In this document: piece by piece, positions 1-55,837 of the stretch
Position numbering within the stretch: the stretch's first letter is position 1
Layout: the number at the start of each line of letters is the position of its first letter
Assembly: GCA_013203475.1 (NCBI GenBank)
Contig: JABMNV010000184.1
Location: forward strand, 1-55,837
Source: Acidobacteriota bacterium
GTDB taxonomy: Bacteria; Acidobacteriota; Vicinamibacteria; Vicinamibacterales; SCN-69-37
Direction of reading: 5' to 3'
DNA length: 55,837 nucleotides
The notes under the pieces: model-generated
What the model was told of the DNA's origin: nothing
Database searches by the model: none
The model's input: the letters and a program-made list of their open reading frames with translations, nothing else
Position numbers and translations under genes: made by a program

Positions 1-92
1 AGAACACCGGGTGATCCGTTCGTGAGATGTCGGCCTGCACGAGCGGACGCTGCGATGACAGGCCCGACACCTGGTCCACGTCAACCGTGTGC
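1..92 (-). pseudogene. Truncated unknown gene at the left window edge
   Basis: Read on the minus strand from position 92 down to 1, one frame is open for about 31 codons and uses mostly G or C in the third position, like real genes of this genome; the peptide includes LVQADISRTDHPVF. The frame continues beyond the window. Upstream it runs into the 46-bp direct repeat and meets a TAA stop there, so the gene has lost its 5' part at the repeat boundary. I cannot name the family. The opposite-strand frame has poorer codon use. Confidence 0.4.
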
Positions 93-138
93 GCGAAGCT
101 TATGTCTTTTGGGTAGCCCCTTTATACGGCCTATCGGC
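93..138. repeat. 46-bp direct repeat, copy A
   Basis: A sequence identical over 46 bases to 6507-6552. It starts GCGAAGCTTATG and ends GGCCTATCGGC, and contains two small self-complementary blocks (GGGTAGCCC and GGCCTATCGGC). On its left it abuts a truncated minus-strand gene. It matches no tRNA or rRNA end that I recognise. It could be an att-like site, a scar or end of a mobile element, or an assembly junction. Confidence 0.9.
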
Positions 139-350
139 GAGGTCCGGGGCGTGCCGGCGCCGTTCCCGAAGGTCCTCGGCCTTGGAACACTCGGCAGGAT
201 GGCGCTCGCCATCAACCGGTTCCTGATCCGGACCAGCCGGTCGCGCTTTTCGTACCAGATCGTCGTCGTCGCCGAATCAACGCCAGACGTGGACTTCGTC
301 CTCCGCGACGCCAAACAGCGCAGCGACCTTCGGGACGTCGCCAATGGTTA
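139..350 (+). pseudogene. Possible 3' remnant of an unknown gene before the dehydrogenase
   Basis: A plus-strand frame is open from the end of the 46-bp repeat to a TAA at 348-350, which overlaps the dehydrogenase ATG at 344. Third codon positions are strongly G/C, and a stop overlapping the next start is typical of an operon, so this may be the C-terminal remnant (about 70 residues) of a gene cut off by the repeat. The peptide has no motif I recognise. Nothing else is visible between the repeat and position 343. Confidence 0.3.
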
Positions 351-1729
351 ACGTCGCCGATCTTCGTCTGGCCGCACAGAAACGCCTCCCGCGGGTGGTG
401 TTCGACTATATCGACGGAGCCGCAGACGCCGAGGTCACCCTGCGCGAAAACAGCCGCGCCTTCCAGGATGTGACATTCCGTCCGCGGTCGGCGGTGGCGA
501 CACCGAAGTGCGACCTCAGCACCACCGTGCTCGGCACCAGGCTCGACCTGCCGTTCCTGCTGGCGCCGATCGGCAGCAGCCGCGTGTTCTATCCCCGAGG
601 CGAGGAAGTGGCCGCGCGAGCTGCCGGAGAGGACGGCACCACATACATCCTGTCCACGCTCTCGGGGTGCCACGTCTCGGACGTGAAGAAGGCCACGTCC
701 GGACCCGTCTGGTTTCAGCTGTATCTCGTGGGCGGGCGCGACATCGCCCTGGGCGGCATTGAGCGCGCGCGGACCGCCGGGTGTTCAGACCTGGTCGTCA
801 CAGTCGACACGCCAGTGGCTGGCATGCGGGAGCGTGACGTTCGCAACGGAATGAAACCGCTGGCGTCGGGCCGTCCGCTGGCGATGCTTCCGCATCTGGG
901 CCAGTTCCTGATGAAGCCCCGCTGGCTTGCCGCCTATCTCGCCGATGGCGGCCTGATGAATTTTCCCAACATCGTCCTGCCGAGCGGGCCGATGCCATAC
1001 GCGGATGTGGGCGCGGCGCTCGAAGCGTCGATGGTGAGCTGGGACGATCTCAAGTGGATTCGTGAGGCGTGGCAAGGCAAGGTGGTCGTCAAGGGTGTAC
1101 ACACGGCCGATGACGCGCGGCAGGCCATGGACGCCGGCGCCGACGCGGTCGTCGTGTCGAACCATGGTGGCCGCCAGCTGGACGGCGTGGCCGCCACCAT
1201 TCGCGTGCTGCCTGAAGTAGTGGCCGCAGTCGATGGCCGCGTCGAGGTACTCCTCGACGGCGGCATTCGCCGCGGCGGAGACATCATCAAGGCGCTGTGT
1301 CTTGGCGCGCGCGCGGTGCTGATTGGGCGCGCGTACGCCTACGGCCTGGGCGCGGCCGGCGGAACCGGCGTGACCAGGGCCATCGATATTCTCCGCGCGG
1401 ACATCGTCCGCACGTTGCAACTTCTCGGTGTGCCGTCGACAGCGGCGCTCGACAGATCGTTAGTAGGGGTGCCAGCAGACTGGCACATTCCTGGGTCCAT
1501 GGGTCCGTGGGTCCGTGGGTTCTCGGTGGCGCTTCGCGCGACCTTTTTCCTAAAGCAAGTCCCTGCGCCGACGGGCGCAGGCTCCGCGAACCTACGCACC
1601 CACGGACCTCCGGACCCGCGGACCGCTTGTCCAACCTACGGACTTACGGACCGCCCCGGTCGGCGGCCGCCGAGTCCCGTCGCCGACTCGATCTCCCTCG
1701 CCACCACCATCAGCCCCGCCTCGTCGTAG
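344..1729 (+). CDS. FMN-dependent alpha-hydroxy-acid (lactate-type) dehydrogenase
   Basis: Member of the FMN-dependent alpha-hydroxy-acid dehydrogenase/oxidase family, a TIM barrel that oxidises 2-hydroxy acids such as L-lactate to 2-oxo acids. The start (MVNVADLRL) matches the family N-terminus. The catalytic stretch SNHGGRQLDG lies near residues 272-281 with the active-site His, followed by DGGIRRGGDIIKAL and GRAYAYGLGAAGG for FMN phosphate binding. The family normally ends near LDRSLV, at about position 1463. Here the frame reads on for about 85 more codons through an interspersed hairpin repeat and antisense to the next gene, stopping at 1727-1729. That tail is unlikely to be functional enzyme sequence. 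There is no strong ribosome binding site. The exact substrate cannot be decided. Confidence 0.85.
   Translation: MVNVADLRLAAQKRLPRVVFDYIDGAADAEVTLRENSRAFQDVTFRPRSAVATPKCDLSTTVLGTRLDLPFLLAPIGSSRVFYPRGEEVAARAAGEDGTTYILSTLSGCHVSDVKKATSGPVWFQLYLVGGRDIALGGIERARTAGCSDLVVTVDTPVAGMRERDVRNGMKPLASGRPLAMLPHLGQFLMKPRWLAAYLADGGLMNFPNIVLPSGPMPYADVGAALEASMVSWDDLKWIREAWQGKVVVKGVHTADDARQAMDAGADAVVVSNHGGRQLDGVAATIRVLPEVVAAVDGRVEVLLDGGIRRGGDIIKALCLGARAVLIGRAYAYGLGAAGGTGVTRAIDILRADIVRTLQLLGVPSTAALDRSLVGVPADWHIPGSMGPWVRGFSVALRATFFLKQVPAPTGAGSANLRTHGPPDPRTACPTYGLTDRPGRRPPSPVADSISLATTISPASS
1493..1652. repeat. Interspersed hairpin repeat built from GGGTCCGT octamers, copy 1
   Basis: The left arm (1493-1522) is four tandem units of GGGTCCGT type; the right arm (1588-1624, plus 1635-1652) is the inverse, with ACCCACGGACC-type units. 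Between them lie a GGTGGCGCTTCGCGC block and a small hairpin (CTGCGCC-GACG-GGCGCAG, 1563-1580). The same order of parts occurs at 3381-3514. The element sits between two convergent genes: it supplies the read-through tail of the dehydrogenase and overlaps the last codons and stop of the amidase on the other strand. It may act as a bidirectional terminator. Confidence 0.8.
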
Positions 1730-3339
1730 AGGCGTCCTGTCAGGGTGAATCCGGTCGGAGTCCCGTTCTCGCGGAATCCGGTGGGAACCGCGATTGATGG
1801 ATGGCCGGTCAGGCTCGTGATGGGGTTGAGACTGGTCGCGCCGTTCAACGTCACCGGGCCCGAAATCACGACGTCCACATCTCGCGTGGCGCGCGCGTAC
1901 TCGTCCATGAGTCGCAGGCGCTCCCGATTGGCCTGCAGGTAATCAACAGCCGTGACGAGATGATACGCGCGCAGATCGTTGCGCACCCTTTGGGCCCGCA
2001 AGCCCGCATCCTCGCCCGAATGGACAACGCCCTCGAAGCCGGCAGCGCGTTCGATGTACTCGATGAAATAGGTAATGTCGCTCTGCGGCGGCTCGATCGG
2101 GCGCATCTCGATACCGGCGGCCGCGAGCGCGGCCACAGCACGGTCGTTGCCGGCCCTGACAGCCGGATCTGTCTCGAGGTCCAAAATCCCTTGGACAACG
2201 CCAACCTTCCGTCCCTTTGGAGATTCGCGCGCGTCCCACGCGTACGGCATGTCACCGGCCACGGCCAGATCGTAGCCATCCGGCCCCGCGATGGCATGAA
2301 GGACGATGGCGCAGTCTTCCACCGTGCGGCAGATGGGACCGATCTTGTCCAGTGTCCAACCCGCGGCCATCACACCGCGGCGACTGACACGTCCGAATGT
2401 GGGCCGCAGGCCGACCACACCGCACCTTACGGCCGGGGAGAGGATGGATCCTCCGGTATCGCTGCCCAGGGAAAACCCGACCAGTCCGGCTGCGGTCGCC
2501 GCACCCGACCCGGCCGACGATCCACTCGACCCTTCCGAGGGAAGCCACGGGTTGTTCGTGCGCCCACCAAACCATTGATCGCCAAATGCGAACTCACCGG
2601 TCGTCAGTTTGGCCACCAGTACCGCCCCGGCTGCCGACAACCTCCGCACCACCTCGGCGTCCTCGTCGATGACCCTGTCCTTGAACGGCTCGGCGCCCCA
2701 CGTGGTGGGAGTCCCCTTGGCCGCGATGATGTCCTTCACGCCGTACGGAATGCCGTGCAACAGCCCGCGATAACGGCCGGCGGCGCTCTCGCGATCCATC
2801 TCGCGCGCCTCGGTCAATGCTCGTTCCCGCGTCAGGTTCACCACGCAGTTCAGCACCGGATTGTGCTGCTCGAGCCGGCGCAGGTACATCTCCGTGAGTT
2901 CAACCGACGTCACCACGCGCCTTCTGACGAGGTCTGCCAACTGCGGAATCGACCAGAACGCCAGGTCGTCAAGCGCGGCGGGCCTCGTCTGCCTCGCCGC
3001 CGTGCCCGGCCGATGCTCTCGCACGGGAATCGACACCGGTATTCCCGGCACCCGTGGGCTGAACAGGATGGGCGACGGCGCGTCATTCGCAGGTGGCGCC
3101 TTGTGCAGTTCGTCTGCGCGCACGAGGATCCGGTTGAGCGAAGCCACCATGCCCTGCTGCTCCGCGTCGCTGTACGAAAGGCCCGCCAGTCGACACGCTT
3201 CGCGAACCATCTCCGGCGTCACACGTCCCGTCTGACCGCCTTGCGTCTGCGCGAAGAGCGCGTCCGCAAAGGGCCCGGACGCCACGCCGAATGCCGACAA
3301 ACTCGCGAAAAAATGACGGCGTGAGAGTGGACTAGACAT
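1636..3339 (-). CDS. Exported amidase (amidase signature family)
   Basis: Amidase-signature hydrolase (GatA/AmiE-like, PF01425 type) of 567 residues that hydrolyses a carboxamide C-N bond. The N-terminus has a Tat-like motif, SRRHFFASLSAFG, followed by a hydrophobic stretch and an Ala-rich cleavage region, so export is likely. The Ser-cisSer-Lys triad is visible: Lys in YGVKDIIAAKG, the two Ser in the GSSGSSAGSG and GSDTGGSI segments. The start is supported by GAGGAAA seven bases upstream of ATG 3339. The C-terminus and stop lie inside the right arm of the hairpin repeat. It is followed in cis by a second, similar amidase, 200 bp upstream in the same direction, probably a tandem duplication. 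The substrate is unknown. Confidence 0.88.
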   Translation of the reverse strand: MSSPLSRRHFFASLSAFGVASGPFADALFAQTQGGQTGRVTPEMVREACRLAGLSYSDAEQQGMVASLNRILVRADELHKAPPANDAPSPILFSPRVPGIPVSIPVREHRPGTAARQTRPAALDDLAFWSIPQLADLVRRRVVTSVELTEMYLRRLEQHNPVLNCVVNLTRERALTEAREMDRESAAGRYRGLLHGIPYGVKDIIAAKGTPTTWGAEPFKDRVIDEDAEVVRRLSAAGAVLVAKLTTGEFAFGDQWFGGRTNNPWLPSEGSSGSSAGSGAATAAGLVGFSLGSDTGGSILSPAVRCGVVGLRPTFGRVSRRGVMAAGWTLDKIGPICRTVEDCAIVLHAIAGPDGYDLAVAGDMPYAWDARESPKGRKVGVVQGILDLETDPAVRAGNDRAVAALAAAGIEMRPIEPPQSDITYFIEYIERAAGFEGVVHSGEDAGLRAQRVRNDLRAYHLVTAVDYLQANRERLRLMDEYARATRDVDVVISGPVTLNGATSLNPITSLTGHPSIAVPTGFRENGTPTGFTLTGRLYDEAGLMVVAREIESATGLGGRRPGRSVSP

Positions 3340-3380
3340 ATGGATTTCCTCGCTCGTTCCTGTCCGTAGGATCTACGAAC

Positions 3381-3514
3381 GGTCCGTAGGTCCGTAGGTT
3401 CCTGGTGGCGCTTCGCGCATCATTCTTCCTGAAGAACTAAGTCTCTGCCCTCGACACGAACGAAGCCCCGGCGCCGAATGGCGCCGGCACCGAGAACCCA
3501 CGGACCGACGGACC
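3381..3514. repeat. Interspersed hairpin repeat, copy 2
   Basis: The left arm GGTCCGTAGGTCCGTAGG (3381-3398) extends into GTTCC; the right arm GAACCCACGGACC... covers 3494-3514. Inside are GGTGGCGCTTCGCGC, shared with copy 1, and a GGCGCC-GAAT-GGCGCC hairpin (3470-3485). It lies between the two amidase genes, 12 bp beyond the stop of the upstream one, where a transcription terminator or mRNA-stabilising stem would be expected. Confidence 0.8.
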
Positions 3515-3525
3515 TGGCGCACGCA

Positions 3526-5334
3526 TCACCCGAGCTTGCTCGGCCTCTGCGTGTAGAACCCCGCCGCATCCTGATACGCCCTCGCCAGCGCAAGGAGCGG
3601 CAGCTCCCCAAAGGGCCGTGCGAAGAACGTCGCGTTGGTCGGCTGGCCGTTGGCCGCGAATCCATTCGGAATGTTGATCGCCGGATAACACGCCAGGTTC
3701 GCCATCGTCGAATGACGCTGAGCCGGATTCTGGGTTCCTCCGCCGCCTCGTCCGCCACCGCGTCCACGCCCCGGGGCGCCTGCCGCGCCCGCACGACCGC
3801 CACCGGCACCGCCGAGACCTCGGCCGCCGGCCGGCGTGGGGGTCCCACCGGTATTGTTCGATGCCACGACGTACACGTCGAGCCCGCGCGTCGCCGTCTC
3901 GAGTTCCATCATCATCATCATGCGAACGCGCTGCTGCTGGAGGAACTCGACGGCCGGCGTTAACCATGCGCTGGGGCGCGAGGCGGCGCGAGCCCCCGTC
4001 ATCCTGCCGGCTCGCATCATGTGGTCGAAATACGCGGCAGACTCCACGCCGATGGCGCTGCCATTTGTGTCAGGCGACGGGATTTCCATCGGCACCAACG
4101 TCGAGACGCCGACCGAACGCAATGTCTCCAGCAACTTGTCCGCGTTGGCCTTCGCGTCATCGTTCGTCAGGCTATCAAACGATTCCTTGATGTAACCCAC
4201 CCGCAGCGCCTTGATATCGAGTCCCGCGTCCCAGTTGAACGGAATATCGGACACGCTCATGTCGCGGCCGTCCCGCCGCGCGATGGCGTGCATGACGATG
4301 GCGCAGTCTTCGGCATGACGGCAGATGGGCCCGAGCCGATCCTGCGTCCATGACAGGGCCATCACGCCGTAGCGGCTGATGCGTCCGAACGTCGGCCGCA
4401 GGCCGGCCAGGCCGCATCGCGCCGACGGACTCAGGATCGATCCGCTGGTCTCAGTCCCGATGGCGAATGCCACGCAGCCGGCGGCGGTGGCAGACGAAGG
4501 TCCGGCTGACGATCCACTGGACCCGACCTCGGGATCCCACGGGCTCTTCGTCTGGCCGCCGAACCAATTGTCGCCGGACGCGAGTTCACCCGTCGTCAGC
4601 TTCGCCAGCAGCACCGCGCCGGCGTCACGCAACATCTCGACCACGCTGGCGTCGTAGTCCAGCACCTGCTCCTTCAGCGGCTCCGTCCCCCACGTCGTCC
4701 GGTACCCCTTGACCGAGATGATGTCCTTCGCCCCCCACGGCATGCCATGAAGAGGCCCTTTGTATTTTCCGGCGGCGATCTCCGTATCGGCCTGCTTCGC
4801 CTGGGCGCGGGCGACGTCATCGAGGAACGTCACGACGTTGTTCAGCACGCCGTTGTACCGATGCAGACGTGCCAGATACATCTCGGTCAATTCGAGCGAG
4901 GTGACCTGTTTCGTGCGAATAAGTTCAGCCAGATGGCGCACCGGCCAGAAGGCCACATCTTCGAGGTTGGCAGGCCGCCTCAGGGTCGGCGCAGTACTCA
5001 AGTTGAACGGCCGCGCTGTCTTGTCGACGTTGATGCCGGGCACCAGCGCGCTGAAGTGGAACGGGGGCGACACGTCATTCGGAATGTCGATGGCGCGAAT
5101 GGCCTCATAGCGAGTGAGGCTCTGGTTCGCCCCGTTGACCATCGCCTGACGCTCTTCTTCGGTGGCCTCAACGCCGGCCAGCGCCAGCGCCGCGGTCACC
5201 ATTTCCAGGGTCACGCGACCGGCAGCCTGTTCCTGCATCTTCGCCCACAAAATGCCTGGCGCCAGCGTTGCGCCCAAACCCGCGCCCGCGAAGTGGGCGA
5301 TGAACCGGCGACGAGTGTCGTGCGCAACGGACAT
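3526..5334 (-). CDS. Exported amidase with a Gly/Arg-rich insert
   Basis: Second amidase-signature protein, closely related to the one downstream. I chose ATG 5334 because GGGAGGT lies just upstream and it gives a clean Tat signal (TRRRFIAHFAGAGLG); the open frame extends 50 codons further up but looks non-coding. Catalytic motifs: Lys in WGAKDIISVKG, then GSSGSSAGPSS and GTETSGSILS. A low-complexity insert of about 35 residues (GGRGLGGAGGGRAG..., nucleotides about 3715-3840) interrupts the C-terminal half and is absent from the neighbouring paralogue. A run of five Met (MMMMM) lies just before it. Likely exported amide hydrolase; substrate unknown. It probably shares a transcript with the downstream amidase. 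Confidence 0.87.
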   Translation of the reverse strand: MSVAHDTRRRFIAHFAGAGLGATLAPGILWAKMQEQAAGRVTLEMVTAALALAGVEATEEERQAMVNGANQSLTRYEAIRAIDIPNDVSPPFHFSALVPGINVDKTARPFNLSTAPTLRRPANLEDVAFWPVRHLAELIRTKQVTSLELTEMYLARLHRYNGVLNNVVTFLDDVARAQAKQADTEIAAGKYKGPLHGMPWGAKDIISVKGYRTTWGTEPLKEQVLDYDASVVEMLRDAGAVLLAKLTTGELASGDNWFGGQTKSPWDPEVGSSGSSAGPSSATAAGCVAFAIGTETSGSILSPSARCGLAGLRPTFGRISRYGVMALSWTQDRLGPICRHAEDCAIVMHAIARRDGRDMSVSDIPFNWDAGLDIKALRVGYIKESFDSLTNDDAKANADKLLETLRSVGVSTLVPMEIPSPDTNGSAIGVESAAYFDHMMRAGRMTGARAASRPSAWLTPAVEFLQQQRVRMMMMMELETATRGLDVYVVASNNTGGTPTPAGGRGLGGAGGGRAGAAGAPGRGRGGGRGGGGTQNPAQRHSTMANLACYPAINIPNGFAANGQPTNATFFARPFGELPLLALARAYQDAAGFYTQRPSKLG

Positions 5335-5446
5335 GGAGACCTCCCTGGAGATGGGCGCCATTGTAGCCGCAGACGGGCGGCAGACGGCGACAATTCGTGA
5401 CGATTCGCCCGCGACACCGGCGTGTGGTGGACTCCCGTGGCCGGAA

Positions 5447-6155
5447 ATGGATAACACTCCGCTCAAGATGCGCATCAGCGACATGAACTGGATGCAGGTG
5501 GAAGACTACCTCCGGCGTGACGATCGTGCCGTGCTGCCGCTCGGCAGCACCGAGCAGCACAGCCACCTGCGACTCACCGTGGACTGCATTCTGCCGGAAC
5601 GGGTCGCCGTCGAAGCCGCCGAGCCGCTGGGTGTCCCGGTCTTCCCGGTTGTGTCCTACGGCGTCACGCCGTACTTCCGCGAATATCCCGGCACCGTGTC
5701 GTTACGGGTCGAGACCCACCTTCGCGTGGTGGGCGACATCCTGGACAGCCTGGCCCACAGTGGATTTCGCCGCATCCTGATCGTTAACGGCCACGGCGGC
5801 AACGGCGCGGTGCAGCAGTTCGCGCAGGAGTGGACGGCCGGTCACGCCGGTTGTCGCGTGCTGTTTCACAACTGGTGGAGCGCACCCAGGACCTGGGCCA
5901 CGGTGCAGGAGATCGATCCTGTGGCGTCCCACGCGTCCTGGATGGAGAACTTCCCATGGACGCGGCTGCCGGGCATTGCCATGCCGGACGCGGCTCGGCC
6001 GATGGTGGATCAGGCGCGCGTACGCGCGCTCGATCCGGTGGCGTTGCGCCAGTACCTTGGCGACGGCAACTTCGGCGGCCGATACCCAGAGGTCTGACGC
6101 GGACATGTCCGCGCTCTGGCAGGTCGCCGTCGAGGAGACGCGAGACACCTGCTGA
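5447..6155 (+). pseudogene. Creatininase-family amidohydrolase, C-terminal frameshift
   Basis: Creatininase-family (creatinine amidohydrolase-like) metal enzyme. Metal ligands are visible in GSTEQHSHLRLTVD and NGHGGN. ATG 5447 or ATG 5468 could be the start. The frame stops at TGA 6095-6097 right after GNFGGRYPEV, about 20 residues short of the family. The missing end (DADMSALWQVAVEETRD, then TGA 6153-6155) is present in another frame and is restored by removing one base near 6095. The lesion is therefore a single-base insertion or a sequencing error. The metal site lies upstream of it, so a product with a shortened tail could still fold. Confidence 0.8.
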
Positions 6156-6196
6156 CCGGTTCGTGGGGGGACGCGTCCTAGCGGACGCCATCAATT

Positions 6197-6506
6197 ATGC
6201 GGTGGCTTGTGTGGGGCCTGGGGCGATCGGCGGCACCCTCGGCGCACATCTGGCGCGCGCGGGTCACGACGTGACGCTGGTGGACACGGTTGACGCGCAC
6301 GTGGACGCCATCAACCGCGACGGCATCCGCATCACCGGTCCCGTCGCCGAGTTCACCCAGCGCGTGCCGGCGTTCACGGCATCGACGCTGGCCGGTGTGG
6401 GGGACACGGTGATCCTCGCCACGAAGGCACACCACACATCGGCCGCCGTGCGAGCGCTCCACCCCCATCTTTCGGACGCCGGCTGCGTCGTCTCCGCCCA
6501 GAACGG
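6197..6506 (+). pseudogene. Ketopantoate reductase N-terminal fragment (frameshifted, truncated)
   Basis: Matches the N-terminal NADP-binding half of 2-dehydropantoate 2-reductase (PanE/ApbA family): VGPGAIGGTLGAHLARAG, VDTVDAHVDAINRDGIRI, LATKAHHTSAAV and VVSAQNG. It is broken twice. The natural start ATG CGG TGG CTT GTG at 6197 is out of frame with the rest; one missing G near 6211 would restore MRWLVVGPGAIGG. The homology then ends at SAQNG, exactly where the 46-bp direct repeat begins at 6507, and the catalytic C-terminal domain is absent from the window. Confidence 0.8.
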
Positions 6507-6552
6507 GCGAAGCTTATGTCTTTTGGGTAGCCCCTTTATACGGCCTATCGGC
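6507..6552. repeat. 46-bp direct repeat, copy B
   Basis: Identical over 46 bases to 93-138, in the same orientation and 6.4 kb away. It cuts the ketopantoate reductase fragment in the middle of a conserved motif and is followed directly by an AT-rich patch. In this copy the last block extends to a perfect GGCC-TATC-GGCC stem. Confidence 0.9.
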
Positions 6553-6650
6553 CTTGTGCAATAAATAAGTAGCACCGCTTAATAGATGATGCTACTTATA
6601 TTTATTCAATTAAAATTATTGCTGATATTTATGGATGATTTCTTGTTTTT
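6553..6650. other. AT-rich foreign patch with a long imperfect hairpin
   Basis: About 98 bases with roughly 25% G+C in a GC-rich genome. It contains an inverted repeat: AATAAATAAGTAGCA at 6560-6574 pairs with TGCTACTTATATTTATT at 6590-6606 apart from a two-base bulge. It lies between the 46-bp repeat and the IS3 left end. I see no coding potential. It is probably a remnant of a mobile element from an AT-rich source; the hairpin could be a terminator or a recombination structure. Confidence 0.7.
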
Positions 6651-6672
6651 TGAGGTTGATCCGATCGCGTGG
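6651..6672. repeat. IS3 terminal inverted repeat (downstream of orfB)
   Basis: 22 bases, TGAGGTTGATCCGATCGCGT plus GG, a perfect inverse of 7889-7910. The orfB stop lies 9 bp inside. Confidence 0.93.
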
Positions 6673-6681
6673 ACGGGTTAA

Positions 6682-7557
6682 CTACGCTACCTGACTCATC
6701 TGGACGTACCGCTTTTCGTAGGCAGCCGGACTGATCCGGCCCGCCGACGAATGTCGTCGCTGCTGGTTATAGAACACTTCGACGTAATCGAACAACTCCA
6801 TCTTGGCGTCCGCGAAACTGGCGAACTGGTCGGCCAATTCGCTTTTGACCGTCGAGAAGAAGCTCTCCATGACGGCATTGTCGTAGCAATTACCCCGGCG
6901 GCTCATGCTGCAGACCAGCCCCCGTGCCGCCAGGCGGTCCCGATAGTCTTCACTGGCGTACGGGGAACCTTGATCCGAGTGGAAGAGCATGCCGGTGGTG
7001 GAACCGCGCCGTTTCAGCGCCATGTCCAACGCCTTGAGGGCCAAATGTCGATCGTTGGACGGGCTGACCGCCCAGCCCACCACGTACCGCGAGAACAAGT
7101 CGAGGATCGCGGCCAAATAGATCTTGCTGCTGGTGCCGATCACGAATTCGGTGGTGTCGCCGACACAGCGCTGATTGGGAGCGTCGGCGGTAAACGCGCG
7201 AGCCAACACGTTCTCCGCGATCGGTTGATCGTGGTCGCTCACCGTCGTGTGCTTATACCGGCGGCGCACCCGCGCGACGAGGCCGTCTTCCTGCATCAGG
7301 CGAGCCACGCGTTTCCGACTGACGTGTTCCTCCCACTCGATGAGGTCATCGTGGACCCGTGTGCTGCCGTAATTGTGGCGGCTTCTGGTGAATGCGGTGT
7401 GGATCAGAGCTTTGAGCCGACGGTCTTCTCGCGCGTGGACCGACTCCGGGCGTGTCTGCCACGCATAGAATCCGCTCGCGCACACGCCGAGATTTCGTCA
7501 CAACACGGTCACGGGGAAGGAGGCCTTCTCTGCGGCGATCCAGGCAAACTTTACGCC
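6682..7557 (-). pseudogene. IS3 orfB transposase, interrupted by TGA
   Basis: DDE integrase-type transposase: first Asp in GDTTEF, second in HSDQGSPY, Glu in NAVMESFFS, ending with the usual SPAAYEKRY tail. The N-terminal part is readable upstream as KFAWIAAEKASFPVTVL, but TGA at 7498-7500 then occurs where the family usually has Cys (VTVLC-R-LGV), and the rest (RNLGVCASGFYAW) continues in the same frame. The longest open stretch begins at 7485. Normally orfB is made as an OrfAB fusion by -1 frameshifting; the stop would cut that product after about 20 OrfB residues. Confidence 0.85.
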
Positions 7558-7865
7558 TGGTGCTTGGCAAAGAAGGCCGCGGCTTTTACGAGGATCTCGC
7601 GGTCCATCCGCAGCTGGCGATTCTCTTTGCGCAGCCGCGCGAGCTCCTCGCGCTCGACCGTCGTCAGCCCGGTCTTGCCCTTGTTCCGGTCGGCGCGCGC
7701 CTGCTCGACCCAAAGGCGAAGTGCCGACCCCGTCAGATCGAGATCGCGGGCGACGGCATTGACCGTCCGGTCCTCCTGGAGGACCATCCGGACCGCCTCC
7801 GCCTTAAACTCATCCGTGAACTGCCGGCGCGGGCGCCGACTTGTGCTTGCTGCCATCGTGGCCAT
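7551..7865 (-). CDS. IS3 orfA, helix-turn-helix transposase subunit
   Basis: 104-residue OrfA of the IS3 family. It has the N-terminal helix-turn-helix (FTDEFKAEAVRMVLQE … VARDLDLTGSALRLWV) that binds the IS ends, then the leucine-zipper-like coiled coil (EELARLRKENRQLRMDREIL). It is intact and overlaps the orfB frame by a few bases at its 3' end, as expected for programmed frameshifting. I could not identify the slippery site with confidence. Confidence 0.9.
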   Translation of the reverse strand: MATMAASTSRRPRRQFTDEFKAEAVRMVLQEDRTVNAVARDLDLTGSALRLWVEQARADRNKGKTGLTTVEREELARLRKENRQLRMDREILVKAAAFFAKHQA

Positions 7866-7888
7866 GGTATCTGCCTTTCAGAAAGTGC

Positions 7889-7910
7889 CCACGCGATCGG
7901 ATCAACCTCA
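7889..7910. repeat. IS3 terminal inverted repeat (upstream of orfA)
   Basis: 22 bases complementary to 6651-6672, ending CCTCA at 7910. The orfA start lies 24 bp inside. Confidence 0.93.
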
Positions 7911-8217
7911 CATTCCACCATTGTCGGCGCGGCTCGAACTGGAGATTCCGTGGAAAGCGCTGACGATCAGTCCAGAGATTGTGTTCAATGCACGTCAGTC
8001 GCGCGTCTTTCGAGATGAGGTGCCGACGGCGGCGTCAGCGATTGCCAACCTCAGCGCCACCTATGTCTTCGGTGCGAGGCACAGCACACACATCATCGCG
8101 CTTCGGGCCGACAACCTGACGAATCAGGAGTACCGGCGACATAGCTCGCTCATCAAGGACCTGGCGCCGGAGATGGGACGTGGAGTGAGACTGACCTACT
8201 CGATCAAGTTCTTCTGA
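7911..8217 (+). pseudogene. TonB-dependent receptor, C-terminal remnant
   Basis: About 101 residues open from the IS end to TGA 8215-8217. The sequence ATYVFGARHSTHIIALRADN, then LTNQEYRRHSSLIKDLAPE and a terminal LTYSIKFF, is typical of the last strands of an outer-membrane TonB-dependent receptor barrel, which ends in an aromatic residue. The plug and most of the barrel are missing; the IS3 element lies at the break. Confidence 0.85.
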
Positions 8218-8345
8218 GGTAGCGCAGGTCGGCGCGAACACGTTGCCGATCAGGTGGAGCGATCTCGCCCCAAGTGAGTCGGAGCTACAGCGAGACTCAT
8301 GCCAGGTTCTCCCCACACCGTGTCGCCAGCTGTTCTTGTTGTAGG

Positions 8346-8560
8346 GAGCGACGCACGCTGGACGGGTGGGTCGGCAGCAAGATCAGCTACAAGGCCGAGG
8401 ACGGCATGTTGGTCTTCGATCCCACCGCCGGGGATCGTTCGAATCTGTACACCGCTCGAGAGTACGACGACTTCCAGCTCCGCTTCGAGTTCCTGTTGAC
8501 GCCAGGCGCCAACAGTGGCGTGGGCATCCGGGCACTGCCCGAGCCTGGAGGGGCGGTTGT
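8346..8560 (+). pseudogene. DUF1080 (3-keto-disaccharide hydrolase-like) fragment
   Basis: About 70 residues match the lectin-like DUF1080 domain found in planctomycete and acidobacterial exported glycosidases: RTLDGWVG, LRFEFLLTPGANSGVGIRA. There is no start or signal peptide before it, and homology stops after LPEPGGA; the frame then reads antisense into the next gene to 8828. It is a fragment truncated at both ends. The 128 bp between it and the TonB-receptor remnant contain nothing I recognise. Confidence 0.7.
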
Positions 8561-8585
8561 TCGCGTCGGATTCGGGAGCTGGGGC

Positions 8586-9023
8586 CTACTTGAACAGGTC
8601 GTCGAACGCCTTGCGGGCACTCGACTCGGACGTCGTCACGGTCGTCGAACCCGTTTCCTTTTCGACGCGCGTGACGGCGACGAACTTCGGACAGTCGTTG
8701 CGGGCGTCCTTGGGACTCACGCGTGCGGCGATCGTTTCGCGGCACTCGAATCGCGCCCCGGAGTCGAACGATTGGCACTGAATGCAGGCGCGCAGGTCGA
8801 CACCACAGTTGGCGCAGGTACTGAGTGATCCGATCGTGTCGGCTTCAATCGCGCCGCACCGGGAACACCGGAAGACCTCGGTGAAGGCCATCATGTTCAT
8901 CTTCTTCGGGTCGCGCGGAATGCGCGGGTCGATCGGCCCACGCGGCTTGTGCAGCGACCCTGACCGTCGATCGGAATCCCCGCTATCCTGATACCCACGC
9001 TGACGATATTTCTGATCAGACAT
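8586..9023 (-). CDS. Small zinc-ribbon protein of unknown function
   Basis: 145 residues. A charged N-terminal region rich in Arg and Asp is followed by Cys pairs CSRCG, CANCG and CIQCQ, then a further Cys in FECRET and DCPKF, which suggests a structural zinc site. A similar CxxC-rich family is common in acidobacteria (recognised from memory). GGAG lies nine bases upstream of the ATG. It is the last gene of the run clpS-clpA-grpE-thioesterase; its partner and role are unknown. Confidence 0.7.
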   Translation of the reverse strand: MSDQKYRQRGYQDSGDSDRRSGSLHKPRGPIDPRIPRDPKKMNMMAFTEVFRCSRCGAIEADTIGSLSTCANCGVDLRACIQCQSFDSGARFECRETIAARVSPKDARNDCPKFVAVTRVEKETGSTTVTTSESSARKAFDDLFK

Positions 9024-9095
9024 TCTGCTGCGCTCCAGACACCTGAGTTCTACGCATGTTCGTGGGCAGAGTCAACTCGTGGCCTGTCCTGGTCA

Positions 9096-9518
9096 TTAGC
9101 GCCCAGGCATCTTGTCCAACAAGACGTAGTTCACCTGTGCCACCGCTACGAGTTTGCCCGCGTGATCGAAGAGGTCGACAGCCACCGGACACATCAGGCG
9201 CCCTTTCTTGATGACACGTGCCTTGGCGCGCACGTCGCTCAGGCACGGAGCCAGAAATCGAATGTTCATGTCCGTGGTCGTCATGATTTGGTCGACCGGC
9301 GTCTGTGTGAGGATCGCGAAACACGCCACCGAATCGGCGATCGTCATCAGAATGCCGCCATGAAACGACTCGAAGACGCCGTCATAACACGCCTGCCGCG
9401 GCACTGTGAGTTCGCAGGAACCGGTGTCAAAGCTGACGGACTCCATTCGCAGCGTGGCAAAAATGGGGATCCGGGTAATCCGGTCAAGAACAGCGGCCTG
9501 ATGGTCTGGGGCAATCAT
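9096..9518 (-). CDS. PaaI-type hotdog thioesterase
   Basis: 140-residue single hotdog-fold protein of the PaaI/YbgC-like acyl-CoA thioesterase group. The core motif FHGGILMTIADSVACFAI matches the HGG...D signature that forms the active site. It probably hydrolyses an acyl- or aryl-CoA; the substrate cannot be read from sequence. It starts 20 bp after grpE ends and is co-directional with it. Confidence 0.85.
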   Translation of the reverse strand: MIAPDHQAAVLDRITRIPIFATLRMESVSFDTGSCELTVPRQACYDGVFESFHGGILMTIADSVACFAILTQTPVDQIMTTTDMNIRFLAPCLSDVRAKARVIKKGRLMCPVAVDLFDHAGKLVAVAQVNYVLLDKMPGR

Positions 9519-9538
9519 CCGGTAAGTATTGTGCTCCG

Positions 9539-10096
9539 CTACTGACGCGCGACGGCCACCTGCGCCGGGCGCAAGACGTCCTCACCCATCACGTACCCGG
9601 GCCGAACGACGCCGATCACCAGACCTTCCTGGTCAGCCGTCGCAGCCGGCACGGTTGAGACAGCCTCGTGCGCGGCGGGGTCAAACATCTGGTGAAGCGG
9701 ATCGACCCGGGTCACACCAAGTCCATCCAGCGTCGACAGGAACTGCTGACGGACCATGGCCACACCCTGCACGAACGGGTCATCTGTCCGTTCGCCCGCA
9801 GACTCCAGCGCCCGATCAAGGTTGTCGAGGACGTCCAGGAACGACACGACGACGCTGCGTCTGGACCGTTCGGCATCCTTCGCCACTTCCTTGCGCAAGC
9901 GCACACGCGCCTGCTCGAACTCATCTGCCGCGCCCCGGTACTTCTGGAGCAATTGCTGAATTTCGAGATCCTTCTCCGCGATCCGCGCCTCGAGTTCCTC
10001 GAGCATCTTCGGCTTGAGCCTTGGCTCTTCCGACGGAATCTCCTCACCATCAGCGCGCGCCCACCACCGACGATCGGTGACCTTCATGTCAGACAT
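9539..10096 (-). CDS. grpE: GrpE nucleotide exchange factor
   Basis: 185-residue co-chaperone that releases ADP from DnaK. The N-terminus (residues about 30-75) is a coiled coil (EELEARIAEKDLEIQQLLQK), followed by the GrpE core (VVSFLDVLDNLDRALES) and the C-terminal beta-domain ending GYVMGEDVLRPAQVAVAR. It uses either of two Met starts four codons apart. dnaK/dnaJ are not adjacent; instead it lies 41 bp downstream of clpA, which groups it with proteolysis genes. Confidence 0.93.
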   Translation of the reverse strand: MSDMKVTDRRWWARADGEEIPSEEPRLKPKMLEELEARIAEKDLEIQQLLQKYRGAADEFEQARVRLRKEVAKDAERSRRSVVVSFLDVLDNLDRALESAGERTDDPFVQGVAMVRQQFLSTLDGLGVTRVDPLHQMFDPAAHEAVSTVPAATADQEGLVIGVVRPGYVMGEDVLRPAQVAVARQ

Positions 10097-10107
10097 AGAA
10101 CCGCACC

Positions 10108-10145
10108 CATTGCCTCATTGCCCCATTGCCTAATTGCCTAATTAA
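10108..10145. repeat. Short tandem array of CATTGCCT octamers
   Basis: Four to five degenerate copies of an 8-bp unit (CATTGCCT, CATTGCCC, CATTGCCT, AATTGCCT, AATTAACA) fill the gap between clpA and grpE. The array overlaps the clpA stop codon at 10138-10140 and ends twelve bases before the grpE start. Confidence 0.85.
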
Positions 10146-12447
10146 CAGGCGCGAAGGCAAACGTCAGCAGTCCATCGCGCTCCCCAATGGCCACCGTGCC
10201 CCCATGTTCGAGTTGGCCGAACAGGATCTCGTCGGTCAACCGGTCGCGCACCTCGCGCTGCACGACTCTGGCCAGGGGTCTGGCGCCATACTTCGGCTCG
10301 TAGCCCTTTGTCGCCAGCCACTCCCGCGCAGCAGGCTCGAGCGTAATCGCCACGCGGCGCTCGGCCAACTGGGCTTCAAGTTGAAGAATGAACTTCTCGA
10401 CGATCATCTCCATCGCCGCAGGTGCCAGTGCCTTGAACGTCACAATCGCATCGAGTCGATTGCGGAATTCTGGAGAAAAGATCCGCTCGATCGCCTGTTT
10501 TGATCGACCGCCGGCCACCTGGCCGCTCTGGTTGTCCTGGTCGTCGCCAAAACCGATCGACGCCAGGCTCATCTCGCGCGACCCGGCGTTTGACGTCAGG
10601 ATCAAGACGACATTCCTAAAGTCGGCCTTGCGCCCTGTGTTGTCGGTCAACGTCGCGTGGTCCATCACCTGCAAGAGGATATTGAAAACATCCGGGTGGG
10701 CCTTTTCTATTTCGTCGAGCAACACCACGCTGTAGGGATGGGTGCGCACCGCATCCACCAGCAAGCCACCTTGTTCGAAACCCACGTATCCAGGCGGCGC
10801 ACCAATCAACCTGGCCACTGCGTGCTTCTCCATGTACTCACTCATGTCGAAACGTACAAACTCATTGCCCAACTGCAACGCCAGTTGTTTCGCCAACTCG
10901 GTCTTGCCCACGCCAGTGGGGCCTGTGAACAGAAAGCTGCCAGCCGGCCGCTCCGGCGCGCCCAGACCCGCACGCGATCGCTTGATGGCCTGTGCCACCA
11001 ACTGCACAGCCTCTGGCTGTCCAAAGACGACGCGTTCGAGCGACTCCTGGAGGCCCCTCAGTCGTTCCTTATCGGACGACGAGGCCTGGCGCGCGGGAAT
11101 CCTGGCCATCCGCGCGACGACGGCCTCGATCTCTGCTGCGGTAATCGTCGAGGTCACGCCCTCTTCCACATCACCGCGGGCAAGGCGACTGACCGCCCCG
11201 GCTTCGTCGATCACGTCAATCGCGCTGTCGGGCAGGCGATTGTCACGCAGATGCCGACCGGCCAGTTTGGCCGCGGCCTCCAGCGCCGCGTCTTCATAGA
11301 CCACTTCGTGGTGCGCTTCATACCGGCTCTTCAGGCCGGCAAGGATTTTGACGGTCTCATCCACGGTCGGCTCATCGATGGTGATGCGCTGCAGACGCCG
11401 GGCCAGGGCCCGGTCTTTCTCAACGTGTTTGAATTCTTCAAACGTCGTCGAGCCAATCACCCGCAGATCGCCGGCGGTCAGAATCGGTTTGATCAACGTC
11501 GCCAAATCCATGGTGCCGCCCGTAGTTGCGCCCGCCCCCACCGCGGAGTGAATCTCGTCGATGAACAGAATGGCCTTGGGACGCGCAGCGAGCGCCTTGA
11601 TCACGGCCTTGAATCGTTCTTCGAAATCGCCGCGGTACCGCGTCCCCGCCAGCAACGCAGCCGTGTCCAGCGAAAAGACTTCGGCCCCCTTCAACAGGGA
11701 AGGCACGTCCGACTCGATCAATCGGGTCGCGAGGCCTTCGGCCATGGCGGTCTTGCCGACACCGGCCTCACCAACAAACACCGGGTTGTTCTTCCGGCGT
11801 CGACACAACACCTCGATCGTGCGCTTGAGTTCGGCGGCACGACCCACGAGCGGGTCCAGTGCACCCTGGCGTGCCCGCTCGGTCAGATTGGTGCAGTACG
11901 TCGCCAGTGGATCCCTCGAAGGCGCTGCGCCGTCGCGATCCTCGCGCTCACCGTGGCGTTCAGGTGTGCCGAGGGTTTCTGGCTCCCCTGATTCCGCAGA
12001 GGGCTCAGCCCCCCCAGCCTTTGAGATGCCATGCGAGATGTACTCGAGCACATCGAGGCGCGTGATTTGCTGAGCGTCCAATAACCGCGCCGCCTGACTG
12101 CGAGGTTGCTGGAGCATCGCGGCCAGAATGTCTCCGGCCTGCACTTCTGGACGCTGCGCACTCTGCACATGCAAGACGGCGGTCTGCAACACGCGACGGA
12201 ACGCGGCCGTCTGTTCCGGTTCTCGCTCCTGGCCGAGCTTGAGTTCTTCAATCGACTTCTGGAGGTACGCATCCAACTCACTGCGGAGACGCGTCAAATC
12301 GACACCACAGGCATTGAGAATGCGCTCGCCATCAGGGTCATGAGCCAGCGCAAACAAAAGATGCTCCAGCGTCAGGTATGCGTGGCGGCGCGAGACGGCC
12401 TCACGGTACGCGATGGTCAGAACGATTTCGAAGGAGGAAGAAAACAC
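10138..12447 (-). CDS. clpA: ClpA, ATPase subunit of the ClpAP protease
   Basis: AAA+ unfoldase with an N-domain (residues about 1-140), D1 (Walker A GEAGVGKTAMAEGL, Walker B ILFIDEIHS) and D2 (Walker A GPTGVGKTELAKQL, Walker B VVLLDEIEKAHPDVF). It feeds substrates to ClpP, which is not in this window. I place the start at GTG 12447 (MFSSSFEIVLTIAYREA), which matches the usual ClpA N-terminus and has GGAAGG four bases upstream; the frame is open four codons further to a TTG. A D1-D2 without a long middle domain distinguishes it from ClpB. It follows clpS by 44 bp. Confidence 0.93.
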   Translation of the reverse strand: MFSSSFEIVLTIAYREAVSRRHAYLTLEHLLFALAHDPDGERILNACGVDLTRLRSELDAYLQKSIEELKLGQEREPEQTAAFRRVLQTAVLHVQSAQRPEVQAGDILAAMLQQPRSQAARLLDAQQITRLDVLEYISHGISKAGGAEPSAESGEPETLGTPERHGEREDRDGAAPSRDPLATYCTNLTERARQGALDPLVGRAAELKRTIEVLCRRRKNNPVFVGEAGVGKTAMAEGLATRLIESDVPSLLKGAEVFSLDTAALLAGTRYRGDFEERFKAVIKALAARPKAILFIDEIHSAVGAGATTGGTMDLATLIKPILTAGDLRVIGSTTFEEFKHVEKDRALARRLQRITIDEPTVDETVKILAGLKSRYEAHHEVVYEDAALEAAAKLAGRHLRDNRLPDSAIDVIDEAGAVSRLARGDVEEGVTSTITAAEIEAVVARMARIPARQASSSDKERLRGLQESLERVVFGQPEAVQLVAQAIKRSRAGLGAPERPAGSFLFTGPTGVGKTELAKQLALQLGNEFVRFDMSEYMEKHAVARLIGAPPGYVGFEQGGLLVDAVRTHPYSVVLLDEIEKAHPDVFNILLQVMDHATLTDNTGRKADFRNVVLILTSNAGSREMSLASIGFGDDQDNQSGQVAGGRSKQAIERIFSPEFRNRLDAIVTFKALAPAAMEMIVEKFILQLEAQLAERRVAITLEPAAREWLATKGYEPKYGARPLARVVQREVRDRLTDEILFGQLEHGGTVAIGERDGLLTFAFAPVN

Positions 12448-12491
12448 GTTACCTTCCAATTATCCGTCCGTGACGACGTCGGGAGTCAAGA

Positions 12492-12812
12492 TCAGCCCCG
12501 CGCTTCTTCAATAGTCGCCCGCAGCGGATAACCCGCGTCCTTGGCCATGCCCGTCACGGTTTCCACCTTCGTCTCAGCCACTTCCCAAGGGTAGACACCG
12601 GCCAGACCAGACCCGTGCAGATGCACCTGCATCATCACGCGGTACGCCTCGGCTGGTGATTTCTGGAAAACGCCTTCAAGGACGTGCACGACGAAGTCCA
12701 TCGTCGAATAGTCGTCATTCATCAACAGCACGTTGAATAGTCGCGGTTCGTCCTTCTTAGGTACGACTCGTTCCTTGACGGCCTGACCCGTCTGGCCCTG
12801 GTTGTCAGTCAT
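12492..12812 (-). CDS. clpS: ClpS, adaptor of ClpA
   Basis: 106-residue N-end-rule adaptor that delivers proteins with bulky hydrophobic N-termini to ClpAP. Conserved core: FNVLLMNDDYSTMDFVV and VHLHGSGLAGVYPWEVAETK, with the NDD and HxxG residues of the substrate pocket. The start at ATG 12812 overlaps the stop of the upstream gene (ATGA), which implies translational coupling. The N-terminal tail ends in a basic/acidic stretch (VVPKKDEPR), as usual for ClpS. Confidence 0.94.
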   Translation of the reverse strand: MTDNQGQTGQAVKERVVPKKDEPRLFNVLLMNDDYSTMDFVVHVLEGVFQKSPAEAYRVMMQVHLHGSGLAGVYPWEVAETKVETVTGMAKDAGYPLRATIEEARG

Positions 12813-13402
12813 CGCAGTCGTTCGGCGAGCTCCACTAATTCGGTGATGGTCGACTCGCCCCGGTCCCACTCATACCAACCGAACTTTCGGTCCATTCGCT
12901 CGGACTGCGACAAGGCAGCGCCGGGGCCCAGTATCCAGGTCTGCAACACCACCGGACGCTCCACCCAGGCACCCACGACTTTGTCTCCTCGCAGCAGCGC
13001 CACGGTGGCCGTGGCTCCACGTCCGTCTGGCGTCCTGAAGGCATCCTGAATCGGGCGGCCCGCCTCTGGTGTGACAACGCGGAGAGGAATGCCGGCAGCC
13101 TCGGCCAACACGGCCACGTATGGCACGGTGTGCACGGAATCGCTGCACGCGGCCACGGCGACCACCACAAAGCGAAGACCGTCGCCAGCCGTCTTCAGCC
13201 GAGCGACCAGATCGTCAGCAGGGTGACTCCTGTCGGTGTTCCCCTTCCACACTTCCGGTCGGGAATCGGCGGTGCCAAGAAAGTCCTGATACGTCTGGCC
13301 CCCTTCGAAAATCGCCGCGCCGTCAATCGCCTGTGAGACCAGGGTCTGTGAGGCCTGTGGCGCACCGACGAGCATGAATACCGTAAGCAAGAGCGTGTGC
13401 AT
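12809..13402 (-). CDS. Exported thioredoxin-like protein of unknown function
   Basis: About 197 residues with an N-terminal signal peptide (MHTLLLTVFMLVGAPQAS). The middle (FVVVAVAACSDSVHTVPYVA … RPIQDAFRTPDG … VALLRGDKVVGAWVERP) resembles a thioredoxin fold, but the CxxC site is reduced to CSDS with a single Cys, so disulfide reductase activity is doubtful. ATG 13402 was preferred to a GTG six bases upstream. Coupled by ATGA overlap to clpS. Confidence 0.6.
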   Translation of the reverse strand: MHTLLLTVFMLVGAPQASQTLVSQAIDGAAIFEGGQTYQDFLGTADSRPEVWKGNTDRSHPADDLVARLKTAGDGLRFVVVAVAACSDSVHTVPYVAVLAEAAGIPLRVVTPEAGRPIQDAFRTPDGRGATATVALLRGDKVVGAWVERPVVLQTWILGPGAALSQSERMDRKFGWYEWDRGESTITELVELAERLR

Positions 13403-13444
13403 GCTCACAGGTTACCCGACCACACCCTTACAATGGGAGACCCA

Positions 13445-14371
13445 ATGCCCTCCCCTCTTGCTGCCGGCGTCGACTTCGCGGACCTCAACTTTGTGGGCCA
13501 ACCCGGCATCATCGCGACGGGGCTGATTCACGGCGCCGACGGGGTCGCCATCATTGATCCGGGCCCGGCCACCTGTCTGCCGACGCTGGAGGCGGCGCTC
13601 ACAGCCCGTGGCTTCTCCTGGAGCGATGTCAGAGCGGTTCTTTTGACTCATATCCACCTGGATCACGCCGGCGCCACCGGCCACGTCCTGCGGGCTGCTC
13701 CGTCGGCGAGGCTATATGTGCACGAACGAGGCGCCAGGCACATGATCGACCCGTCGAAACTGCTCGCCAGCGCCGCGCGGCTCTATCAGGGAGACATGGA
13801 TCGACTGTGGGGCGAGATGTTGCCGGTGCCTGCCGACCGGGTCGAAGTGCTGGGCGAGCGAAACAGCTTGTCGATCGTCGGCCACGAAGTCGAATCCGCG
13901 TGGACTCCGGGCCACGCCTGGCACCACGTCAGCTATTTCCTTTCGGCGTCCAAGGTGGCCTTCGTCGGAGATACCGCCGGCATCTGTCGGCCCAGCGGCC
14001 GGGTGGTGTTGCCGCCGACACCGCCGCCGGACATCGATCTTGAGGCGTGGCGCACGAGCACGGAGACCATACTCGCGTGGAACCCGGAGGTGTTGCTCCT
14101 CACACACTTTGGTCCGCAGGCATCGCCCCGCGGGCACTTTCAGGAGCTCTGGCGGCGCATGGATGCCTGGTGCCGGCGGGTGCAAATCTCGCTGACAAAT
14201 GACCTGTCAGACGCCGAACGGTCGGACGCGTTTGTCAAAGCCGTCGTGGACGAGTTGGAGCGCACCACCAGTCGAGCCGAGGCCGAGGCGTACGCCCGCG
14301 CGGGACGATTCGATTTCTCGTGGACCGGCCTCGCGCGTTATCTCCGGAATCGTGTGAGGCCTAGCTCTTGA
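13445..14371 (+). CDS. Metallo-beta-lactamase-fold hydrolase
   Basis: MBL-fold metal hydrolase of about 309 residues. The metal motif is THIHLDHAG (HxHxDH), with further ligands in TPGHAWHHVSYF, VGDTAG and LTHFG. The C-terminal helical tail resembles group B-like MBL proteins acting on thioesters or glyoxalase-type substrates. ATG 13445 has GGGAG five bases upstream; an alternative ATG is 13433. It converges on the UPF0182 gene and overlaps its 3' end by 11 bp. Substrate unknown. Confidence 0.85.
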   Translation: MPSPLAAGVDFADLNFVGQPGIIATGLIHGADGVAIIDPGPATCLPTLEAALTARGFSWSDVRAVLLTHIHLDHAGATGHVLRAAPSARLYVHERGARHMIDPSKLLASAARLYQGDMDRLWGEMLPVPADRVEVLGERNSLSIVGHEVESAWTPGHAWHHVSYFLSASKVAFVGDTAGICRPSGRVVLPPTPPPDIDLEAWRTSTETILAWNPEVLLLTHFGPQASPRGHFQELWRRMDAWCRRVQISLTNDLSDAERSDAFVKAVVDELERTTSRAEAEAYARAGRFDFSWTGLARYLRNRVRPSS

Positions 14372-17129
14372 TCTTCTCCATCTGGGCCAGCACTTCGCCC
14401 AGCTTCTTCATTTCTTCGCCGTACAGGGCCCAGTCGCCAGCGCGCTGAGCAGCAGCGGCCCGCTCGTAGTGGTCGTTGGCCTGTGCGGCAAGCGACGCCA
14501 GGTCAGCGCTGATGCTCAGATCTGGCGCGGGACTTCGCTCGGTGAGGCTGGGGGTCATCATCGAATCCGACATTTCCAGGCGATCGGGCGACAATGCGGT
14601 CGCCACGGACCGACCAAAGATTTGCACGAGCCCCTGATTCAAGGTCTCGGCCATGACGATTTGATCCTGGTAGGCCACGATGACCCGCTTAAGTTCCGGA
14701 ATCTTGCCGCCTGATGACCGCAGGTACAGAGGTCTGACGTAGAGCAACGATTCCTCGATCGGAATCACAAGCAGCGTGCCCTGAATGACCTGCGACCCCT
14801 GCTGGTTCCAGAGCGTGATCTGTGGCGAGATGGTCTGGTCCTGATTGATCCTGGCGACGATCTGCCTCGGACCAAACACCACCTTCTGCTTGGGAAACTG
14901 GAACGCAAACAGTCGGCCGTAGTGCTCCCCGTCGCTGCGGGCGACCATCCACGCAGCCAGATTGTCCTTGAGCCGCGGCGTGAACGGCAACATCTGGATG
15001 AACTCGGTCTTCTCTTCGCCGGGCAACCGCATGATGGTGTAGTACGGCTGCATCGGCACCGACGACCCCTCATCATCGATCACGGGCACCTGCCACTGGT
15101 CTTCCTTGTTGTAGAACACCTGCGGATTCGTCATGTGGAACGTGGCAAACGCCGCCGCCTGCACCCGAAAAATTTCTTCCGGATATCGCACATGACTTCG
15201 CAGGGACTCCGGCATCTCATCCATGGGCTTGAGCAGGCCGGGGAAGATCTTGTCGAGGGTCAGCGCAATCGGGTCGGTGGGCTCAGCAAGGAAGAACGAC
15301 ATGGACCCGTGGTACGCATCGATCACGACCTTCACCGAATTGCGGATGTAGTTGATGCCCCTGGCTCCGAACGGCGTGGCGTAGGGATAGTTCGTCGTCG
15401 TGGTGTAGGCGTCTTGAATCCAGAACAGTCGACCATCGGCAATCACGGCGTACGGATCGCTGTCGTACTGCAGAAACGGAGCGACCTTCCGCACGCGCTC
15501 GCCGATTTGTCGATGGAACATGATTCGACTCTCGGGATTGAGCTGGTTCGTGAACACGATGTCGGACGCGCCAAACCGAATGGCAAACAACAGCCGCCTA
15601 AAGAATCCTCCGATCGGCACACCCCCAGTGCCGTCGTACGTCGTTGTCACGTTGTCTTCGCCACGCGGATAGTGAAACTCCGGCTGATCGGTCTTGACCA
15701 ACGCGTAGTCACTGGAGCGCTCGCCGTAGTAAATGCTCGGCTCGTCCACCTTGAGGTCAACGGTCGTCACCGGAGGCAGGTCACGCACGAACAACACGGG
15801 CTGCCCAACGGTCGTGACCTCGTTGACGGGCCCGAGCGTGAGGCCATACCCATGTGTAAACGTCAACCGTTCGTTGACCCACGATCGGTTCGGGAGGCTC
15901 TCGGTGTTGATCTCGCGCAGCGACAACATGACCTGCCGATACTTGCCGTCGAGCGTGTACCGATCATTGTCGACGTTGACGAAGTCGTAGTACGTCCGGA
16001 TTTCCTGAATCTGACCGAATGTCTGCAGCAGAGGTTGGTGGTCCCACAGGCGAATATTCTCGATCGTGCCAGCGTTGGCGATGATGTCGTCCGCCGTCAA
16101 CGCGGCATCACCCGAGAGCTCACGCTCCTCCACCCGATCGAGTGCATAGGCCCGCCGCGTGGCGGCGATGTTGTTGACAATGAACGGCAGCTCGGTCGTT
16201 TGTTCGTTCGGCGTCACCACAAAACGCTGCACAAAGCTCGCGTACAGGCCGCCGGCCGTGGAAATCAGGAAATAGGCGCCGACGGCCACCGGCAGCAGCC
16301 AGCGTTGTGGTGCGAATGCCTGCCACACCGACAACAGGGTGGCCAGCGCCATCACCACGAGACTGACGCGCAGAAAAGGCACGCGGGCGTACACGTCCGT
16401 GTACGAGGCCCCAAACACGACATTGGTGGCCGACCCCGTCAGCAGTGTGCGCGGCAACTCCAGCCAGGTACCCCACGCCATGAGCGCGAACAACAACGCG
16501 AGCAGCAGCGACAAGTGCGCCCGGGTCGTGGACGCAAAATTCAACTTCGGCCAGAACGCCACACCATACCGCGGCTCCAGCACGACATTGCCCGAGAGTA
16601 GATACAGCGCCCCTGACGCGCCCAGAGCCAGCACGGTCAGAACCAGAGCCTGCTGCCTGACCAGGTCCATCACGGGCAACTGAAAGACGTAGAACGCGAT
16701 GTCGCGGCTGAACAGGACATCGACATCACCAAACGGCACCGCATTGACGGCACTGAGCCATTCGAGCCAGTTGTTTGCCGAACTGAACGCCAGCCCGATC
16801 GACACGACAAGGGCCACGGGAAGCAGCAGTCCAGCCACGCTCTTGCTCTCGAGCACGATCGGTTTTCCGTCTTCGGTCGTGCCCAACACAAACTGGGGAC
16901 GGGACAGCGCACGACGTGCCAGCCTGAGGTTCACAAAGAGAAAGACGAACGACAGCGCGAACGTCACGGTAAAGACGAGCGCTTTGGCATTCAACGTTCT
17001 CAGGAACACCCCCTGATAGCCGAGCTCCTCGAACCACAACCAGTCGGTGTAAAACACCACGGCAGAGGGAATGGCCAACAAGGCGATGCCCGCCAGCAGA
17101 ATCAGACCAGGTAGTCCTCGTAAATTCAT
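14361..17129 (-). CDS. UPF0182-family large membrane protein
   Basis: 922 residues, the usual length of the UPF0182 (COG1615) family. The N-terminal third has about seven transmembrane segments (starting GLILLAGIALLAIPSAVVFY and including FVFLFVNLRLARR). The rest is a large extracytoplasmic domain with YYDFVNVDNDRYTLDGKYRQ, HGYGLTLGPVNEV and the C-terminal SLLYVRPLYL. The family's function is not established. The last residues carry a helical region with AQANDHYERAAAAQRAGDW. It starts 27 bp after the sialidase-like gene stops, so the two are probably co-transcribed. Confidence 0.9.
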   Translation of the reverse strand: MNLRGLPGLILLAGIALLAIPSAVVFYTDWLWFEELGYQGVFLRTLNAKALVFTVTFALSFVFLFVNLRLARRALSRPQFVLGTTEDGKPIVLESKSVAGLLLPVALVVSIGLAFSSANNWLEWLSAVNAVPFGDVDVLFSRDIAFYVFQLPVMDLVRQQALVLTVLALGASGALYLLSGNVVLEPRYGVAFWPKLNFASTTRAHLSLLLALLFALMAWGTWLELPRTLLTGSATNVVFGASYTDVYARVPFLRVSLVVMALATLLSVWQAFAPQRWLLPVAVGAYFLISTAGGLYASFVQRFVVTPNEQTTELPFIVNNIAATRRAYALDRVEERELSGDAALTADDIIANAGTIENIRLWDHQPLLQTFGQIQEIRTYYDFVNVDNDRYTLDGKYRQVMLSLREINTESLPNRSWVNERLTFTHGYGLTLGPVNEVTTVGQPVLFVRDLPPVTTVDLKVDEPSIYYGERSSDYALVKTDQPEFHYPRGEDNVTTTYDGTGGVPIGGFFRRLLFAIRFGASDIVFTNQLNPESRIMFHRQIGERVRKVAPFLQYDSDPYAVIADGRLFWIQDAYTTTTNYPYATPFGARGINYIRNSVKVVIDAYHGSMSFFLAEPTDPIALTLDKIFPGLLKPMDEMPESLRSHVRYPEEIFRVQAAAFATFHMTNPQVFYNKEDQWQVPVIDDEGSSVPMQPYYTIMRLPGEEKTEFIQMLPFTPRLKDNLAAWMVARSDGEHYGRLFAFQFPKQKVVFGPRQIVARINQDQTISPQITLWNQQGSQVIQGTLLVIPIEESLLYVRPLYLRSSGGKIPELKRVIVAYQDQIVMAETLNQGLVQIFGRSVATALSPDRLEMSDSMMTPSLTERSPAPDLSISADLASLAAQANDHYERAAAAQRAGDWALYGEEMKKLGEVLAQMEKIKS

Positions 17130-17156
17130 GGTTTCCTTCTAGCGCAACAACGTGAC

Positions 17157-18410
17157 TTAGCGCAACAACATGGCGGTCGCGATCGAAATCCTGGTGGGCG
17201 CGCCGCGCTGGACGTGCGTCCACGCCGCAACAACCCTTTGCCCGGACACGACCAACTGCGGAAACCCGCTGGTTCGGGCCCCGCTGATCGGACCGATCGT
17301 GACAGGCGACCCGAGCGTGCCGTCCGGCGCGACATCTCGTACCATGACCCTGGCCTTGGCACCGACGTCGTCGATCCACGACACCAGCGCGTGACCATCA
17401 GCCAGCAACGTCACGCCCACGCGTCCCAGTGTGGTCCCGCTGTCGATGCGCACGGGCGCACCAAACGTACGACCGCCGTCAGTGGAAAATGCCAACTGCG
17501 TCTTCGGTGTGTCGTTCACGCCTACGAACCAGGCCACCGCCACCGACTGTCCGCGAGCAGCAATCGCCGGGCCGTTGACCGGGCAACCGTTAATTTCCCA
17601 GTTGTCGGCATACACCGGGGCGCCGGTCGACCAGCGGCCCTCCTCGAAGCGCGCCACATAGATATCGCGAATCTCGTTCTCTGACCTGTCGCGATAGGCC
17701 ACCACAACACCAGCGTCGGTGGCGGCGGCTGAGGTCTGACAACAGTCACACACGCGGCCGTCCACGACCAGTTCTTCTCCCGGCTCGCCCGTCGCCGACA
17801 CCATCGCCGACCGCAGTGTCATCTCTGCACTGGTCGAAGGGTTCGCCATCTCGCGTCCATCGAGCCAGACAAGGCCAAGCCCGGCGCCGGGCCCCGTGCC
17901 GGGAGCCTCGAAGAACGAGACGAATCCATGTTCCGACGCGGTGCCATCGCGATGGGGCGTCACCGCGTCCGTCCACGTCCGGCCCTGGTCGCGCGACGTT
18001 CGCAGCTTGATGCCGTACGAGGCGCGACCTTGACCGCGTTCAAGCCAGTGGGCGGCCATCATGCCGTCCTTGGTGATGAAAAGTGCTGGGAAATCCGCAG
18101 AATTCGCGAGGAGCTTCGGTCCCTCGCCAATAGTCCTTGGCGTGCCCCACTGATTCGAGCCCAGCGCCGAAAACCGAAATGATGATCCGCCGCCACCCAG
18201 GGGCTCAAGCCAGCTGAGATAAACCCGCCCAGTGACGTCCACGGTCAAGCGCGGCTCGGCGGCCCCTACCGACGCGGGCGAGATCATGGGCGCAAACGCC
18301 CCAGATAACAGCGCCCCGCTTTGAGTCAGTTCCGTGGCTGCATGGACTACCAGCGCAGACGACACAATAATCAGGCCCAAGGCCACACGCGACCCGTTTT
18401 GGAAGTTCAT
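17157..18410 (-). CDS. Exported sialidase-like (Asp-box) propeller protein
   Basis: About 417 residues. A signal peptide (SRVALGLIIVSSALVVHA) is followed by repeated propeller blades with Asp-box motifs (TSRDQGRTW, FSTDGGRTF). Catalytic residues of true sialidases are not evident. A Cys cluster, VCDCCQTS, plus a Cys in EINGCPVNGP, is unusual for a propeller and may bind metal. ATG 18410 was chosen for the signal peptide; the frame is open further upstream. The gene is divergent from the peroxiredoxin, with 82 bp between starts. Confidence 0.75.
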   Translation of the reverse strand: MNFQNGSRVALGLIIVSSALVVHAATELTQSGALLSGAFAPMISPASVGAAEPRLTVDVTGRVYLSWLEPLGGGGSSFRFSALGSNQWGTPRTIGEGPKLLANSADFPALFITKDGMMAAHWLERGQGRASYGIKLRTSRDQGRTWTDAVTPHRDGTASEHGFVSFFEAPGTGPGAGLGLVWLDGREMANPSTSAEMTLRSAMVSATGEPGEELVVDGRVCDCCQTSAAATDAGVVVAYRDRSENEIRDIYVARFEEGRWSTGAPVYADNWEINGCPVNGPAIAARGQSVAVAWFVGVNDTPKTQLAFSTDGGRTFGAPVRIDSGTTLGRVGVTLLADGHALVSWIDDVGAKARVMVRDVAPDGTLGSPVTIGPISGARTSGFPQLVVSGQRVVAAWTHVQRGAPTRISIATAMLLR

Positions 18411-18492
18411 GACGTTCAACCATACCATGGGGTCCTGCGGCGATCCTGCGGAAGGTTCTGCAGGACAGTTCCTCATTCTCTGTAAGGACTTC

Positions 18493-18960
18493 ATGCTTTC
18501 AGTAGGCACTTCTGCTCCAGACTTCGAGCTCCGCAATCAGACCGGTCAAATGGTCCGACTTTCAAATTTTCGCGGCCAGAAACACGTCGTCGTCGCATTT
18601 CATCCTCTGGCGTTTACGCCAGTCTGCTCACTGCAGATGCAGAATTACGAAAAGGCTCTCACGCAACTCGATTCATTGGACGCACACGTGTTGGGACTGA
18701 GCGTGGACGCTGGTCCGTCAAAACAGGCGTGGGCCGAGTCGCTGGGCGGGATCAGTTTTGATTTGTTGGCTGACTTTCATCCGCACGGGCACGTCGCGTC
18801 ACTGTTTGGGGTCATGCGCGAAGACGGCATCTCTCAACGCGCCACCTTCATCGTCGACAAGGCAGGCCTGATCGCCTGGGCCAAGCTCTACGAGATTCCG
18901 CAGCAGCCAGACAACGACGAAGTGATGGCAATGCTGGTTAATCTGAAATCTGAAATCTGA
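18493..18960 (+). CDS. Peroxiredoxin (AhpC/TSA family)
   Basis: 155-residue thioredoxin-fold peroxidase that reduces H2O2 or organic peroxides. The peroxidatic Cys is in AFTPVCSLQMQNYEKAL; a typical N-terminus (SVGTSAPDFELRNQTGQMV) and FIVDKAGLIAWAKLYEI follow. I see no second Cys, so it is probably a 1-Cys type. AAGGA lies four bases before ATG 18493. The last six codons (NLKSEI) are encoded inside a heptamer tandem array. Confidence 0.88.
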   Translation: MLSVGTSAPDFELRNQTGQMVRLSNFRGQKHVVVAFHPLAFTPVCSLQMQNYEKALTQLDSLDAHVLGLSVDAGPSKQAWAESLGGISFDLLADFHPHGHVASLFGVMREDGISQRATFIVDKAGLIAWAKLYEIPQQPDNDEVMAMLVNLKSEI

Positions 18961-18999
18961 AATCTGAAATCTGACATCTTGAATCTGACATCTTGAATC
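18940..18999. repeat. Heptamer tandem array (AATCTGA)n
   Basis: About eight 7-bp units, first AATCTGA and later AATCTGAC/ATCTTGA variants. The array begins inside the 3' end of the peroxiredoxin gene, provides its stop codon and runs into the spacer before the FtsX remnant. Confidence 0.9.
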
Positions 19000-19009
19000 G
19001 GGACCACTA

Positions 19010-19375
19010 CTACAGTTCCCGAAGTGCTGAAGGAATCGGAAGACGAGCGGCTCGGATCGCAGGAAACAGTCCGCCGACGAGCCCCATGATCAGCGAATAG
19101 GCAAGCCCGGTGACCAGCAACTCCGGCGTGACCTGAAACGCAAACGCGACCTGGCTGAACGTCTGGAAATTGATCGTTGATGTCTGGTAGCCGTTGAAGC
19201 CGAAGTAGGCGACGAGCCCCCCAATGACGCCTCCGATGGCCCCCAACGCCAGCGATTCGACCAGCACCGAGACCACGACTGATGTGGCGTTGAATCCGAG
19301 CGCCCTGAGCGTCGCAATCTCTCGTGATCGCGTTGATACGGCGGTATACATCGTTAGAATCGCGCCGAAAATCGG
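19010..19375 (-). pseudogene. MacB/FtsX-type permease, C-terminal remnant
   Basis: About 120 residues of the last two transmembrane helices of an FtsX-like permease: IFGAILTMYTAVSTRSREIA, TLRALGF, LVESLALGAIGGVIGG and the terminal GGLFPAIRAARLPIPSALREL. Upstream, homology fades near 19375 and a stop appears at the coxIV gene end. The periplasmic domain and first helix are missing and no ATPase is nearby, so it is a 5'-deleted remnant left against the end of the oxidase operon. Confidence 0.8.
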
Positions 19376-19417
19376 CGAGCGGAGGGTGAGGCTCGGTGGA
19401 AAGTAGCGGGAGCCTGA

Positions 19418-19714
19418 CTATCGGCCTGGAATACCCAACCAGCTCCTGGTCAGGTAATCGCCCATCGTGATGCCAAAAAGAATGATGAGCCAGAGGAAGC
19501 CGGATGCGGCCACCACCTTCGTCAGCGGCGTGTTGTTCCTGACACCCATGAAGAACAGGATGACGAGTGTGGCCTTGACTGCGGCCACGGCGAGCGCGAT
19601 CGGTGTGTTCCACGCGCCGAGGTCCACGCGTGCGATCGCGACCGTCACGCCCGTCAAGATGATGAGCGAAATGAAGATGGTGTAGTAGAGACCCTTTGAG
19701 CTGACGTGTGACAT
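19418..19714 (-). CDS. Cytochrome c oxidase subunit IV-like membrane protein
   Basis: 98 residues with three predicted transmembrane helices (LYYTIFISLIILTGVTVAIA; IALAVAAVKATLVILFFMGV; VAASGFLWLIILFGITMGDY), the pattern of prokaryotic cytochrome oxidase subunit IV/CyoD-like proteins. It is the last gene of the oxidase operon, 15 bp after coxIII. Confidence 0.85.
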   Translation of the reverse strand: MSHVSSKGLYYTIFISLIILTGVTVAIARVDLGAWNTPIALAVAAVKATLVILFFMGVRNNTPLTKVVAASGFLWLIILFGITMGDYLTRSWLGIPGR

Positions 19715-19729
19715 GGCTGTGCTCGCGAC

Positions 19730-20413
19730 CTATTGGTGCTTCCCGATGAGGTAGAGCAGCGGGAACAGGAAAATCCAGACGATGTCGACGAAGTGCCAGT
19801 AGAGGCCGGCGATTTCGACCGGTGCAAAGTATTCAGCGTTGAAGTGCCCCTTCCACGCGCCGTACAGAATCCAGGCCATGATGCCGAGGCCGACCACCAT
19901 GTGCAGCGCGTGAATACCCGTCATCATGAAATACAGGGAGAAATAGAGCTGTTGCGCTGGCTCTCGGGTTGGGTCAAAGTGCGCCCCCGGCACCAGGTGA
20001 TGCTCGAACTTGGCGGCGTATTCGTAGTACTTGACGACAAGGAAGGTGGTGCCGAAGCCCATCGTCAAAATGATGTTGACGATCTGGGCCATGCGCGCGC
20101 CAACCTGCGCGGCACGCACCGCCAGCGCCATCGTCAGGGAGCTGCAGATCAGAACGACCGTGTTGAGACCACCGAGCACTTCGTTGAGCTCATGGCTGCC
20201 GGCCAACCACGCTGCCGGGTACAGCGTGCGATAGAGCAGATACGCCATGAACAGGCCGCCGAAGAACATGACTTCGGTGACGAGGAACACCCACATCCCC
20301 AGGATGGAGGCCTCGAGCTGCTGCCCCATGTTGAAGAAATGGTGTTGAAGCATCGGGTGATGCCCGCCGTGGTTCTCGTGTGCCGGGTGCACGTTCGCCT
20401 CAGTGTCAGCCAC
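19730..20413 (-). CDS. ctaE: Cytochrome c oxidase subunit III
   Basis: 227 residues. The His-rich N-terminus (HPAHENHGGHHPMLQHHF) precedes five helices, fewer than the seven of mitochondrial COX3 and as in many bacterial caa3 enzymes. Family motifs: MWVFLVTEVMFFGGLFMAY, FMMTGIHALHMVVGLG, and YWHFVDIVWIFLFPLLYL at the end. It is one base from the coxI stop and is probably translated with it. Confidence 0.93.
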   Translation of the reverse strand: MADTEANVHPAHENHGGHHPMLQHHFFNMGQQLEASILGMWVFLVTEVMFFGGLFMAYLLYRTLYPAAWLAGSHELNEVLGGLNTVVLICSSLTMALAVRAAQVGARMAQIVNIILTMGFGTTFLVVKYYEYAAKFEHHLVPGAHFDPTREPAQQLYFSLYFMMTGIHALHMVVGLGIMAWILYGAWKGHFNAEYFAPVEIAGLYWHFVDIVWIFLFPLLYLIGKHQ

Positions 20414-20414
20414 G

Positions 20415-22034
<1,620 letters not shown>

Positions 22035-22050
22035 AACGATCCCTGCGCCT

Positions 22051-22986
22051 TTACTGTGGCGCCTTCAGCGTCTTGATGTAGGCAATCAGTTGAAGGAGGT
22101 TTTCCTCGCTCAACGTGCCCTGAAACGTCGGCATGATCGGCTGGAACTCCCGCACGACCTTGGCCTGTGGATTCATGATGGACTCACGCAGATAGTTCTC
22201 GTCGGCCACGACCTGTCGGCCGTCCTGCAAGTCCACGGTTGATCCGAAGACGTCGGACAGGATGGGACCGCGGCCGGAGGTGTCGGTCTTGTGGCACGTG
22301 ATACACGCCATCGTCGTGAAGAGCCTCTCGCCATTTTCAACGGCGGTACCCGTTGTCCGGCCGCCGCCGATCCACGCCTCATAGTCCTGGGGTTCCATCG
22401 CAATGACCTGGCCAATCATCCCGGAGTGCTGGGTGCCGCAGTACTCGGCACAGAAGATGTGGTACGTGCCGACCTTGGTCGCGGTGAACCACATCGTGGT
22501 CAACTTGCCAGGAACCGCGTCCATCTTTACGCGGAAGGCGGGGATGTAATAGTCGTGGAGGACATCCTCAGACCCCAACGTGATCCGGACCGGCCGACCG
22601 ATCGGCACATGCAGCTCATTGATCTCGCGGACGCCAGACGGATGTTGGACCTTCCACATCCACTGCTTGCCCACGACAAAAATATCCATCGCGTCAGCCG
22701 GTGGACGCGCGAGCGTGAAGTAGAGGCTCGCTCCCCAGAAGAACATCACCATCGCCAACACGAAGGGAATCACGCACCACAGCAACTCGAGAGCAATCGA
22801 GCCGTGGATGTCGTGCCCCACTTCATCGGGATGACGCCGACGATACTTGACGGCGAAAAACACCACCAGTGCCGACACCAGGATGGCGAAGAACGCACTG
22901 ACCGCCAGAATGAAAAAATACAACAGGTCGACTTCGCTCGCGACGGAGGAAGCGGCCTGCGGGAACAGAGGAAAAGTGCTCTGCAT
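22051..22986 (-). CDS. ctaC: Cytochrome c oxidase subunit II with fused cytochrome c
   Basis: 311 residues. Two N-terminal helices, then the CuA cupredoxin domain ([19 protein letters not shown] … [16 protein letters not shown]) with the two CuA Cys, His and Met ligands. The C-terminal third is a monoheme cytochrome c domain ([10 protein letters not shown], distal Met probably in the PIMPTFQG segment). This fusion defines caa3-type oxidases, which accept electrons through the attached heme c. It lies immediately after sco, with no gap. Confidence 0.95.
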
Positions 22987-23868
22987 TTACCGAGTACCCG
23001 TTGCGGTGGAAGCGACCGCGCTGTCCTGCCGACGCTCACGCCGCAGGTGAACAAAAAGAAAGGCCCCAAGGCCGACCAACGTCAACAGGCCACCCAGACG
23101 CACGAAGGTCATGATCGCCAGGCTGTACTTGCCCGTGGCGGGATCATAGTGGAAGCAATACAGCAGCGCCTGATCGGTCAGTGTCCCAATCTGTCCCTCG
23201 CCTGCCGACACGACGGCAAAGCGGAAATCCATGGGCGCAAACTCAACGCCGTAGAGATATTTCGACACGCGTCCATCCGCAGTCAAGATGGTGACGGCGG
23301 CGGGATGCGCATATTGATCGATGGCCTCGTCATAGGCGTACCGGAAGCCCACCGCATCAGCCAGTTGATCGATCGACTCCTGGCGCCCGGTCAAGAAATG
23401 CGTGCCCGCCTCTGCGGTCATCCGCTGATAGTGCTTCATGTAACTCGTGCGTTTCGCCTGAGCCATCGCCGGGGTTTCGCCGGGATCAAAACTCACCACC
23501 ACCAGTTCGAAATCGCGACCGGCGTCGAGCTTCAACGGCTCCATTGACGAAAACAGCCCATTAAGCACCTGCGTGCACAACATCGGGCACTCGTAATAGA
23601 CCAAGGCCAGTACCACCGGGCGATTGCCGAAGTACTGGCTCAGCGTGACGTCCTGTCCGGCCTCATTCACGAACGGCAGATTCAGAGGAATCTGTTCGTC
23701 GAGTTTCTGATCGATCCGCACTTCCTTGAGAATCGGCAAGGGCGCCATGGCGGGCTTGCCGGGCGCAATCGCGCCTGGCACCATACTCTGCGCCAGGGGA
23801 GAGACGATCGCCGCCACGGCCATCGTGGCGGTTGCCCATACGGTGAAGACGCTTCGACGCATACCCAT
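22987..23868 (-). CDS. SCO1/SenC copper chaperone
   Basis: 293 residues: signal peptide or N-terminal anchor, thioredoxin-like SCO domain with the copper motif CPMLC and the distal His in YAHPAAVTILTADG, and a C-terminal transmembrane helix (GLLTLVGLGAFLFVHLRR), which is less usual. It inserts copper into CuA of subunit II, encoded directly downstream. Its ATG overlaps the preceding stop by one base. Confidence 0.92.
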   Translation of the reverse strand: MGMRRSVFTVWATATMAVAAIVSPLAQSMVPGAIAPGKPAMAPLPILKEVRIDQKLDEQIPLNLPFVNEAGQDVTLSQYFGNRPVVLALVYYECPMLCTQVLNGLFSSMEPLKLDAGRDFELVVVSFDPGETPAMAQAKRTSYMKHYQRMTAEAGTHFLTGRQESIDQLADAVGFRYAYDEAIDQYAHPAAVTILTADGRVSKYLYGVEFAPMDFRFAVVSAGEGQIGTLTDQALLYCFHYDPATGKYSLAIMTFVRLGGLLTLVGLGAFLFVHLRRERRQDSAVASTATGTR

Positions 23869-24296
23869 TAGCGTGGCTCACGCACGGGCAGGCCACGTTC
23901 CATCAAGAGGGTCTTGGCACGTTCAATCGGCAAACGGACGAGACCCGCGTTTTGATCCATCCAGCCGTAGGAAGTCAGCACGTGTTCTTCGGTCGCACGG
24001 AAGTGCTCAAGGTTCACGGGTTCGTCGACCAGGACGGTGGGCGGCGGCATCGCCGTGCCCGACTCGATCCGCCCGTCAACAATCACGGGTTGCGCCGGAG
24101 CGGCTGCCAGCGGAGCACGATTGGTATCAACCGAGACCGCCTGCGCCTCCATGAAGACGAACAGACCCCAGACGAGCAGATAGCAGACCAGCGTGACAAT
24201 GGTGAGGATGACCATTGACCACACCAGTCCGCGGTACGAAATACCATCGCCTTCGGTGGGCGTCGGATCGGCGTGTCCGTGATTAATGTCCGCCAT
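23868..24296 (-). CDS. Small membrane protein between actF and sco
   Basis: 142 residues. One transmembrane helix (VWSMVILTIVTLVCYLLVWG), then a periplasmic region ending in LEHFRATEEHVLTSYGWMDQ and IERAKTLLMERGLPVREP. Small proteins of this type are found between complex III and oxidase genes in related bacteria; the role is not known, and assembly or linking of the two complexes is only a guess. I used ATG 24296, which gives a 14-bp overlap with actF; the frame is open about 30 codons further. Confidence 0.7.
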   Translation of the reverse strand: MADINHGHADPTPTEGDGISYRGLVWSMVILTIVTLVCYLLVWGLFVFMEAQAVSVDTNRAPLAAAPAQPVIVDGRIESGTAMPPPTVLVDEPVNLEHFRATEEHVLTSYGWMDQNAGLVRLPIERAKTLLMERGLPVREPR

Positions 24297-25491
24297 CGGC
24301 CACCGCCTCCTTGAAGTACGGGTCATTCGCCGGCACCAGGGCGCGGCTGCCCAGATTCCGGTAGAAGATGAACAGCCACGGGCCGGCAAACGCCAGTACC
24401 GTGGCGAAGTCGAGCCAGTGCGCCGTGCCCTCGTGCCGGAACACCGGGCCGACGGTCCAGATCAGGTCAACGACGCGCATGAACAAGATAAGCAGCGCGA
24501 CGTACGACAACACCTTGCCGTGGCGCTTGAGGTCGCGTGAGAGCAGCAACACGAAGGGCAAGACGAAGTGGCCCAGCAGGACGAACCACGCCATGGGGCC
24601 CCAATGCCCCTGCAACCGCTCGAGATACCACGGGATCTCTTCCGGCAGATTCGCCGACCAGATAATCAGCAACTGCGACACGTTGAAGTACGCCCACAAC
24701 ATGACGAAGGCAAGCATCAATTTGCCGTAGTCGTGAAAGCGCTCCGCCGTAGTGACTTCAGAAATCGGCTTCGAGTTGGACAGCGCCTGCAGCGTCAGAA
24801 TCGTGAACGCGAGCGTGGCCAACCCTTGACCACCAACGGTGAGCACGCCGAAGATCGTTGAATAGAAGTGGGGGTCAAGCGACATCACCCAGTCCACGCT
24901 CATGAACGTGACGGTGAGCATGAACAACACCAACCCGGGCCCCGACAGGACGCGGAAGCGACGGTCCATCGGCCCTGGAGGCAACGGGGCCGACTCGTCC
25001 TGCTGTTTGCTCCACCGGTTCAGCGTCGTGGCCAGACCGATCCAGATGGCGAAATACAGCGCGGCGCGCAGGTAGAAGAAATCCACGTTGAGGTAGGCCG
25101 CCTTCGAGACCAGAACGGGATCGGACGCCGCCTCGGGCCGGGCCCAGAGAAAGAGCGTCTCCATGTTCAACGCGATGGGAATGAACAGCAGCGCCATCAG
25201 TGGCAAGGTGCCCGTGGCCGCCTCGAAGATGCGGCGCGCGACCAGGCCCCACGCTCCGCCGCTCAGGTACTGAATCATCAGCAGCGCGAGCGAGCCCAGC
25301 GACAGGCCGATCCAGAAAATGTATGCGATGAGGTACGCCTGGAAGAACTGCGACGTGCCTTCCATGAAATATCCCGCGGCACTGGCGGCAATGCCGACGC
25401 CTCCGAACATCAACGCGCGGCTGCTGAGCCGACTCAGGTCGCCCAAGGGGCGCTCCTTGAGTAGCGCCGCCTGATTCAACTCGCCAGTCAT
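24283..25491 (-). CDS. actF: Alternative complex III subunit ActF
   Basis: 402-residue polytopic membrane protein with about ten helices, ActF-type, which in the known complex packs against ActC. Features: FMEGTSQFFQAYLIAYIFWI, FMSVDWVMSLDPHFYSTIFG, QLLIIWSANLPEEIPWYLE, and a conserved HWGPMAWFVLLGHF. It overlaps actE by four bases (ATGA). Confidence 0.9.
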   Translation of the reverse strand: MTGELNQAALLKERPLGDLSRLSSRALMFGGVGIAASAAGYFMEGTSQFFQAYLIAYIFWIGLSLGSLALLMIQYLSGGAWGLVARRIFEAATGTLPLMALLFIPIALNMETLFLWARPEAASDPVLVSKAAYLNVDFFYLRAALYFAIWIGLATTLNRWSKQQDESAPLPPGPMDRRFRVLSGPGLVLFMLTVTFMSVDWVMSLDPHFYSTIFGVLTVGGQGLATLAFTILTLQALSNSKPISEVTTAERFHDYGKLMLAFVMLWAYFNVSQLLIIWSANLPEEIPWYLERLQGHWGPMAWFVLLGHFVLPFVLLLSRDLKRHGKVLSYVALLILFMRVVDLIWTVGPVFRHEGTAHWLDFATVLAFAGPWLFIFYRNLGSRALVPANDPYFKEAVADGGH

Positions 25492-26150
25492 TTTCCGGTC
25501 TCCCCGTGTCCGCCCGCGGCCGGCGCGGTGCCTGCCGCTGATGGCTCCTCGCCGCGGCGCAGGCGTTCCAAGATGTCGGCCGACACATCATCAGAGGTCG
25601 CCGACGTACTCAGTTGCAGGGCACGCACGTAGGCGATGATTCTCCATCGGTCTTCCACCGTGATCTGCGCACGGTAGTCAGGCATGACGCCGAAGCCATT
25701 GGTGATGACGTCATAGAAATAGCCGGCCGGCGCGAGTCGCAACCGGTCGATATGCAGCGACTGCGCCTGCCGGAAGCCGCGCTGTACCACCATGCCGTTG
25801 CCGATACCAGTGCGCCCATGGCAGGCCGCGCAGTAGACGTTGAAACGTTCCTGACCCCGGTCGAGGTCGGCATGCGAAATCTCGAAAGGAAACGCCACAA
25901 CCGGCAGGCCGTCAGGCCCTTTGCCGGTGTACAGATAGGTGTCGGCGCGCAGTTCACCGCGAGCCACGGTCCCCTCCATCAAGGGACGAGCGGCACTGCC
26001 GTTGCGAAACAGGTCAGACGACTCAAGCGGGTCGTACCGTGGCGCGTCGTGCATATCCTGGCGGCAGCCAACGGCGGCCATCGCGGTGAGGGCCAGCGCG
26101 GCGGTCCAGTGAAACGCCCGGCGGCGACCGGTGGGTTCAGGACGATCCAT
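25488..26150 (-). CDS. actE: Alternative complex III monoheme cytochrome ActE
   Basis: About 220 residues. ATG 26150 gives a lipoprotein signal (TAALALTAMAAVGC) ahead of a cytochrome c domain with one heme site (NVYCAACHGRTG) and a Met region (FGVMPDYRAQI). It matches the membrane-anchored ActE subunit that passes electrons from the complex toward the oxidase. The longer frame upstream to 26321 looks antisense to actD and is not likely translated. Confidence 0.9.
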   Translation of the reverse strand: MDRPEPTGRRRAFHWTAALALTAMAAVGCRQDMHDAPRYDPLESSDLFRNGSAARPLMEGTVARGELRADTYLYTGKGPDGLPVVAFPFEISHADLDRGQERFNVYCAACHGRTGIGNGMVVQRGFRQAQSLHIDRLRLAPAGYFYDVITNGFGVMPDYRAQITVEDRWRIIAYVRALQLSTSATSDDVSADILERLRRGEEPSAAGTAPAAGGHGETGK

Positions 26151-26181
26151 GAGTGTCTTTCCAGTGGCGCTCACGGGGTGA

Positions 26182-26733
26182 TTAGTGGTCAACGGAAACC
26201 ACCTCTCGCGGATGGAGACTCGCCAGGAAGGTGGCGGTCGCGTGAGCGTCAAACTTCGGGTCGGTCGCTTCAATCGCCAGGAAGAATGATTCCTGACTGG
26301 CCAGCGAAAAGCGCTTGGCATTGAACACCGGGTGGTACGGCAGGGGCAGACCGTTGAGCACGATCATCGAAATGCCTGCCGAGAACGCGGCGAACAGGAT
26401 GGTCAACTCGAAGGTCACGGGAATAAACGACACCCACGAGTGGAACGGCCGCCCACCAATATTCATGGGATAACTGAAGACCGAGGTCCAATACTGCAGG
26501 CCGTACCCGGTGCACATACCCACGATGCCGCCCATCAGGACGAAGGGCGCAACTTTTCGTTCTTTCATTCCGAGCGCCTCGGCCAACCCGTGAATCGGGA
26601 TGGGCGAATACGCGTCGGTGCGGGTGTACCCTGCGCCGGCCACCTTGTGGGCCGCGTCGAGCAGCGCCTGAGCGGAGTCAAATTCCGCCATCAGGCCGTG
26701 GTGAGGCGTTGATGGCGACTCGTGATGCGCCAT
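26182..26733 (-). CDS. actD: Alternative complex III subunit ActD (DUF3341)
   Basis: 183 residues with two transmembrane helices (VLMGGIVGMCTGYGLQYW; FELTILFAAFSAGISMIVLNG) and the DUF3341 signature (GYTRTDAYSPIPIHGLAEALG; GGRPFHSWVSFIPVTFE). Structural subunit of the complex; carries no cofactor. Its ATG shares one base with the actC stop (TAATG). Confidence 0.92.
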   Translation of the reverse strand: MAHHESPSTPHHGLMAEFDSAQALLDAAHKVAGAGYTRTDAYSPIPIHGLAEALGMKERKVAPFVLMGGIVGMCTGYGLQYWTSVFSYPMNIGGRPFHSWVSFIPVTFELTILFAAFSAGISMIVLNGLPLPYHPVFNAKRFSLASQESFFLAIEATDPKFDAHATATFLASLHPREVVSVDH

Positions 26734-28133
26734 TAGTGTGACCCTCCGTCAGACTTGGTTGTTGCCTCAGGCAGCAGCGTTCGCACTTCGAAAATCGAGA
26801 TCATCGGCAGCAGCCGGACGAACAGGAAGAACAGCGTAATGAACAGGCCGATCGTGCCGGCAAACGTCAGGAAGTCCCACCGTGTCGGGCTGAACTGGGC
26901 CCACGATCCAGGCAAGAAGTCTTGGCTCAAACTGGTGACGATGATGACGAACCGCTCGAGCCACATGCCAACGTTCACAAACATAGCCACGACGAACAGT
27001 ACCGCGACATTGCGTCGGAATTTCTTGATCCAGAGCAGCTGCGGCACGATGAAGTTGCACAACAACAAAGCCGGGTAGGCCCAGGGATAGAACCCGTCAA
27101 AGATGCGCAGACGCAGCATCTCGCGTTCATAGAGACTGCCGCTGTACCAGCCAAAGAATATTTCGCAGGCGTATCCGTAGACCACGATCAGGCCGGTCAC
27201 CAGGGTGACTTTGGCCATGTTTTCGAGGTGACGCATGGTGATGAAGTCGTGGAGCTTGTAGATCGCCCGCAACGGAATCGCCAGCGTCAGCACCATCGCA
27301 AAGCCGGCGTACACCGCGCCAGCGACGAAGTACGGAGGAAAGATGGTGGCGTGCCAGCCCGGAACGTTTGAAACTGCGAAGTCGAAACTGACCACGGTGT
27401 GCACCGAGAGCACGAGCGGCGTTGAGAGGCCGGCCAGAATCAGATAGGCCGTTTCGTAGCGATGCCAATGCCTCGCCGAACCACGCCAGCCCATTGCGAG
27501 GATGCCGTAAATCTTCTTGACGATCGGCTTCTCTGCTTTGTCTCGGAACGTCGCGAGGTCGGGAATCAGACCGATATACCAGAACAGGGCCGACACCGAC
27601 GCATAGGTCGACACGGCGAAGACGTCCCAGATCAGCGGACTTCGGAAGTTCGGCCAGAGGCCCATCACGTTCGGATAGGGCAACAGCCAATAGACCGCCA
27701 GCCACGGACGACCGGTATGGAAGATCGGGAAGATCATGGCGCACGCCACGGCAAACAACGTCATCGCTTCGGCGAATCGGTTAATCGACGTCCGCCAGTC
27801 CTGCTTGAAGAGCAGCAGAATTGCCGAAATCAGTGTGCCGGCGTGACCGATGCCGATCCACCAGACAAAGTTGATGATCGGAAACGCCCACGCCACCGGA
27901 ATCTGGTTGCCCCAAACGCCCACGCCCTTGAACAGCACGTAGGTCAACGACATGAGGAGGCACATCAGAAGTGAGAACCCGACCGCCATGAACGCAAACC
28001 ACGCGGTTGGCGTGTTATGCGTCAGGACAAGGGCCGACAGTTTGTCGTTGATGCCCTTGTAGCTGTACCCGGGCGCAATGACCGGTACGGCCCCGAGGGG
28101 ATCCTGCTGATTGTTGTTGTGGCTGACGTCCAC
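26733..28133 (-). CDS. actC: Alternative complex III subunit ActC (NrfD-like)
   Basis: 466-residue NrfD/PsrC-family membrane protein with about ten helices; it holds the quinol-binding site in the known complex. Motifs: HAGTLISAILLLFKQDWRTS, FHTGRPWLAVYWLLPYPNVM and SFDFAVSNVPGWHATIFPPY. It follows actB by 24 bp. Confidence 0.93.
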   Translation of the reverse strand: MDVSHNNNQQDPLGAVPVIAPGYSYKGINDKLSALVLTHNTPTAWFAFMAVGFSLLMCLLMSLTYVLFKGVGVWGNQIPVAWAFPIINFVWWIGIGHAGTLISAILLLFKQDWRTSINRFAEAMTLFAVACAMIFPIFHTGRPWLAVYWLLPYPNVMGLWPNFRSPLIWDVFAVSTYASVSALFWYIGLIPDLATFRDKAEKPIVKKIYGILAMGWRGSARHWHRYETAYLILAGLSTPLVLSVHTVVSFDFAVSNVPGWHATIFPPYFVAGAVYAGFAMVLTLAIPLRAIYKLHDFITMRHLENMAKVTLVTGLIVVYGYACEIFFGWYSGSLYEREMLRLRIFDGFYPWAYPALLLCNFIVPQLLWIKKFRRNVAVLFVVAMFVNVGMWLERFVIIVTSLSQDFLPGSWAQFSPTRWDFLTFAGTIGLFITLFFLFVRLLPMISIFEVRTLLPEATTKSDGGSH

Positions 28134-28157
28134 CGACTCTCTCCGTTCGTCCGGTCT

Positions 28158-31187
<3,030 letters not shown>

Positions 31188-31201
31188 CGTTCTCTTTCCG
31201 A

Positions 31202-31861
31202 TCAACGGTGGCAGACCGAGCAACTCGTGAGATGCCGCTCGTCAGCGACGTTATATTCCGTCTTCAGAGCCATCCCCAGCTCGAGCTGATTTGCCGGAGC
31301 CTCATAGGCCATGTTGAAGACCTCGGCCCGCGGCCGCAGGAACTTCTCAGGCGCTCGATGGCACGCAATGCACCATTCCATCTGCAGGGACTCGGCCTGA
31401 TACATGAGCGGCATCTTGTCTACTGGGCCGTGGCAGGTTGCGCAGCCGACGCCCTGCTTGACGTGAATTTGGTGGTTGAAATACACGAAGTCTGGGAGGT
31501 CATTCACCCGAATCCACGTCAAAGGCGTGTCATCCCTAAAGCTCGCGCGCACCGGCTCAAGTAGCGGCGCGTTCGTCCAAATCTGTGCATGGCAGTTGAT
31601 ACACGTCTTGGTTGGCGGAATTCCCGCGAACGAGGACTTCTCAACTGTCGTATGGCAATAACGACAATCGAGGCCGACGCCACCCACGTGGTGGGCGTGG
31701 CTGAACTGCAGGGGCTGCGTCACAAACTCGTTCTGCTTGGTCACCCAAGATGACCGCATCAGTGTGAAGATCACCCATCCCAGAAACAGGACCAGCGTCA
31801 GCACACCGAACAATGACGACCGTGCGGCGGCATTAGCACTTTTTCGAAAAATCTGGCTCAT
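31202..31861 (-). CDS. actA: Alternative complex III pentaheme cytochrome ActA
   Basis: 219 residues: one N-terminal membrane anchor (LFGVLTLVLFLGWVIFTLM), then five CxxCH heme sites (CRYCH, CINCH, CATCH, CIACH, CSVCH), the number known for ActA. It is the first gene of the operon. It is separated from the divergent ABC transporter by a 215-bp spacer that should hold its promoter; I see no clear -35/-10 pair. Confidence 0.94.
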   Translation of the reverse strand: MSQIFRKSANAAARSSLFGVLTLVLFLGWVIFTLMRSSWVTKQNEFVTQPLQFSHAHHVGGVGLDCRYCHTTVEKSSFAGIPPTKTCINCHAQIWTNAPLLEPVRASFRDDTPLTWIRVNDLPDFVYFNHQIHVKQGVGCATCHGPVDKMPLMYQAESLQMEWCIACHRAPEKFLRPRAEVFNMAYEAPANQLELGMALKTEYNVADERHLTSCSVCHR

Positions 31862-32025
31862 AGCGGGCTGCGGAAAACGCCCCTAGCCTACTCGATTGAC
31901 AGCCAAATGCACACAATCGAAGCCGGGGCCCGTGTTTTTAGGCCACAATAGCGGCGGGTGACAAATCGTAGGCGTCTGGACCGATCACCCGGACGGGCGG
32001 AGAGCCAGGGCAACGAGCCTTATTA

Positions 32026-32041
32026 TGTGAAAGTTTTCACA
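32026..32041. promoter_or_regulatory. CRP/FNR-type palindrome TGTGA-N6-TCACA
   Basis: TGTGAAAGTTTTCACA: seven-base arms TGTGAAA/TTTCACA around GT, an exact match to the CRP-type consensus half-sites. It is 35 bp before the ABC transporter ATG and overlaps a possible -10 box TATTAT at 32021-32026. A regulator of the CRP/FNR family is inferred; bound there it would more likely repress than activate. The rest of the 31862-32076 spacer shows nothing else clear. Confidence 0.55.
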
Positions 32042-32076
32042 AGGCTGTCAATCCCAACCAAAGAGGTCCGAGTTTA

Positions 32077-33003
32077 ATGAACGCAATCGCCGTGCAAGGC
32101 ATTTCGAAGCGGTTTGGTGAACACCAAGCCGTCGATGAGGTGTCCATCACTGTTCCAAAGGGGTCGATTTACGGGTTCATTGGGCCAAATGGCTCAGGGA
32201 AAACGACGACCATCCGGATGATTATGAACATCCTGGTGCCCGATTCCGGCACCGTCTCCGTTCTCGGCCACACGCGCGCCTCGGACTTTCGCGACGATGT
32301 CGGATACCTGCCGGAAGAACGGGGCCTCTATAAGAAGATGACGGTCGGTCGAGTGCTCCGGTACTACGGACAGCTCAAGGGCAAGCCAATCACCGAAATC
32401 GACAAAGAAATGAAAGAGTGGCTGGCCCGCCTCCAATTGTCGGATTGGGCTGACAAGAAGGTGGAGCAGCTCTCCAAGGGCATGGCCCAAAAGGTCCAGT
32501 TCATTGCGTCGGTTATCTCGCAACCAGAGTTACTGATTCTTGACGAGCCGTTCTCTGGCCTCGACCCCGTGAATGCCGAAGCGCTCAAGGACGCGGTGCT
32601 CGAACTGCGCAGCCGCGGCACGACGATCGTCTTCTCGACCCACGACATGAACGCCGCCGAACGCCTCTGCGAACGCATCTTCATGATCTTCAAGGGACGC
32701 ACCGTGCTGGACGGCACGTTGGATGAGATTCAGAAGGAGTATGCACTCGACACGGTCCGCGTCCGTGTCACGGGCGGGGCCCCCATGCTGACGGGCCTGC
32801 CTTCAGTGGAGTCGGTCAACGATCACGGAAATTATCAGGACGTGCGGCTGACGGGAGATCCGCAAGCCTTCCTGCAACAGCTCGTTCAGAAGACGGCCGT
32901 GCAGCAATTCGAAATCAAGAAGCCGTCGCTGCATGACATTTTTGTCCGCATCGCGCGCCCTGCCGAGGCCGACCTTACTGCGGCTGCCCTGGGAGCTAAC
33001 TAA
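32077..33003 (+). CDS. ABC transporter ATP-binding protein (ABC-2 exporter, NatA-like)
   Basis: 308-residue ATPase. Walker A GPNGSGKTTTIRM, signature LSKGMAQKVQFIASV, Walker B LLILDEPFSGLDP, H-loop STHDM. The C-terminal DUF4162-type extension (residues about 215-300) is typical for partners of ABC-2 permeases. It is coded directly before the permease, with no gap; together they resemble NatAB-type exporters for Na+ or small molecules. Substrate not determinable. Confidence 0.9.
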   Translation: MNAIAVQGISKRFGEHQAVDEVSITVPKGSIYGFIGPNGSGKTTTIRMIMNILVPDSGTVSVLGHTRASDFRDDVGYLPEERGLYKKMTVGRVLRYYGQLKGKPITEIDKEMKEWLARLQLSDWADKKVEQLSKGMAQKVQFIASVISQPELLILDEPFSGLDPVNAEALKDAVLELRSRGTTIVFSTHDMNAAERLCERIFMIFKGRTVLDGTLDEIQKEYALDTVRVRVTGGAPMLTGLPSVESVNDHGNYQDVRLTGDPQAFLQQLVQKTAVQQFEIKKPSLHDIFVRIARPAEADLTAAALGAN

Positions 33004-34302
33004 ATGAGTCGCGTCCTTATCGTCGCCAAGTCTGAATTTCTCACGCTGGTCAAGACCAAGGCGTTCATCATCAGCATCATCCTCATGCCAGTACTGATGG
33101 GAGCGTTCTTCCTCTTTATGAGCTTTGCCGCGCGCAACATCGACGTCGAGACTCGGCCTTTTGCCGTCATCGACGGCACCGGCGTGCTGTTTGAGCCGCT
33201 CAGGGCAGCCGCCACGGTCCGCAATGCCCAGGCGATCACCGACGGCGAACGGACGGGCCCGGAGTTTGTCCCGTCAAAGGTCGCCACAGACATGCGCTCA
33301 AGTGACGACCTCAAACTGGAGCTCTCTGAGCAGGTGCGCACGAAGAAATTGTTTGCCTTCGTTGAGATTCCGGCCGACGTCATCACGGCCACCGGTGGAG
33401 GGGTTTCTTCAGTGCGCTACTACGCCGAGAATACGACCTACGAACCGCTGCCACGCTGGCTTCAAGCCGCACTCAACGAGGAAATCACCAAGCTCAGGTT
33501 CGACGGTGCGGGCATCGATCAGGACTTGATTGCCAGACTCAACACGCGGATCCCCCTGTCAACATTCGGGCTGGTCGAACGCACCACTGATGGCACTGTC
33601 ACCGAGGCGGTGGAAGTTGATGAGCTCGCACGGGCGTTGGTTCCTGGGTTCTTCCTTATCCTGATGTTCATGACGGTCATGACATCGGCCCAGCACCTGC
33701 TGAACGCGATCATTGAGGAAAAGATGAGCAAGATCAGCGAGGTCCTGCTCGGGTCAGTCACGCCCGTACAGCTGCTCATGGGCAAACTGTTCGGCGTCGT
33801 GGGGGTGGCACTCCTCCTGACATTCGTCTACTTCTCAGGTGCGCTGTATGCGCTGTTTTCCAGTGGCCGCTGGGACCTGTTCGATCCGGCCTTACTGGCA
33901 TGGTTCGTGGTGTTCGTCGTGTGTGCAGCCCTGCTCTATGGGTCGGTCTTTCTGGCACTGGGGTCGGCGTGTTCGGATCTCAAGGACGCCCAGAGCATGA
34001 TGCAACCCGCGATCATCCTCCTGCTGCTGGCCTACATGGGATCATTCGTCGTCATTCAGAATCCTGAGTCCAACATCGCCATCGGCATGTCGTTCTTTCC
34101 GACCATGACGCCCTTCGCGATGATGCTGCGCATGGCCATGCCTCCAGGACCGCCGATGTGGCACGTATTGCTGTCGCTGGCAGGCCTGATCGGCACAACC
34201 GCGTTCTGCCTCTGGGCCGCGTCGCGCATCTTCCGCGTCGGCATCCTCATGCAGGGAAAGGCGCCGACGTTGCCTGAATTGCTGAAATGGATCAGGGCGT
34301 AG
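33004..34302 (+). CDS. ABC-2 type permease (NatB-like)
   Basis: 432 residues. One N-terminal helix (AFIISIILMPVLMGAFFLFM), a long extracytoplasmic domain (residues about 40-215), then five or six C-terminal helices (GFFLILMFMTVMTSAQHLLN; LFGVVGVALLLTFVYFSGAL; PAIILLLLAYMGSFVVI). The motif NAIIEEKMSKISEVLLGSVT is the conserved ABC-2/NatB signature. Partner of the preceding ATPase. Confidence 0.9.
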   Translation: MSRVLIVAKSEFLTLVKTKAFIISIILMPVLMGAFFLFMSFAARNIDVETRPFAVIDGTGVLFEPLRAAATVRNAQAITDGERTGPEFVPSKVATDMRSSDDLKLELSEQVRTKKLFAFVEIPADVITATGGGVSSVRYYAENTTYEPLPRWLQAALNEEITKLRFDGAGIDQDLIARLNTRIPLSTFGLVERTTDGTVTEAVEVDELARALVPGFFLILMFMTVMTSAQHLLNAIIEEKMSKISEVLLGSVTPVQLLMGKLFGVVGVALLLTFVYFSGALYALFSSGRWDLFDPALLAWFVVFVVCAALLYGSVFLALGSACSDLKDAQSMMQPAIILLLLAYMGSFVVIQNPESNIAIGMSFFPTMTPFAMMLRMAMPPGPPMWHVLLSLAGLIGTTAFCLWAASRIFRVGILMQGKAPTLPELLKWIRA

Positions 34303-34374
34303 GGGGGGGGCGGCGGTGCTGGGCGCTGAGGCCGAGAGTGAAATAGAGGCGCTCGATTACATGGGAGACGAATC

Positions 34375-35142
34375 ATGAGAAGACACACGTTATGGTTGGC
34401 ACTGGCGGTTCTCGTTGCCCCGGCCCTCGTCCAGGTGGCGTCGGCGCAGACGTCCGACCAGTCGGCGGTCGACGCAGTCGTGGAGAAACACTTGGCGGCC
34501 GTGGGTGGCCGGGCGGTCCTGGCCAAGTTGACGTCGCGACAGGCGACCGGCACCGTCACGGTTGGCACGCCAAACGGAGATCTGTCTGGACCGGTCGAAA
34601 TCTCGACGACCGCACCCAACAAGTCGCGGGCGCTGATGGAAATCGATCTTTCGCCAGTGGGTGTCAACCAGACGATGACCATTGATCAGCGGTTTGATGG
34701 CACAACCGGGTGGACGCTGAATCCCCTTCAGGGCGATGCCGAGATCACCGGGAATCAACTGGAGAACCTCAAGCACAACCTCTTTCCCAACCAGTTGATG
34801 GGCTACAAAGGGGTTGGCACGACGGTGACACTCCAACCCGGGGAGAAGATTGGCGACAAGGACATGATCGTCTTGCTCACCGCGCCAAAGACCGGCTCTG
34901 CAGTCAAGATACTTCTCGATGCGACCACCTACCTCGTGGCGCGCACCGTGACCATGGTCGAGGCCCCGGAACTGGGTGGCACCGTCGAGCAGGTCAGCGA
35001 CCTGTCTGACTATCGCGCGGTTGATGGGGTCCAGTTGGCCTTTTCGACTGTCACCAGCGCCGGCCCGCAGACGGTGACGATCACGCTCACCAAGATCGTG
35101 CACAACGTCGCGCTCGACGAGGCCATGTTCAAAGGCAGATAG
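34375..35142 (+). CDS. Exported protein of unknown function
   Basis: 255 residues with a signal peptide (HTLWLALAVLVAPALVQVAS, cut before AQTSDQ). The mature part begins VEKHLAAVGGRAVLAKL, a start seen in many acidobacterial periplasmic proteins resembling LolA/outer-membrane lipoprotein-sorting folds; the body is beta-rich (GTVTVGTPNGDLSGPVEIST). GGGAGACGAATC precedes the ATG. It follows the ABC pair by 72 bp, a gap that includes a run of eight or more G. Confidence 0.6.
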   Translation: MRRHTLWLALAVLVAPALVQVASAQTSDQSAVDAVVEKHLAAVGGRAVLAKLTSRQATGTVTVGTPNGDLSGPVEISTTAPNKSRALMEIDLSPVGVNQTMTIDQRFDGTTGWTLNPLQGDAEITGNQLENLKHNLFPNQLMGYKGVGTTVTLQPGEKIGDKDMIVLLTAPKTGSAVKILLDATTYLVARTVTMVEAPELGGTVEQVSDLSDYRAVDGVQLAFSTVTSAGPQTVTITLTKIVHNVALDEAMFKGR

Positions 35143-35145
35143 TTC

Positions 35146-36006
35146 TTATTTAATGATGACGTTGACGTCGAAGCGTCGATAGTTGGTGTACGTCGACTCG
35201 GCCACGACCAGTTCGCGCAGGCGACTGGTCGTGTGTTCGTAGCGCTCAGTGAGAAACCTGGGCAACCACAATTTCAAGATCTCGTGTTCGACAAACACGG
35301 TCGTCACACTGGCCTGAGTGTCGTCGTTTTTCAGCGTAATCGTTGTCTGTCGCAGGCGCCCCGTGGTCGCCTCGATCGTCATCTCACCTGTCGCAAAGAT
35401 GTCACTGCCGTCCGAACCACGGACCAGTGTCGGCCGGTCGCGTTCGGTGAACGCCACGCTGACGACCGGCCCGTCTGGCGTCTGCTCAACCGTGCGCCTG
35501 CTGAAACGGAAACGATCGCGATTCTTGTCGCCAAGAATCACCAGTGCCAGCATCGGATCATTGAAGTTGCGATCGATGGCTCCGATATTGAACCGAGCGT
35601 TGCGATTGGCAATCTGTCGACCAATGCGCGCGAACGAACCACGACTGAGCAACAGGCGCAGATTGTCACGTTGCTGCACCGGCACGCCGTCGACGGTCAC
35701 GATGTCGCGTACGGCTAACCAGCCTCCATCTGCCGGAACGTAGGCGAGAAAGAAGTCGCCCGAAGTCTCACGCCTGGCCACCCGGTTCCCGTCGGTATCA
35801 AAGACCTCCTGAACGGTTGCTTCGTCTGCGATGACGAACTTGAGCGCCTCCTGGTATCCCTTGACGAAGGCGGCAGCTTTGTTGACCACCGCGCGGGCCG
35901 ACGTGTCTGGCGGGCGCCCCTGGGCAAAGGTCTGGGGGCCCAACATCGCCGCCATGGACAGGGCGGTCCCCATAATCGCAACGCGCCCACGCCAAGTCGC
36001 TGCCAT
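35146..36006 (-). CDS. Exported protein of unknown function
   Basis: 286 residues with a signal peptide (MGTALSMAAMLGPQTFAQ, cut near AQG). The mature protein is acidobacterial-type with no motif I can name: YQEALKFVIADEATVQEVFD, RDNLRLLLSRGSFARIGRQI, FTERDRPTLVRG and a C-terminal RELVVAESTYTNYRRFDVNV. It starts 12 bp after the barrel protein gene stops, in the same direction, so it is probably an envelope partner. It converges with the preceding plus-strand gene with a 3-bp gap. Confidence 0.6.
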   Translation of the reverse strand: MAATWRGRVAIMGTALSMAAMLGPQTFAQGRPPDTSARAVVNKAAAFVKGYQEALKFVIADEATVQEVFDTDGNRVARRETSGDFFLAYVPADGGWLAVRDIVTVDGVPVQQRDNLRLLLSRGSFARIGRQIANRNARFNIGAIDRNFNDPMLALVILGDKNRDRFRFSRRTVEQTPDGPVVSVAFTERDRPTLVRGSDGSDIFATGEMTIEATTGRLRQTTITLKNDDTQASVTTVFVEHEILKLWLPRFLTERYEHTTSRLRELVVAESTYTNYRRFDVNVIIK

Positions 36007-36018
36007 GGTCAGTTGCGC

Positions 36019-37305
36019 TCAGAACGTGAAACCGCCACCAAAGTTCACCCGGGTGCCGGCGCCGCGCCCGTGTGCGACTGACAGGCTGAGCCGGAAGACG
36101 GTGGCTGTCATCCACACGCTGCCGCCCACACCCGTGTATCGGATCTGGTCCTTGAGTCGTTGGCCGTAGTCGTATGCCGTCCCCGTGTCCACGAACGCGC
36201 TGACGCCGAGGCGCCCCATATAGAGCGGCGAGGTCAACGGCGCGAACAACTCGACGGACCCGGTCACCACGATGTCGCCAACAAACGCGCCTGCCTTGAA
36301 GCCGCGCAGATTCGACCAGCCGCCGAGCAACGGCCTCAGATACGCGGGTTGGGGCCCGTTCGTGCCGTCGCGGGACACGCGCGCAGCCAGCACGGTCTGC
36401 CCAAGCAGCCCCAGGTAGCCCGTCCCTTCCAGGCGGGTGCGGTGCAGCGTGCCACCAGTGTCGAACGCGACCCGCTCCCAGGCGGCCGTCGCCAACACGG
36501 CATTGCGGGGATAGGCTGGGTTGAGTCGCGTGTCGATCGTGACGTCCGCACCCAGAGTCTTCAATGTGTCGGCAAGTGGACCAAACGTGACGCGCTGCCG
36601 TCCGGCCGTCGCGCCCAGATGAACATGACTGATGGCCCGCTCCGCCCTTGCCCAGATACGCCGCCGGCTATCGTCTTCTTTGTAGGCTGGATTCGTTCGG
36701 CGCTGAACGCCCGACCCCACTTCAACGCGGGTCAGTGGACCGGACGCGAAGTTCTTCTCAAGCTCCAGGGCGGCGCGTTTCGTTCCGCCCCAAGACAGCG
36801 GCAGCGACAAACGACTTCTCTGGCCGACGACGTTTGCCAACGAAGCGATGACGCCATGCGTGACGCCGTACCCGTCTTCCCCGGAAAGAATCGGCAGGTA
36901 CATGATGTTTCCCAGAGCCCAGCGTCTGGTAACAACGGCGACGTCCTCGCCATCGGGTCCTCGAGTGAAGCTGAGTCGGACCGGACCCTCATTGACGATG
37001 ATGATTAGCGTGACTTGGGTGGGATCGACGATGGACGCGAACCGCTTCAGGACCTCAATCTCGTCGAACTTGCCGGACGCCTTGAGGCGCGCATACACCT
37101 CGGCCGGCGTCTCGGGCGTGAACGCCTCTCCGATCGCGACTCCGGAGAGCGCGAGGACTTCCTCGTTCGTCGCCACGTGGTTCCCGTGGACACGAACGTC
37201 GGCAATGACCTCTGCCCTCTGAACCGCCTGAAAAGCCGTCGCGGTCGGGCCAACCGGTGCAGTGGTCGCCAGTGCCAGCAGGGCCGTCAAGACGAGTGCC
37301 GTCAC
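36019..37305 (-). CDS. POTRA plus beta-barrel outer membrane protein (Omp85-like)
   Basis: 428 residues. After a signal peptide, one POTRA-like domain (VIADVRVHGNHVATNEEVLA … VYARLKASGKFDEIEVLKR), then a 16-strand-type barrel ending GGGFTF with terminal Phe. The LRGF motif region reads WSNLRGFKAGAFVG, and a late strand is VSAFVDTGTAYDYG. A single POTRA and this length resemble short Omp85/ShlB-type or TamA-like proteins rather than BamA. The GTG start overlaps the upstream stop (GTGA). Function in outer-membrane secretion or assembly is inferred. Confidence 0.8.
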   Translation of the reverse strand: MTALVLTALLALATTAPVGPTATAFQAVQRAEVIADVRVHGNHVATNEEVLALSGVAIGEAFTPETPAEVYARLKASGKFDEIEVLKRFASIVDPTQVTLIIIVNEGPVRLSFTRGPDGEDVAVVTRRWALGNIMYLPILSGEDGYGVTHGVIASLANVVGQRSRLSLPLSWGGTKRAALELEKNFASGPLTRVEVGSGVQRRTNPAYKEDDSRRRIWARAERAISHVHLGATAGRQRVTFGPLADTLKTLGADVTIDTRLNPAYPRNAVLATAAWERVAFDTGGTLHRTRLEGTGYLGLLGQTVLAARVSRDGTNGPQPAYLRPLLGGWSNLRGFKAGAFVGDIVVTGSVELFAPLTSPLYMGRLGVSAFVDTGTAYDYGQRLKDQIRYTGVGGSVWMTATVFRLSLSVAHGRGAGTRVNFGGGFTF

Positions 37306-38279
37306 TTGATCCTCGCCGTCGCCGTCGCCAACTTGTAGTTCTGGTAGTCCAGGCTGTACCTGGCGTCGATCTCGCCTAGCGCGAGCATCGCGGAGAAATA
37401 CACTTCCACGTCCTTCGGGAGCCAGACGTCAGGAAATGGCTGCGTCATGTTCATCGTGGCCCGCAGGTCCGTCAGACGAACAAGCCAGGCGGCGGGCAGG
37501 AAATCCACGTTCACGTTGTCGAAGACGTACTTCACGATCTGGTGTGCGGACGGCTCAATCCATAACGTGACGAGCGACACCTTGTTCATCATTTGTTCGA
37601 GCGTGGCGTCGTAGTTGCCCTCGCTGTTCTTGTCACCTTGCGCGCGGCGTTTGGCACGTGAGTCTTGTTCGTGCGAGAACAAGCTGGACGGATAATACTC
37701 AACCTTGAGCAGTTCACGCCCATCCACAGTCTCGCGTCCGACAAACGCATATTTGCCTTCTTCGAACTTAAAACGGAGGAAATACGCCGATGAAATGAAC
37801 TGCGGCTCGCGGGATTGACGAATCAGGCTCTGGGCATCCATCGCTGCGCCAGTCTCGGGTGCTGAGCCTGGCCCCCGAGGGTGCTCCACTCTGATGCCAC
37901 CCCCAATCGACACGCTGCCACTCTTGCCGGTGCGCCTCTCCTCAAGCGCCTTTTCGCGGTCCAGAAACTCGTCTTCATACGTCCGTCGATCGTCCTCGGA
38001 GACCGCGACGCCATTGGACTTGACCGGACTGCGGACGAAGAAGCCATCGCGCAGGTACCACGTATAGTCACGCCGGTCTCCCCAGATCGGCACTTTCCCA
38101 GGCCCGCGCACTTCAATCTGCTCACGCTCATCGAGCACGTACTGCTGGAACTTCTTCCAGTTGTCGTCACGCTTGGCCACGACGTTCTTCATGAACACAT
38201 CGAGGTCGTTCTGCGCGATCGGTGCGGCCGCACCATAGGCGACGGCCATCGCCATTACCGCCAACAGTCGCTTCGGCAA
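37302..38279 (-). CDS. Exported protein coupled to the Omp85-like gene
   Basis: About 325 residues. The open frame begins at 38705, but the upstream part reads antisense to the propeller gene. I chose TTG 38279 because GGAGG lies five bases upstream and it gives a signal peptide (PKRLLAVMAMAVAYGAAAPI). The mature protein has a KFQQYVLDEREQIEVRGPG stretch, VGRETVDGRELLKVEYYPS and a LolA-like tail (PKDVEVYFSAMLALGEIDAR). Family recognised only as acidobacterial exported protein. The stop overlaps the next start by four bases (GTGA), indicating tight coupling. Confidence 0.65.
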   Translation of the reverse strand: MPKRLLAVMAMAVAYGAAAPIAQNDLDVFMKNVVAKRDDNWKKFQQYVLDEREQIEVRGPGKVPIWGDRRDYTWYLRDGFFVRSPVKSNGVAVSEDDRRTYEDEFLDREKALEERRTGKSGSVSIGGGIRVEHPRGPGSAPETGAAMDAQSLIRQSREPQFISSAYFLRFKFEEGKYAFVGRETVDGRELLKVEYYPSSLFSHEQDSRAKRRAQGDKNSEGNYDATLEQMMNKVSLVTLWIEPSAHQIVKYVFDNVNVDFLPAAWLVRLTDLRATMNMTQPFPDVWLPKDVEVYFSAMLALGEIDARYSLDYQNYKLATATARIK

Positions 38280-38307
38280 GAGAACCTCCAGACTGATTAT
38301 TAAGGAC

Positions 38308-40812
38308 TCAGTCGAACATTTCCGGGTAGTGCGTGCGCTGGCAGTCGGGACACATACTGTGGCTAAAGTCAGCCTCGCTATGTTGCCCGATGTAGTCCTC
38401 AAGACGCCGCCAGTACCCTCGATCATCGCGGATCTTTTTGCAGTGGGCACATATAGGCAACAACCCACGAAGCACTTTGACCTTGACCATCGCTTCCTGC
38501 ACGGCTCGCTCCAGGACGTCTGCCTTTCGATGGAGGTGCCGAGTTCTCCATCGCACCAGCCCGAACACCACCAGACCCAATCCAAGCACGCTGCCAACGA
38601 TGGTCCAGCGTGTTTCCCGCCAGTGTGGTGCCACGGCAACCGTGGCGATGAGGGGATCCGTCCACGGTTGAGCCGTGGCGGACGACACGCGGGCGGCGAC
38701 TTCAATGGTCCAGGTGCCTGCTTCGAGACTTTGAATCCGCAACTCGGGAGTTACCTGTGGCTCCGACCACGCGTCATTCGACTGGGCCGGGCGCGGGCGG
38801 GCAATGCGTGTGCGGTACTCCACCCGTTCTGGTCGGGGCCAGGGAGCCATCCATTCCAGGTGCAGCCGACGATCATGGGCCGGCAAGACAAACGACGCGT
38901 CCACGGTACCTTGACCCGCGGCGGCACCACGCCAGTGCAACGAAAGATCCGGCAACGGCAGCGCCTGCACGCCGGCATGAAAGTGGGCGATCCCACTCAT
39001 CGTTCCGAACAACACGTCGCCGTTAGCAAGAGGTACTACGCCAAGAGCGTTCGCCTCCTCAGAGATCAGTCCGTCACTGGCGTCGAACCGCTGCCAGCGG
39101 CCTTCGCTGAAACGGCCTACTCCCAACGAGCCTCCGACCCAGACAGCCCCGTCGTCGGCCCCAGCCATCGCATACACCGTGGCACCAGGAAGGCCGTCGG
39201 CGAGTGTCAGCATGCGCCACGAGTCGCGGTCACCCACAGCAATGCCGCCGACGCCACCGACCCACATTTCTTCGTCTGACCGCTCCAGCAAGGTGAGTGC
39301 AGACTCGAGGCCGGCGGGCAATTCGACGGCGCCAGGGGTCAGCGCTGTGCCACGAAAGGCAATGACGCCGCGGTCGGTCACAACCCAGAGATCCCCGTTT
39401 CGGCGCCACACCATCTGCCGCACATTCTGATCAGGCAGTTGCGCATTCACGTCGTCGGCTGGCACCCACGTCGTCCCCGTCCGCCGAAGCAGACCCTGAC
39501 TTGAGGTCGCGGCCCACCACGTCCCATCGGGTCCTTTGAACAGACCATTCACGAAACCGAGCGGGAGCGAATAGATTTGGTGGAAGGTGCGGCCATTGGT
39601 CGATTCAAACAGCGCCTGACGCCCGCCCGCCCAGATCACGCCTGGAAAGGCCTCAACGACGCATCGCACGTCTTCGGTGATGCCTTCCTTGCGGCCGAAC
39701 GCAGTCATGGCACGACCATCCCATTTGAGGACACCCCGACTGAACACGGCCGCCAGAAACCCGCCGTCGCTCGACGGCGTGAGGTTGAACGTGAACATCG
39801 AGTCTGTGTCGTTGCCAGAGGTCCAGAACGTACGATGTGACCACGCCTCGCCGATCCACTGCTGGAGGCCCGCGCCGTTGAATCCGAGCCACACGGCTCA
39901 GGTGCGGTCTGCCTGCAACGCGGTAACAGTGGCGCCTTTCACGCCGTTGGTCGACGACCATCTCGTGAAGGGCGTGGTGTCGGACCCGAAGGCAACGTTT
40001 CCATTGTCGCCGCCGACCCAGAGGCGGCCATGACGGTCTTCGGTCATCGATCGAATGCGTCCGCCCTGCCATCCGTCGATGGAGATCGCAGTCCAGCCGT
40101 CTGCTGGGCCCCGTTGTGACCTGCAGTGGTACACGAAGCCGTCGTCTCCGCCAGCCCACACCGTCCCGCGGACGTCGACATGCAGGCGCCGTACACGCGT
40201 CGGGGGCGACCCATTGCAGATCATGCGACCGATCGCGTCGTCCACAATTTCGAAGACGCCGAGTTCCCCACCGACAACCACGGCGCCATCAGGTCCCGCC
40301 GCCAGCGTTTCGTATCCGTTCGCGGGGGCTCGGGGTACATCAACCCACACGTGTGTCTCAACCGACCGACTCATGAGACGACCAGTGGTCGTGATGCCGA
40401 TGAGCCGACCGTCTCGCGCCTCGACCACACTGATTAGAGGTGCTGGAGTCGGCGTCCGTTCCCAACGTGCGCCATCCCAGGACCACAGGCCGCCGGTACC
40501 AGCAACGTGCACGCCGCCCAGGCGCCGTCTGGCAAACGTGTTGAACACACCGTTCAGCGGCGCGTCCGGCAGCGGTCTCAACCGCTCGACGAGGCCACGT
40601 TCCACGACCGCGACGCCGCCCAACGTGGCAATCCACACGGTCCCCTCTGCGTCTTCGTGAAGAGCGATAACCGTCGACTGCGGCAGGGACCCGGTCGAAG
40701 ATTCTCTCGTGAACGACCGGAACGCACGAACAGGTGTCGGGCCGTCCTGGGCGCTGGCAAGTGATGGAACGACCAATGTCCAAGCGAAGAGGACCAGGAG
40801 GACCGGAATCAC
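38308..40812 (-). pseudogene. Propeller sensor protein broken by an in-frame TGA
   Basis: A single frame of about 834 codons is divided by TGA at 39898-39900. The N-terminal part (signal peptide VLFAWTLVVPSLASAQ, then blades such as DAEGTVWIATLGGVAVVE and DRHGRLWVGGDNG) ends QADRT; the C-terminal part resumes AVWLGFNGAGLQQW. The blade pattern D-x-x-G-x-VW demands Gly where the TGA stands, one base from GGA. The second half continues with more blades, a Y_Y_Y-like domain, one membrane helix (TIVGSVLGLGLVVFGLVRW), a coiled coil and a CAHC...CPDC tail. It resembles ligand-binding hybrid sensors but lacks a kinase. ATGA-coupled to the upstream gene. Confidence 0.8.
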
Positions 40813-41966
40813 AACAGCAACGCCTCAACCCGATGGGCGTGAACAAGATCTTCGCAAGGCGACCACTGGAAAATCGTCATCCGTCCGTCCTGTGACGCCA
40901 CAAGCGCCATCGCATCCGGCTGATCGTGAACAAACTGCGCCGCGGACAGGTGACGGGTGCCCCCAAGTTGCGCCGGTGTCACAACCTCAGGTTCACGATC
41001 GCGAATCGGCTCGGTCACCAGCACACGTTCGACGGGTGCATGCGAGCGGCGGCGAGTGAGTTTCGCGCCGAATGCCAACAGTTGGTACCCGGTAGACATG
41101 ACAGTGGCACCGTCAACGGCAGTCAGGCCGGCCACGGCAGCCACGGCGCGGCGCAAATCCTCCTGCCATTCGTGTGTGCGCCGTTCGGCAGGTTCGCGCC
41201 CCATCAAGTTGGCCAGTTCGGTGAATCGTGGTGCGACCCGATAGAGCATCGGCTCAACGATCGACTCGCGCCAAGGCGCACTTGCCGACGCCCCGACCGC
41301 TTCGTCGTCGGGCACGACCAGCAACGCACCTCCGCGGTGGTGCGCGCGCATTGATGCAGCCAGATGCACGAGGAGATCGACCGATTCACCGCCGGCGCTC
41401 ATCTCCTTCTGCCCCAGCAGCGACTTGAGCAGACCAGGGCAGTCAGGCTGGGCGGCGTCTCGGTCGTCAATGATCTTGACCTGGTCGCCCTCCAGGACAG
41501 CGATGTTCACAAACTTGCCGAATGGCTCTGACCGGTGTTTGACAACGAGCAAGCCAGAGCCGATGACTTCAAGGACAAAGCAGAAGGCGGGGATGCTTCG
41601 CGTCGTGCCCCAGACGCGAAGCTCCCCATCAACCGGCCAGACACCGAGATGAATCCCCGGGCGTTCAACCGCCGGGGCGAGCTTGGCCAACGCCGCCGGA
41701 CGCAGGGGCAGCCATTCCGCAAACGTCAGCGCCTGCCCTGCGTGCCCCGGTGGCAGCAACGCGAGAGAAACGGTTGGCGTAAGGCCCTCTTCGCGCCGCA
41801 GGCTGGCCCAGAACGCGGCGTCAATGATGGCTTCGATGGCCGAGGCGTCTGGGGCTGGACCGAGATCAATCCGTCCCTGTGCAAGCGCCGCCGTCAAGTG
41901 CCGCGCGAAGTGCTCCTGAACGGTGGTTGCTATCTGACGAGCGGCCGGGTACCCCGGTTCAGCCAT
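40809..41966 (-). CDS. DisA_N/DAC-like putative sensor protein (DACNV type)
   Basis: 385 residues. The C-terminal third resembles a diadenylate-cyclase (DAC) fold: the DGA motif in VDGATVMSTGYQLLAFGAKL (Asp near residue 285) and GGTRHLSAAQF (RH near residue 338). The catalytic RHR reads RHL and the second Asp region is loose, so cyclase activity is doubtful; this is closer to the DACNV-type group described in genome surveys as a putative nucleotide sensor. The N-terminal 200 residues (LLPPGHAGQALTFAEWLPLR, FGKFVNIAVLEGDQVKIIDD) are the accompanying domain. It overlaps the propeller gene start (ATGA) and lies 51 bp from the HhH protein stop. Confidence 0.65.
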   Translation of the reverse strand: MAEPGYPAARQIATTVQEHFARHLTAALAQGRIDLGPAPDASAIEAIIDAAFWASLRREEGLTPTVSLALLPPGHAGQALTFAEWLPLRPAALAKLAPAVERPGIHLGVWPVDGELRVWGTTRSIPAFCFVLEVIGSGLLVVKHRSEPFGKFVNIAVLEGDQVKIIDDRDAAQPDCPGLLKSLLGQKEMSAGGESVDLLVHLAASMRAHHRGGALLVVPDDEAVGASASAPWRESIVEPMLYRVAPRFTELANLMGREPAERRTHEWQEDLRRAVAAVAGLTAVDGATVMSTGYQLLAFGAKLTRRRSHAPVERVLVTEPIRDREPEVVTPAQLGGTRHLSAAQFVHDQPDAMALVASQDGRMTIFQWSPCEDLVHAHRVEALLL

Positions 41967-42017
41967 GTAAGCGATCGTGTCACGAAATGCAGACGCGAGG
42001 GCAGGGTCGACGTGAGA

Positions 42018-42662
42018 CTACTGAATCACGACAAAACGCCACAAGCGAGCGGTTTCCTTCTCGCCAACGTACTTGCTGATTTCCTTGTCGAACTGCGCCT
42101 TGGTCTTCCAGGGTCGGTATTCATTGAACTCGCGCACCATTCGGGCGCCAGCGCCAGGGATGCTCAGGATGTCTGCGTCAGTCGCCGTGTTGAGGTCCAC
42201 CGGAATGAAGACGTACTGCTTGAGGCGATTCGTCTCGTCCTGTCCGACGTACTTGCTGATTTCCTTGTCGAACTGGGCCCACGTCTTCCAGGGACGGTAT
42301 TCACCAAACTCGCGCACCATTCGATTACCGGCGCCAGGAATCAACAAGATCTCTTCGGGAGTGCCCGTGTTCAGGTTGACGTGAACAAATGCCTGCAAAT
42401 AGAAGGCCGCGATCTGCGCCTCAGTCAACTTGTGGTCCACGAGAAACGTGTTGAAGTCCACGATGCTGGCAAAGGGACGGGCCGCGACCAGGGCCGTCGC
42501 GATATCGGCCGTCATGCCTGGCATTGCGGCCAGTTCAGCTTCGGGAACGCTGTTGGCATCCAGTAACCCGGCCCCGACCTGGCCGTGAGTGGTGGAACCG
42601 ACAGCGAAAGTCAGCGCGGCGACACAAAGAGCACCGAGAAAGGCTGAGCGAAGACGTGACAT
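42018..42662 (-). CDS. Exported helix-hairpin-helix protein with an internal duplication
   Basis: 214 residues with a signal peptide (SAFLGALCVAALTFAVGSTT) and GGAGGAG before ATG 42662. Three ComEA-type helix-hairpin-helix units follow. The last two are near-copies: ILLIPGAGNRMVREFGEYRP and ILSIPGAGARMVREFNEYRP, each followed by WKT-AQFDKEISKYVG-ET. The matching DNA lies at about 42066-42160 and 42246-42340, 180 bp apart. HhH modules bind DNA non-specifically, as in ComEA uptake; whether this exported form does so is not shown. Confidence 0.8.
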   Translation of the reverse strand: MSRLRSAFLGALCVAALTFAVGSTTHGQVGAGLLDANSVPEAELAAMPGMTADIATALVAARPFASIVDFNTFLVDHKLTEAQIAAFYLQAFVHVNLNTGTPEEILLIPGAGNRMVREFGEYRPWKTWAQFDKEISKYVGQDETNRLKQYVFIPVDLNTATDADILSIPGAGARMVREFNEYRPWKTKAQFDKEISKYVGEKETARLWRFVVIQ

Positions 42663-42693
42663 GAGAACTCCTCCAAACAAAGGGACCGCGACG

Positions 42694-42872
42694 CTAGAAA
42701 CGATAGCGTAGACGCATCTGGACATTATGACTGGGGGCATCAACCCCCGAGCCGTGAATTCGAAAGTTCCTATCCAGCAGGTTCTCGCCAATCAGGACGA
42801 CACTCAGGCCCTTGGAGAACGTCCACCCCGCACGGAGCCCCACGGCCACGAACCCTGGCGTCCGGGAAAACA
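42694..42872 (-). pseudogene. TonB-dependent receptor, C-terminal remnant
   Basis: About 55 residues ending at TAG 42694-42696: RTPGFVAVGLRAGWTFSKGL, SVVLIGENLLDRNFRIHGSG, VDAPSHNVQMRLRYRF, with the aromatic end of a TonB-receptor barrel. Upstream it is joined, out of frame, to the truncated AroB-like gene at about 42872. No plug domain is nearby. Confidence 0.8.
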
Positions 42873-43382
42873 GAATGGCGGGACAAATGTCCCGATAAAG
42901 TTCTTCTTGTCGAAAAAATTGACGCCGTTCTTGACGGCGACGCCCGAATCGCCCTGCGACAGCGTTGTGGTCGGCACACGCACGACCCGAACGCCCCGAT
43001 GCGCGACCGCGGCCGCGGCCGCAAACGAGGCGACGTCAAGCACCGCTCCACCACCAACAGCGAGGACATACGACTGGCGGTCAATTCCCGCTGCGTTGAT
43101 CGCCGAGACGATCGTCATCGCCGATGCGATGCCTTCTTTGGCTGCCTCGCCGCCGTCAATGACGATAGGAGGTGCGGCCAACGTCAGCGATGAGGCGTGG
43201 ACGTCGACATAGCGAGTGATGTCCTCGACAAGAGCCGGCCAGACGGCTCTGACGCCAGCGTCGATCACGACGAGCAGCCGATGACACCGCTGGGGTTCGA
43301 GTCGAGTCACGCACTGAACAAGCGTCTGGTTCGTCGCCTCGAACACGCCGGTCGTGAACGCGACGGGCACGTCAAAGGACAA
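42873..43382 (-). pseudogene. AroB-family (EboD-like) cyclase, N-terminal half only
   Basis: About 170 residues of a 3-dehydroquinate-synthase-family protein: NAD-binding AVGGGAVLDVASFAAAAAVA and the active-site stretch VPTTTLSQGDSGVAVKNGVN, FFDKKNFIGTF. The SQ-DSGV-VKNG-N pattern is closer to EboD-type proteins than to housekeeping AroB. Homology stops after GTFVPPF; the frame then runs out of frame through a TonB-receptor tail to 42804. The metal-binding C-terminal domain is gone. TTG 43382 or a nearby GTG is the start, 33 bp after the elongation factor P gene. Confidence 0.75.
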
Positions 43383-43415
43383 ACTAAACCGATAGTGGCG
43401 TGTCGGTATTGCAGT

Positions 43416-43991
43416 CTACGCTCGGCCGGCGAATTCCAAGGTGTCGGTGTGCACCTTGATTTTTTCGCCCTCTTTGATGAACAGGGGTACTCGCACTTCC
43501 ATGCCGGTTTCAAGGACGGCGAGCTTGGTGACACTGCCACTGCTGGTATCGCCGCGGACGGCGCCCTCGGCAGACGTCACGGTCATCTCTACATGGGGCG
43601 GAAACATCACGGCGATAGGATTGCCGTTGTACTTCTGGATCTGCACTTCCAAATTGTCAACGAGCAACAATCGCTCATCGCCGAGCATGTCCGCTGTGAG
43701 TGTCATGGTCTCAAAGTTGGCCTGGTCCATGAAGTGAGAGCCGTCGGCGTCGCCGTACAAGAACGTGGCCGGCGCTTTAACCAAGTCAGGGTCACCAAAT
43801 TTTTCGCCAGCCTTGAACGTGCGATCGAAGACAGCCCGAGTCAGGAGGTTGCGCATCTTGATACGCACCAACGTCTGTCCTCCACGGGCCGTGGGCTTCG
43901 ACACTTCAACATCCAGGCAATTGTAAGGAGCGTTTTCGTACTCGAAGTACGACTTCCGCTTGATCTCAATCGCTTCTATCAGGGCAGCCAT
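43416..43991 (-). CDS. efp: Elongation factor P, with an EfpL-like tip loop
   Basis: 191 residues, three-domain elongation factor P (KOW/EFP N-domain, OB domains II and III), ending KIKVHTDTLEFAGRA. It relieves ribosome stalling at proline runs. The tip loop that contacts the peptidyl transferase centre reads VSKPTARGGQTLV, with Arg near residue 36. Canonical EF-P has KPGKGQ or K-G-R types that are modified by EpmAB or EarP; PTARG is the unmodified loop of the EfpL/YeiP subgroup. No modification gene is nearby. The rest matches EF-P rather than YeiP (MRNLLTRAVFDRTFKAGEKF). Confidence 0.92.
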   Translation of the reverse strand: MAALIEAIEIKRKSYFEYENAPYNCLDVEVSKPTARGGQTLVRIKMRNLLTRAVFDRTFKAGEKFGDPDLVKAPATFLYGDADGSHFMDQANFETMTLTADMLGDERLLLVDNLEVQIQKYNGNPIAVMFPPHVEMTVTSAEGAVRGDTSSGSVTKLAVLETGMEVRVPLFIKEGEKIKVHTDTLEFAGRA

Positions 43992-44081
43992 CAGCCTATT
44001 CTACCGGTCTGCGGCCGTCCCCTCCCACATCGTTGTGATGGCACCGAGACAATTGGTGGTGGCCCGCGGGCGAAAGTCGGC

Positions 44082-47000
44082 TCAGTCCGCGCGCAAGGCG
44101 AGCAGTGGATCGACCCTCGAGCCTCGGCGCGCCGGCACCCACGACGCCACCCCAGACACCACGATGAGCAGCAGGGGCACCCCCGCAAACACACTAACGG
44201 CACCAATTTGCTCCGGGAATAACACCAGAACGCTGACAAAGGCCAGAAGCCACCCGACAAGCACCCCGGCGGTGACCACTCTGAGGCTGGCGGCGAGCAC
44301 GGTCCGCTGTAGTCGGCCCGGCGTAGCACCCAGCGCCAGTCGCACGCCCAGTTCGCTCGTCCGCAGCGAGACGGAGTACGAAACGAGGGAGTAGATGCCC
44401 AGACCGACCATCAGAAGCAACATCGGCCCCAAAATGGCAAACAGGCGTGCCGGTACACGGCGGAACACCAGGTTGGTCTCGACGTGCTCGGTCAGAGTAC
44501 GCACGTTGAACAGCGGCAAGTCGGCATCAAGCGCCTTGACGACTCGACGCACGCCTGCAGACGCTGCGGATTCTGCGCCGGGGCGTGTGCGCACGTGCAG
44601 CTCACCAAACGCCGGTGCGCCGTCTCGATAGGAAAAATACAGGGTGGGCGTGGGCGGTTCACCGAAGGCGTTGGAGAGCGAAGTGGCGACCACGCCGATG
44701 ATGAGGTGGGTCTGGCCTCTCGCTTCCAGGCGTCGGCCCAACGCATCAGTACCCGAGGCACCGGCGTCCAGGTAGCGGTCAATAAACGCCTGATTGACGA
44801 TGACTTGTGGTGGTGCGTCACGATTGTCGAGTCTGACGAAGTCGCCACCGGCGACGAACGGGATCTGCATCACCTCAAAGTAGCCGGGCGTGACGGTATT
44901 GGCGAGCGCTTGGTCAAGTTCGCCATCTGCCCGCACACGACCGTCGACCGTGAATACCCGGCTGGACCATCCGTGGATATCGAGTGGGACCGACGAGGCA
45001 ATGGCGGCAGTTTGGGTTTCAGGCAGCGCGCGCACCTGTTCGAGCATTCGACTCACGAAGGGGCCCATCCCGCCTGGCGGGACCGGCCGTCCAGAGAAGT
45101 CAAACGTGGCGAGCATCACCCCTTCGCGTGTAAAGCCGGGGTCGGTACTCCGGGTCTCCTGGAAGCTCCGCAGAAACAAGCCCGCGACGATCAGGACCAT
45201 CACGGCCATGCCGGCCTGCACCGCCATCACGACATCGCGCACGCGGCTCTGGCCTGAGAATCGCGCACCAGAACGAAAGGCTGACTGCGCGTCCAGCCGG
45301 GACAACTGCCAGGCAGGCACCGCGCCGACGCCGCAGCCCACCACCACACCAAGGACCACTGAAAGCAGCAGTCCACCCCAGTCAAGCTCGGTCTGAAAAC
45401 GAATGGGGAGCCCTGTGAGCGGCAGGACGACCAACGCCCGAGTGCCCCAGACGGCCAGCGCTGCGCCGCCGACCGCGCCCACCAGGCCCATCGCGACGGT
45501 CTCGGCCATCGATCGAAATGCCCGACGACCAATGGTTCCCCTCCATTGGGCTGTAGAGGGAATAACTCATGTGCTGCACTCCAGGCACGAGACTGATTTC
45601 CTCGCGTAGACGACGATAGGTGGCTGACAAGCGTTCGACGTCTCCGGCCAACGACGCCGGGAGGTCGAGGCGCACCATCGCGCGACCCTCAGGCTCGAAG
45701 CCCAGAGGCTGCTGTTGCAATTGCCCCAGACTCGACGCCAACAGCGCCGCGCCCGCCAAGAGGACAAACGAGAGCGCCGCCTGAATGACGACCAGTGATC
45801 GGCGAGGCACAAACGAACGCGACTGACCACCGCGCCCGACACCACCCAGGGCTTCCATCGGATCCGTACGCGACATGGCGAACGCCGGCGCGGCAGAAAA
45901 GATCCCACCGGTCACCAGCGCAAGTCCTGCGGCAAACGCAGCACGGCAGCCGACGGTGTCACATCCACGGGAAGCCCCACCGCATCGGGAAAGACCAACG
46001 CGAGAATGCTCCGCGTGGCCATCGACGCCACGACAATGCCGACTGCGGCGCCCGTCAACGACAACACCGTGACCTCAACAAGCGCCTGCCTCACCAGGCG
46101 TGCCCGCGGAGCGCCCAGCGCAACCCGAATCGCCGTCTGGACTCGATCGGTGTGCGCGATCATCAGATTCGCCAGGTTCGCTGCCGCAATCAGCAGGACG
46201 AGCCCCGACATCACGAACAGGATGGTCAACGGCTGTTCGAAGACCATCCGAAGCGTCTCTACACCTGCTGAGGCTGAGACGATGGGAGTTGTCGTGGCGG
46301 GCAGCGCCGCGCGCTCCTCCTCGGTTGTCGCCAGATGGTCACCCAACCACTGGCGTAGCGCCGCATCCGCCTGGGCCTGCGTCGCTTCAACTCTCCCCCC
46401 ATCGGGCAGCCGACCGATGATTCTCAGCCAGTCCTGCGCCTCGCGGTCGATCATCGAACTTGCTCCACGTACCTGTCGTTCGATGCCGAGCGGCAGGAAC
46501 AGACCGGGCGGTTCAGGACGCCGGGTCTCACCAAAGAAGCGTTCCTCGGAGACGCCAACCAGAGTCATTCCCGTCCCGCCCACGACGAAGGTCTGGCCAA
46601 TGAGCGCGGGATCGGCGCCGAACTGATCGCGCCAGACGCGATAACTCATCACAAACACCGCTGGTCTGGCGGGGTCATCGTCGTCAGCCTTCAGTAGGCG
46701 GCCCAATGCCGGAGCCACGCCGAGGGTGTCGAAGTAGTTTCCGGACACGTAATCGGAGGACGCCGAGAGCGACACGGATCCGCCTTCTGGCCGCACACTC
46801 ATGTCCTGCAGCGAGGCTTGGAAGCTCGCCAGCGAGGTGAATTCCTAAATTTGGTCGCGAAGATGCGAATAAAGCGGATAGGAGAATAGCGAATACCGCG
46901 ACTGCATCCCGGAATTCACGCAACAGTTGTCATCGTCACCAAGCCGGTACAACTCGGAAGGTGCGCTGACCGGAAGCGGCTGGGACGAAACGGCACACAC

Positions 47001-47126
47001 GAGCGTGTAAATGGCGATGTTGGCGCCAAGACCCAGTGCCAGCGTGGCACACGCGACCAGGGTCAGGGCCGGTCGTTGCCCGAGCCGACGGGTGGCCTGC
47101 CAGAGATCATCAATCAACGGTCGCAT
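44082..47126 (-). pseudogene. Duplicated orphan permease (ADOP/MacB-like), collapsed
   Basis: A MacB/FtsX permease of the acidobacterial duplicated orphan permease type, with no ATPase nearby. Open pieces: 47126-46845 (N-terminal helix, LTLVACATLALGLGANIAIY), 46802-45912 (periplasmic domain and helices), 45915-45540 (TGGIFSAAPAFAMSRTDPME), and 45509-44082 (FtsX domain, second periplasmic domain, last helices, SRVDPLLALRAD). Lesions: TAG at 46845-46847 in frame, probably CAG before; one missing base near 45940 (AVLRFAAGLALVTGG becomes VLRLPQDLRW); and an out-of-frame join at about 45545 where SGISIDGR meets FRSMAETVAMG, which looks like fusion of two permeases. It is a decayed gene. Confidence 0.85.
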
Positions 47127-47210
47127 CTAAATTTCCGCATTCTCTCATTCGACGAGATCGACGCCCCAAGGGTTGGGTCGGATCCGATCGTGGCCTGTCC
47201 GCGTCGTGCG

Positions 47211-48788
47211 TCAGCCCACGATCGCGTCAGCCGACCGCAGCGCCAGCGCGACAAACGTCAGCGTCCCGTTAGTGCACCCGCCGGTCGGAAGCGTGGGCGA
47301 CCCCACGACGAACAGGTTCTCGTGGTCATGCGTCCGGCCATGGGAATCGACCACGCTGGTCGCAGGATCGGTTCCCATGCGACACCCTCCAGCCGGATGG
47401 TCCTGATACGGCAGGCCGCTGATTCTCCCCACGTGTCCATCGTTGGCTTTGGCCATCGAGGCAAAGAGCTGTTCGAAGTGTGCTCGCGTGCTGGCCTCCC
47501 GCGCCTGGGTCGCCGCGTCGATTTTGTGGCTGACCAGCGGGAGGGCATCGCCCCACCGATTCTTCGACGCCGCGCTCAAGGTCAGTCGACTGTCGCAGTC
47601 GGGGTGCACGTCGTAGTAGCCCCGCACGCGTGCGGTCCCGCGCCCAGTCCGGCTCCGCCAGTCGTCGAGCAACGCGTCGCCCATCAGCAAGCCGCCATCC
47701 TCGCCGCGCAATCGCGGCGCTCGTCCTCCGCCGCTTTCCCAGACGCGGAGGTCATGTCGCACATACGGCGTATCGGCGGCGCATCTGAAATATTGCCTGG
47801 AAATCAGGCTGTGCTGTGCGTTCATCCCGGGATAGATCTTCAGGTCGAGGTCCATCGTCGTCTGGTACGCCAGATGGCCCGTCATATACCGACCGACGTG
47901 GTCTGATCGGTTGGCGAGACCATTGGGAAACCGGCTGTTGGCCGACAGCAGCAACAGGTGCGGGCTCCACGTGTACCCGGAGGCCAGCACGAACGTCTTC
48001 GCACGGTATTCTTCTTCACGCGCGGTACCGTCTTGCCTGACCGCGTGGGCAACGGCGACGCGCGTCGTGGCCTCGTCCAACTCAAGCCGACGCACGAGGG
48101 TCTGGTCGTGCAACTGCACGCGCTTGGCCCCAATCAGTTGCTTGAACGTCCAGTCGGGCGAGTACCGGGCACCGGTGGGGCAGATTTCGCATGTATTGCA
48201 GCGGAGGCAGATGCTCCGGCCGCCGTAACCATTCACCGTATTCTTCGCCTGCGGAGTCGTCCAGAACGGCGCGCCGCTCTTCTCCGCCCATGCCTTCAAC
48301 TGGATGAGGTTGAACGTCATCTCCATCGGCAGCATCGGATACGGTTCCGATCGCGCATCTTCCGCGATCGGCCCCGGTTCGCCAGACACGCCGATACGGC
48401 GCTCGGCTTCGCAGTAGTACTTCTCAAGCTCGGCCCATTCGATCGGCCAATCGACCGCCAACCCGTACCGCGACTTCAGTCGCGTATCTTCTTCGGAGAA
48501 CCGATTGCAGACGCCACCCCAGTGAAGCGCCGAGCCACCCACGGCCATCGTTCTCGAAATGATGCCGTCGGCCGACTGGTCTTCCACAAAGTCGCCCGGC
48601 CATTGATTCTCTGCGTAGTCGAGACCCCGTTGGCGGTACTCAAACCGGTTGTCGTCATCGAACAACGACTTTCCCGCCTCGACAACGATGATCGAAAGGT
48701 TGGGGCGGAGGGCGGCAAGTTTCTCGGCCACCATCGCTGCCGTGATCCCGCCGCCGATGATGCAGACGTCACATTCGTGGACGGCCAT
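47211..48788 (-). CDS. GMC-family oxidoreductase, catalytic subunit
   Basis: 525-residue FAD-dependent glucose-methanol-choline oxidoreductase of the gluconate/sugar dehydrogenase large-subunit type. FAD motif CIIGGGITAAMVAEKLA near the N-terminus; GGSALHWGGVCNRFS; a Cys-rich stretch CLRCNTCEICPTGARY that suggests an iron-sulfur or structural site; active-site region PYQDHPAGGCRMGTDP and the C-terminal NLFVVGSPTLPTGGCTNGTL. ATG 48788 has GGGAGG upstream. It overlaps the small-subunit stop (TGATG), so the two are coupled. Confidence 0.9.
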   Translation of the reverse strand: MAVHECDVCIIGGGITAAMVAEKLAALRPNLSIIVVEAGKSLFDDDNRFEYRQRGLDYAENQWPGDFVEDQSADGIISRTMAVGGSALHWGGVCNRFSEEDTRLKSRYGLAVDWPIEWAELEKYYCEAERRIGVSGEPGPIAEDARSEPYPMLPMEMTFNLIQLKAWAEKSGAPFWTTPQAKNTVNGYGGRSICLRCNTCEICPTGARYSPDWTFKQLIGAKRVQLHDQTLVRRLELDEATTRVAVAHAVRQDGTAREEEYRAKTFVLASGYTWSPHLLLLSANSRFPNGLANRSDHVGRYMTGHLAYQTTMDLDLKIYPGMNAQHSLISRQYFRCAADTPYVRHDLRVWESGGGRAPRLRGEDGGLLMGDALLDDWRSRTGRGTARVRGYYDVHPDCDSRLTLSAASKNRWGDALPLVSHKIDAATQAREASTRAHFEQLFASMAKANDGHVGRISGLPYQDHPAGGCRMGTDPATSVVDSHGRTHDHENLFVVGSPTLPTGGCTNGTLTFVALALRSADAIVG

Positions 48789-49384
48789 CAGCGACCTCCC
48801 TGCCGAATAGGCCATGGCCCCGGAGCCGACTCCGACCCGTCCAGGCCCCGGCAGTCTTCGCGGTCGATCGCGGCGCGGTACGCCAGGTTGTACCCTTCCG
48901 AGCTGTTGAAGAACATCCCCATGAAGTCGGCCACCACATGCGTACCGTTGGGCCGGTCGGGCAACTGCGTCACTCGGCTGGGCGTCGTCAAGGCGTCTTC
49001 GATGACGACGCGTCGGTCGGCGGGTGACAGCGCGCCCAGGGAAGTCGCGCCACGGGCGCGCGCGGCGGATTCGAGTGCCTCGAGCTGGGCGGGATACGCC
49101 GTCGCGGGCGAGGGCCCGGTGTTTCTCAGTCGGGTGCTCCCATAACCGTGGCCCATCTCGGCGCCCTCGCGGTAACCCGCGATCCAATTGAAGAATGCCG
49201 TCACCGCCGCCCGCCGTTCGTCGGCCGTCAGTGACGAGGGCAACACGACTTCCGCCACGGCGGCAAGCGTGGTCGCCTGCCCGTTCTGCGGCGAGGCAGC
49301 GACGTGGGCGAAGACCTTGAGCGACGACAGCGGCCAACTCGCGGCCAGAGCCGCAACCAGACGCAACACAATACGACGTGTCAT
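48788..49384 (-). CDS. Gluconate 2-dehydrogenase subunit 3 family protein
   Basis: 198 residues. An N-terminal Arg-rich signal (MTRRIVLRLVAALAASWPLS) resembles a Tat leader for a partner that is exported with a flavoprotein. The body (TTLAAVAEVVLPSSLTADER … GYREGAEMGHGYGSTR … FMGMFFNSSEGYNLAYRAAI) matches the small gamma subunit of membrane-bound sugar or gluconate dehydrogenases. It is coded directly before the GMC subunit and overlaps the kinase stop by four bases. Confidence 0.85.
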   Translation of the reverse strand: MTRRIVLRLVAALAASWPLSSLKVFAHVAASPQNGQATTLAAVAEVVLPSSLTADERRAAVTAFFNWIAGYREGAEMGHGYGSTRLRNTGPSPATAYPAQLEALESAARARGATSLGALSPADRRVVIEDALTTPSRVTQLPDRPNGTHVVADFMGMFFNSSEGYNLAYRAAIDREDCRGLDGSESAPGPWPIRQGGR

Positions 49385-50010
49385 TCAGCCTCCTGATACC
49401 GGTCCATCTGGCGATAGGGAATCTCTGTGAACGGTGGCAGGCCGGCCTCGCGAATAATCTCAGTGAGCCCGGCACGTTCATGGAACTCACGGTGGTCCCG
49501 GTTAATGACCACCGTGTTCGGATGCAGCGGAGCCAGTCGTCGAAACTCTGCATCAATGAGCTGAAATCGCTCGACCGTCTGCTCGATGTTTTCGTGCAGT
49601 CTATTGCGCTGTCTGATGTGTTTCTCGATCGTGTCTGTGCTCGATGTCAGCACGATCACCTTGTCTGGGCACCAGGCGTCACCGATCCGTAGTACCTCGC
49701 GCAGCGAGGCATGATGTTTGGCTGGGTATTCCACGATATGAGCCTCGAGTGTAATGCGCGACCCTTCGAAGAAGATGACCTTGTCGGAGTCATCGTGTTC
49801 GGTGGCGTCGCGGTAGTTCGCGTCGTACAGCCACCCGAAGTAGGCCGTCACACCAACGGGGTTTCGCCCGGCCTCAATATCGGCGAGCACACGCGGGTCC
49901 CACACGCCTTCCTCACCTTCGCCGTAGGAGCCATGGTGATACAGGTCGCCGAGTTGGCGTACGAGTGTACTCTTGCCGATTCCTGGACCGCCGACGATCG
50001 CCACGCGCAT
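49381..50010 (-). CDS. P-loop kinase-like protein (NadR/deoxynucleoside-kinase fold)
   Basis: 209 residues. Walker A VGGPGIGKSTLVRQL at the N-terminus; KVIFFEGSRITLEAHIVEYP, a Walker-B-like region, and a LID-like RQRNRLHENIEQTVERF. It resembles small nucleoside/nucleotide kinases of the NadR-like P-loop group; the substrate cannot be inferred. It begins 15 bp after the transporter gene stops. Confidence 0.65.
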   Translation of the reverse strand: MRVAIVGGPGIGKSTLVRQLGDLYHHGSYGEGEEGVWDPRVLADIEAGRNPVGVTAYFGWLYDANYRDATEHDDSDKVIFFEGSRITLEAHIVEYPAKHHASLREVLRIGDAWCPDKVIVLTSSTDTIEKHIRQRNRLHENIEQTVERFQLIDAEFRRLAPLHPNTVVINRDHREFHERAGLTEIIREAGLPPFTEIPYRQMDRYQEAE

Positions 50011-50025
50011 GGGTGCGCCATCGTA

Positions 50026-51231
50026 TCAGCTGTTCGAGCTGGAGGAGGCAAGCTGGAGCAACCGCGACCGCCCCGGCAACCAGAGGGCCAAGAGGCCGAT
50101 TGCCGGCAGGAACGAGCACAGGTGATAGACGAAGTCGATGCTGGTGACGTCGGCCAACCATCCGAGGGCCCCCGCACCGGCCCCGGCCACCCCGAACGCA
50201 AACCCGAAGAACAACCCTGACACGAGGCCAACTCGGTGCGGCACGAGCTCCTGTGCGAAGACCAGAATTGCCGAAAACGCAGATGAGAGCACGAGGCCGA
50301 TCATGACGCTCAGCACGGTCGTCCAGAACAGACTCGCGTAGGGCAGAGCGAGAGCGAACGGCAACACGCCAAGAATCGACGCCAGAATCACTGGCTTGCG
50401 GCCAAACCGATCTCCGAGAGGGCCACCCATGAATGTGCCCGCTGCGACTGCACCCAGGAATCCGAAGAGATGGAATTGGGCTTGTTGAACCGAGATGCCA
50501 AACCGGTCGATGAGGAAAAACATGAAGAAGCTGACAAAACTCGAGACGTAGACGTACTTCGAGAAGACCAGGGCCAGCAGAATGGCCATCACTTTCTTGA
50601 CCTGCGCCGGCGGCAGTGTGGGGGCGGCCGTCAGGTGGACTGCGCTACGGCGCCGCTCCTGCCCCGTCGTCCAATACCAGCGGCCGATGCGCCAGAGAAT
50701 CACGATCGCGACAAGTGCCAGGACCGAAAACCAGGCGACGCTGCCCTGGCCCCGAGGCAGGATAAAGAACGCCGCCAGCAGCGGGCCCAGGGACGTGCCA
50801 AGATTGCCGCCGGTCTGAAAGAGCGACTGCGCCAGACCATGGCGGCCACCGGACGCCAGCCGAGCGATTCTGGATGACTCCGGGTGAAAAATCGAAGAAC
50901 CGATGCCGACCAGGGCCGCCGCTACGAGCAGCCAAGGGTAGGTGCTGGCCGACGCCAGCACCAGCACACCGGCCAGGGTCACGCTCATCCCGAGGGCCAG
51001 CGAATAGGGATGCGGCCGGGCATCCGTGTAGTGGCCCACCAGAGGCTGCAGGAGTGACGCGGTGACCTGATTGGCCAGCGTGATCATCCCGATTTGCCAG
51101 AAGTCGAGTGAGTAGGAATCTTTGAAGACGGGATACAGCGCGGGCAACAGCGACTGCAACAGGTCATTGAGCAGGTGGCAGACGCTCAGCGCGCCGAGAA
51201 CGGGGAGGGCGGTGCGGTGCGAGGAAGACAA
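50026..51231 (-). CDS. MFS exporter, Fsr (fosmidomycin resistance)-like
   Basis: 401 residues, 12 helices. The first helix starts GALSVCHLLNDLLQSLLPAL, a motif typical of Fsr-family exporters; the MFS signature GPLGDRFGRKPVILAS lies between helices of the second half. Expected role: efflux of a small hydrophilic compound. It ends in a Ser-rich tail (LASSSSNS). It is the first gene of the run to the GMC subunits. Confidence 0.88.
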   Translation of the reverse strand: MSSSHRTALPVLGALSVCHLLNDLLQSLLPALYPVFKDSYSLDFWQIGMITLANQVTASLLQPLVGHYTDARPHPYSLALGMSVTLAGVLVLASASTYPWLLVAAALVGIGSSIFHPESSRIARLASGGRHGLAQSLFQTGGNLGTSLGPLLAAFFILPRGQGSVAWFSVLALVAIVILWRIGRWYWTTGQERRRSAVHLTAAPTLPPAQVKKVMAILLALVFSKYVYVSSFVSFFMFFLIDRFGISVQQAQFHLFGFLGAVAAGTFMGGPLGDRFGRKPVILASILGVLPFALALPYASLFWTTVLSVMIGLVLSSAFSAILVFAQELVPHRVGLVSGLFFGFAFGVAGAGAGALGWLADVTSIDFVYHLCSFLPAIGLLALWLPGRSRLLQLASSSSNS

Positions 51232-51263
51232 GAATGGGCTCGTGGCCGACTACAGTAGCGCAA

Positions 51264-51773
51264 TCAGCCACAAGCCCGTGAGCGTTCTTGCTTGATAATG
51301 GCCGTGGGCTTCTTGTTCTCCCACATCAGGGCGATCTCGTTGGCCGTGCAGAGGTTCAGCTTCGTCCACACAATTTCGTCGTCATCTTCGTCGATGACCT
51401 TGAGGTCCCAGTTGCATTCGGTTTCTGAGCTTGAGAACTTGATGTCGACCTTCTCGCCATCATCAAGGATGTCTTCGCCCATCACGTCCTCACCACACTC
51501 GTCGGAGCGGGTCGGTGACAAGTAGACCTCCATGACCACCACGCCAGTCTTGTTGGCCAGCGTGAAATCGAGGTTCTTACGTTGTGGTGCTGCGCCGAGT
51601 GCAGCCGACGACATCGAGACCAGAGCGACAACGCCGACGAGGGATCCAGTAAAGAGGGAAAGGGCAAGTTTTTTCCATAAGCGATACCAGGGAGTTGACG
51701 ACAACCCGGAGGTATCTCCACTCCGAGCGTGTAAGAAGTGTGCAGTGGGTCCAGCTTGGAAAGCAATCGACAT
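51264..51773 (-). CDS. Exported acidic protein of unknown function
   Basis: 169 residues. A hydrophobic segment (LALSLFTGSLVGVVALVSMS … AALGA) is preceded by an unusually long N-terminal part of about 35 residues; a TTG at the codon for Leu in GLSSTPWY could be the true start. The mature part begins NLDFTLANKTGVVVMEVYLS and includes the acidic DECGEDVMGEDILDDGEKVD; a known but unnamed family with Cys pairs (DECGED, SETECNWDL). The ATG abuts the EVE gene stop (TAGATG), so translation may be coupled. Confidence 0.6.
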   Translation of the reverse strand: MSIAFQAGPTAHFLHARSGDTSGLSSTPWYRLWKKLALSLFTGSLVGVVALVSMSSAALGAAPQRKNLDFTLANKTGVVVMEVYLSPTRSDECGEDVMGEDILDDGEKVDIKFSSSETECNWDLKVIDEDDDEIVWTKLNLCTANEIALMWENKKPTAIIKQERSRACG

Positions 51774-52241
51774 CTAGCGTTTGCGGCCAAGCCGCACGAC
51801 GATGTCGTACTCGGCCTTGGTGACCGGTTGGACCGACAGCCGACTCCCCTTTTGGACCACCTTCATCGCTTCAAGGCCGGGCGTTGACTTGAGTGACTCG
51901 AGGGCAATGGTCTCGTTGAACGCGACCACAAAAGCAAGGTCCACCATGTACCAGAGCGGCTTCTCCTTCGTGCTGGCCTCGTCAAAGTACTTGTGGCCCT
52001 TCTTCCAGCAAAACTGGTCGGGATACCCTGCTTTCGAAATGGTCGCCAGCCCAGTCACGCCTGACGGGTCGGCGTTCGACGCGTAGAACAACACCGCGTC
52101 GCCCACCTGCATTTCGTCGCGCATGAAGTTGCGGGCCTGGTAGTTGCGTACGCCTTCCCAGTTTGTTTCGCCGTCGCGCTTCAAGTCGTGAATCGTGTAC
52201 GCAGCCGGCTCACATTTCATCAACCAGTACTTTTTCGCCAT
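51774..52241 (-). CDS. EVE-domain protein
   Basis: 155 residues of the EVE (PUA-like) fold: MAKKYWLMKCEPAAYTIHDL, WEGVRNYQARNFMRDEMQVG and VLFYASNADPSGVTGLATI are the characteristic motifs. The family binds modified nucleobases in RNA or DNA. Start at ATG 52241. Divergent from the alpha/beta hydrolase, with about 45 bp between. Confidence 0.92.
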   Translation of the reverse strand: MAKKYWLMKCEPAAYTIHDLKRDGETNWEGVRNYQARNFMRDEMQVGDAVLFYASNADPSGVTGLATISKAGYPDQFCWKKGHKYFDEASTKEKPLWYMVDLAFVVAFNETIALESLKSTPGLEAMKVVQKGSRLSVQPVTKAEYDIVVRLGRKR

Positions 52242-52285
52242 ACGCCACACAGAATATAACGCTCTGCCCCCGTAAGATGGAGGCG

Positions 52286-53098
52286 ATGATCGCCATCAGC
52301 CGAATCGCTCAATCAGATGCGCCACCCCCAGATGCGCCACGCCGATCGCTGGTCATGCTTCACGGCATCTACGGTCGAGGCAGGAACTGGCAGAGCATCG
52401 CCAAGTCCGTCGTCGCGGCCCGGCCCGAGTATCAGTGCTTTCTGGTCGACCTTCCGCACCACGGTGACTCCGGCCCGGGCGCACATGGCGACACGGTTAT
52501 GGGACTGGCAGCCGACCTCGACGACTGGCTCGCTGCCAGCGGCATCGTCGTGGATGCGGTCCTGGGCCACTCTTTTGGTGGCAAGGTCGCCCTCGCGTTT
52601 GCCAAAAACCATCACGACCAGCCCCTCCACACCTGGGTGATCGACTCCACGCCTGACGCGCGTGCGCCGTCAGGCAGTGCCTGGGGCATGCTTGACATCA
52701 TTCGTGAGCTGCCCGAACACTTTGCTTCTCGCGGCGAGGCCGCCAAGGCAATCACGGCCGCTGGCTACGCCCCTGGTGTCGGCCAGTGGATGAGTTCGAA
52801 CCTGCGCCGGGCAGGCGACCGCTTCGTCTGGCAGCTCAACTTCGACGCCATGGACGCTTTGATGCGAAGCTTCTTCGCCACCGAACTGTGGTCCGAAGTC
52901 GAATCACCTGCGCCGGATCACACGCTGCACTTTCTCAAAGCGTCTGAATCCAGCGTGCTCTCAGCGGACGCCGTGGCGCGCCTCGAACGCGCGTCGCCAG
53001 GCCAGGTCTTTCTCCACCATCGCACCGGTGGGCACTGGATTCATTCGGAGGCGCCCGACGTGGTGACCGAACTCCTTAGCGGCGCGCTGCCACGGTAG
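52286..53098 (+). CDS. Alpha/beta hydrolase
   Basis: About 270 residues. Nucleophile elbow GHSFGGKVALAFAK, oxyanion region LHGIYGRGRNW, acid Asp in the VIDSTPDA part or near LSADAV, and catalytic His in GGHWIHSEAP. The YbfF-like group of small esterases fits (LVDLPHHGDS). ATG 52286 is chosen; ATG 52277 is also possible. TAAGAT 52273-52278 could be a -10 box close to the start. Confidence 0.85.
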   Translation: MIAISRIAQSDAPPPDAPRRSLVMLHGIYGRGRNWQSIAKSVVAARPEYQCFLVDLPHHGDSGPGAHGDTVMGLAADLDDWLAASGIVVDAVLGHSFGGKVALAFAKNHHDQPLHTWVIDSTPDARAPSGSAWGMLDIIRELPEHFASRGEAAKAITAAGYAPGVGQWMSSNLRRAGDRFVWQLNFDAMDALMRSFFATELWSEVESPAPDHTLHFLKASESSVLSADAVARLERASPGQVFLHHRTGGHWIHSEAPDVVTELLSGALPR

Positions 53099-53123
53099 GG
53101 GTCGACGCAGTAAGATGCGGGGC

Positions 53124-55837
53124 ATGACCATGTCAAAACGAGTTCCACTGATTCTGTTGGCTCTGTTGGTGCTATTCGGTACCCAGTCAACCATCAGCCG
53201 CCTGACCGCGCAGTCAACGCAGACGCCAGCATCGACAATCTCGGCCGCCGACTTGTCAGCCCTGCAATTCCGCAATATCGGTCCCGCCAATATGAGTGGG
53301 CGATTCGTGGATTTGGCGGTCGTCGAGAGCGAGCCATACACGTTCTACGCGGCCAGCGCGACCGGGGGCATCTTCCGCACCAAAGACAACGGCGTCACGT
53401 TTGCACCGGTCTTCGAGAGAGAAGAAGTGCATTCCATCGGCGCCATCGCCGTGAATCAGGCGAACCCGGACATCCTGTGGGTGGGCACCGGTGAACGTGC
53501 GAATCGGCAGAGCTCGTCGTGGGGCAACGGTGTCTACAAGTCCACCGACGCGGGCAGGACGTGGTCCCACGTCGGGCTGCGTGACTCACACCACATCGGT
53601 CGCATCGTGCTCCACCCGTCCAACCCGGATGTGGCCTTTGTCGCAGCACTGGGACACTTGTGGGGAGCCAACGCCGAACGCGGGCTGTATCGAACCAGCG
53701 ACGGTGGCCGCTCGTGGACACCGGTCCTCCAGGTCAACAGCGACACCGGCGTCGTGGACGTGGCCATGGACCCGTCCAACCCAGACACCATGTACGCGGC
53801 AACCTATCAGCGTCGCCGGACCGCCTTCGGTTTTGACGGCGGCGGACCCGGCAGCGGACTCTACAAGTCGTCGGACGGTGGCACGACGTGGCGCAAGCTC
53901 AGTGGCAATGGACTGCCCGCAGGCGAATATGGACGCATTGGCATCTCGATCTATCGGAGAGATCCCCGCATCGTCTACGTCTCGATTGAACAGGGCGAGA
54001 AGTACAACGCATCGACGGCGTACCTCATCAGAAAAGGTGGCGTCTACCGATCTGGTGACTCCGGTGAGAGCTGGACGCTCATGAGCGACTGGAACCCTCG
54101 GCCGATGTACGCGAGTCAAATTTTGGTCGATCCCAACGACGACCAACGCATCTACATGGTCAACTCCTACAGCGTCTCGCACGACGGTGGACGCACGTTT
54201 GAGTCAGTGCGGCAATCGCTGCACGGAGACGACCGTCTGGTGTGGGTCGACCCAAAGAATTCTCAGCATGTCATCAAGCTCGACGATGGCGGCATTGGGC
54301 TGTCGTACGACCGAGGCCTCAAGTGGCTGTACGTCACGTCGTTGCCAGTCAGCCAGTTGTACCGGGTCGCGGTCGACAACGCCGTGCCCTACAGCGTGTA
54401 CGGCGGGTTGCAGGACAACGGTTGCTGGGTGGGCCCAAGCGCAAACTACTCGTCGAGCGGCATCCTGAACGAGGACTGGCGTCGCTTGTGTGGTGGAGAC
54501 GGGTTTGGCGTGGTGCCAGACCCGGCGAATCCTCGCAACGTGTACGCGGCGTCACAGTACCTCGGTCTCTCGCGCAACGACGTCCAGACATCGCAAAGCG
54601 TCGACATCAGACCTGGCGACCCCACAGGCGCCATCGGCGCGCGACGCAACTTCGACGTCTACGCGCAGTCGTTGCCGGAACCAGAACTGGCCAACGCCAT
54701 GCATCCGGCCAATTGGGATGCGCCGTTCCTCTTGTCGCCTCACGACTCGAACACGGTCTACGCCGGCGCACGGCATCTCTTCCGCAGCCGGGACCAGGGC
54801 AGCACGTGGGAAGACTTGGGAGACATGACGCACGGGGTTGACCGACGAACACTCGAAATCATGGGGCGGCTGCCGACGAACGATACGTTGTCTCTCGATG
54901 ACGGCGTGCCGTATTGGCCAACGACGTCGGCTCTCGCGGAATCACCTCGTGTAAAGGGTCTGCTCTATGTCGGCACAGACGATGGCCGACTGCGCGTGTC
55001 GCGCGACGAGGGTGTCACGTGGACGGACGCGCAGACGCGTGTGCCGGGCCTGCCGGCTGGGGCGTGGTTCTCGGGCCTCGAGTCGTCACGCCACGTCGAC
55101 GGCGTTGTCTACATGACGGTGGACAATCACCGAAGCGACGACTTTGCGAACTACGTCTACCGCTCGGCGGATTTCGGACGGACGTGGACATCAATCGTTG
55201 GCAACCTGCCCGCGTCGCGGGTCGCACGGACCATTCGGGAAGACCCGAGGAACCCGAATGTCCTCTATCTCGGCACGGAACTCGGCCTCTTTGTCTCACT
55301 CGATACCGGTGCCCACTGGATGCCGCTGGGCGAGAACCTGCCGACGCTGGCGATCAATGACCTGCTCATCCATCCACGCGACAACGACCTGGTGCTGGGC
55401 ACCCACGGACGCGGTGTGTGGATTCTTGATAGCGTCAGCGCGCTGCAGGGCCTGGGCGGATCCTCGGCGCCCCCTCCTGCAGCGCTTTTCGCGCCAGCCA
55501 CGGCTGACATGATTCGCTACACCAACCTCAAGGCCCACATGGGCGACATGGTGTTTCGCGGACAGAATCCGGCGGATGGAGGCGTGATCGACTACTGGCT
55601 GGGAACAGCCGGGTCTGCAGTCACGCTGTCGATTCACGACGCGTCCGGCACCGAGATCGCGCGCATACCGGCGACCCGCGAGCGAGGCATCAACCGTGTC
55701 GTCTGGAATCTCAGACACGCCGATATCGGAGGCACACCTGCTGCCAGCAGCGTCGGGGGTGGCACGGGTGGTCGCGGCGGCGGTGGTGGAGCCGGCAGGG
55801 GCGGTCGGGGTGGAAATGGGGGCCGCTTGCGGGGGCC
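53124..55837 (+). CDS. Large exported Asp-box (VPS10/sortilin-like) propeller protein, 3' end outside the window
   Basis: Over 900 codons open to the end of the window. A signal peptide (LILLALLVLFGTQSTISRLT, cut near AQS) is followed by a ten-bladed VPS10/sortilin-type propeller with many Asp-boxes (STDAGRTWSHV, TSDGGRSWTPV, SSDGGTTWRKL). It then has a Gly/Arg-rich linker (VGGGTGGRGGGGGAGRGGRG) at the very end. Such proteins are abundant in acidobacteria and are often annotated as glycosyl hydrolases; catalytic function is unproven. Start ATG 53124 or 53115. Confidence 0.85.
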   Translation, partial: MTMSKRVPLILLALLVLFGTQSTISRLTAQSTQTPASTISAADLSALQFRNIGPANMSGRFVDLAVVESEPYTFYAASATGGIFRTKDNGVTFAPVFEREEVHSIGAIAVNQANPDILWVGTGERANRQSSSWGNGVYKSTDAGRTWSHVGLRDSHHIGRIVLHPSNPDVAFVAALGHLWGANAERGLYRTSDGGRSWTPVLQVNSDTGVVDVAMDPSNPDTMYAATYQRRRTAFGFDGGGPGSGLYKSSDGGTTWRKLSGNGLPAGEYGRIGISIYRRDPRIVYVSIEQGEKYNASTAYLIRKGGVYRSGDSGESWTLMSDWNPRPMYASQILVDPNDDQRIYMVNSYSVSHDGGRTFESVRQSLHGDDRLVWVDPKNSQHVIKLDDGGIGLSYDRGLKWLYVTSLPVSQLYRVAVDNAVPYSVYGGLQDNGCWVGPSANYSSSGILNEDWRRLCGGDGFGVVPDPANPRNVYAASQYLGLSRNDVQTSQSVDIRPGDPTGAIGARRNFDVYAQSLPEPELANAMHPANWDAPFLLSPHDSNTVYAGARHLFRSRDQGSTWEDLGDMTHGVDRRTLEIMGRLPTNDTLSLDDGVPYWPTTSALAESPRVKGLLYVGTDDGRLRVSRDEGVTWTDAQTRVPGLPAGAWFSGLESSRHVDGVVYMTVDNHRSDDFANYVYRSADFGRTWTSIVGNLPASRVARTIREDPRNPNVLYLGTELGLFVSLDTGAHWMPLGENLPTLAINDLLIHPRDNDLVLGTHGRGVWILDSVSALQGLGGSSAPPPAALFAPATADMIRYTNLKAHMGDMVFRGQNPADGGVIDYWLGTAGSAVTLSIHDASGTEIARIPATRERGINRVVWNLRHADIGGTPAASSVGGGTGGRGGGGGAGRGGRGGNGGRLRG

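Follow-up and report, generated by a model that had tools for sequence, protein, structure and literature searches.

Two copies of a palindromic composite repeat lie at gene ends in the window (the whole 55,837-nucleotide stretch of Acidobacteriota DNA that was analysed), and they belong to a genus-wide family. The explanation preferred here, at a confidence just short of even, is that the family is one of REP-like palindromic modules with tandem arms at gene 3' ends. The modules may act as bidirectional terminators or 3'-end stabilisers, transcripts from either side ending at, or being trimmed back to, the hairpins. Fourteen core-bearing matches to a covariance model consist of two inverted half-elements, each oriented along the gene before it. 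A half-element runs from the stop codon through a few array units of 7-8 nt, a foot (GTTCNNGGWG) and a GC hairpin to a T-rich tail (RNCTTNNTT), and the halves meet back to back between convergent genes.

The two copies in the window

The first-pass annotation had described two copies with a common order of parts, and both are present (Table 1), each running through an octamer array, GGTTCNNGGTG, GCGCTTCGCGC, a second GC hairpin and an inverted octamer array. The left 54 nt of the two copies are 83% identical, and the left arm and foot of copy 1 are 93% complementary to the right arm and foot of copy 2. When up to 3 mismatches are allowed, GGTCCGTNGGTCCGTNGGT has 8 matches in the window, all 8 within the two copies, against 0.39 expected, and none of 100 shuffles equalled this number, which rules out a chance origin of the copies. 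Exact occurrences of GGTGGCGCTTCGCGC in the 3.58 Mb assembly number two.

The copies had also been said to overlap stop codons, and copy 1 to lengthen the dehydrogenase by about 85 codons and to supply the stop of the convergent amidase. Copy 1 bears this out. The FMN_dh profile stops at residue 374 of the 461 of the dehydrogenase, which gives about 87 extra codons, and the amidase 1 stop falls in the outlying right-arm units, the protein ending in ...RRPGRSVSP* as against ...RRPTLKG* in the G001 and G006 orthologs. Copy 2, by contrast, overlaps no stop and ends 12 nt from that of amidase 2. An element is also found at the 3' end of amidase 2 in the relative G006; the same junction in G001 has just 12 bp between the stops, an observation that counts against the preferred explanation.

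Table 1. Positions of the two copies, their parts and the flanking genes in the window
Feature	Position	Strand	Sequence or remark
FMN-dependent hydroxy-acid dehydrogenase ORF	344..1729	+	passes through copy 1; Pfam match stops at residue 374 (of 461)
Copy 1 left octamer array	1492..1520	+	TGGGTCCG; within 3' end of dehydrogenase ORF
Copy 1 left foot	1518..1528	+	GGTTCTCGGTG
Copy 1 hairpin H1	1529..1539	+	GCGCTTCGCGC
Copy 1 T-rich tail 3' of H1	1540..1548	+	GACCTTTTT
Copy 1 hairpin H2	1562..1581	-	tail GACTTGCTTT at 1561-1552; scored terminator-like
Copy 1 right foot	1582..1591	-	GTTCGCGGAG
Copy 1 right octamer array	1590..1624	-	
Copy 1 outlying right array units	1634..1652	-	amidase 1 stop (1636-1638) inside
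Amidase 1	1636..3339	-	convergent with dehydrogenase; stop within copy 1
Copy 2 left octamer array	3381..3399	+	GGTCCGTA
Copy 2 left foot	3397..3407	+	GGTTCCTGGTG
Copy 2 hairpin H1	3408..3418	+	GCGCTTCGCGC
Copy 2 hairpin H2	3468..3487	-	minus-strand tail GGCTTCGTT
Copy 2 right octamer array	3496..3514	-	12 nt from amidase 2 stop
Amidase 2	3526..5334	-	

Distribution across the genus

The covariance model gave 22 matches, found in all 7 genus genomes analysed (drafts) and in none of 7 other genomes of the family. The genus genomes hold 1 to 9 matches each (9 in one relative and 2 in the source MAG), and four marginal matches (E 0.002-0.01) occurred among 46 other genomes of the order. The common core of unit array, foot, GC hairpin and T-rich tail, followed by the inverted repeat of all of these, is found in 14 of the 22, one of which has an atypical interior. 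The remaining 8 are array palindromes with other cores or none (G005:C240 is without any hairpin core), and this lack of the standard core weighs against the preferred explanation. Most of the 29 halves have GGAG or GGTG as their foot. The array units mostly differ between genomes, and one unit is common to several loci of a genome. Read by eye, the units include GGTCCGTN, GTCCAGR, GGTCCTGR and GGTTCATC, with GGG only at some unit borders, and the two arms of an element are mostly of one unit family, G006:C68 being an exception.

A restriction to only two copies in the genome had been named beforehand as telling against a family. The hairpin-bearing copies in the source MAG are indeed only two, which rules out a large family within that genome, but across the genus the family is genuine. 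Array-only copies in the source genome lie on C65, C135, C2, C95 and C179. Outside the genus, a foot-and-hairpin pattern search of 60 relatives (up to 2 mismatches) gave counts near the reversed control and was uninformative; the octamer pattern forms at least 17 stretches in named genomes, two in Acidobacteria MAGs and the others in unrelated taxa. Identity with a known RNA family is ruled out for positions 1-6000 of the window, where a comparison with Rfam gave no match with E of 1 or below. Among the top-ranked matches of each literature search, in open-access papers, neither this element nor such arrays in Acidobacteria were found.

Position relative to genes

None of the 22 matches is more than 25 nt away from a stop codon. 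The junctions they occupy are convergent in 15 cases, co-directional in 7 and divergent in none, against 15, 91 and 20, respectively, among 126 background junctions (p = 9e-8); convergent junctions account for 11 of the 14 core-bearing matches and 4 of the 8 others. Hence the copies are far from scattered at random relative to genes; a random scatter would have spoken against the first-pass annotation. A point against the preferred explanation is that the genes were called by the codon-usage caller of this analysis with a widened overlap limit, as the dehydrogenase was missed otherwise. The convergent bias, the long arms and the strong pairing would also suit a DNA-level element, in which cruciform extrusion or protein binding (gyrase, nucleoid protein) takes place between convergent genes, where supercoils accumulate. 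This is very improbable, and it would leave the directional T-rich tails unaccounted for, as well as the stop-codon proximity in the 7 co-directional cases.

Thirteen other arrays, single or odd and hand-picked rather than a census, tell against the preferred explanation: 6 of them stand after a stop in the sense orientation, one is internal to an ORF, and divergent calls flank three. Arrays without a hairpin follow stops at G000:C2, at G000:C179 and in the AATCTGA array at 18940. Such bare arrays, and the likeness of the two arms noted above, are in keeping with a functionless mutational by-product, in which slippage grows arrays at gene ends and template switching in the palindrome keeps the arms alike. 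The same process leaves unexplained why dispersed loci share a foot, a hairpin that covaries and a T-rich tail, and why one unit recurs at several loci of a genome; it is considered improbable.

Hairpins and T-rich tails

In hairpin H1, all 26 cells at two variable levels pair across 13 cores, where the shuffle mean was 14.7 and none of 10000 shuffles reached as high. For H2, 75 of 84 were paired against a shuffle mean of 52.8, a result biased by the choice of the best hairpin, and the H1 test is the cleaner of the two. The MAFFT core alignment misaligned H2, and the counts make no use of this alignment.

The 9 nt directly 3' of the hairpin are T at 129 of 261 positions, and 24 of 29 halves have at least 4 T, compared with 8% of background 9-mers; tails from the same element are not independent of each other. 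The 5' side of the hairpins is without an A-rich stretch, and the hairpins are therefore directional. The T tract of the tail is broken (RNCTTNNTT) and begins 3 nt past the stem, an offset that counts against the preferred explanation. Because of it, only 7 of the 29 halves have a TransTerm-like tail score above the background 90th percentile, and termination is kept here as a proposal. The terminator role of the first-pass annotation is made plausible by the T-rich tails, but a simple terminator scan calls only 1 of the 4 half-elements in the window, also to the disadvantage of the preferred explanation, and gives 2 hits in all against 2.6 expected from shuffles. The hairpin slot of a few halves holds a strong terminator, for example in G002:C476, where the stem is followed by GGTTTTTTC. 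Likewise, the stem is followed by GACTTCTTTT in G006:C40:4671 and by GTTTTTGTG in G006:C16:8544 (the latter read by eye).

Turnover at orthologous junctions

What stands at the 3' end of one gene varies with the genome: array palindromes of three unit types, a plain terminator, a bare array or GTAG-type REP dimers. The BNR/YgjP junction holds GTAG-type REP dimers in G003 and G004, and the end of the BNR gene in G000 holds an array without a hairpin, the latter counting against the preferred explanation. At two shared sites the cores show no greater similarity than cores at other places do. Along with the REP dimers in G003 and G004, this weakens the idea that a single element, its arms evolving in concert, was simply inherited. 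If the elements are 3'-end modules, such junctions would accept or even favour a hairpin, with one palindrome family taking the place of another. A bolder and rather unlikely proposal is that gene 3' junctions in these Acidobacteria are sockets for interchangeable palindromic modules, that REP-like hairpins there captured short tandem arms, and that a copying process distributes the preferred 7-8 nt units of each genome among several of its junctions. The family would bring together two poorly explained bacterial repeat classes, tandem arrays of 7-8 nt units and REP doublets, at one gene-end position. The orthologous sites allow concrete tests of unit turnover, mobility and termination.

Transposase loci and REP-like descent

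Y1 transposase (PF01797) genes are present in all 7 genus genomes. The element itself lies at none of the 11 genus loci, near some of which the contig ends, and at 10 of the 11 the Y1 gene has no GGWG-footed hairpin of that layout nearby. Hairpins with a GGAG foot, a TTC loop and a similar layout flank the Y1 gene at 3 of 14 loci (G005, G009 and G012). One of these (G005) is among the 11 genus loci, and two are among the 3 loci drawn from the family's other genera. The covariance model matches these three loci weakly (E 0.014, 0.0003 and 0.076), and the G005 locus adjoins a tandem GAAGACCTCC array. Of the REP-like family suggested earlier, the architecture is borne out, but the element itself flanks no Y1 gene at the loci examined, so that its membership among the REPs is putative.

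The hairpins at these three loci give more weight to a selfish REPIN/MITE-like element, served in trans by a Y1 (IS200/IS605-type) transposase and lacking a 3'-end function, with a gene-end bias that reflects purging elsewhere. This is possible, if somewhat doubtful. It agrees with the inverted hairpin doublet with its GGWG foot, with the presence of PF01797 genes throughout the genus and with the GTAG-type REP dimers at the BNR/YgjP junction; known REP dimers show the same positional preference and likewise provide TAG stops. It is opposed by the state of the genus Y1 loci, by the few copies per genome and by the want of any clean empty site or target duplication among the sites seen, and it would not lead one to expect a T-rich tail at the inner flank of every hairpin. 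On account of the same GGAG-footed hairpins, REP-like descent is taken into the preferred explanation of a 3'-end module, whose half-element would have descended from REPs with a GGAG foot, its spread perhaps assisted by a Y1 transposase.

Comparison with known systems

REP, BIME and REPIN sequences are inverted hairpin doublets tagged GTAG or CGTC (Di Nocera 2013, PMC3733652; Bertels and Rainey 2011, PMC3116915). According to the former, REP dimers in convergent pairs lie mostly less than 20 bp from both stops, and REP termini often give a TAG stop (PMC3733652). The present element is likewise extragenic, adjoins 3' ends with a convergent bias and forms inverted doublets of short palindromic hairpins (14 of the 22 matches with the core). 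It differs in its GGAG or GGTG foot, in its copy number (1-9 per genome and 22 in 7 drafts, as against tens to hundreds), in its outer arms, which are tandem arrays of a 7-8 nt unit that varies from genome to genome, and in not having been found itself at the Y1 genes examined, although GGAG-footed hairpins of similar layout stand at 3 of 14.

Heptamer arrays are described for Xanthomonas (GGGAATC) and Nostoc (GGGGAYT) (Rehm 2015, PMC4692102). In that report, most downstream arrays either overlap the stop or, on the coding strand, lie no more than 50 bp from it, inverted pairs number 70 and 75 in two Xanthomonas genomes, transcript starts and stops are commoner at repeats able to form quadruplexes than at the control repeats, and only 16% of arrays lie between convergent ORFs. 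Short tandem units and inverted pairs at stops are shared with the present family, in which, however, 15 of 22 matches are convergent, many pairs enclose hairpins with T-rich tails, and the unit varies among species of one genus. Its units carry GG and rarely GGG, so that by eye G-tracts of at least 3 per unit are wanting.

Inverted repeats after stops in E. coli (PMC6060812) and stem-loops in convergent junctions (PMC1590033) have also been described. As in intrinsic (Rho-independent) bidirectional terminators, a GC hairpin with a T-rich 3' side stands past the stops, one per direction, but the T tract is offset and interrupted, and the hairpins form part of a repeat family that has tandem arms. 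Precedents for the genus family are thus found both in the GGGAATC arrays of Xanthomonas and in the REP dimers at convergent stops.

Composite palindromes of the window

The two composite palindromes of the window (copies 1 and 2, Table) share one order of parts, as the first-pass annotation described; in more detail, each is built from an array of GGTCCGTN octamers, the foot GGTTCNNGGTG, the GC hairpin GCGCTTCGCGC (H1), a spacer, a second GC hairpin (H2) and an inverted octamer array. The octamer pattern has 8 matches in the window against 0.39 expected, a count that none of 100 shuffles reached. The 3.58 Mb assembly contains exactly two instances of the 15-mer GGTGGCGCTTCGCGC. With copy 1 as a DNA query, and the self-match set aside, it yielded copy 2 and a single array on contig C135, and nothing else.

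The dehydrogenase ORF continues for 87 codons beyond its Pfam domain, which stops at residue 374 of 461, in agreement with the proposed lengthening of about 85 codons by copy 1; single-stretch matches to full-length PDB relatives stop near residues 352-385. The stop codon of the amidase sits in the right arm of copy 1, again as proposed. Its orthologs in G001 and G006, two further genomes of the genus, have the C-terminal RRPTLKG, and no element was seen by eye at their 3' ends. The claim that the copies overlap stops thus holds for copy 1, but copy 2 lies 12 nt beyond the amidase 2 stop, without overlap.

Anatomy of the half-element

Read from either end, the element consists of the array, GTTCNNGGWG, a GC hairpin and RNCTTNNTT. 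The set of 32 such half-elements comprises 14 cores (GTTC...GAAC interiors) taken twice and 4 singles, and a hairpin was detected by script in 29. Within the first 9 nt 3' of these 29 hairpins, T accounts for 129 of 261 bases and A for 22; at least four T are found in 24 of the 29, against 8% of window 9-mers, the two tails of one element not being independent. H1 is conserved as a structure. Among 13 cores, the third and fourth stem levels counted from the loop are variable (C-G, T-A, G-C; G-C, C-G), and all 26 cells there are paired; 10000 shuffles averaged 14.7 paired cells and never exceeded 22. In the first alignment, both-sided change was present at 12 of 34 predicted pairs.

Distribution and position relative to genes

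The first survey, a DNA search of 60 genomes, yielded further copies mostly in G006. A covariance model built from six elements (matches counted at E <= 0.01, stricter filters in the search) found 22 distinct places, including those six elements, in all seven genomes of the genus, none in seven other genomes of the family at that threshold, and four marginal matches in 46 genomes of the order. The core is present in 14 of the 22, among them G006:C40:5285 with an atypical interior. The remaining eight are array palindromes picked up via their arms. G002:C407 has a single short stem and G005:C240 lacks a hairpin core; G003 and G004 contribute three apiece, in which GGTTCAT-type arms enclose other cores.

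For every match, the nearer flanking stop codon is no more than 25 nt away. Genes were called with a purpose-written codon-usage caller, whose overlap limit was widened between its two runs, and the junctions are convergent in 15 cases (11 of the 14 core-bearing matches and 4 of the 8 others), co-directional in seven and divergent in none. The caller gave 14 of the convergent junctions; the other, G001:C18, was assigned from its YgjP-like left neighbour (69% identity to the G006 protein), which ends 10 nt ahead of the element. Of 126 background junctions from the same caller, 91 are co-directional, 20 are divergent and 15 are convergent (Fisher p = 9e-8 for convergent enrichment), the background being the rest of the window and the fetched flanks rather than a whole genome; convergent gaps hold 3408 of its 15951 non-coding bases.

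Array units and shared gene ends

Arm units tend to differ between genomes (Table). The rule is not strict, as G001:C36 carries GGTCCGTC units, and G000, the source genome of the window, combines GGTCCTGR units at C179 with arrays of GGTCCGGG type at other places and also has an array of AATCTGA. The stop of a peroxiredoxin-like ORF (Pfam AhpC-TSA) lies inside this last array, a like arrangement with a different unit. A GGTCC octamer array on the coding strand of a predicted ORF is possibly an in-frame insertion. A pattern scan found GGTYC/GTYC arrays of 8 nt period in at least 27 of 60 genomes and of 7 nt in at least 42; these counts are a lead and no more, because in several genomes the counts of a reversed control pattern are raised too.

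Three element sites, recognised by their flanking proteins, are shared between genomes. At the amidase 2 site, G000 (copy 2) and G006:C26 carry elements with different arms, and in G001 the stops are 12 bp apart, the 12 bp reading as an element tip. The second site (G001:C20, G002:C476) has both neighbours conserved and different arms. A BNR-repeat gene adjoins a YgjP-like gene in five genomes (G006, G001, G000, G003 and G004; 52-69% identity to G006), with the occupants listed in the Table. Inheritance of one element at these sites is disfavoured by the cores, which at the two sites allowing comparison are no more alike than elsewhere. A better fit is that different palindromes have repeatedly settled at one and the same gene end.

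Features of the window and of fetched stretches (L numbers)
Feature	Location	Position	Remarks
Copy 1	window	1492-1652	right arm patchy, out to 1652
Copy 2	window	3381-3514	
AATCTGA 7-nt array	window	18940-18993	3' end of peroxiredoxin-like ORF 18550-18960
GGTCC octamer array	L185 (G000:C135)	2005-2055	
Arm unit GGTCCGTN	window copies, most G006 elements		
Arm unit GTCCAGR	two G001, two G006 elements		
Arm unit GGTCCTGR	both G002 elements		
Arm unit GGTTCATC or GGTTCAT	G003, G004		
BNR/YgjP junction	G006		GGTCCGTN palindrome
BNR/YgjP junction	G001		GTCCAGR palindrome
BNR/YgjP junction	G000		four GGTCCTGR units, no hairpin
BNR/YgjP junction	G003, G004 (L248, L249)		GTAG-type REP dimers; REP TAG is the stop in G003
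BNR gene 3' end	G002		GGTCCTGR palindrome; another gene before YgjP-like gene
BNR gene 3' end	G008 (other genus)		A-tract/T-tract terminator, then another gene
GGAG-footed TTC-loop hairpins around Y1	L131 (G005)	37-148, 689-867	
GGAG-footed TTC-loop hairpins around Y1	L134 (G009)	512-1390	
GGAG-footed TTC-loop hairpins around Y1	L136 (G012)	1234-2073	
Long hairpins AAAAAGACGTCGGGTGTCTTTTTC...	L125 (G002)	1260-2047	both sides of Y1
Long hairpins AAAAAGACGTCGGGTGTCTTTTTC...	L126 (G003)	1323-2043	both sides of Y1
Hairpin similar to AAAAAGACGTCGGGTGTCTTTTTC...	L132 (G006)	around 1868	one side of Y1
GTAG-type REPs (CGTAGGGCCCGCTG...CAGCGGGCC)	L127 (G003)	1581-2194	beside Y1
GTAG-type REPs (CGTAGGGCCCGCTG...CAGCGGGCC)	L129 (G004)	2027-2049	beside Y1
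46 bp exact direct repeat	window	93-138, 6507-6552	6.4 kb apart; second copy adjoins transposase-like ORF 6682-7485
Perfect 22 bp inverted repeats	window	6651-6672, 7889-7910	enclose two ORFs
Two 180 nt tandem copies	window	42023-42382	73% identical, inside one predicted gene

Relation to Y1 transposases

Y1 (IS200/IS605-type, RAYT) transposases (PF01797) occur in all seven genomes of the genus and in 44 of 60 overall; at 11 loci examined from the genus, no copy of the composite palindrome flanks the Y1 gene. Hairpins with a GGAG foot, a TTC loop and 9 bp stems (11 in total) surround the gene at 3 of 14 loci, and at the G005 locus a tandem GAAGACCTCC array lies between two of them. They came from a scan for GG(A/T)G feet abutting a GC stem, which returned four matches in the 55.8 kb window, two of them being the H2 halves of the two copies. 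The Y1-locus hairpins resemble the half-element in foot and loop and differ in stem sequence. The half-element likely descends from GGAG-footed REPs, and the palindromes may be mobile and may be exchanged at junctions. Separately, the unit bounded by the 22 bp inverted repeats is probably an insertion sequence, one ORF being IS3-type integrase-like by eye.

Function and known relatives

The most economical reading, judged from sequence, would be a REP-like doublet with tandem arms that serves gene 3' ends in both directions, most probably by termination or stabilisation. The first-pass suggestion of a REP-like family with a terminator role gains from the 22 places across the genus and the T bias, but scores by standard criteria are weak and the T tract is offset. 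Also against such a module are the almost empty orthologous amidase 2 junction in G001 and the positions of other arrays: among 13 inspected by hand, six follow a stop in sense, yet one lies inside an ORF and three between divergent calls.

According to one survey, REPs between convergent genes mostly lie <20 bp from both stops, REP termini can supply TAG stops, other inverted repeats accompany Y1 genes in Acidobacteria, and REP dimers are embedded in longer palindromes in a few genomes (Di Nocera 2013, PMC3733652). A study of Xanthomonas GGGAATC arrays describes inverted pairs, also at stops, with two species sharing mostly the same gene pairs while length and sequence varied (Rehm 2015, PMC4692102). 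Among the matches listed, the open-access literature gave no account of hairpin doublets with genome-varying tandem arms, or of their exchange at one gene end. Given these REP and Xanthomonas precedents, the palindrome family is regarded as a variant of known repeats.
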